Source: Microcaldota archaeon (lineage in GTDB: Archaea > Micrarchaeota > Micrarchaeia > Micrarchaeales > CABMGC01). From it: 33,012 bases of DNA. A model generated the notes under the pieces. That model was not told where the DNA came from. It saw nothing but the letters and a program-made list of their open reading frames with translations, and searched no databases. The DNA lies in the NCBI GenBank assembly GCA_021803245.1, contig JAJZLT010000025.1:1-33012 (forward strand), read 5' to 3'. Shown piece after piece: positions 1 through 33,012 of the stretch. The position numbers and the translations under genes were made by a program. Every line of letters begins with the position of its first letter. The first letter of the stretch is position 1.

Positions 1-217
1 GCTTTGTCTTGTGCATAAAATTTCTTAGTGCCCTGGCTATGCCTACCGCGCCGAGCAGGTCTGGCCTGTTTGCACTTATCTCCAGGCTTATTGAATCTTC
101 AGACTCGGCTTCGATGCCGATTCCCAGTTTGCCCAGCTGCGACTTTACCTCCTCATGCGTTATGCCGTCAGAAATAAGCTCTAACAGATAGTTCTTGTTA
201 AGATTTATGACAGGCAT
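1..217 (-). CDS. pheT: Phenylalanyl-tRNA synthetase beta subunit, N-terminal part (cut by window edge)
   Basis: Only the first 72 codons are in the window; the gene continues past position 1. PheT pairs with PheS to charge tRNA-Phe and carries the editing site. The reading frame starts MPVINLNKNYLLELI and contains EISANRPDLLG followed by GIARALRNF, a pattern typical of the archaeal/eukaryotic beta subunit N-terminus. Its ATG shares one base with the pheS stop codon (TAATG), so the two subunits are translationally coupled, as expected for proteins needed in equal amounts. No other open frame explains this stretch. Confidence 0.88.
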   Translation of the reverse strand, partial: MPVINLNKNYLLELISDGITHEEVKSQLGKLGIGIEAESEDSISLEISANRPDLLGAVGIARALRNFMHKTK

Positions 218-1713
218 TATACCACTCTCCTTTCCCTCATCCAGCCGACACCGCTGTTGTATAGCTCCGTTATTGATTTTATGCTCTCATCTTTGAGCAG
301 AACAAGGCGCTCCACGCCCAGGCCCCATGCGAGAACTGTAGTGCTCTTCCTCGACAGGCCCGTTACCTCTTTTCTTATAATGCCTGCACCGCCCATTTCT
401 ATCCAGTCGTTTACTTTATTTGAATATGCATATACCTCTACTCCTGGCTCCACGAATGGAAAATAGGCAGGCTTGAACTTCACTTTCATGCCAAAATTAG
501 CATAGATGCTGCCGAGCACTCCGAAAAGATTTGCCAGTGTAAGATTCTTGCCTATTATTACACCATCAGTCTGGTAGAAATCAGTAAGGTGCTTGTAATC
601 AACATTCTCGTTCCTGAAGACCCTTCCCACAGAAAAGAGTTTTATCGGCATCTGCCCCTCGTATTTCTCTATGTTGGTCTTGCTTAGTATATCATATACA
701 AACCTGCTAGAAACACTCGTTACATGAGTCCTCAGGACTGCTTCCCCTGCTTTGCTGGCTGACCAGCCTGCCTTCCATGCGCTCCTGTGCACCTTCCTTA
801 CCCTGCTGATATCAGGGGTGCCGTTTATATCTACTGTTGCAGGATTTGAAAGGTAGAAGGTATCCTGTGCATCCCTTGCAGGATGGTCTTGCGGCACAAA
901 AAGAGAGTCGAAGACCCAGAATGACGGTTCTATTATAGGTCCGGAAATTTCAGAAAATCCCATGCTCAGGTAATTATCCTTCAATTGGCTTATGAGGCGG
1001 CGCAGGGGATGCTTTATTGCGGCCCGCTCCCTTTCCACTTCTAACGAAATATCGTAACTCTTGAATCTTTTTCCCTTCCAGGACCCTGAAGAGATGACTC
1101 CTTTTGTGAGTGAATCTATTTCGTCCTCTTTTGCCGCTTCCCAGTTCTCTATTAGATTTTTCCCCTCCCTTGTTATGCGTATTTCCTTTATCTCGTTCCT
1201 GGAGCTGACAGCAAGCAGGCCTCTCCTTACCAGATTCTCTATCGCTGCGCCGTATCTCTCCGCCAGTTTGTCGTAAAGAGACGGATCGCCCTGCAGCTTT
1301 CTCAGCACGCTTTCTTCCTCAAGCTCCCCTGAGAGCGCTTTTCTGCCATCCTCGGTAAGTTCAAGCACTCCTCCCTCTTTTATCCTGATAAGCGATTTCT
1401 TCTTGGCCCATTGTATTCCTATCTGCTCCTTCCGCCCTTTGAGCTCGGAAATCCTCATCTCCTTTTTAGAGACCTTTTCCATCAGTTCCTCTTCGGGCAG
1501 CTTTCCGTTCGCATACTCAGCGCCCTCGCTTGTAAGCTCTGCAGAGCTTACCTTTTCCCTTCTTATCTCGGCAAGGCCGCGTTGCGAAAGATTTTCAAGA
1601 GCCCAGAGCGTCTCGTCTCTGCCAAGGCCTGTGAATTTAATAATAACATCAGGGGTAGCCGTACCCAGGCCAGCGAGTGCCTCAAGAACTTTTTGCTCGT
1701 ACTTGTGCATCAT
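217..1713 (-). CDS. pheS: Phenylalanyl-tRNA synthetase alpha subunit
   Basis: 498 residues, the usual length for archaeal PheS. It activates phenylalanine and transfers it to tRNA-Phe as part of an alpha2-beta2 enzyme in the cytoplasm. The first about 200 residues are lysine- and glutamate-rich winged-helix repeats, as in archaeal/eukaryotic alpha subunits. The class II catalytic core follows: HPARDAQDTFYL, LRTHVTSVSSRF, a motif 2 region with GRVFRNENVDYKH, and motif 3 AWGLGVERLVLL near the C-terminus. Two ATG codons are adjacent at the start (1713 and 1710); either can be used. A TATA box about 30 bases upstream leaves almost no leader. The gene overlaps pheT by one base and is divergent from pheA. 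Function is close to certain. Confidence 0.97.
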   Translation of the reverse strand: MMHKYEQKVLEALAGLGTATPDVIIKFTGLGRDETLWALENLSQRGLAEIRREKVSSAELTSEGAEYANGKLPEEELMEKVSKKEMRISELKGRKEQIGIQWAKKKSLIRIKEGGVLELTEDGRKALSGELEEESVLRKLQGDPSLYDKLAERYGAAIENLVRRGLLAVSSRNEIKEIRITREGKNLIENWEAAKEDEIDSLTKGVISSGSWKGKRFKSYDISLEVERERAAIKHPLRRLISQLKDNYLSMGFSEISGPIIEPSFWVFDSLFVPQDHPARDAQDTFYLSNPATVDINGTPDISRVRKVHRSAWKAGWSASKAGEAVLRTHVTSVSSRFVYDILSKTNIEKYEGQMPIKLFSVGRVFRNENVDYKHLTDFYQTDGVIIGKNLTLANLFGVLGSIYANFGMKVKFKPAYFPFVEPGVEVYAYSNKVNDWIEMGGAGIIRKEVTGLSRKSTTVLAWGLGVERLVLLKDESIKSITELYNSGVGWMRERRVV

Positions 1714-1740
1714 TGCACCGAAGATTATTATATTATGCAG

Positions 1741-1749
1741 TATTTAAAT
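1741..1749 (-). promoter_or_regulatory. TATA box of the pheS-pheT operon
   Basis: On the minus strand the sequence ATTTAAATA lies centred about 32 bases before the pheS ATG. With the usual archaeal distance of 24-28 bases from box to start site, the transcript would begin some 5 bases before the ATG, so it is nearly leaderless. No Shine-Dalgarno match is visible. Confidence 0.55.
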
Positions 1750-1791
1750 GATTTTAGTTGGTATCTGTTTGAATTTCATTTGAGTGAACTA

Positions 1792-2631
1792 ATGAAGATA
1801 GTAGCGTTCCAAGGAGAGCACGGGGCATTCAGCGAAGCAGCAGCCTTCGGCTATTTCGGCAAACGGATAAAGACACTTCCGCTGGAGTCATTCGACAAAG
1901 TCTTCGCGGCAGTAGGCAAAACTGCGGATTATGGAATTATGCCTATTGAGAATTCGATAGAGGGAGGCGTGCTGCAGGCATGCGATCTCTTGATAGAGAG
2001 CGAGCTGAGGGTGGTAGGGGAATTTGTATTGCGCGTGCGCCACTGCCTTATAGCAGATCCCGACACTAGGCTGAAAGACATAAAATACGTTTATTCGCAT
2101 GTGCAGGCACTGGGCCAATGCCGCAGGTACATACATGAAATGAAGTTCATACCTGTAGCGTATATTGATACTGCGGGAAGCGTTAAAATGCTGAAAGAAA
2201 GGCATCTTGCGGATTCTGCGGCGATAGCCAGCGAAGAGGCCGCGAAGATCTACGGGCTCAGGATCCTTAAGAAGGGCATAGAAACTGATAAAAGGAATTA
2301 CACACGGTTCCTGATACTCGCCAAGAAGTCGAACGGGATTGGCCAGTTCATTAAGAAGAATAAGCGCGGAGCAACCAAGGTTGCTTTGACTTTTTCAACA
2401 GGCAATAAACCAGGAATGCTTTACGATGCGCTGGGGAGATTTGCGAAGCACGGCATAAACCTTACTTACATACAGTCAAGGCCGATACTTGGCATGCCGT
2501 GGAAGTACAACTTCTATATAGAATGCCAGCTTAACAGAGGCAAGGAAGGATTCAGGGAAACACTTGGAGAGCTTGAGAGGGGCTCTTTTAATATAAAGCT
2601 TTTAGGGTATTATAAGAATTGCAAGAGATGA
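1792..2631 (+). CDS. pheA: Prephenate dehydratase with C-terminal ACT domain
   Basis: 279 residues from the ATG at 1792; the open frame runs further upstream but that part overlaps pheS antisense and carries no family similarity. The enzyme converts prephenate to phenylpyruvate, the committed step to phenylalanine. It opens MKIVAFQGEHGAFSEAA, then shows PIENSIEGGV and the catalytic NYTRF motif (threonine and arginine), which define the dehydratase domain (about residues 1-180). An ACT domain follows (about 195-275) with GMLYDAL and QSRP, matching the GALV and ESRP phenylalanine-binding motifs, so feedback inhibition by phenylalanine is expected; the Glu-to-Gln change in ESRP is mild. No chorismate mutase domain is present. 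It is divergent from pheS and 6 bases ahead of the polyprenyl synthase. Confidence 0.95.
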   Translation: MKIVAFQGEHGAFSEAAAFGYFGKRIKTLPLESFDKVFAAVGKTADYGIMPIENSIEGGVLQACDLLIESELRVVGEFVLRVRHCLIADPDTRLKDIKYVYSHVQALGQCRRYIHEMKFIPVAYIDTAGSVKMLKERHLADSAAIASEEAAKIYGLRILKKGIETDKRNYTRFLILAKKSNGIGQFIKKNKRGATKVALTFSTGNKPGMLYDALGRFAKHGINLTYIQSRPILGMPWKYNFYIECQLNRGKEGFRETLGELERGSFNIKLLGYYKNCKR

Positions 2632-2637
2632 GACGGC

Positions 2638-3549
2638 ATGGAATATGAGAGGTATCAAGAGATGCTTATAAGCCGCAATCCTGAAAAGTGGGCAGACTTG
2701 CCCGGCGAGATTAATATCGCACTGGAGAAGGCAGTAAAACGGCTGGGTTCGCTCGGTACAGGCGACTTTGTGGAAAGCAGGCTGGCCGTACCTTCTACGC
2801 ACCTGCTCAGGGCTTCAGGAAAGCTGCTGCGCCCTTCGCTGGTTTTCCTAGGCATAAGCTACCTCGGTGAAGATCCGAATGAGTTCATCGACCTCGGAGT
2901 GGCGATCGAGCTGCTGCATGTTTCTTCACTCATACATGATGATTTAATAGATCAGGATGCACGCAGAAGGGGACTCGAGGCTGTGCACCTCAAATACGGA
3001 AGCGAAGCCGCTGTGCTGGCAGGAGATGCGCTCATATCCAAGGCAATACAGATGGCATGCAAGTTCGGCGTTGGAGCAGTGGATTTTGTTTCTAAGGCAG
3101 CGATGGAGATGTGTGCCGGGGAGATGCTTGATTTCGAATACCAGAGAAAGAGTATATCACCGGATCTGAAAACATATCTCAATATAGCCAAGTTGAAGTG
3201 CGCCTCGCTTACCGGGGCTTCTGCAAGCATAGGCGCAGTGAGCATGGGGAGGAAAAGCTTTACGGACCTTTACAACTTCGGATCGTATCTCGGCATGGCT
3301 TTCCAGATAAGGGATGATGTCCTGGAATTCGCAAGTCTGAATACAGAAAAGCGCGTTGACCCCAACAAGCTTAATGCAAACATAGTGAAAGGCCTGCTGG
3401 ACCATGAGAACTTAAGCAAGGAAGACGCACTTGACAGGGCAGTTCATGAAAACAACAGGTACATTGAACTGTCGCTTGATGCACTGGAAAATACAGGCAA
3501 TGCAGGTATTCTGAAGGAATACGCGGAAGCAGTACGGCTGAAATTTTAG
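2638..3549 (+). CDS. Polyprenyl diphosphate synthase (GGPP/FPP synthase type)
   Basis: 303 residues, normal for short-chain trans-isoprenyl diphosphate synthases. It condenses isopentenyl diphosphate onto allylic diphosphates to make C20 or longer chains, used for archaeal ether lipids and for quinone side chains. The first aspartate-rich motif is IHDDLIDQD with the usual downstream RRG. The second is FQIRDDVLEF, DDxxE rather than DDxxD, which occurs in the family. Both bind magnesium and diphosphate. KLLRPSLVFL upstream matches the conserved KRLRP region. Chain length cannot be set from the sequence alone. It starts 6 bases after pheA and its last 4 bases overlap the convergent ubiE-like gene, whose product would act on a prenylated quinone precursor. 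Confidence 0.92.
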   Translation: MEYERYQEMLISRNPEKWADLPGEINIALEKAVKRLGSLGTGDFVESRLAVPSTHLLRASGKLLRPSLVFLGISYLGEDPNEFIDLGVAIELLHVSSLIHDDLIDQDARRRGLEAVHLKYGSEAAVLAGDALISKAIQMACKFGVGAVDFVSKAAMEMCAGEMLDFEYQRKSISPDLKTYLNIAKLKCASLTGASASIGAVSMGRKSFTDLYNFGSYLGMAFQIRDDVLEFASLNTEKRVDPNKLNANIVKGLLDHENLSKEDALDRAVHENNRYIELSLDALENTGNAGILKEYAEAVRLKF

Positions 3550-4247
3550 CTTTTCGGCTTCGTTCCGCTAACGAAAAATGCCAGGCCGGTAGTCAGGTTG
3601 GTTATGCCTACTCCTGTGAAGCCTTCCTTCTCCAGAATCCCGGCAAACTTCTTCTTGTCGAATTCGCTGACGCTGGAGACAAGCCATGAATATGCGCCTT
3701 TCTGTACAACAGAACCGATTAGCTTTATGACCTTGAAATCTGCCTTGAAGAAGGACCTGCTTATGCCGCTGTCTGGCATTGCCATGTCCAGAAGAACAAA
3801 TCTGCCTCCTGGCCTGAGCACCCTCATCAGCTCCTTCGAGAAAACCTTCAGGCTATCGAAGTTGCGCAGTGCAAAGCCAGAAACAACTACATCGAAGCTG
3901 CATGGCTTGTATTTCATTTTCATGGCGTCGCCTTTCTCTATAAGCACTTCGCTTTCCAGGCCGAATCTGCTTATCTTCTGCTTGGCCAGCCTTATCATTT
4001 CTGTGTTGAAGTCCATGCCTGCTATCTTGGCCGCTGCACCTTTTCTGCGCGCCTCTCCCGCAAGCGCGATTGCAAGGTCCCCTGTGCCGGTAGCTACATC
4101 GAGAATGCGGTAGCTGCGCCTCTCTTTTATCGCTTCCGCGGCAGCGGCTGCGCGCCATCTCTTGTCTATGCCCATGCTCAGGAAATGGTTCATGAAGTCG
4201 TATTTTCCCGAGATTGAAGAAAAGAGCTCGTTTATTCTATCGCTCAT
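3546..4247 (-). CDS. ubiE: UbiE/MenG-type demethylmenaquinone C-methyltransferase
   Basis: 233 residues, standard for UbiE/MenG. The enzyme adds a methyl group from S-adenosylmethionine to the ring of a prenylated quinone precursor (demethylmenaquinone to menaquinone). The N-terminus has SGKYDFMNHFLSMGIDKRWR, the family-specific YDxxN start; the SAM site is DVATGTGDLAI; GFALRNFDS corresponds to the GxGxRNxxD signature; LRPGGRFVLLDMAMP follows. These family signatures make it more than a generic methyltransferase. It is the last gene of a three-gene minus-strand operon, 18 bases after the AK6 kinase, and converges with the polyprenyl synthase. A MenA homologue lies at 25.2-26.1 kb, so menaquinone or a relative is the likely product. 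Confidence 0.9.
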   Translation of the reverse strand: MSDRINELFSSISGKYDFMNHFLSMGIDKRWRAAAAAEAIKERRSYRILDVATGTGDLAIALAGEARRKGAAAKIAGMDFNTEMIRLAKQKISRFGLESEVLIEKGDAMKMKYKPCSFDVVVSGFALRNFDSLKVFSKELMRVLRPGGRFVLLDMAMPDSGISRSFFKADFKVIKLIGSVVQKGAYSWLVSSVSEFDKKKFAGILEKEGFTGVGITNLTTGLAFFVSGTKPKS

Positions 4248-4265
4248 GCAAAGCCCCGCGTGTAC

Positions 4266-4817
4266 TTATATTGCAAACCTCCTGTCCTTTTTTATCACAG
4301 CTTCCAGCTCGTTCATCATGTCTATATGCTCATGGCGTGCCTTTCCGCCATTTAACATGGCCATGGTCTTCCTTAAAGAGTCCCTGTCGTTCATTACTTC
4401 GAAGACCTCCGCGTAATTTGCGTGCGAGCGTACGCCGCAATAGTCCAGAGCCTCAGACACTATATTGTCACGCACCTTTGTGACAGGATATCTGCGCTTA
4501 AGCAGCCTTTTCTTTATTGTTTCCAGGTGTTCGCGAAGCACAATGACAGATGCTCCTTTTATCTTTATCTCGCAGAGGAGATGGCCTTCAACTACTACTG
4601 CGCCGCCAATACTGCGTATTATTTTCTCGAGCTGCTTCTGCAGGGCGTTTAGCTCTACAAGCTTCGCTCCGTCTTTATCATACCCGGAAAAAAGCCCGAA
4701 TTCGTTCACTATGGAATTCACATCTATCAATCTTGCATCCAGATTTAGCGCGAGTTTCCTTGCAAAAGTGCTCTTCCCTACTCCGGGGGTTCCGGTAATT
4801 GCCACTATCCTTTTCAT
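4266..4817 (-). CDS. AK6/Fap7-type adenylate kinase (NMP kinase)
   Basis: 183 residues, the size of archaeal Fap7/AK6 proteins. Family members have adenylate kinase and ATPase activity and, in eukaryotes and archaea, help mature the small ribosomal subunit. The Walker A loop is ITGTPGVGKST at the N-terminus; VVVEGHLLCE matches the conserved VDxH region; LREHLETIKKRLLKRRY and KVRDNIVSEALDYC match the lid/NMP helix region of the family. The short C-terminal tail is less conserved. It lies 10 bases after the coiled-coil protein and 18 before ubiE, so the three are probably one transcript. Functional assignment within the P-loop kinases is good; whether its main role is nucleotide balance or ribosome maturation is not decidable here. 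Confidence 0.87.
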   Translation of the reverse strand: MKRIVAITGTPGVGKSTFARKLALNLDARLIDVNSIVNEFGLFSGYDKDGAKLVELNALQKQLEKIIRSIGGAVVVEGHLLCEIKIKGASVIVLREHLETIKKRLLKRRYPVTKVRDNIVSEALDYCGVRSHANYAEVFEVMNDRDSLRKTMAMLNGGKARHEHIDMMNELEAVIKKDRRFAI

Positions 4818-4827
4818 CGCATCCAGA

Positions 4828-5496
4828 TTATTTTTGACCAGTCTGCAGCTTCGGGCCAGATGCCTGCGCTGAAGCAGCCGGCTGGTTTACCTTGGACATG
4901 TTTATAACATCGTCTACCATATCGCTTATAGTCTTCTGGGACTGCTCTATGGTGATTATAAAGCTGTCCGGAGGGTTGAGCGAGAGCATGTAAGGCTTCT
5001 GGCCTGAGAAGATCCATGAGCCTATCATGTGCCCCTTATAATTACCGGAAACATCCGCAACGTAATTGGAGATGCTTACGAGCTTGCCCACGAGCGTGTC
5101 TATACGGTCGTTATATTGGTCGATTACAATCTCTTCTGTCTGATCCGGGTTGATGTTCAGTGCAAATGGCTTCAGGTATGGGATTTTGTATGAAGCCGTC
5201 TTCGAGGCTACCACCTCATCTATCCGTTTGTATTGCGAATCTATGCTTTCCAGATACTGGTCAAGGCTTTTCTGTTCATCTTCCATCTCTTCAAGCAGGC
5301 CACGGAAATATTCATCTACAAGCGATTTGACCTGCGTTGCCTTGTCAAGCGCGCCCTTCTTAGACGAGAATGATTCTGGATTCTCTAGCATGTCCCTCAG
5401 ACTTACCTGTACGTCCTTCTGAATCTCATCTTCCATGGCAGAAATGAATACATCTGTCTGATCGTCCCACTGCGGCATGTTTTCCTCTGTTGCCAT
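4828..5496 (-). CDS. Hypothetical coiled-coil protein
   Basis: 222 residues, not recognised. There are no membrane segments and no cysteines. Residues about 15-115 are acidic and helical with a heptad-like pattern (EEMEDEQKSLDQYLESIDSQ), followed by a mixed segment with YLKPFALNINPDQTEE and a low-complexity tail rich in alanine, serine and glutamine. It is a soluble helical protein, possibly a structural or adaptor protein. It is the first gene of the operon with the AK6 kinase and ubiE. The start is well supported: a TATA box about 35 bases upstream and AGGTG (complement of 5502-5506) 5 bases before the ATG. Function unknown. Confidence 0.75.
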   Translation of the reverse strand: MATEENMPQWDDQTDVFISAMEDEIQKDVQVSLRDMLENPESFSSKKGALDKATQVKSLVDEYFRGLLEEMEDEQKSLDQYLESIDSQYKRIDEVVASKTASYKIPYLKPFALNINPDQTEEIVIDQYNDRIDTLVGKLVSISNYVADVSGNYKGHMIGSWIFSGQKPYMLSLNPPDSFIITIEQSQKTISDMVDDVINMSKVNQPAASAQASGPKLQTGQK

Positions 5497-5501
5497 ATCG
5501 G

Positions 5502-5535
5502 CACCTACTTTCTATAAGACAAAAAGGTATATAGG
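5502..5535 (-). promoter_or_regulatory. TATA box and Shine-Dalgarno site of the coiled-coil/AK6/ubiE operon
   Basis: On the minus strand CCTATATACC (5526-5535) is a good archaeal TATA box, centred about 35 bases before the ATG at 5496. AGGTG (5502-5506) precedes the ATG by 5 bases and matches the 16S rRNA anti-SD core. Unlike several neighbours, this transcript should carry a short leader with a usable ribosome site. Confidence 0.55.
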
Positions 5536-5696
5536 CTTATCAGAACATGGCTGCCCGCATTTTCTGCCATCTGCAGTTTAAATATCTTTTTCTAAGCGCC
5601 TGCCTGCAGCATATGGCCTCGCCATGCACCTGAAACAAATTCGTCAGGAATTGGCTGTGCAGCTGGGATTTTATACTTTGATTGAGAGGTATTTAC

Positions 5697-6641
5697 ATGG
5701 CACTGCAGTCAGGCATAGATGAAGGAAAACTTGATTTTGCTTACAGGTTTCCTTTCTCAAACGAGGCTAAGGAAATAGCTTCTGGAATAGAAGCCAGGCT
5801 AGACGAGAGATTTCTGAGGCTGGGCGGCCTCAGGCTTACCGAGGCGCTTACTGATGGAAAAGTCAGATTTTCGAAAATCAGCATGACAGACCTCAGATTC
5901 TCATCTCTCATGAGTTACATCTATGCAAGGATGCTGTTGAGCGCAGTTTATGCTCCGTGGATTGCTTCGGCATTTGCCAAGGCTGAAGCTTCGAGGGCAT
6001 TGGAGTGCATGGCGCAGGAAAGTACCGCAGACTTTGCGAAGATTGCAGCCAGGCTTGGAGTTGGCCTGCTTGAGAACCGGGAAGTGTTCTCCATGAAATT
6101 TGAGGATTTCCTTGAATATGCAAGATCAGCAGAGGAGCTTAAGCTTATCAGGCAGAGGCTTAGCGAAGGCTTTGTTTACATGGATAGGCATAGGGCTGCG
6201 AAAGTGGTAGGAATAAAAGTAGAAAGGGATGTTATGAAAAACCTGCCGGTAGAGAGAAGGTATCTTTACCCGGAAGTACTCGCCTATTCTAAAACGCTCA
6301 AGATACCTGAACATAAGATTAAGATACCAAAAAGCCGTAGCAGCGAAGGTGCCAAATATGCGTGGATCGACAAACTGCTTGACAAGCCCATACCTGACGT
6401 AAGGCACAGGACCGTTAATCTGATACTTGCGCCTTACCTTACCAACGTAAAAGGCCTTGGCGTGGCAGAGGCAGCAGAAGTCATAAGGGAATATATAGAA
6501 AGGTGCAAGCAGATCGAGCCAAATACGAATGTTAACCAGACATATATAGCATATCAGTGCAGATATGCAAAGGAGAAGGGAATGAAGCCACTTTCGCTCG
6601 AGCGCGCAAAAGAGATGCTCAAGGGCCTTGTGGAATTATGA
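5697..6641 (+). CDS. priL: Primase large-subunit (PriL)-like protein with a PriX-like C-terminus
   Basis: 314 residues from ATG 5697, chosen because GAGAGGT (5684-5690) lies 6 bases upstream; a TTG 15 bases earlier is the alternative. The first about 190 residues follow the PriL N-terminal pattern: YRFPFSNEAKEIA, RFSSLMSYIYARMLLSAV, AEASRALECMAQE, MKFEDFLEYAR and RQRLSEGFVYMDRHRAAKV. PriL partners PriS to make RNA primers for replication. The C-terminal part is unusual: instead of the four-cysteine 4Fe-4S domain with its PPC motif there is RHRTVNLILAPYLTNVKG, IREYIERCKQI and YAKEKGMKPLSLE, which resembles the helical domain of Sulfolobus PriX and of archaeal plasmid primase-polymerases. Only two cysteines occur there. 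The family call is good; the domain swap needs structural comparison. Confidence 0.78.
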   Translation: MALQSGIDEGKLDFAYRFPFSNEAKEIASGIEARLDERFLRLGGLRLTEALTDGKVRFSKISMTDLRFSSLMSYIYARMLLSAVYAPWIASAFAKAEASRALECMAQESTADFAKIAARLGVGLLENREVFSMKFEDFLEYARSAEELKLIRQRLSEGFVYMDRHRAAKVVGIKVERDVMKNLPVERRYLYPEVLAYSKTLKIPEHKIKIPKSRSSEGAKYAWIDKLLDKPIPDVRHRTVNLILAPYLTNVKGLGVAEAAEVIREYIERCKQIEPNTNVNQTYIAYQCRYAKEKGMKPLSLERAKEMLKGLVEL

Positions 6642-6656
6642 TTATCAGGCGATTGG

Positions 6657-6821
6657 ATGGAGAAGAAAGGATTGTGCCATATGTGCGGGCAGCCTGCAAG
6701 TATGAGATGTTCTATGTGCGGGAGGCCTGTATGCAATGATCATTACAACAAAGCCCTGAACGTGTGCGCAAGCTGTGCACGCGGAAGAATAGCTGCGAAG
6801 ACAGATAGAGGGCGCAGATGA
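6657..6821 (+). CDS. 54-residue double zinc-site protein
   Basis: A short frame starting MEKKGLCHMCGQPASM and ending in a basic tail, 15 bases after the priL-like stop. Eight potential zinc ligands are arranged in four pairs: C7/C10, C18/C21, C26/H29 and C37/C40. That spacing fits an interleaved (cross-brace) fold like HIT-type or B-box zinc fingers, with pairs 1+3 and 2+4 each holding one zinc ion. Such modules usually mediate protein or nucleic-acid contacts. Position behind the primase gene suggests co-transcription but does not prove a shared role. Its stop is 5 bases from the stop of the convergent 93-aa gene, so it fills the gap exactly, which supports it being real. Confidence 0.7.
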   Translation: MEKKGLCHMCGQPASMRCSMCGRPVCNDHYNKALNVCASCARGRIAAKTDRGRR

Positions 6822-6826
6822 CAGTC

Positions 6827-7108
6827 TTACAGCCCTTGAAAATCTGATGCGGAGGTTCCTTCGGGGAAGACTTTGCAGTTCTGGGCTTCTACCGGCAGAC
6901 CTATTTCCGTCACGATCCTCTTTATTTCAGCCAGATCGACAGTCCTGCCGGTGAAAAGTTCTGTATACTCTATGTTTCCGAACTTTACCCTCTTAACAGT
7001 AAATGTCAGCTGCTGTGCCATCCCGCTTCTTACGACGCGGACCTTGATTGAACCCGCGTTTAATATCTGGCGCGCCTTTTCTGATATGCGCCTGTCGTTC
7101 TCTCCCAT
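6827..7108 (-). CDS. Hypothetical 93-residue protein
   Basis: A small soluble alpha/beta-looking protein, not recognised. It begins with a basic helix (DRRISEKARQILNAG), continues with a beta-rich stretch (IKVRVVRSGMAQQLTFTVKR, FGNIEYTELFTG), then a helix (DLAEIKRIVTEIG) and a short tail. There is one cysteine and no membrane segment. A TATA box about 31 bases before its ATG implies a nearly leaderless transcript. It is divergent from the complex I operon and converges on the 54-aa zinc protein. Conserved-looking composition and promoter make it a likely gene; function unknown. Confidence 0.68.
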   Translation of the reverse strand: MGENDRRISEKARQILNAGSIKVRVVRSGMAQQLTFTVKRVKFGNIEYTELFTGRTVDLAEIKRIVTEIGLPVEAQNCKVFPEGTSASDFQGL

Positions 7109-7133
7109 TTCAACAATCTTTTTTCCTTATCAA

Positions 7134-7144
7134 AATTTATAATA
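7134..7144 (-). promoter_or_regulatory. TATA box of the 93-aa gene (may also serve the nuo side)
   Basis: The minus strand reads TATTATAAATT, centred about 31 bases before the ATG at 7108, right for a leaderless start. The same AT block read on the plus strand (TTTATAATA, 7136-7144) would place a start site near 7164, inside the inverted repeat described separately. Confidence 0.5.
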
Positions 7145-7152
7145 CTTACAGG

Positions 7153-7170
7153 CTCGGAATGGAATCCGAG
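7153..7170. promoter_or_regulatory. Inverted repeat upstream of the complex I operon
   Basis: CTCGGA (7153-7158) and TCCGAG (7165-7170) are perfect 6-base arms around a 6-base spacer. They lie at the place where transcription from the plus-strand TATA at 7136-7144 would start, so the repeat could be an operator or form a 5' hairpin. It also encloses the alternative nuoA ATG at 7159. Confidence 0.35.
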
Positions 7171-7187
7171 AATTTATCCGAAGCTTA

Positions 7188-7197
7188 TTTTAAATTA
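7188..7197 (+). promoter_or_regulatory. Candidate TATA box for nuoA
   Basis: TTTTAAATTA is centred about 23 bases before ATG 7216, which would give a leaderless nuoA mRNA starting at that codon. This is one of two reasons for preferring 7216 over 7159 as the nuoA start; the other is family length. Confidence 0.4.
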
Positions 7198-7215
7198 TTT
7201 ATCAACACTTATTCT

Positions 7216-7581
7216 ATGTATCCGAACTATATGGCAATACTTGTATTCGCGTTCTTTGCCGTTTTTGTGCCTGCATCGATGATAATAGGCTCGATGATGA
7301 TAAGGAAAAGGCGCACATCGTCTCAGGTTGCAGAACTCAACTTTGAGAGCGGGGAGGAGAGTGTCGGAAGCAGGATAACCATAATGAAGGAGTATTTCCA
7401 CTACTTTTCCCTCTTTCTTTTCTTTGAGATACTGGTTACAATTACTCTCTTCTGGGTTATCGCTGCACGCTCTGTAGGTTCAGTTTACAATTACTTCATG
7501 CTTGCTTTCCTTGTGGCAGGATTCCTGCTTGAAATTATAATAGTCATTTATGCCAGGAAGGACTCATGGGTGGATGAATGA
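7216..7581 (+). CDS. nuoA: Complex I subunit A (NuoA)
   Basis: 121 residues from ATG 7216, the family's usual length; an in-frame ATG at 7159 would add 19 hydrophilic residues. NuoA is a small membrane subunit at the junction of the quinone site and the pumping arm. Three hydrophobic helices are visible: MAILVFAFFAVFVPASMIIG, a segment around FSLFLFFEILVTITLFWVI, and FMLAFLVAGFLLEIIIVIY. The loop after helix 1 reads ELNFESGEESVGSR, corresponding to the YECG/YESGE loop that lines the quinone channel; the cysteine of bacterial NuoA is serine here, as in other archaea. It is the first gene of the nuo operon and its stop overlaps the nuoB start (ATGA). Confidence 0.88.
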   Translation: MYPNYMAILVFAFFAVFVPASMIIGSMMIRKRRTSSQVAELNFESGEESVGSRITIMKEYFHYFSLFLFFEILVTITLFWVIAARSVGSVYNYFMLAFLVAGFLLEIIIVIYARKDSWVDE

Positions 7582-8150
7582 ACGGAATAGACTACGATGG
7601 CCAGGAATTTGAAAATGCGCGTAAGGAGATGGACAAGCTGGTCCAGGACTCGCTGAAAGGGAGGGAGATTAAACCGAATGTCCTCTTCGCTAAGCTTTCT
7701 GACCTCAGCAAGGGCATGTCAGGCAAGCTTGTGAATTGGTCAAGGGTTAACTCGTTATGGCCGCTGCAGTTTGGTCTCGCATGCTGTGCAATGGAGCTCA
7801 TGGATTTTGCTTCAGCGAGGGTGGATGCTGAGAGAAAGGGCTTTCTCATGCTAAGGCCGACACCGCGGCAGGCAGATGTTATGGTCATTGCAGGATGGGT
7901 TACAAAATCAATGGTACCTGAAATAAAACGCATGTATGAGCAGATGGCAAAGCCGAGATATGTTATAGCTTATGGGGAGTGTGCCACATGCGGGGGGCCG
8001 TGGTGGGAGAGCTACAATATAATAAAAGGCATAGACCAGGTCCTCCCTGTGGATGTCTTTGTGGCTGGCTGCCCGCCGAAGCCGGAGAACCTGTTCGGGG
8101 CGATGATAAAGCTTCAGAAAAAATTGGGTGGAGACATTGAAGGTAGATAG
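7578..8150 (+). CDS. nuoB: Complex I subunit B (NuoB), carries cluster N2
   Basis: 190 residues. NuoB holds the last 4Fe-4S cluster (N2), which hands electrons to quinone. All four cluster cysteines are present: the tandem pair in FGLACCAMELMDFA, one in ECATCGGPWW and one in VAGCPPKPENL. The SARVDAERKG and RPTPRQADVMVIAGW stretches are also standard. About 45 residues precede the conserved SLWPLQFG start, a modest N-terminal extension. Its start overlaps the nuoA stop by 4 bases, so translation is coupled. The protein is peripheral, on the cytoplasmic side of the membrane. Confidence 0.97.
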   Translation: MNGIDYDGQEFENARKEMDKLVQDSLKGREIKPNVLFAKLSDLSKGMSGKLVNWSRVNSLWPLQFGLACCAMELMDFASARVDAERKGFLMLRPTPRQADVMVIAGWVTKSMVPEIKRMYEQMAKPRYVIAYGECATCGGPWWESYNIIKGIDQVLPVDVFVAGCPPKPENLFGAMIKLQKKLGGDIEGR

Positions 8151-8505
8151 AGAGAACTTGCACAGCAAGATAGAGGAGATGAAAAAGGGAGGGTATGATT
8201 ACCTGGTTAAGATAACTGCGGTGGATTACGTCAAGAGCGTACAGCTTATCTATATTCTCAGGAACACCTCTGCATCGAAGGACGAGGTGCTTGAAGTTGA
8301 CCTTGACCCTTCTGACCTCTATGTGCACACGATAATGAATTATTACAAAGCTGCTGACTGGTACGAGCGCGAGCTTGCGGAAATGTTTGGCGTGGAGATA
8401 AAAGGAAGAAAGGCGAAAAGGCTTATCCTTGCAAAATGGGATGGCAGAGGATATCCGCTTAGGAAAAATTTTGCATGGAACGAGCCATATGAGAAGCGTG
8501 AATGA
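8128..8505 (+). CDS. nuoC: Complex I subunit C (NuoC, 30 kDa type)
   Basis: 125 residues from a GTG at 8128 that overlaps nuoB by 23 bases; this start is uncertain and an ATG at 8179 would remove the first conserved strand. NuoC is a peripheral arm subunit that packs against NuoD. The C-terminal signature ADWYERELAEMFGVEIKG followed by RLILAKWDGRGYPLRKNF matches the 30-kDa subunit motif (ERExxDMFG and PLRKDF). It is shorter than bacterial NuoC because the N-terminal part is reduced, as in other archaea. It is not fused to NuoD; the nuoD ATG follows its stop directly. Confidence 0.93.
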   Translation: METLKVDRENLHSKIEEMKKGGYDYLVKITAVDYVKSVQLIYILRNTSASKDEVLEVDLDPSDLYVHTIMNYYKAADWYERELAEMFGVEIKGRKAKRLILAKWDGRGYPLRKNFAWNEPYEKRE

Positions 8506-9600
8506 ATGGCATTAACTAGGATAAATATAGGCCCTGTTCATCCCAGCACACACGGGGTTCTCCGCCTGGTCGTAGATCTTGACGGTGATACGGTAGTTGA
8601 TGTTGATACAAGGATAGGCTTCCTGCACAGGGGCGTGGAGAAGCTTGTGGAGAACAGGAAATATATGCAATGCCCGCCATATATGGAGAAGCTTGACTAC
8701 GCTGCGCCGCTCTCAGTAGACGAGCTCTTCGTTGCGACTGTTGAAAAAGCACTTGGAATAGAGGTAAAAGAGCGCGCCCAGTATATCAGGGTTGTGCTGC
8801 TTGAGCTGCAGAGGATTGCAAGCCATCTTCTCTGGCTTGGCACCACCTGCAATGACCTGGGGCAGCTTACAACTGGTTTCATGTGGGCATTTATGGACAG
8901 GGACCTTGTATTAAGGCTGCTTGAGGAAGCAACAGGCAGCAGAATGTTCTATGTGAATATGAGGCTTGGAGGCCTGGTGCGCGATCTGCCTGCAGGTTTT
9001 GAGGAGCACGCCAACGAGCTTCTTGATTACCTTGAAAAGAGGCTGCCGCGATACGAGAGATTCATTGAGAAGAATCCTGTCTTTATAGAAAGAATGAGAG
9101 GAGTAGGCATCCTGTCGAAGGAGGATGCGCTCGACCTGGGCGTTACCGGGCAGATTCTGCGGGCTTCTGGCGTAGATTACGATGTGAGGAAGGATAATCC
9201 TTATTATGTGTATAACAAGCTTCATTTCAGCTCCAAGCATGCTGTCAGCGGCGACAATTTCGCAAGATATAAAGTAAGGATGCTGGAGATCGGAGAGAGT
9301 ATAAGGCTTGTCAGGGAAGCCCTGAGGACAATGCCTGAAGGAGACGCGTTGGGCATGCCTGTCAAGCTGGTAATGCCTAATGCGAAGAACCGCATTGCCA
9401 TAGTAAGCAGGGAGGCGCCGCGCGGCGAAGAGCTGATGTACCTTGTAGCCGACCCGCAGAGCGCTTACAGGCTCTCTATACGCGCGCCGACCTTCATAAA
9501 CCTGGCAGCGCTCAGGCACATTGCAAGGGGTTGCAGAATTGCGGATCTCTTCGCAATAACAAGCACGCTTGATTTCATAATGGCTGACGTAGATAGATGA
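8506..9600 (+). CDS. nuoD: Complex I subunit D (NuoD, 49 kDa type)
   Basis: 364 residues, usual length. NuoD forms the quinone-reducing site together with NuoB. The N-terminal loop GPVHPSTHGVLRL contains the histidine next to the quinone head group, and CPPYMEKLDYAAPLS contains the conserved tyrosine. RIGFLHRGVEKL, RVVLLELQRIASHLLWLG, LRASGVDYDVRKDNPY and the C-terminal DLFAITSTLDFIMADVDR are all family hallmarks. The N- and C-terminal cysteine pairs that bind nickel-iron in the related hydrogenases are absent, so this is a quinone oxidoreductase subunit and not a hydrogenase. It starts directly after nuoC and overlaps nuoH by 4 bases. Confidence 0.97.
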   Translation: MALTRINIGPVHPSTHGVLRLVVDLDGDTVVDVDTRIGFLHRGVEKLVENRKYMQCPPYMEKLDYAAPLSVDELFVATVEKALGIEVKERAQYIRVVLLELQRIASHLLWLGTTCNDLGQLTTGFMWAFMDRDLVLRLLEEATGSRMFYVNMRLGGLVRDLPAGFEEHANELLDYLEKRLPRYERFIEKNPVFIERMRGVGILSKEDALDLGVTGQILRASGVDYDVRKDNPYYVYNKLHFSSKHAVSGDNFARYKVRMLEIGESIRLVREALRTMPEGDALGMPVKLVMPNAKNRIAIVSREAPRGEELMYLVADPQSAYRLSIRAPTFINLAALRHIARGCRIADLFAITSTLDFIMADVDR

Positions 9601-10604
9601 CAGGCATGGTAGATATATACACAATAATGCAGAACGGGCTGAACTCCGGAAATATCCTGGTCAGCTTAGTCTTCCTTGTAATATATGTAATCTTCGTTCT
9701 CGTGATAATGTCGGTCTTCGCCTACCTCTTCGGATGGATAGAAAGGAAACTCATTGCAAAAGCGCACTACAGGCATGGCCCCACTTATCTTGGAAAGTTC
9801 GGCATACTGCAGAATCTGGCTGATCTCATCAAGCTTATTGCAAAGGAGAAGGTAGCACCTAAGACCGCGTATCCTGTGCTTTTCTCGCTTGCCCCGCAGC
9901 TTCTTGTGGCTCTTACGGTATTTCTCGTGCTTCTTCTACCATATTCGCCATCTCTGCAGGCCGCAAATATAGGGCCGGGCTTGCTTGTTGTATTCGTTTT
10001 GCTTGGATTTACCCCGATAATACTCTTTATAGCTGCGTTCGCCAGCGGTAACAAGTATGCAGATATCAGCGCACAGAGATCGGTCCTGCTTCTTCTCAGC
10101 TATGAAATACCGATGATGCTTGTAATAGCTTCCACAGTACTCATAACGAACAGTTACAATATACAGGCGCTGATAAGCATGCAGGAGAGGGGGTGGCTTT
10201 TATTCTTGATGCCTGTTGGCTTTGTGATCTTCTTCATCGCCCTGCTTGCAGAGCTTGAGCGGCCGCCTTTTGACTTGAATGAGGCTGATTCTGAATTGAT
10301 AGCAGGCTGGCTCACTGATATCAGTGCACCGTATTATGCACTTTACTTATTCCTTGATTATTCCAAGGTGTTCCTTGGCGGGCTGCTGCTCTCCATGCTC
10401 TTCCTGGGTGGATGGCTCGGTCCGTCGTTCCTGCCGCCTATCGCATGGCTGATAGGAAAGGCGTTCATCGTAGCCCTTGCGGTAATAATGGTAAGGATAA
10501 CTATGTTCAGGATGCGCATAGACAGGATACTTCGCTTTGGATGGATCTGGCTTATACCGTTATCATTAATAAACCTTGTAATAACATACATACTGTTCGT
10601 ATGA
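9597..10604 (+). CDS. nuoH: Complex I subunit H (NuoH)
   Basis: 335 residues with about eight membrane helices. NuoH links the quinone cavity to the proton-pumping arm. Signatures: WIERKLIAKAHYRHGPTYLG after the first helix, ADISAQRSVLLLLSYEIPM, and the acidic loop ELERPPFDLNEADSELIAGW, which forms part of the E-channel. Its ATG overlaps the nuoD stop (ATGA); a second ATG is three codons on. Followed by nuoI after 13 bases. No nuoG gene precedes it, in contrast with bacterial operons that have an NADH module. Confidence 0.96.
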   Translation: MTGMVDIYTIMQNGLNSGNILVSLVFLVIYVIFVLVIMSVFAYLFGWIERKLIAKAHYRHGPTYLGKFGILQNLADLIKLIAKEKVAPKTAYPVLFSLAPQLLVALTVFLVLLLPYSPSLQAANIGPGLLVVFVLLGFTPIILFIAAFASGNKYADISAQRSVLLLLSYEIPMMLVIASTVLITNSYNIQALISMQERGWLLFLMPVGFVIFFIALLAELERPPFDLNEADSELIAGWLTDISAPYYALYLFLDYSKVFLGGLLLSMLFLGGWLGPSFLPPIAWLIGKAFIVALAVIMVRITMFRMRIDRILRFGWIWLIPLSLINLVITYILFV

Positions 10605-10617
10605 TCTGGGGGTAGCC

Positions 10618-10980
10618 ATGTTGGTAGAACCGCTTGTTGAAGCTGCAAAGACTCTTGCAGAAAAGAGATTTACCGTAGAGTATCCTGAAGAACGCGAGTC
10701 CATGCCAGATACCTACAGGGGCATGCTCAGGCTGGATATGGACACATGCATAAGCTGCACTGCCTGCGAGAAGATATGCCCAAACAAAACCATAACAATG
10801 GTAGAGGTAAAGACTGACAAAGGCGTCAAGATCATGCCGCAGGTAGGCATAGAGCGGTGCCTCTTTTGCGCGCTCTGCGAAGAAGTCTGCCCGCCCAAGT
10901 GCCTGACGCTGAGCAAGGATTACAGCTTTGAAGCATACGATAAGAGGGATCTTATTAAAAGGCCCGAGGAGCTTGAGTAG
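10618..10980 (+). CDS. nuoI: Complex I subunit I (NuoI), 8Fe ferredoxin-type
   Basis: 120 residues with two 4Fe-4S motifs: CISCTACEKICPNK and CLFCALCEEVCPPK. These clusters (N6a, N6b) pass electrons to N2 in NuoB. Since no NuoE, F or G genes are in the operon, NuoI is the most likely docking point for ferredoxin or another soluble donor. The N-terminus EPLVEAAKTLAEKRFTVEYP contains the YPEE segment seen in family members before the first cluster. A run of G bases (GGGGGTAG) ends 2 bases before the ATG and may act as a ribosome site. It is 13 bases after nuoH and 5 before nuoJ. Confidence 0.95.
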   Translation: MLVEPLVEAAKTLAEKRFTVEYPEERESMPDTYRGMLRLDMDTCISCTACEKICPNKTITMVEVKTDKGVKIMPQVGIERCLFCALCEEVCPPKCLTLSKDYSFEAYDKRDLIKRPEELE

Positions 10981-10985
10981 ATCAT

Positions 10986-11465
10986 ATGCTCGATACGCTA
11001 GCTGCCGTTGCCATAGGATTATTCATTCTCGCCGCTAGTATAGGCGTATTCACTTCCAGAAAGCTTGTCTTCTCTGTTATAAGCCTAACTTTTGCGTTTG
11101 CAGGAAGCGCCCTTATTTTTGCTGTTATGGGGCAGCTCTTCCTTGCACTGATGCAGCTCTTCATTTTCGTAGGCGGACTCTCTACTTACCTGATAGTGGC
11201 TCTCGCTGCTGACGAGAAGGAAAGGAGCCTTGAGAGCCTGCCTGCTTTTTTTATCATCGCAATCATAGTCTCGGCAGCGCTTGCACTTATAGCCTTCAGG
11301 TATGATACTGCAGGGGAGCAGCTTTCAACTGCCAATTTTGTCAGCGTGATAGGGCAGGCGATATCAACGTATTATTTATTATTTGCAATGGCTGCGCTGC
11401 TCCTCTTCTCGGCTGCGATAGGCAGCATAATTATACTAAGGAGGTATGTCCAGTTGATAGTATGA
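10986..11465 (+). CDS. nuoJ: Complex I subunit J (NuoJ)
   Basis: 159 residues, five predicted membrane helices. NuoJ sits between NuoH and NuoK and contributes the pi-bulge helix of the central hydrophilic axis. Helix 3 reads LALMQLFIFVGGLSTYLIVAL, corresponding to the conserved MQLxVYVGAIxVLxxF region; the tyrosine is phenylalanine here. The protein ends RRYVQLIV and its stop overlaps the nuoK ATG by 4 bases. Position between nuoI and nuoK agrees with the standard gene order. Confidence 0.92.
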   Translation: MLDTLAAVAIGLFILAASIGVFTSRKLVFSVISLTFAFAGSALIFAVMGQLFLALMQLFIFVGGLSTYLIVALAADEKERSLESLPAFFIIAIIVSAALALIAFRYDTAGEQLSTANFVSVIGQAISTYYLLFAMAALLLFSAAIGSIIILRRYVQLIV

Positions 11466-11770
11466 TTTACGTTCCTTATGTTATTGCCATAGCGTTCTCT
11501 CTTGCAGGAATTGCCCTTGCCGGGATCTCTACAGACAGGCACTTCGTGGTAATAATGCTTGCAGTTGAACTTATACTGCTCGCAAGCACCATTCTGCTTG
11601 TTACCTTTTTCACTTACCAGAAAAGCCCGGATCCGTCAGGGATAGTGATGCTTATAAGCATATGGACGGTAGCCGCAGTAGAAGTAATAACAGTCATTGC
11701 CTTCTATGTCTACGTAAAGGCCAGGGGCCTTGATTTTGACGTAACCAGGCTCTCCAGGATGAAGTGGTAG
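11462..11770 (+). CDS. nuoK: Complex I subunit K (NuoK)
   Basis: 102 residues, three membrane helices, the usual size. The two membrane glutamates needed for proton transfer are present, in MLAVELILLAST (helix 2) and TVAAVEVITVIAFYVYV (helix 3). NuoK is homologous to MrpC of Na+/H+ antiporters and to MbhG. Its start overlaps the nuoJ stop (ATGA) and the next gene, nuoL, begins within a few bases of its end, so the set is tightly coupled. Confidence 0.94.
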   Translation: MIYVPYVIAIAFSLAGIALAGISTDRHFVVIMLAVELILLASTILLVTFFTYQKSPDPSGIVMLISIWTVAAVEVITVIAFYVYVKARGLDFDVTRLSRMKW

Positions 11771-11775
11771 ATGGC

Positions 11776-13557
11776 ATGCTGGCCCTATACTTATTATTGC
11801 CCCTTGTATTTGCCAGTGCATATGTGGCTCTGGACAGCAGCGGAAAATTTTCAAGGTACATAGCCTTGGCAGGGTCGCTTGTTAGTCTCGCTCTTCTTCC
11901 TTTGCTGCAGTATGGCACATGGAGCACAGGGTGGTTCAGCGCGGGAAACCTAGCCTTCACGATAACTACAACAGTTACTCCGATAAGCTTTATGCTCATT
12001 GCGATAGTACTCTTCATAGCTCCGTTCATACTCTTCTATTCCTTTGGCTACATGAAGAACAGGGATGAGCAGAGAAGGTTTTATTTTCAGATGCTGACTT
12101 TTGAAACCGCAATGCTGCTCTTTGCAATGAGCGGCAATTTTATAGTAATGTTTATAGGATGGGAGATGCTCAGCCTGACAAGCTATATGCTCATAGGATT
12201 TTGGTACTGGAAACCTAGTGCTGCGAGGGCTGCGAGAAAGACCTTTACCATAATACTGATTGGCGACCTTTCTATACTGGCTACGATGGTTATATTCCTG
12301 AATGTCTTTGGCAGCCTGGAATTTGCGGCCATATTCCAGCAATTGAGCTCACACACGCTCTTCGCCACTTTGGCTGCCACTCTGATGGCCATAGCCATAT
12401 TCACCAAATCAGCGCAGTTTCCATTCATTGAATGGCTGCCAGACGCCATGGAAGGCCCGACTCCTGTTTCCGCATTCCTTCATTCGACGACAATGGTAAA
12501 GGCAGGGGTCTTCGCGGCGATAATACTCCTCCCCCTTTTTGAAGTGACTGGCGTAATCAGGGTTATGCTTATCATAAGCGTGATAACTGCAGTGCTTGCC
12601 GCACTTAATGCCTCGAAGGAGAAGCATATAAAGAAAATAATCGCATACTCCACGGTGCAGGAGCTGGCACTTATGCTTGCTGCAGTAAGCAGCGGCGCTC
12701 TTGTCGCTGCGCTTTACTTCTTCTTCGCGCAGAGTTTCTATAAGGCGTTGCTCTTCTTCGGTTCAGGCGTGGTGATGGATGCGAACGAGACTACTGATAT
12801 TGACAAAACAGCAGGCCTGAAGAGCAACAGGCTGGCCTACATTACTACGCTATTCGGGGTGCTTGCGCTTGCTGGCTTTGTGCCCTTCGACGGGTTTTTC
12901 GCCAATCTGGGGCTCGGCGCGTCGTTCTCAGCAAATCTCTTGGCATATGCAATAATCTCAGGCATAGGGCTCTTGACAAGCTTTTACATCTTCAGGTGGC
13001 TCTTCCTGATCTCGAGAGATACGCGCAACAGCGAGGTAGTCAGCAGGTATCAGTCCACGCCAAGGAGCATGACTTCTGCAATGGCCGTCCTGTCGGTATT
13101 TACGCTGCTTGCTTCTGGAGCATTTTTTTATTTCGATAGATATCTCTCCCTGAATTCCAATTATTATTTAAACAGCTCCCTGGGCTCTTTCCTCTCATCC
13201 TCTCTTCAGCCAATAGGCACGGTTACGGTCATGGCAATAGCGGTGGCAGGCATGATAGCAAGCTATCTTGCATTCAGTAGAAGAATGGAGGTAAAGCAGA
13301 AGCTCTTGAACTATCTGATTTACAGCAGTACGGCCATGAACGCACTTTATCTTGCCGGAGCAAGGTTTCTTTATGGATTCGCAGAAGGCCTTGCCCTTTT
13401 CGACCTTTACCTTAGCGATTTATTTGATTATGCAGGGCATCTGGTCTCAAATTCCGGCTCTTACCTGCGCAGACTTTCCTCGGGAAACATCAACTTCTAT
13501 GCGCTTCTGTTTGCCATCGGACTTGTGATACTGACAATTTACATTTATATCGTATAG
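11776..13557 (+). CDS. nuoL: Complex I subunit L (NuoL), antiporter-like
   Basis: 593 residues from ATG 11776; a GTG at 11764 overlapping nuoK is the alternative. NuoL is the distal antiporter-like pump module. It has the key glutamate in FIGWEMLSLTSYMLIGFWYW, the lysine-containing TKSAQFPFIEWLPDAMEGPT and FLHSTTMVKAGV, which separates NuoL from NuoM and NuoN. The long C-terminal region (YLRRLSSGNINFYALLFAIG) matches the lateral-helix and last membrane helix of NuoL, so it is a full subunit and not an Mrp or hydrogenase homologue. Many membrane helices are visible along its length. It is followed by nuoN after 16 bases with no nuoM between. Confidence 0.94.
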   Translation: MLALYLLLPLVFASAYVALDSSGKFSRYIALAGSLVSLALLPLLQYGTWSTGWFSAGNLAFTITTTVTPISFMLIAIVLFIAPFILFYSFGYMKNRDEQRRFYFQMLTFETAMLLFAMSGNFIVMFIGWEMLSLTSYMLIGFWYWKPSAARAARKTFTIILIGDLSILATMVIFLNVFGSLEFAAIFQQLSSHTLFATLAATLMAIAIFTKSAQFPFIEWLPDAMEGPTPVSAFLHSTTMVKAGVFAAIILLPLFEVTGVIRVMLIISVITAVLAALNASKEKHIKKIIAYSTVQELALMLAAVSSGALVAALYFFFAQSFYKALLFFGSGVVMDANETTDIDKTAGLKSNRLAYITTLFGVLALAGFVPFDGFFANLGLGASFSANLLAYAIISGIGLLTSFYIFRWLFLISRDTRNSEVVSRYQSTPRSMTSAMAVLSVFTLLASGAFFYFDRYLSLNSNYYLNSSLGSFLSSSLQPIGTVTVMAIAVAGMIASYLAFSRRMEVKQKLLNYLIYSSTAMNALYLAGARFLYGFAEGLALFDLYLSDLFDYAGHLVSNSGSYLRRLSSGNINFYALLFAIGLVILTIYIYIV

Positions 13558-13573
13558 CTCGTGATGTGGAAAT

Positions 13574-14947
13574 ATGGTACTTATATTCTATGTATTTGCA
13601 CTTCTCTGCGCTTTTCTTGTGCTGGGAAACCTTGCCGTAAGGCTCCTGGGGAGAAAGAAGGCACAGCTTGCGGTCAACATCATAGCCATGGGCCTTATAG
13701 GCATCGTATTGGGATATACGGGAGTTGCTTATGGAAATTTCACCGAATTTCACCTTGTGAGCATTAATCCATACGGGCTCTTCTTTTCAGTACTGTTTAC
13801 GGCATCGATGCTGCTCGTAAACATACTTGCATTCGAATACTCACACAATTATGGTGATTTCTCAGTGCTTGCCAGCTTTGTGCTTCTCGGAATGTTCACA
13901 GTTTCGCTTTCCAACTCGCTTATAAGCATCTTCATCGGCCTTGAACTCGCATCAATACCTACTGTCTTTGTCATATTGCTATCAAAGAAGAGCCTTGAGG
14001 CCTCTGCGAAATTCTTCATAATGTCATCCATAGCAATAGCGATGCTCTCGCTTGCCATTGTTCTTGTTTATGGAGGCTCAAACAGCCTGTCGATTACGCA
14101 GCACGGCAAGAACGGCATAATGATGTTCGCTTCTGTGCTTTTCATAATCGCGCTGGGCTTTGAAACTTCCATATTCCCGTTCAATGTGCTGGTCCCTGAC
14201 GTGTACCAAGGTTCAGACGCATACGTCACCGGAATGCTTGGCGGCGTGAATAAGAAGCTGGGCTTCGCTGCACTTATACAGGTGCTGATACTGGTATTTG
14301 TTGGATATGGCTCCGCCTTTTTAGTGGTGGCCGCGCTCTCAGTCCTTACTATGTTCTATGGAAATATCGTGGCCCTGAAGCAGACAAATCTGAAGCGGAT
14401 GCTGGCGTATTCTTCAATCTCGCAAGCCGGATACATTTTGATAGGTATTGCTACGCGTTCCCAGCTCGGCATTACGGGATCCTTATTCCAGATATTTGCG
14501 CATGCATTCATATTCATAGGCTTACTGGGCATCGTCGCCTGGCTTGAGAAGAATAACAGGAGCAACATCGATGACCTGATAGGATTGAATGGCGAAAACA
14601 AGTTTGCTGCATTCGCTATGACCCTGCTCATGCTTTCCCTGGTGGGCCTGCCGCTGACTACCGGCTTCGTGGGCAAATTCCTCCTTTTCTTAAGCGCAGT
14701 AAACTCCGGATTGCTTGTACTGGCCATACTCGGGATAATCAATAGCGTGATCTCAGTTTACTATTATGCAAGGCCAATACTTGCAGCATACACTGGAAAG
14801 CAGAACGAACGGAAACTGGAAATGGAATTGGGATTGCAGGTAGTGCTGATTGCCTGCATCTTCGCAACCCTCTTCTTTGGCGCATATCCAAATGCACTTG
14901 TCAACATAATAAGCCATGCGAGCGCATACCTATTCGTGGCAATCTAA
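13574..14947 (+). CDS. nuoN: Complex I subunit N (NuoN), antiporter-like
   Basis: 457 residues, about 13-14 membrane helices. NuoN is the pump module nearest the quinone end. It is NuoN and not NuoM because of VPDVYQGSDAYVTGML (PDVYEG signature), SLEASAKFFIMSS (EAalKYF signature), the GFVGKFLLF segment and INSVISVYYYARPILAAY. The membrane glutamate is in FIGLELASIPTVFVIL, and the KK of GGVNKKLGF provides the central lysine. It is the last gene of the operon; the next 350 bases hold no complex I gene. A second reading as a fused M/N subunit is unlikely because the length is that of one subunit. Confidence 0.92.
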   Translation: MVLIFYVFALLCAFLVLGNLAVRLLGRKKAQLAVNIIAMGLIGIVLGYTGVAYGNFTEFHLVSINPYGLFFSVLFTASMLLVNILAFEYSHNYGDFSVLASFVLLGMFTVSLSNSLISIFIGLELASIPTVFVILLSKKSLEASAKFFIMSSIAIAMLSLAIVLVYGGSNSLSITQHGKNGIMMFASVLFIIALGFETSIFPFNVLVPDVYQGSDAYVTGMLGGVNKKLGFAALIQVLILVFVGYGSAFLVVAALSVLTMFYGNIVALKQTNLKRMLAYSSISQAGYILIGIATRSQLGITGSLFQIFAHAFIFIGLLGIVAWLEKNNRSNIDDLIGLNGENKFAAFAMTLLMLSLVGLPLTTGFVGKFLLFLSAVNSGLLVLAILGIINSVISVYYYARPILAAYTGKQNERKLEMELGLQVVLIACIFATLFFGAYPNALVNIISHASAYLFVAI

Positions 14948-15180
14948 TAGCAAAACAGACAAGAAAACTGAGAAAGGCACCTAACAAACACAGGCACTTC
15001 ACTCCCCATGCTCTAATCCCCTCATGTTTACACCCTGAACGCCGAGTGGGGGAAGAGGCATCTGAAGATGCCGGAAGGCGGCACGCGGTAAGCAGACCGT
15101 TAATAGCCGGACACTTGCCTGCCTTCACATATTATATTGTGAATAAGGAGGTATATACTGCTTTCTTAATGGTTTGACGG
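14948..15180. other. Structured intergenic stretch, candidate non-coding RNA or mobile-element remnant
   Basis: About 230 bases with no convincing gene. It is richer in G and C than the flanks and holds compact stems: GGCATC-TGAA-GATGCC (15057-15072) and GCC-GGAA-GGC (15070-15079), which are mutually exclusive. On the minus strand a frame runs through it ending in LGVQGVNMRGLEHGE and a stop near 15000; this could be the tail of a decayed coding sequence, but I cannot assign it. No tRNA, SRP or RNase P signature was recognised. Confidence 0.35.
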
Positions 15181-15188
15181 ATGGCTAT

Positions 15189-15205
15189 GCGGGTTATATT
15201 CCCGC
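15189..15205. other. Perfect 5-bp hairpin
   Basis: GCGGG, a 7-base AT-rich loop, then CCCGC. It sits about 10 bases before the TATA box of the SerA-like gene. It could be the end hairpin of an upstream RNA or an operator; it resembles a tRNA T-arm in size only, since the loop lacks TTC and no acceptor or anticodon stems surround it. Confidence 0.35.
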
Positions 15206-15213
15206 ATATGTGG

Positions 15214-15287
15214 CATATAAATACATAGGATGTATTCCTGTAATGCAAATGCAGGAAGCAGCAAATCCCGCTATGCGTGTAGCAGGG
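15214..15287 (+). promoter_or_regulatory. Promoter and leader of the SerA-like gene
   Basis: CATATAAATA (15214-15223) is a good TATA box. A start site near 15244 leaves a leader of about 55 bases, long for this window. The leader can fold into CCCGCTA (15267-15273) with TAGCAGGG (15280-15287), a 7-pair stem with one bulged A, just before the ribosome site AAGGTG (15290-15295). A second dyad, TTCCTG/CAGGAA (15235-15257), straddles the likely start site. Confidence 0.45.
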
Positions 15288-15300
15288 TTAAGGTGTAATG

Positions 15301-16221
15301 ATGAGGATACTTGTGACTGAGCCGGAATACTTTGATGGCGATGCTGTAAGCATATTGGAGAGCTGCGGAGATGTTGTAGCAAAGAGGATGGGAAAAGATG
15401 AGCTTGCAGAAAAGATAGCTGATTTCGATGTAATAATTGTAAGGATAGAAACCCATCTTGACAAGAAGGTGCTCGCTAGGGCTAAAAGACTCAGGATCAT
15501 AGGCTCTGCCACTACCGGCCTGAACCACATAGATGTAGATTACGCTGGGGAAAGGGGAATCAGGATAATAAATCTTCATGGAACGCACACTATTCCGACT
15601 GCAGAGCACACCATGGCACTTATATTAAGCCTCTCCAGGAAGATACCGTGGGCATACCGAAGCGTCTCTGAAGGAAAGTGGGAAAGATATCGATTCATTG
15701 GAGAGCAGCTGGATGGGAAGACACTCGGTATAATAGGCATAGGCAGGATAGGAAGCAAGGTAGCGGAGTATGCAAAAGCCTTTGGAATGAAGATCATAGC
15801 CTATGATCCATATGTAAAGAGCAGCAAGGACGCAAAACTCGTAAATCTCAATTCTCTCCTGGAAAATTCTGACATTATAACGTTGCATGCGGCCCTAACC
15901 GGAGAAAGTACCAGCCTAATCTGCAAACACGAATTTGGGCTTATGAAGAGAAATGCGCTTCTGATAAACACTGCTAGGGCAGGCTTGATAGATAACGCAG
16001 CGCTTATAGAGGCACTAAAGGACGGTAAAATAAATGGCGCGGCGATAGACGTATTTGAAGATGAACCGTTATCCGAAAGGGACTTCCTTATTGTAGAGTA
16101 CGCCAGAAATAATTCTAATTTAATAATAACCCCGCACATCGGTGCATCTACCGCTGAGGCAGCGCATGAGGCAGGCTTAGAGATAGCAAAAGGCGTAGCA
16201 AAAGCACTTGAGAAGCAATAA
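15301..16221 (+). CDS. D-isomer 2-hydroxyacid dehydrogenase, short SerA type
   Basis: 306 residues from the second of two adjacent ATG codons, chosen because AAGGTG (15290-15295) is then 5 bases away. Enzymes of this family reduce 2-keto acids or oxidise D-hydroxy acids with NAD; the SerA branch oxidises 3-phosphoglycerate, the first step to serine. Visible: substrate segment HTIPTAEHTMALILSLSRK, nucleotide fold TLGIIGIGRIGSKVA with the following aspartate (AYDPYV), catalytic arginine in NTARAGLID, glutamate in DVFEDEPL and histidine in TPHIGAST. It lacks the C-terminal ACT or ASB domains of long SerA, so it could also be a glyoxylate/hydroxypyruvate reductase. The isolated position gives no pathway hint. 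Confidence 0.85.
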   Translation: MRILVTEPEYFDGDAVSILESCGDVVAKRMGKDELAEKIADFDVIIVRIETHLDKKVLARAKRLRIIGSATTGLNHIDVDYAGERGIRIINLHGTHTIPTAEHTMALILSLSRKIPWAYRSVSEGKWERYRFIGEQLDGKTLGIIGIGRIGSKVAEYAKAFGMKIIAYDPYVKSSKDAKLVNLNSLLENSDIITLHAALTGESTSLICKHEFGLMKRNALLINTARAGLIDNAALIEALKDGKINGAAIDVFEDEPLSERDFLIVEYARNNSNLIITPHIGASTAEAAHEAGLEIAKGVAKALEKQ

Positions 16222-16232
16222 ATGCGAAATCT

Positions 16233-16241
16233 TATTATATC
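16233..16241 (+). promoter_or_regulatory. Candidate TATA box of the radical SAM gene
   Basis: TATTATATC is centred about 32 bases before ATG 16269, giving a start site a few bases before the ATG. A second AT block at 16245-16251 (TTATATC) is closer and less well placed. Confidence 0.4.
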
Positions 16242-16268
16242 ACATTATATCTAAGATAATTTAGTATT

Positions 16269-17327
16269 ATGGACAGCAAATCCTTCTGGCTGGCCTATGA
16301 GGCCTTGAAAAGCAATTTCACTGCTCTTGAGAAGCCCTATAAGCTGACGTTTGCGATAACAATGAACTGCCAGAGCAGATGCCTTACATGCAACATATGG
16401 CAGCTCAGGCCTTCGAACGAGCTTAGCCTGGAGGAGATACGCACATTTGCGCAGAAGAACCCTTATTTCAGATGGGTAAGCATTACCGGCGGGGAGCCTT
16501 TCCTTAGGCAGGACATTGTTGAAATAGTGAGGGCCTTTAAGGAAAACTGGAAGGGCCTTTATCTGGTCACAATACCTACAAATTCACTATGCAGGGAAGG
16601 CAAGATAATAGACAATCTCAGGGAAATGGCTATGCTTGGAGTGCCTAAAATCACCATAACAGTAAGCCTTGACGGATACAGGGAACTGCACGACAAGATA
16701 AGAGGCGTTCCTGGCAATTACGATAGGGCACTGAGCTTATTTAAGGCCATCAGGGATCTTTCTAAAGAATACAAGAATCTTGGAGTTGTCTTTGGATACA
16801 CCATAAGCACCATGAACAATGGGAGCTTCGAGGAGACATATAATAAAGTGAGGCATGACGTTCCAGGATTGACGCTCAACGATTTCCACATAAACCTTGC
16901 GCAGATCTCCGGAGCATATTACAGGAATGAAGGCGCGAAGATAGTGGCTGACAAAGAGGCAGCGCTGAAGGATCTGAACTTTGCATACTCTGGCAGGGTA
17001 TTCAGCCTTGGTCCTGAAGAAATTATAGAGGCATCTTTCCTAAGGAACCTCATAAGGTTTGCCGATACCTCGAAGGCGCCTATGAAGTGCAGGAGCATGG
17101 ATTCATCCTTTTTCCTGGACAACTGGGGCAACATATATCCTTCGATAATGTGGGATTATAAGATAGCCAACCTAAGGGAGATTGACTTTGATCTCTCTAA
17201 GGCATGGAATGGCGAAAGAGCAGCAGAGGCAAGGAGTATCATAGCCCAGGGCAAGGACCCGCAGCATTGGACCTCGTGTGAAGCCTATCAGACCATTCTG
17301 GGAAGCGCGCACAGGCTCTTCCTTTGA
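16269..17327 (+). CDS. Radical SAM protein with degenerate auxiliary cluster region
   Basis: 352 residues. Radical SAM enzymes use a 4Fe-4S cluster to cleave S-adenosylmethionine and start radical reactions. The cluster motif is CQSRCLTC (C-x3-C-x2-C, about residues 35-42); SITGGEPFLRQD is the SAM-binding GGE motif; ITVSLDGYRELHDKIRG follows. The C-terminus looks like the SPASM/twitch layout of related archaeal proteins (MKCRSMDSSFFLDNWGNIYP, IANLREIDFD, WTSCEAYQT), which normally carries extra cluster cysteines. Here the position after NIYP is serine and the segment before WTSC reads GKDPQH, so most of those cysteines are missing. The substrate is unknown; modification of peptides, lipids or tRNA are all possible. 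It stands alone between the dehydrogenase and a gene-poor stretch. Confidence 0.85.
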   Translation: MDSKSFWLAYEALKSNFTALEKPYKLTFAITMNCQSRCLTCNIWQLRPSNELSLEEIRTFAQKNPYFRWVSITGGEPFLRQDIVEIVRAFKENWKGLYLVTIPTNSLCREGKIIDNLREMAMLGVPKITITVSLDGYRELHDKIRGVPGNYDRALSLFKAIRDLSKEYKNLGVVFGYTISTMNNGSFEETYNKVRHDVPGLTLNDFHINLAQISGAYYRNEGAKIVADKEAALKDLNFAYSGRVFSLGPEEIIEASFLRNLIRFADTSKAPMKCRSMDSSFFLDNWGNIYPSIMWDYKIANLREIDFDLSKAWNGERAAEARSIIAQGKDPQHWTSCEAYQTILGSAHRLFL

Positions 17328-17588
17328 AGGCCCGCTGCTTGAGGATTGTAGGATAAGCATATATTGTTTAGCTACCGCTACTGGTTTAGATGATGGGATG
17401 CTAAAATTAACAGGGAGAAAACGCTTGGAGAGTTCTGGCTTATGGATTCCGGATAAAAATGCTGAAGGTAGAATGCCTGTGGCTTATGGGGCGATTTGCA
17501 AGGTACAGGCAGGAACCTGGGAAGAGCAAGCGCAATTGCAAGATATCCGGGGGTACCTGCTAATGGATTCGGATCTGCAGAAGAGCTA

Positions 17589-17750
17589 GTGATTTCGCTC
17601 CCGGCCTACATGAGAGACGTGGACATTGCAGGTAACATAAGAAACGTAGTGAAGCTAAGAAGCCTCGTAAACCAGTCTTATCTCGATGAAAAAACCAGAA
17701 AGGCATATTATGAAGAGTTGGATAGGCTTTTCAACATAGTAAGGAAGTGA
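17589..17750 (+). CDS. Possible small protein or C-terminal remnant
   Basis: 53 codons from GTG 17589; an internal ATG at 17610 would give 46. The C-terminal part is lysine- and arginine-rich and helical (NIRNVVKLRSLVNQSYLDEK, AYYEELDRLFNIVRK), with base use like real genes in this window. No family recognised. The frame stays open back to 17472 without an ATG, so it may be the 3' end of a gene broken by a frameshift near 17500. Weakly supported. Confidence 0.35.
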   Translation: MISLPAYMRDVDIAGNIRNVVKLRSLVNQSYLDEKTRKAYYEELDRLFNIVRK

Positions 17751-17960
17751 TTTTAAAAGACACCGCGTATGATGGCACATCGATTATGCCAACAGCAGGT
17801 TCCGGATAGCGCATTCTTACTTAATTTAAAAGAGATAATGAAAAACTATTTTGTGCGATCGCTTTCAGAAGCCTTTAAATATCTGAGTAATTATAACATT
17901 ATTAAAAGCAGATGCAGTAGTACAATACAACTGGACTAAAAAGTTGGCTTAGATAGTTGA

Positions 17961-18012
17961 TTTTTATAAGAAAATCTGTGCATACTACTTCTTTTGCTTC
18001 CATACACAGGTG
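17961..18012 (+). promoter_or_regulatory. TATA box and ribosome site of the DEAD-box gene
   Basis: TTTTTATAAG (17961-17970) is a clear TATA box; a start site would fall near 17992. AGGTG (18008-18012) then precedes a TTG codon at 18018 by 5 bases. This pair decides the start: the Q-motif phenylalanine lies just after that TTG and would be lost if translation began at the first ATG (18036). Confidence 0.55.
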
Positions 18013-18017
18013 CTAAA

Positions 18018-19328
18018 TTGAAGCCGTTTTCAGAAATGAATCTAGATACCTCGCTAGTCGAGGCGCTAAAGAGAATGAATTTTATAAACTCTACAGAAGT
18101 GCAGGAACAGGTCATACCGGTAGCCCTACAGGGAAAGGACGTGATAGTCCGGGCAAAGACAGGTACAGGCAAAACCGCTGCATTCCTGATACCGATAAGG
18201 CAGATGGGTGCTAACGGAAATGACACTGAAGCATTGATAATAGTGCCCACCAGGGAACTTGCACTCCAGATAGCAGAAGTTGCAAACAAACTAAGACATG
18301 GAAGCGGCAGGAGCGCAGTGGTGGTATATGGCGGCGCATCCATAAATGTGCAGATGCAGGCGCTTAGCAGGAATCCGAATATAGTTATAGGAACTCCGGG
18401 CAGGATAATAGACCTTATGGAGAGGAGGGCGCTTAATCTGAACAAGATAAGGTTCTTGGTTCTTGACGAAGCAGACACAATGTTTGACATGGGCTTCATA
18501 GAAGACATAGAATTCATACTTTCCCAGACGCCAAAAACAAAGCAGACGCTGCTCTTCTCCGCGACAATGCCTGAAAAAATTATAACCGTGGCAAGGAGAC
18601 ATATGCGCGATATATCGATAATAAAGGTTGGCAGTGACGACGAATTGGTTGTTACCAAAATAAAGCATTATTATACAATAGTAGACAACAGGCTCAAATT
18701 CGCAGCTCTCCTGGCTTATATTAAACAGTATAATCCAAAGAAGGCCATAATATTCGTGCAGACTAAATTCGCAGCCAGTGCGCTTTACGATGAAATGCGC
18801 AGGCAGGGATTCGATGTTGCTGAAATACATGGCGGGCTTACTCAGGCTAAAAGAGAGCACTCGTTAAGGGAATTTAAGACAAGCAAAAGATTTCTTATCG
18901 CCACTAATGTAGCAGCGAGGGGCATAGACATCTCAGGCATATCCGACATAATAAGTTTTGATATCCCTGACGATCCGCACACTTATATACACAGAGTAGG
19001 CAGGTCTGCCAGGATGGACGCTGATGGCAGATCCTTTACTATTGCATCCACAAGCCAGATAGAAAATGTGAAGGATCTTGAGTATATAGCAAATGTACAC
19101 ATGGAGAAGATAGGGCTGGACACCTCGCCTTTCCAGCACATAGCCCTCTTTAGAAACAGGAGCAGGGAAAGGTTCAGTGGTAGCGGCGGCTATGACAATA
19201 GGGGCAGGGGCTATGACAATAGGCCGGGAAACGGCTTCAGGCCTATAAAAAGGAACGAAAATAGAGGCTATAGGAATAATTGGGGCAATAAACGGCGCGG
19301 GGGCCGCAAGGATAGCCGCAGATATTGA
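18018..19328 (+). CDS. DEAD-box RNA helicase with RG-rich tail
   Basis: 436 residues from TTG 18018, the codon that keeps the Q-motif phenylalanine (KPFSEM) and has a Shine-Dalgarno site. The protein unwinds short RNA duplexes with ATP, probably in ribosome assembly or RNA turnover. All motifs are present: AKTGTGKT (I), PTRELALQ (Ia), TPGRIIDLM (Ib), LDEAD (II), SAT (III), then domain 2 with FVQTKFAA, TNVAARGIDI (V) and HRVGRSARMD (VI). After about residue 380 the tail is made of arginine, glycine, asparagine and tyrosine (YDNRGRGYDNRPGNGF) and should bind RNA or promote condensation, like RGG tails of cold-shock helicases. Its stop is 3 bases from the convergent pilin-like gene. Confidence 0.95.
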   Translation: MKPFSEMNLDTSLVEALKRMNFINSTEVQEQVIPVALQGKDVIVRAKTGTGKTAAFLIPIRQMGANGNDTEALIIVPTRELALQIAEVANKLRHGSGRSAVVVYGGASINVQMQALSRNPNIVIGTPGRIIDLMERRALNLNKIRFLVLDEADTMFDMGFIEDIEFILSQTPKTKQTLLFSATMPEKIITVARRHMRDISIIKVGSDDELVVTKIKHYYTIVDNRLKFAALLAYIKQYNPKKAIIFVQTKFAASALYDEMRRQGFDVAEIHGGLTQAKREHSLREFKTSKRFLIATNVAARGIDISGISDIISFDIPDDPHTYIHRVGRSARMDADGRSFTIASTSQIENVKDLEYIANVHMEKIGLDTSPFQHIALFRNRSRERFSGSGGYDNRGRGYDNRPGNGFRPIKRNENRGYRNNWGNKRRGGRKDSRRY

Positions 19329-19331
19329 ATC

Positions 19332-20285
19332 TTACGGCGCGCCTATGAGCGGATACCTGTTTATCCATGCGTTAGAGAAATAAGAGTTATACACATATCC
19401 GTTAAGATTGTCTCCGCTTGAGTCATTGGCATTTCCATCAAGAGGCCACCATCCGACAAGAGACTGTAAATCTATTGGAACACCGTTGATTCCCTCCTTG
19501 TATAGAACCTGTATATCTGACGGGGTCAGCGTTGAGTTGTATACTTGCACATTTGAAATGGTGCCGTTAAACCACTCTGCTTCACCGTATCCGCTAAAAC
19601 CGTTGGAAATGGCACCTATTGTGAAATTGGCATCCGAATATGTGAGGCTTCCGGTAACGGTAATATTTCCTATCTGAACGCCGTTTGCATACCAATATTT
19701 CTTCGAGCCGGACATCGTGACTGCGAGGAACATCCATTTTCCAAAGGCTCCGCCAGGTATAGGGAAGCTGTTTCCAGCCCAGTTATTTGAAGTATCCCAC
19801 TCTAGGCACAGCCCGGTATTGCCGCTCGGAGTGCATGCGTGGGGATAGTTGTTGTAATCTATTTTCATGCCGTACTGGCCTTCTTTATCTATTATATCGT
19901 GGTATGGCGAGCCGTAGATGAGTACCCACGCAGAGATTGTTATGTTATTCCCCACTATATTTAACATGCTGGAAGGCTCATTTGAGCCAGGCACTATTAC
20001 AAAATCGCCTGCCCCTTTAGATCCCATTACCCATTCAGGCAAAGCTCTGCCGCAGTTTCCCTCCATTGCTATAGGTACTGTAGATCCGGGTCCATTTGGC
20101 CTTACTACCTGGCAAGAGCCCGGAGGCTCCCTTGGCTCTATATATGCGTAATTAAATATGCCTATCTCGTACAGAATGGCAATAACTATTATAATCAGGA
20201 GCAGCGCCCATCCGTATGTCATTAAATATTCCATGGCAGACTGAGCTTTCCGTTGCTTCCAGGCTCTTTGATTCTTTAAGTTCAC
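19332..20285 (-). CDS. Pilin-like surface protein with class III signal and LamG-like domain
   Basis: 317 residues from GTG 20285. The open frame extends to 20396, but GTG gives a short basic leader (KNQRAWKQRKA) directly before QSAMEYLMTYGWALLLIII, the archaeal class III signal: a prepilin peptidase should cut before QSAMEYL, and the hydrophobic helix then anchors or polymerises the protein. The rest (about 60-317) is outside the cell and has a concanavalin/LamG layout: ITISAWVLIY, GKWMFLAVTMSGSKKYWYAN, WFNGTISNVQVYN and LVGWWPLDGNANDSSGDN, with many N-glycosylation sequons. LamG folds bind glycans or other surface proteins. It could be a minor pilin, an adhesin, or a cell-cell contact protein. 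Transcribed towards the helicase, divergent from the membrane protein at 20443. Confidence 0.85.
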   Translation of the reverse strand: MNLKNQRAWKQRKAQSAMEYLMTYGWALLLIIIVIAILYEIGIFNYAYIEPREPPGSCQVVRPNGPGSTVPIAMEGNCGRALPEWVMGSKGAGDFVIVPGSNEPSSMLNIVGNNITISAWVLIYGSPYHDIIDKEGQYGMKIDYNNYPHACTPSGNTGLCLEWDTSNNWAGNSFPIPGGAFGKWMFLAVTMSGSKKYWYANGVQIGNITVTGSLTYSDANFTIGAISNGFSGYGEAEWFNGTISNVQVYNSTLTPSDIQVLYKEGINGVPIDLQSLVGWWPLDGNANDSSGDNLNGYVYNSYFSNAWINRYPLIGAP

Positions 20286-20301
20286 ATATTTAATTGAAGG
20301 A

Positions 20302-20330
20302 AAAATGTTAAAAACATTTTCAATTATATC
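20302..20330 (-). promoter_or_regulatory. TATA box with adjacent operator-like dyad, pilin-like gene
   Basis: On the minus strand GATATAATTG (20321-20330) is a TATA box about 41 bases before GTG 20285. Directly beside it on the gene side lies a perfect inverted repeat AAAATGTT-AAA-AACATTTT (20302-20320), covering the likely start site. That is the usual place for an archaeal repressor to block RNA polymerase. If translation began at the upstream ATG (20396) this dyad would be coding, which is a further reason to prefer the GTG. Confidence 0.45.
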
Positions 20331-20442
20331 ACTGGCTGCGGTATGGCGTGTTATTGCCCCATTTTTCTTATCCGGATGAAAAAGCATACTTGCCAAAGCA
20401 GTAGGGCTAAGTGCTAATAACGTTTCCTGGTAATTAGTAATA

Positions 20443-21447
20443 ATGGTGGAAAGTGACAGGATCAGATCCAGAGCATCAATTGCTTATGTGGTATTATATG
20501 TAGCTTCGCTGCTTCTGATTTTCGGTTCAGTATATCTGCTGAGAACGCTCTCGCTTCTATATGGCATCGGGCTTGGTGCTTCATTGCAGGTATCGCCCAA
20601 CATAGGCAACGTGATACCATTGATACAGCCTATAGCGGCACAGCTGCAGATTATAGGTGTAAGCCTTACGGAGTCTTATGTTATATTCATTGTCTCGCTG
20701 ACGCTTGCGGGAATCTCATTCTTTTTGCTGATGAATCGGAAAGAAAGGCCGGGGAGGGATATCAGCAAGTATACCTTCCTGCACGCTGGCCTTACACTGG
20801 TTTATGTGCTCCTCTTTTACATCGCATCCGAAAGCCTTTTTGCCGAATTGGCCAGCATCTATATATACACCCCATACTTAGGAGCGGCTGTTTCTTTAAC
20901 AGCGAGCCTTTATATAGAGTATCTTATAAGAAGCCACGTTGCCAAGGCTGCTAAAGGCGTTACCATGCTCTCTATAGATCCTTCGCGGCCTTTTGCCAAC
21001 TATATGGCATTGCAGGACAGGCTTTTTCCAGGCATGGTCGGACACCTGCGCATAATAGACAAGCACTTCAACTCCACTGCTCTTTCGAATCTATACCGTT
21101 TCTGCATGCCCAGCATACATAATTTCAAGAAAATAACGATACTCACTTCAGTAGAAATGATGGATTCACATTTCTCTGAAGATATGAAGGATTTCAGGAA
21201 AGAACTTACTATTCCAGGTGTAGATTTCGAGGCAAGAATAATGAACGAAAGTGATGCTATCGAACAGCATGAAAGGTTCCTCATGGATGACCATATAGCT
21301 TACAAAATACCCCCATTCAACATAATAAACAAGAAAAGTGAACATATAACAAGGATAAATTTCAAAGATGCTGCAAAGAGATTTGCATACTTGTATGACC
21401 GTTCAATGAAGATAGAAAATTATGATGCCGCCAAAGACAGGAAATAA
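20443..21447 (+). CDS. Membrane protein with cytoplasmic C-terminal domain, possibly PLD-like
   Basis: 334 residues. The N-terminal half has about five hydrophobic segments (IAYVVLYVASLLLIFGSVYL, a segment near VIFIVSLTLAGISFFLLM, LTLVYVLLFYIASESLFAEL, YLGAAVSLTASLYIEYLI). The C-terminal about 160 residues are soluble: KKITILTSVEMMDSHF, VDFEARIMNESDAIEQHERF and LMDDHIAYKIPPFNIINKK. The HERFLMDD stretch followed by a polar loop resembles the non-catalytic end of phospholipase-D-like domains that appear in archaeal DNA-damage and transcription factors, but the HKD motif is absent, so this is only a resemblance. Not otherwise recognised. It is divergent from the pilin-like gene with a shared intergenic region of about 150 bases. 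Confidence 0.72.
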   Translation: MVESDRIRSRASIAYVVLYVASLLLIFGSVYLLRTLSLLYGIGLGASLQVSPNIGNVIPLIQPIAAQLQIIGVSLTESYVIFIVSLTLAGISFFLLMNRKERPGRDISKYTFLHAGLTLVYVLLFYIASESLFAELASIYIYTPYLGAAVSLTASLYIEYLIRSHVAKAAKGVTMLSIDPSRPFANYMALQDRLFPGMVGHLRIIDKHFNSTALSNLYRFCMPSIHNFKKITILTSVEMMDSHFSEDMKDFRKELTIPGVDFEARIMNESDAIEQHERFLMDDHIAYKIPPFNIINKKSEHITRINFKDAAKRFAYLYDRSMKIENYDAAKDRK

Positions 21448-21500
21448 ATACGCAGTTACCACTCTTTTGCTACCAATCTAATAGGCAGTGATCCTCTTCT

Positions 21501-22079
21501 TTACTGCTTTTTTCTGTATTGCCCGCGCGTCATTACAAAGCTTCTAGGCTTCTTTTTTGTTGTCCGGCTTTCTGCCTCCTTTATTGAAGATTCACACGCA
21601 GTTATTTCGTCTACTGCGCCTTCAGGGACGCGGTCTTGCCATCTTTTTCCGCTCTTTATCAGGCCCCGTATCCTTGTTGCGACAAGCGTCTTACGTTTAT
21701 ACCATTCTGGAGACATTATAGGGATTCCATGACTTAAGAATATCTTCTTTACCAGCGCATTCCTGGAGAATATTATATTTATTCCGGGTTCTTTTTTAAT
21801 TATGTATTCGAACCATGCATCATTGTCGCGGAAATCGGGTATTTCAATAAACTTTAGATTTGAAGTTTTAATCTGTGTTCCTCTAATGCCTGCTTTTATT
21901 ATTCTTATGCGGGCATCTGCTGAAAGAGGATTTGTTTCCGTGCCTCTTTCTTGGGAACTCCCTATGCCTATAACCAGTTTCTTGCAGAGGGATGAGGCGA
22001 CCTCAAGCGCGTATAAATGGCCTTTGTGGAATGGCTGAAATCTGCCTATAAACAACCCCTGATTAAACTTTTTTTTCAT
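21501..22079 (-). CDS. Nicotinamide-nucleotide adenylyltransferase, archaeal type
   Basis: 192 residues, slightly longer than the usual 170-180 because of a basic tail. The enzyme makes NAD from NMN and ATP. The nucleotidyltransferase site is FIGRFQPFHKGHL (HxGH type), followed by LVIGIGSSQERGTETNPLSA with the family's arginine/threonine stretch, and the second active-site motif VATRIRGLIKSG (ISSTxIR type, first serine changed). NPLSADARIRII corresponds to the conserved NPFTAxER region. The C-terminal about 30 residues are lysine- and arginine-rich and may contact nucleic acid or be disordered. It stands alone between the membrane protein and copA. Confidence 0.9.
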   Translation of the reverse strand: MKKKFNQGLFIGRFQPFHKGHLYALEVASSLCKKLVIGIGSSQERGTETNPLSADARIRIIKAGIRGTQIKTSNLKFIEIPDFRDNDAWFEYIIKKEPGINIIFSRNALVKKIFLSHGIPIMSPEWYKRKTLVATRIRGLIKSGKRWQDRVPEGAVDEITACESSIKEAESRTTKKKPRSFVMTRGQYRKKQ

Positions 22080-22157
22080 GGAGATCCGCTCTAAACGGCA
22101 TTTACCTGACAGGATGCCATTCTAAGATTTGGGCCTGCAGGCATAATAGCGTATCAT

Positions 22158-24248
22158 CTACTTCGGCCTAATTTGCCCTTTCACCCTGAATCTGCCAAGA
22201 AGGAGGGAATTTACCACAACTGTTACTGAACTAAATGCCATTGCAAAAGCGGCGAGCAGGGGCAGAAAATTATAGATGCTTATCGTAAATATAGGAATAA
22301 GTGCCCCAGCTGCAACAGGAATAAGTATTACATTGTAGCCAAAAGCCCAGAGTAGATTCTGCCTTATCTTGGACATGGTGCTTTTCCCAAGTTCAATTGC
22401 CACATAGGCATCGTAAATGCTGTTCTTTATCAAGATTATGCCCCCTGCCTGTATGGCTACCTCGGTTCCTGCGCCTATGGCTATGCCAAGATCTGCTTTT
22501 GTAAGCGCAGGCGCGTCATTAATTCCATCACCAATCATGGCAACTACTTTGCCTGATTTTTGTAGCTCGATGATTTTTTCCAGCTTGTCCCTGGGCTTTG
22601 CCTGTGATATGACATTCTTTATTCCTAATTTTCTTGCAACTGCACCTGCGACGCGTTCGTTATCGCCAGTAACCAGCCAAAGGTCAATTGCAGAGCCCCG
22701 GAAAGCGCTTACTGCCTTTTTGCTATCTTCCTTAAGTGCATCGGAGAGAGATATAAGGCCGACTGCAACGCTGTCTTCACTTACAATCAGGGTGGTTTTT
22801 CCCTGCGCTTCCATTTCCTGAAGCCTCTTTTCTAAGCTACCTTCCAGTTTCATATTGAACAGGCCTTTGTTCCCTATTGCAATTTTTTTACCCTTTTTAT
22901 TGACTGCGGTGACGCCAGAACCCTGCAGGTATGTAAATTTTTTAGGGTACTCTATTTTTATCCCATCCTTCTCCGCCTTAGCTACTATAGCCTTGCCTAG
23001 TACATGCTCTGAATTCAGCTCCGCGGTCGCTGCAAGCTCAAGGATCTTCCTCTCATTGTAGCCGGATACGGCAACTATGTCTGTAACTTCAGGTCTGCCT
23101 TTAGTAAGGGTACCTGTCTTGTCGAAGACTATTGTATTGACTTTACTTGCGACCTGCAGGCTTTCCCCTCTTTTCACTAGTATGCCTTCCTTAGCTGCCT
23201 TTCCGGACGAAACAAGCAGGGCTGCGGGAGTAGCTATGCCCAGCGCACAGGGGCAGGCTATGATAAGCACGCTGACAAATATCAATATGGAAGTATTGAG
23301 CCCCACTGCACCAACAAAATACCACCCAAGGGCAGAGATTATGCCCACTAACACTACCACAGGAACAAAGTAGGACGCTACCTTATCAGCCAGTCTCTGT
23401 ATCGGAACCTTGCTTGAGGCGGCATCCTGTACTATTTTTATTATCTGTGCGAGCGCAGTATCATTGCCTACTTTGGACACCCTGATCTTCAGCGAGCCCG
23501 TTAAATTGATTGTTCCTCCTATAACTTTATTGCCGTTTCTTTTTGTGATAGGCATGCTCTCTCCGGTAACCATTGATTCGTCCAAGGAACTTTCTCCTTC
23601 GATAACTGTAGAATCAGTAGGGATCTTTTCTCCAGGCTTCACTAGAAGTATGTCGCCAATTTTTACCTCCCCGATGCCAACATCGGTTATCCTGTTTCCT
23701 TTCATAAGGTGTGCGATTTTTGGCTGCAGAGCTACAAGGGCAGAGACTGCTGTTGAGGCTCTTGACTCTGCAATTCTCTGCATATACGTTCCGGTCAATA
23801 TTAACGAGATTATTATTGCAGATGTATCAAAGTACGTATTTCCTGTGGGAAAAAATGCAGGCAATAATACAACGGCTGTGCTGTATGCCCATGCTGCGCT
23901 CGAACCTATTGCTATCAGCGTATCCATATTTGCTGATTTATTATTTATGGCATCCGCTATTCCCGCATAAAATCTCTTACCGGCATAGAACTGCACTATA
24001 CTGGCAAGTACAAGCATTACGTCGTTGCTGTAACTGAAATGAAGAACATACGTCATCATTGCAATTGCCACGGTCAGCGGCCATGAAACTGCAAGTGCTC
24101 TCTTTAGGAACTTCATCTCAAGTTCAGGCCTGTCGAACTGTATTTTGCACGTAGTACTGCAGAAATAATACTTTCTGCCTTCTTTTTCGCTGGTTAACGA
24201 GGATTTCTTCTCATCAACATACATTCCACATACAGGATCATTTGCCAT
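22158..24248 (-). CDS. copA: Copper-exporting P1B-type ATPase with N-terminal YHS domain
   Basis: 696 residues. The pump exports Cu(I) at the cost of ATP. Instead of the usual heavy-metal-associated (CxxC ferredoxin-fold) domain, the N-terminus is a YHS/TRASH-type metal site: DPVCGMYVDEKK and YYFCSTTCKIQFDRPE. Core motifs: TGES in the actuator (MVTGESMP), the transmembrane metal site CPCALGIATPAAL, the phosphorylated aspartate in DKTGTLTKG, and GDGINDAPALTKADLGIAIG. A Cys-Pro-Cys site and YNV and MAFSSVTVVVNS in the last helices fit the P1B-1 copper group. The ATG follows the TAA of a 45-aa frame directly, and four genes upstream are packed in the same direction, ending at a PadR-TRASH regulator, so it is the effector of that operon. 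Confidence 0.95.
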   Translation of the reverse strand: MANDPVCGMYVDEKKSSLTSEKEGRKYYFCSTTCKIQFDRPELEMKFLKRALAVSWPLTVAIAMMTYVLHFSYSNDVMLVLASIVQFYAGKRFYAGIADAINNKSANMDTLIAIGSSAAWAYSTAVVLLPAFFPTGNTYFDTSAIIISLILTGTYMQRIAESRASTAVSALVALQPKIAHLMKGNRITDVGIGEVKIGDILLVKPGEKIPTDSTVIEGESSLDESMVTGESMPITKRNGNKVIGGTINLTGSLKIRVSKVGNDTALAQIIKIVQDAASSKVPIQRLADKVASYFVPVVVLVGIISALGWYFVGAVGLNTSILIFVSVLIIACPCALGIATPAALLVSSGKAAKEGILVKRGESLQVASKVNTIVFDKTGTLTKGRPEVTDIVAVSGYNERKILELAATAELNSEHVLGKAIVAKAEKDGIKIEYPKKFTYLQGSGVTAVNKKGKKIAIGNKGLFNMKLEGSLEKRLQEMEAQGKTTLIVSEDSVAVGLISLSDALKEDSKKAVSAFRGSAIDLWLVTGDNERVAGAVARKLGIKNVISQAKPRDKLEKIIELQKSGKVVAMIGDGINDAPALTKADLGIAIGAGTEVAIQAGGIILIKNSIYDAYVAIELGKSTMSKIRQNLLWAFGYNVILIPVAAGALIPIFTISIYNFLPLLAAFAMAFSSVTVVVNSLLLGRFRVKGQIRPK

Positions 24249-24386
24249 TTACCACGCCTTTCGCTTGCCTTTCATCGCGGCATATTTTGTTGCAGCGCAT
24301 GCTGCAGGTGAGCCCAACTGGCGCATATGGCAGAACTTGACTGCCAGATTGCTACAGAAATGGACGGAATCTGCCGTGCACAGCAT
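24249..24386 (-). CDS. 45-residue cysteine-rich microprotein in the copper operon
   Basis: Frame starting MLCTADSVHFCSNLAVKFCH and ending KGKRKAW. Four cysteines (3, 11, 19, 30) and two histidines could bind a metal. Support comes from packing: its ATG is 4 bases after the YHS stop, and its TAA directly precedes the copA ATG, in the same phase as copA, so it fills the gap exactly. It is the only open minus frame across the gap. It could be a metal carrier, a former N-terminal domain of CopA cut off by a stop codon, or a chance frame. No known family recognised. Confidence 0.5.
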   Translation of the reverse strand: MLCTADSVHFCSNLAVKFCHMRQLGSPAACAATKYAAMKGKRKAW

Positions 24387-24390
24387 GCTG

Positions 24391-24534
24391 TCATTTCCTT
24401 TTCAAATACTTGTCAGGCTTCTTATCGAAACTCTGCTTGCAACTTGCAGAACAGAAGAAGTAAACCTTTCCGCCATAGTTGCTTTTAAATTCGGACTTTT
24501 CATTTATCTCCATATTGCATACCGGATCTATCAT
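24391..24534 (-). CDS. 47-residue YHS-domain metal-binding protein
   Basis: A complete small YHS/TRASH-like module: MIDPVCNMEINEKSEF at the start, then GGKVYFFCSASCKQSFDKKP. The DPVCxM and FCSxxCK motifs supply three cysteines for a metal ion, very likely copper here. The same module forms the N-terminus of the CopA encoded next door (DPVCGM, YFCSTTCK), so the free protein is likely a chaperone or partner handing copper to the pump, comparable in role to CopM of the Sulfolobus cop cluster. GGTGA lies 5 bases before its ATG as a ribosome site. Strongly supported by motif and position although only 47 residues. Confidence 0.85.
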   Translation of the reverse strand: MIDPVCNMEINEKSEFKSNYGGKVYFFCSASCKQSFDKKPDKYLKRK

Positions 24535-24546
24535 TTTTTCACCAAT

Positions 24547-24663
24547 TTAACATTTATCCTGCATTTCTGCATGCATATTTTCAGATGCCTCACAGACATC
24601 TGATTTTTCCATAACTATGGGAGGGCACACGCTGCAGTCTGCTTTGGTTCCTTTATTTGTCAT
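24547..24663 (-). CDS. 38-residue cysteine/methionine peptide in the copper operon
   Basis: Frame starting MTNKGTKADCSVCPP and ending EMQDKC. It has a CxxC pair (10, 13), further cysteines at 24 and 38, and five methionines, a composition common in small copper binders. It starts one base after the stop of the PadR-TRASH regulator and ends 12 bases before the YHS gene, whose ribosome site lies in that gap. No known family. Position and composition suggest a copper-binding peptide; expression needs proof. Confidence 0.55.
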   Translation of the reverse strand: MTNKGTKADCSVCPPIVMEKSDVCEASENMHAEMQDKC

Positions 24664-24664
24664 T

Positions 24665-25117
24665 TTATACACTTCTTTGATTTACCCTGATTTGAGGTAT
24701 AAGCTTGTAGCCTTTAGCGCAATTACTGCAACAGAAGCTCAAGTATTTCCCGTTGATTTTTTCCTTGTAGCCTCCTTTGTATATCTCGCAACCGCAATGT
24801 GCGCATGTGATAATGTTGGGCTTTATTGCAATTTCGAAGAAATCTTCAAGTTTGCTTGATAAGCGTTTTACGAATTTTATGCCTTCTGGTGTGAGATAGT
24901 ATACCTGTTTGTCTCTTTCCCCTTTCGCCCCCTTTGCATCAATGTATCCGTACCTTTTCAGCTGCCTTAGAAAGGGATAAATCTGCCCCGAGCTGGTTTT
25001 GCTGCCCAGCCTGGCTTCTATTGATTTCATTATGTCGTATCCGTGCTGGTCCTTCTCGTTGAGTAGGAGTATTGCAAAAAGTTTTGTCAAATTCTTTATC
25101 TCTATATCAGAATGCAT
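24665..25117 (-). CDS. PadR-type transcription regulator with C-terminal TRASH-like metal domain
   Basis: 150 residues. The first about 95 are a PadR winged helix: LFAILLLNEKDQHGYDIMKS, SSGQIYPFLRQLKRYGYIDA and VYYLTPEGIKFVKRLSSK. The last about 45 carry a TRASH-like cysteine site: ITCAHCGCEIYKGGYKEKIN then LSFCCSNCAKGYK. TRASH domains bind copper in archaeal CopT/CopR-type regulators; those known to me use other DNA-binding heads, so the PadR head is unusual. Inference: metal binding to the C-terminus changes DNA binding and relieves repression of its own operon, which leads through three microproteins to copA. A repeated ATATCAT dyad between its TATA box and ATG is the likely operator. Confidence 0.88.
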   Translation of the reverse strand: MHSDIEIKNLTKLFAILLLNEKDQHGYDIMKSIEARLGSKTSSGQIYPFLRQLKRYGYIDAKGAKGERDKQVYYLTPEGIKFVKRLSSKLEDFFEIAIKPNIITCAHCGCEIYKGGYKEKINGKYLSFCCSNCAKGYKLIPQIRVNQRSV

Positions 25118-25150
25118 ATATCATTTTATGATATATCATAAATATAAATA
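25118..25150 (-). promoter_or_regulatory. Promoter and three-half-site operator of the copper operon
   Basis: The TATA box (TATTTATATT on the minus strand, 25141-25150) is centred about 29 bases before ATG 25117, so the mRNA is nearly leaderless. Between box and ATG are three half-sites in alternating direction: ATATCAT (25118-25124), ATGATAT (25128-25134) and TATCAT (25134-25139). They form a 7-3-7 inverted repeat and a perfect 12-base palindrome that share the middle half-site. A repressor bound here would cover the start site; the PadR-TRASH protein is the obvious candidate. Confidence 0.65.
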
Positions 25151-25204
25151 TTACGCTTTTTTGCTGCGATTAAAGAGAATTGAAGAGATGCGACCAATGC
25201 CTTG

Positions 25205-26095
25205 CTAGAGCAGGGTTAGTTGCTGCACAATCATCCCTATAGAAAACAACACTGAAAAGAAAAATGCAATTCTTGCGACAAGCTCTGCAGAATTCTTGCT
25301 GACATTTGCATGCATCGAAATGCATAGCCTTATAGCCGGAATGGCGCTGGCCAAGGCGATGAGGGAAAGAAGCGGCAGCACACCGGCAGCTACCAGCATT
25401 ACGAACAAGAGGTATGCCAAAGCCATAAAGGCATAAAACATCAACATAGATTTATCGCGGCCTAGGAGAATTGCTATCGTCCTTGCACCTGCCTCTCTGT
25501 CTATTTTTATGTCCCGGATATTGTTTGCCAGTAGCACCAGCATTATCAGTATGCCGACGATTACAGACATCGCGGTTGCGGCAGGGCTCACCCTGCCCGA
25601 CTCTACGTAATACGCGGCAATAGTCATAATAGGACCAAAAATTGTGAAAACCAGTACTTCTCCAAGCGCCAGCGACTTGATGCTCTTTCCTGCGCTGTAA
25701 AAATATGCAGCTGCAATGCCAATCGAGCCCAGCAGCAAAATTGCTATGCCGCGGTACATTATTAGGTACGTTCCGGAGAGAACGGCTATGGCCAGCGCCA
25801 ATATGCTTGCTGCTCTTATGTCTGCGATGCTGGCAGCGCGGCTTGCTATTGGATTTGGCTGTTTAAGCTTTGCTCTATTTTTCCATCCTTCGCCCTTTTT
25901 AAAATCGTGTATGTCATTCATGAAATTGGCAAACGCATTTAGAGAGATTGTGCCTATGAGCATTGCAATATACAAAGCAGTGTTGAATTCCGGAAGGGCC
26001 AGCATACTGCCTACTGTAACGGCTATAAAATCAGTAATGTAAGACCACCACCTGCTCAGTACAAGCCATTTGCTTATGGTTTTTAGGCTTAACAT
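25205..26095 (-). CDS. menA: MenA-type UbiA prenyltransferase
   Basis: 296 residues with about eight or nine membrane helices. UbiA enzymes join a polyprenyl chain to an aromatic ring. The two aspartate motifs are NFMNDIHDFKKG and NNIRDIKIDREAGARTIAIL; the second, with NNIRDxxxDxxAGxRT, is the MenA form (1,4-dihydroxy-2-naphthoate prenyltransferase). ALGEVLVFTIFGPIMTIAAYY matches the MenA GELxVFxFFGP segment. Together with the polyprenyl synthase and UbiE/MenG at 2.6-4.2 kb this points to menaquinone or a related naphthoquinone. A perfect dyad just upstream of the ATG suggests regulation. Other UbiA activities (for example geranylgeranylglyceryl phosphate synthase type) are less likely given these motifs. 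Confidence 0.85.
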   Translation of the reverse strand: MLSLKTISKWLVLSRWWSYITDFIAVTVGSMLALPEFNTALYIAMLIGTISLNAFANFMNDIHDFKKGEGWKNRAKLKQPNPIASRAASIADIRAASILALAIAVLSGTYLIMYRGIAILLLGSIGIAAAYFYSAGKSIKSLALGEVLVFTIFGPIMTIAAYYVESGRVSPAATAMSVIVGILIMLVLLANNIRDIKIDREAGARTIAILLGRDKSMLMFYAFMALAYLLFVMLVAAGVLPLLSLIALASAIPAIRLCISMHANVSKNSAELVARIAFFFSVLFSIGMIVQQLTLL

Positions 26096-26098
26096 GAT

Positions 26099-26136
26099 TA
26101 AACCCGGTTTAGTGCCAGCTAAGATAATTATATGAA
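26099..26136 (-). promoter_or_regulatory. Promoter and palindromic operator of menA
   Basis: On the minus strand CATATAATTA (about 26127-26136) is a TATA box about 36 bases before ATG 26095. The perfect palindrome TAAACC-C-GGTTTA (26099-26111) sits over the predicted start site and ends 3 bases before the ATG, a classic repressor position. Confidence 0.45.
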
Positions 26137-26174
26137 GTTTTAAATATCTAAAATCTAAATAGGGATCAGGTTAA

Positions 26175-26387
26175 ATGAAAGCAAAAGCTTCGAAATTGAA
26201 TAGTCTGCATGCAAAAACGAAGGATGAACTCAAGCGCAGGATAAAAAGAAAGTATAGGTCCGGTGACGCACACAGGGAGCTTTACAAAAAGGAATACCAC
26301 GAAGTAATATACAAACACATGTGCCCAATATGCGGAAGCAGGATTGACGAAAACGGAATGTGCGCCTGCGGGGCCGGAGATTCTTGA
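26175..26387 (+). CDS. 70-residue zinc-ribbon-like protein
   Basis: The first about 45 residues are very basic (KTKDELKRRIKRKYRSGDAH), fit for nucleic-acid contact, and the end has a small zinc site CPICGSRIDENGMCACG (C-x2-C, C-x-C). TTTTAAATATC lies about 40 bases upstream and AGG at 26168-26170 is a weak ribosome site. It is divergent from menA and its stop abuts the stop of the oxidoreductase beta gene. Function unknown; a ribosome- or nucleic-acid-associated role is a guess from charge and zinc site. Confidence 0.72.
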   Translation: MKAKASKLNSLHAKTKDELKRRIKRKYRSGDAHRELYKKEYHEVIYKHMCPICGSRIDENGMCACGAGDS

Positions 26388-29160
<2,773 letters not shown>

Positions 29161-29209
29161 TTTCAAACCTTTAATTGCGCTTGCCGCATAAACAGCTATT
29201 CACACGGAA

Positions 29210-29220
29210 ATTTATAAAAA
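29210..29220 (-). promoter_or_regulatory. TATA box of the oxidoreductase operon
   Basis: The minus strand reads TTTTTATAAAT, centred about 55 bases before ATG 29160. The start site would fall near 29189, leaving a leader of about 28 bases that holds the AAAGGT ribosome site. Confidence 0.45.
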
Positions 29221-29311
29221 CAGTTGCCTTGCATCTTTTACATTGTTTGGCTAACGGCACGGACCGGCAGCATAACATCCAACTTAAAGACATTGCGAGT
29301 GTTGTTTAAGC

Positions 29312-29725
29312 ATGAGATTCTTGGCATGGCATCTCGAATATCTTGTTGCCACCCCTACCGAGCAGGGCAGGTCTGCCATTGTGGAGCAGGCAGGCCAGGT
29401 AAAGGCAGAGAATGCATTGCTCGTATTTGCAAACTTCGAGAAAAACGACGAAACCAGGCAGATGGAGATCGTAAATAAAGCAGCAGATGAGATGGCTTCC
29501 ATAGCAGCTCAGCTCAAAATCAATGCGATGGTGCTCAATCCTTTTGCACACCTTTTTGCAGAACCTTCCAAGCCAGAGATAGCCAAGAGCATGCTGGATC
29601 AGCTTTATAAAGTACTTTCGGAGAAAGGCTTTAATGTGCAAAAACTTGCATTTGGAATGTTCTATGAGCTGGAACTTAAGGCAAAAGGGCACCGGCTTTC
29701 CAGGATAGCAAGGAGTATTATCTGA
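29312..29725 (+). CDS. Free-standing archaeal threonyl-tRNA synthetase editing domain
   Basis: 137 residues. The whole protein aligns with the N-terminal editing domain of archaeal ThrRS, a D-aminoacyl-tRNA-deacylase-like fold that removes serine wrongly attached to tRNA-Thr: MRFLAWHLEYLVATPT at the start, AENALLVFANFEKNDE, VLNPFAHLFAEPSKPEIAKS, SEKGFNVQKLAFGMFYELEL and AKGHRLSRIARSI at the end. No synthetase core follows; the stop is real and the next 180 bases are non-coding. So the editing module is encoded apart, as in some Crenarchaeota where ThrRS-cat and ThrRS-ed are separate proteins. The residue I would align with the catalytic lysine (FGYYK in Pyrococcus) appears as tyrosine (FGMFY), which needs a proper alignment. 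ACTTAAAGA, 26 bases upstream, may be its TATA box. Confidence 0.83.
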   Translation: MRFLAWHLEYLVATPTEQGRSAIVEQAGQVKAENALLVFANFEKNDETRQMEIVNKAADEMASIAAQLKINAMVLNPFAHLFAEPSKPEIAKSMLDQLYKVLSEKGFNVQKLAFGMFYELELKAKGHRLSRIARSII

Positions 29726-29821
29726 TCGTACTTCCTGACAGCGGTACGGATGCCATGTCATGCAGGTACAGGCAGGCTGGATTATATGGGGAAATACCGT
29801 GGAGCAGCAAGCAAAGATTAT

Positions 29822-29878
29822 TTGCAGCTGCAATCACACCATAAATAAAATTAATTTGAACCCAAATTTGCATGCAAA
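29822..29878. promoter_or_regulatory. Two TTGCA palindromes upstream of the CoxG-like gene
   Basis: TTGCAGCTGCAA (29822-29833) and TTTGCATGCAAA (29867-29878) are both perfect 12-base palindromes built from TTGCA/TGCAA half-sites, with centres 45 bases apart. The second abuts the TATA-like GTATTAAAG (29880-29887) that lies about 27 bases before ATG 29910. The pair looks like a regulator binding region for the CoxG/acyl-CoA dehydrogenase operon. Confidence 0.5.
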
Positions 29879-29909
29879 AGTATTAAAGCTTTGAAATAGA
29901 TAGACGGGC

Positions 29910-30365
29910 ATGCAGATAAAATTTGGCGGGGTCGTGGATTTTGACACTTCTATAGAAAAAGCGCGCGCCTTTCTGCGAGACACAGAAAAGGTAGCTTCGT
30001 GCATTCCGGATTCAAGGGGCTTTGCCAGGAAGGATGACACGCATTTTACTGTAAATGTAGAGATGGGAATAGGCGCTGTCAAGGGAATTCTGGCGATGGA
30101 TTGCAGGCTTGAAGAATTGGATGATAATAAATACGCGTATACTATAGAAGGAAGCGGGGCCGGCAGCAACATCAAAGTGGTTCTGGTTCTTGAGCTTTCC
30201 AGCAAGGGTGCATCTCTTGCCCAGCTTCAGTGGTCAAGCACTTCGGATATACGGGGCATAATGACAGGAATAGGAGAGCCAATAATACGCAGGGTATCTT
30301 CAGAATATATAGAAACAATAATTGCCAATGCAAGGCAGAGGCTTAGCGAGACTCCGGTGAAGTGA
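29910..30365 (+). CDS. CoxG-like SRPBCC protein
   Basis: 151 residues, one START/Bet v1-like (SRPBCC) domain. The order MQIKFGGVVDFDTSIEKARA, FLRDTEKVASCIPDSRGF, VNVEMGIGAVKGILAMDCRL and YTIEGSGAGSNIKVVLVLEL follows the CoxG family (carbon monoxide dehydrogenase subunit G). These proteins bind hydrophobic ligands; CoxG in some bacteria anchors the enzyme to the membrane through quinone or lipid. No CO dehydrogenase genes are in the window, so a general lipid, quinone or acyl-CoA binding role next to acyl-CoA dehydrogenases is more likely. Probably leaderless. Next gene begins 4 bases later, same operon. Confidence 0.82.
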   Translation: MQIKFGGVVDFDTSIEKARAFLRDTEKVASCIPDSRGFARKDDTHFTVNVEMGIGAVKGILAMDCRLEELDDNKYAYTIEGSGAGSNIKVVLVLELSSKGASLAQLQWSSTSDIRGIMTGIGEPIIRRVSSEYIETIIANARQRLSETPVK

Positions 30366-30369
30366 GCAT

Positions 30370-31590
30370 ATGGAAGAAACATTCAAGGAATCGTTGGAAG
30401 ACGCAAAAAAAGCGTATAAGCTGGACGATGAGGAGCTTAAGGTAATTGAGGATGCGGATAGCGCTGCTGAAGAAATTGCACTGCCCGAGTATGAGCATTA
30501 CCTGAAGCACGAATTCAATAGCGAAGCGCCAGGCATACTTGCGAAATACAGGCTGCTCGGAGTGCCTATTGGCAAGGAATACGGCGGACTAGGCATGAAG
30601 CCGCTTGTCTCCACATTGGTAAAGGAGAGGTTAGGCCAGCTTGGGCTGGGCATATCGAGTTTTATAAATGTTCAGTCGTTCTTGACTGCCCAGACAATAG
30701 AGAGATGGGGCACTTCTGAACAGAGGAAAGAGCACCTGCCAATGGCCGTTAAAGGCAAGAGGATATATGCTTTCGGGCTTACGGAACCCGAGGCAGGGAG
30801 CGATCCGGGCGCGATGAAGAGCACTTACGAAGAAAAAGATGGTGGCTACATACTCAATGGCACCAAGTACCTGATATCCAATGGCACCATATCTGATTAT
30901 TTACTGGTCTTTGCGCGCAACAAGAATGCAACTCAGGAGATCGGCGCTTTTATAGTTGATGCACGCTCGGACGGGATAGCGAGGATGCAGCTCAGGGAAA
31001 AGATAGGCTTATTTACATCTGATACAGGCATGATAGAAATGAAGGATGTGCCTGTTGCAAAAGATAACATCCTTGGAGAAAAAGGCATGGGGCTCCATGT
31101 TGCATATTCAGCATTACTCAATGCCAGGCTCGGTGTTGCTTCAAGCTGCATAGGCGTAATAGAAGGCTCGCTGAAGGCATCTGTATCGAGGGCGAGGGAG
31201 AGAATTCAGCACGGAAAGGAGATAGGCAAGCACCAGCTCATACAGCAGCACATTGCAGCCATTAGGCAGAATCTTGAGATGGCGAGATGGCCAGTGTACT
31301 TTGCTGCCTTCAGGAAAGAGGAATACGAACATGATTACGGAAACAGGCAGGTTATGGAAGAGGTCGAATTAAGGGTTTCGCTTGCAAAGAGGATAGCTTC
31401 AAGGCTCGCATTCGAATCGGCAGACAGGGCAGTACAGGTGCACGGCGGATTTGGATATTCGCTTCTTTCTCCGGTAGGCCAGCTCTTCTGCGACAGCAGG
31501 GTTGCGAGGATATATGAGGGCACTGATGAGATACAGGACCTTAAGATCGCATCTTCGATACTTGGCAAGGAGTTCGAAGCGTATAGGTAG
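30370..31590 (+). CDS. Acyl-CoA dehydrogenase, first copy
   Basis: 406 residues, standard length. The FAD enzyme forms the 2,3 double bond in acyl-CoA and hands electrons to an electron-transfer flavoprotein. Visible: AFGLTEPEAGSDPGAMKSTY and YLISNGTISDYLLVFA (FAD/substrate site), ERIQHGKEIGKHQLIQQHIA (FAD-binding helix), VQVHGGFGYS and the catalytic glutamate region VARIYEGTDEIQDL. Substrate chain length is unknown. It lies between a CoxG-like gene (4 bases) and a gamma-carbonic-anhydrase-like gene (5 bases). A close paralogue starts at 32115 and shares a 99-base stretch without any difference, so the two have recently duplicated or exchanged sequence. Confidence 0.94.
   Translation: MEETFKESLEDAKKAYKLDDEELKVIEDADSAAEEIALPEYEHYLKHEFNSEAPGILAKYRLLGVPIGKEYGGLGMKPLVSTLVKERLGQLGLGISSFINVQSFLTAQTIERWGTSEQRKEHLPMAVKGKRIYAFGLTEPEAGSDPGAMKSTYEEKDGGYILNGTKYLISNGTISDYLLVFARNKNATQEIGAFIVDARSDGIARMQLREKIGLFTSDTGMIEMKDVPVAKDNILGEKGMGLHVAYSALLNARLGVASSCIGVIEGSLKASVSRARERIQHGKEIGKHQLIQQHIAAIRQNLEMARWPVYFAAFRKEEYEHDYGNRQVMEEVELRVSLAKRIASRLAFESADRAVQVHGGFGYSLLSPVGQLFCDSRVARIYEGTDEIQDLKIASSILGKEFEAYR
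31169..31267 (+). repeat. 99-base direct repeat, copy 1 (in first acyl-CoA dehydrogenase)
   Basis: Identical base for base to 32914-33012 at a constant offset of 1745. It encodes the FAD-binding helix region around HGKEIGKHQLIQQH. A shorter near-identical patch at the same offset lies at 30985-31025 (one difference). Identity at third codon positions indicates recent gene conversion or an assembly join. Confidence 0.85.
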
Positions 31591-31595
31591 AGGGC

Positions 31596-32114
31596 ATGGC
31601 ATTGATTGATTTTGAGGGCAAGAAACCCAAGGTAAGCAGAAGTGCATTCGTAGCACCCAATGCTACTTTGATAGGTGACGTGACAGTGGGAAGCAACTCG
31701 AGCATCTGGTATGGGGCAGTCCTTAGAGGTGACATGCATTATATAAGAATAGGAAAGAATGTCAGCGTTCAGGACAATTCTGTAATGCATGGAACTGCAA
31801 ACAAGTATCCTACAATTATAGGTGACAATGTCTCAATAGGGCACAACGCCATAGTGCACGGATGCATAATAGGTTCTGACTGCCTGATAGGCATGGGAAG
31901 TGTCATACTTGAAGGGGCAAGGATAGGAAAAGGGTGCATAGTGGCTGCAGGGGCAGTAGTACTGGAAGGGACAAAAGTGCCACCCAATAGCATTGTGATG
32001 GGAATGCCGGCTCGCGTGAAGGGAAAGACAGAGGACAGGCACAGGCTAAGGATAACTAACAATTGGAAGGAATATGTCAGGCTAAAAGAGAGATACATGA
32101 ATAAGGGCAATTAG
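31596..32114 (+). CDS. Gamma-carbonic-anhydrase-like hexapeptide-repeat protein
   Basis: 172 residues made of left-handed beta-helix repeats (VAPNATLIGDVTVGSNSSIW, then PTIIGDNVSIGHNAIVHGCI). The metal-site histidines are in NSVMHG and IGHNAIVHGC, and the family motif AVLRGDMHYIRIG is complete; a C-terminal helix (NWKEYVRLKERYM) closes the trimer. Relatives include gamma carbonic anhydrases, YrdA and PaaY. Because it lies between two acyl-CoA dehydrogenase genes, a PaaY-like thioesterase or carrier role is as plausible as carbonic anhydrase. Spacing is 5 bases from the first dehydrogenase, and the second starts at its very end. Confidence 0.88.
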   Translation: MALIDFEGKKPKVSRSAFVAPNATLIGDVTVGSNSSIWYGAVLRGDMHYIRIGKNVSVQDNSVMHGTANKYPTIIGDNVSIGHNAIVHGCIIGSDCLIGMGSVILEGARIGKGCIVAAGAVVLEGTKVPPNSIVMGMPARVKGKTEDRHRLRITNNWKEYVRLKERYMNKGN

Positions 32115-33012
32115 ATGGATGAACTCTTCTCAAACGACATACAGGATCTGCAGAGGTTAGGGCTTATGGGAGACGAAGAGAAAGAGCTTCTTGAAAAGGT
32201 AGACTTAGCTGCCGAAGAGCTTGGCATATCAGAGTACGAGCATTACCTGAAGCACGAGTTCAATGAAAAGGCGATCGAGATAGCAAAGAAACACGGTCTC
32301 TTTGCAATAAATGCAGGCAAGGAGTTTGGAGGGAAGGAGTCGGGATTTCTGGTTCATGCCCTTGCACAGCAGAGGCTGGGACAGAACGGGCTTGGATTCT
32401 CGACAATGTATGATGTGCAGACGTTTATTTCTCTGCCCTCAGTTGAGAGATGGGGAAATGCCGAACAGAAAAGCAGATATCTGGAAAAAATGGCCAGCGG
32501 CAACTATATTTTCTCTTTCGGGCTTACGGAGCCTGATGCAGGAAGCGATCCTGGAGCAATGAAGACAAACTATGAGAAAGACGGCGATTCTTACATTCTG
32601 AACGGAGAGAAGTATCTGATAACAAATGGTTCGATCTGCGATTACATTATACTCTTTGCAAAATCCCGCACAGGCAATGATATGACCGCATTCTTGGTTG
32701 ACTCTGAAAGCGAAGGCTTCGGAATCGAGATGCAGCTCAGGGAGAAGATAGGCTTATTTACATCTGATACCTCGATGATAAAACTCGAGGATGTGAAGGT
32801 TCCCGAATCTGAGGTGCTTGGAGGCGAAGGAAAAGGCCTGCATGTCGCATACAGCGCCTTGTTGAATGGAAGGATAGGCATAGGATCCGCATGTGTCGGC
32901 GTAATAGAAGGCGCGCTGAAGGCATCTGTATCGAGGGCGAGGGAGAGAATTCAGCACGGAAAGGAGATAGGCAAGCACCAGCTCATACAGCAGCACATTG
33001 CAGCCATTAGGC
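32115..33012 (+). CDS. Acyl-CoA dehydrogenase, second copy (cut by window edge)
   Basis: 299 codons are in the window and the frame is open at the right edge, so the FAD helix is cut and the catalytic glutamate region is missing. It starts MDELFSNDIQDLQRLGLMGD directly after the stop of the hexapeptide gene. SFGLTEPDAGSDPGAMKTNY, YLITNGSICDYIILFA and QLREKIGLFTSDTSMIKLED are clear family motifs and align with the first copy without gaps over most of the shared length. From 32914 to the end the DNA is identical to 31169-31267 (99 bases), although the parts before it differ at many positions. Same expected reaction as the first copy, maybe on another chain length. Confidence 0.93.
   Translation, partial: MDELFSNDIQDLQRLGLMGDEEKELLEKVDLAAEELGISEYEHYLKHEFNEKAIEIAKKHGLFAINAGKEFGGKESGFLVHALAQQRLGQNGLGFSTMYDVQTFISLPSVERWGNAEQKSRYLEKMASGNYIFSFGLTEPDAGSDPGAMKTNYEKDGDSYILNGEKYLITNGSICDYIILFAKSRTGNDMTAFLVDSESEGFGIEMQLREKIGLFTSDTSMIKLEDVKVPESEVLGGEGKGLHVAYSALLNGRIGIGSACVGVIEGALKASVSRARERIQHGKEIGKHQLIQQHIAAIR
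32914..33012 (+). repeat. 99-base direct repeat, copy 2 (at window end)
   Basis: Second copy of the repeat at 31169-31267. The window stops inside it, so the true length is at least 99 bases. If the window end is also a contig end, the repeat itself may have broken the assembly. Confidence 0.85.

Follow-up and report, generated by a model that had tools for sequence, protein, structure and literature searches.

The window, the 33,012-nucleotide stretch of Micrarchaeota DNA analyzed here, carries on its minus strand a copper-export operon in the order PadR-TRASH-like regulator, 38-aa frame, YHS protein, 45-aa frame, CopA. We consider it likely that this is a copTMA-like copper-efflux operon which has lost a small cysteine-rich protein, for which we coin the name ZF47, with the 45-aa frame as the remnant of ZF47 and the 38-aa frame as a lineage-specific sequence. 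The regulator (150 aa, positions 25117-24665, minus strand) is followed after 1 nt by the 38-aa frame (24663-24547, minus strand), which contains four cysteines and is probably no conserved gene; an alternative GTG start three codons earlier would lengthen it to 41 aa. The YHS protein (47 aa, 24534-24391, minus strand) begins after a further 12 nt. The 45-aa frame (24386-24249, minus strand), a probable decayed copy of a ZF47 gene, follows after 4 nt and runs without a gap (0 nt) into CopA (696 aa, 24248-22158, minus strand). These frames and their spacings of 1, 12, 4 and 0 bases, as given in an earlier note on this DNA, proved exact on checking the sequence. The ribosome site placed by that note before the YHS gene is also present, as GGTGA upstream of the start codon, and GGTG is found at the same place in 23 of the 28 loci inspected. 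The genome that contains the window (G000) comprises 872,604 bases in 42 contigs and is 80% complete. Elsewhere in the window, a 70-aa frame (26175-26387, plus strand), divergent from its neighbors, ends in a C-terminal CPICG...CACG pattern and has no Pfam match above the cut-off. A 54-aa frame at approximately 6657-6821 (plus strand) contains three CxxC pairs (CHMC, CSMC, CASC) and is possibly a small zinc protein. Consecutive frames at 7578-14947 (plus strand) resemble, by eye, what we take to be a respiratory complex I cluster.

The families of the three larger components were assigned with profile searches. The regulator has a PadR helix-turn-helix (HTH) domain (PF03551, E-value 8.6e-14, 51.7 bits against a cut-off of 27), and its matches in the PDB include PadR proteins. 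Its C-terminal TRASH match (PF24273, 25.3 bits) lies slightly below the cut-off of 27; the translation shows the cysteine pattern C-x2-C ... C-x3-C. The 47-aa protein belongs to the YHS family (PF04945, 2.9e-18, 66 bits against a cut-off of 30.3) and, searched alone, has no PDB match at E-values up to 0.1. CopA is a copper-translocating P1B-type ATPase (TIGR01511, 572 bits against a cut-off of 397) with a CPC motif in its translation and an N-terminal YHS domain (PF04945) at residues 3-42. Only one genome from the same genus (G155, locus L004; L090 gives identical matches) was available for comparison. Relative to this genome, the regulator has a dN/dS of 0.12, the YHS protein is 87% identical (dN/dS 0.12), and CopA is 92% identical, or 90.2% as DNA (dN/dS 0.11); all three are under purifying selection. 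The families and the dN/dS values support the view of the earlier note that the regulator, of a metal-sensing type, the small YHS protein and CopA form a copper operon.

The arrangement resembles the archaeal copT-copM-copA clusters of Sulfolobus/Saccharolobus and Ferroplasma, which the parts of PMC3595675 and PMC7830388 consulted describe as tandem arrays of a regulator with an HTH and a C-terminal TRASH domain, a small protein of the TRASH type, and CopA. The window operon shares this tandem of regulator, small protein and CopA. The degenerate copM primer of PMC3595675 encodes DPVCGM, which also occurs in the N-terminus of the window CopA and is close to the DPVCNM of the 47-aa protein. On sequence considerations, the 47-aa YHS protein is a candidate CopM-like copper chaperone. 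There are also differences from the cluster as described in those parts. The window regulator is of the PadR type and is not Lrp-like; the HTH given for CopT1 in PMC3595675 resembles Lrp-like proteins. Unlike in the copTMA cluster, the window CopA itself starts with a YHS domain, and many relatives of the window add ZF47 and some also a Gly/Tyr/Met-rich hydrophobic protein. We found no paper on a PadR domain combined with a TRASH domain among open-licence PMC papers. A YHS copper protein and the copper ATPase CopA are mentioned together in the passages of PMC12302457 that discuss Mia14, an ARMAN-2-related archaeon according to the part of PMC5498576 consulted. These passages pair a YHS protein with a copper ATPase, as does the window operon, and contain no mention of a ZF47-like protein, a regulator or an operator.

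Immediately 5' of the regulator start codon lies an exact inverted repeat, TATCAT-N3-ATGATA (25119-25133), the probable operator of the PadR-TRASH-like regulator. Of 28 promoters that have the regulator upstream of copA, 21 contain the repeat with no more than one mismatch and 15 contain it exactly, against a rate of 0.1% in shuffles. It is missing from the remaining seven regulator loci (G120, G125, G246, G247, G248, G252 and G264). Among loci with YHS but without such a regulator, only 1 of 42 has the repeat within 600 nt upstream of YHS. The repeat occurs at a single place in the 872,604 bases of the window's own genome. If one mismatch is allowed, a site of this kind turns up by chance in 17 of 100 shuffled versions of the window, so the argument for an operator rests on conservation. 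We infer that the regulator probably binds the repeat as a candidate operator, and that copper would release it. In the proposed mechanism, the PadR-TRASH-like protein would repress the operon via the repeat, which lies between promoter and start codon, and excess Cu(I) at the TRASH-like cysteines would release it. The YHS protein, judging from the protein families, would carry or buffer Cu(I) and pass it to the YHS-bearing CopA for export. The ancestral operon would have encoded the finger-like, cysteine-rich ZF47 of approximately 47 aa between YHS and CopA, and this gene would have decayed in the genus of the window.

The earlier note had counted three small copper proteins in the operon, with all three small frames as working peptides for copper buffering or for delivery to CopA. 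We consider this very improbable for the 38-aa and 45-aa frames taken together with YHS. The tight head-to-tail spacing of the genes and the Cys-x2-Cys of the 38-aa frame speak for it, as does the alignment of the 38-aa frame with L004 (61.5% identity over 39 columns, stop included), in which three cysteines are kept (C10, C13 and the last). In L004, however, the 38-aa frame is interrupted by an in-frame stop, and the 45-aa frame, broken by length changes, does not continue. The dN/dS of the 38-aa frame is 0.62, compared to 0.11-0.12 for the regulator, YHS and CopA. Stops or frameshifts in related genomes had been named beforehand as evidence against the peptides, and both frames are broken in the sole genus relative available, on a contig of approximately 2x coverage. 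As the CopA, YHS and PadR frames are open in the same stretch of this contig, sequencing error is an unlikely cause of the breaks. The cysteine content of the two frames is unremarkable, since 27 of the 172 ORFs of 30-60 aa in the six frames of the window, both extra frames included, have at least four cysteines. DNA identity to L004 is 88.5% for the non-coding promoter, 82.9% for the 38-aa frame and 77.9% for the 45-aa interval (7 gap positions), and approximately 71% of CopA synonymous sites are unchanged (pS 0.289). This indicates that the two intervals change more than the genes and somewhat less than synonymous sites; the pN of the 38-aa frame (0.17) is likewise below the pS of CopA (0.29). 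The intervals may be under weak constraint. The statement that two of the small frames lack a known family holds, in that neither the 38-aa nor the 45-aa frame belongs to a Pfam or NCBIfam family.

A search of 78 near genomes gave matches to the 38-aa frame at E-values below 0.05 only in its own genome and in G155 (with one internal stop). At E-values up to 1 there were three matches, the third being a weak one in G145 (E-value 0.053). We regard the 38-aa frame as a lineage-specific sequence without evidence of function, and probably no conserved gene. In ten relatives with the regulator nearby, the place between regulator and YHS is occupied by a Gly/Tyr/Met-rich hydrophobic protein of approximately 100-125 aa, one copy of which was searched and showed no Pfam or NCBIfam family above the cut-off. 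In L006, L007, L008, L014 and others this protein lies approximately 300-670 nt upstream of copA. The interval measures 86 nt in L019 and L020, where it holds only the end of the Gly/Tyr/Met-rich protein, and approximately 30 nt in L011, L028 and L150, where it looks like a deletion scar. A derivation of the 38-aa frame from this protein found no significant support. For the window, 126 of 300 shuffles scored as high for the 5' part and 54 of 300 for the whole interval; the 3' part, which contains the YHS ribosome site, was reached by 10 of 300. The corresponding figures for L004 (5' part, whole interval, 3' part) were 96, 10 and 14 of 300.

The interval between YHS and CopA has a different background, as many related Micrarchaeota encode the conserved cysteine-rich ZF47 of approximately 47 aa at this place. 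An alignment of 15 selected copies has C6, C9, H12, C22, C26 and C32 in common, with the motif C-x2-C-x12-C-x3-C-x5-C. No cut-off was reached by three copies searched against Pfam or by two searched against NCBIfam. The ZF47 profile matches 121 of 301 genomes of the phylum. We compared 91 CopA loci, the window included; they come from 89 genomes, with G166 and G264 contributing two each. These are the listed matches in the family and order of the window in which CopA has an identity of 51% or more and the match extends to the CopA start. This set leaves out the partial matches G147:C35, G154:C73 and G243:C14, G288 (other family), class-level matches, and CopA matches beyond those listed (e.g., G144, G165, G168, G189, G194, G225, G257 and second matches of several genomes). 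ZF47 was scored as intact on ungapped profile positions, residues outside the match not being counted against a copy. Among the listed loci, 32 carry an intact copy no more than 260 nt upstream of copA, and another 4 have one at a greater distance upstream. A further 7 (three from one genus) have an open frame in which other residues stand in for one to three of the five cysteines, and up to 9 hold a split or partial copy; of these 9, L005, L016, L029 and L172 (at most 13 bits) may be chance matches. YHS lies within 90 nt of CopA without ZF47 in 14 loci, far upstream without ZF47 in 5, and 15 loci have neither; 2 are contig ends. A ZF47-sized interval without a profile match is found in 3 (G000, G155, G263). 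Searches upstream of copA turned up a YHS frame at 70 of the 91 listed loci. For 31 full-length ZF47 copies, some with lost cysteines, 80 overlapping pairs give a median dN/dS of 0.34, supporting a coding gene. The extra cysteine-rich microprotein which the earlier note saw between YHS and CopA thus exists in many relatives as ZF47, and in the window there is at most a degraded trace of it. Earlier stages of decay are shown by the split copies (G150, G163, G233, G234, G238) and by those losing cysteines (G151, G153, G221, G246-G248, G255).

The position, length and DNA alignment of the window interval, rather than the protein profile, indicate that the 45-aa frame is probably such a decayed ZF47 copy. 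YHS and CopA are 142 nt apart in the window and 141 nt apart in L004. In 37 other loci, this distance is 141-164 nt in 27 that bear ZF47 (some degraded) and 6-54 nt in 6 without ZF47, with 4 outside both ranges. Aligned with the 27 ZF47 intervals, the DNA of the window interval has a mean score with a z of 4.6 over dinucleotide shuffles, and that of L004 lies 3.6 SD above such shuffles (0 of 200 as high in each case). Compared with other segments, the window interval reaches a z of 3.8, with none of 1461 window segments as high, and L004 a z of 3.6 (0 of 1474). None of the frames of the window interval scored significantly with the ZF47 protein profile; the 45-aa frame scored best at -0.2 bits, and shuffles reach 6.3 bits. 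This is expected for a frameshifted relic, but is no proof of one. The profile also found no match in G000 or G155. The 149-nt YHS-CopA interval of L203 (G263), also without a profile match, is possibly an independent relic.

Two other accounts of this interval were weighed. In the first, the 45-aa frame is a diverged yet working descendant of ZF47 in this species, and only the sister species has lost the gene. The frame does span the whole slot without interruption, up to the CopA start itself, and an open frame has been kept after cysteine loss in seven other loci. The 45-aa frame is not, however, a five-cysteine open frame matching the profile, as its score shows, and the similarity to L004 shifts to another reading frame between the upstream and the downstream half of the interval, making this account improbable. 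In the second, the interval is kept only as a spacer for translational coupling and the peptide is irrelevant, consistent with the abutment of the 45-aa frame on the CopA start and with ZF47 copies that remain open without their cysteines. Against this, the 14 listed loci with CopA close behind YHS dispense with the interval, and no listed L004 frame ends at the CopA start, a 60-aa frame running across it; we find a mere spacer highly implausible.

The AlphaFold2 model of ZF47 is a small strand-strand-helix arrangement predicted with confidence (pLDDT 88.7). No match stands out in comparisons of the model with known structures (best Foldseek E-value 4.4; best VIA Z-score 2.7 over 29 residues), and the modeled fold resembles C2H2/UBZ zinc fingers only weakly. 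The profile searched against PDB sequences gave a best E-value of 0.14, one ZF47 sequence had no match in 72,556 plasmids, and no mention of a ZF47-like protein was found in the titles and abstract beginnings of the open-licence PMC papers listed. In the parts of PMC6562870, PMC10716476 and PMC11241148 consulted, haloarchaeal one-domain zinc-finger micro-proteins are described as very small and cysteine-based, some being important for stress adaptation. ZF47 resembles these as a very small archaeal cysteine-based finger protein. The haloarchaeal micro-proteins are defined there by two C(P)XCG motifs, whereas ZF47 has C-x2-C, C-x3-C and a further cysteine, and is often found in cop operons.

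ZF47 also occurs away from copA. A CopA-like ORF lies within 1.5 kb in 5 of 13 class-level ZF47 loci examined (L225-L237), in one case on the opposite strand. The protein is present in 16 of 286 genomes drawn from the phylum to which a Daviesbacteria (CPR) genome belongs; this genome had been chosen because it bears ZF47. We scanned 20 picked neighboring or fused ORFs from 13 ZF47 loci against Pfam, 7 of which had no family. The others include a cupredoxin beside CopA (L246), a heavy-metal-binding HMBD protein (L254), VIT1 (L252), FTR1 (L258), DsbD-like and redoxin proteins (L253), a pyridine nucleotide-disulphide reductase (L256) and a DSBA/thioredoxin next to the end of a HAD hydrolase (L255), as well as a citrate transporter, a Mur ligase and a BNR-repeat protein. 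Within the family and order of the window, ORF layout and the beginnings of translations reveal mixed neighbors at 20 loci and some others away from copA, implying that ZF47 is not exclusively a copper protein. A metal role for ZF47 is likely. Three loci are recorded as separate observations. In L247 (Bathyarchaeota genome G303), a prismane-family protein carries a ZF47-like finger as an in-frame N-terminal fusion. In L250, the finger forms the N-terminus of a 549-aa protein without a Pfam match, one adjacent ORF also lacking a match. In L242 (G254), a ZF47 copy lies just 3' of a PadR-TRASH-like regulator 43% identical to that of the window, with no CopA within 1.5 kb.

Taken more broadly, Micrarchaeota cop operons may use ZF47 as a small metal protein together with the YHS chaperone and CopA, the protein being shared with some CPR bacteria (several copies beside metal transporters) and lost repeatedly, with the window as a late stage of decay; we regard this wider picture as evenly poised. 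For this genome, two unsupported copper microproteins are removed from the list, so that the small metal proteins of the operon go from three to one and a relic. The relic leads to an unannotated small protein family located between the copper chaperone and the copper pump in many Micrarchaeota, and the definition of a candidate operator makes metal regulation of these operons testable in vitro.
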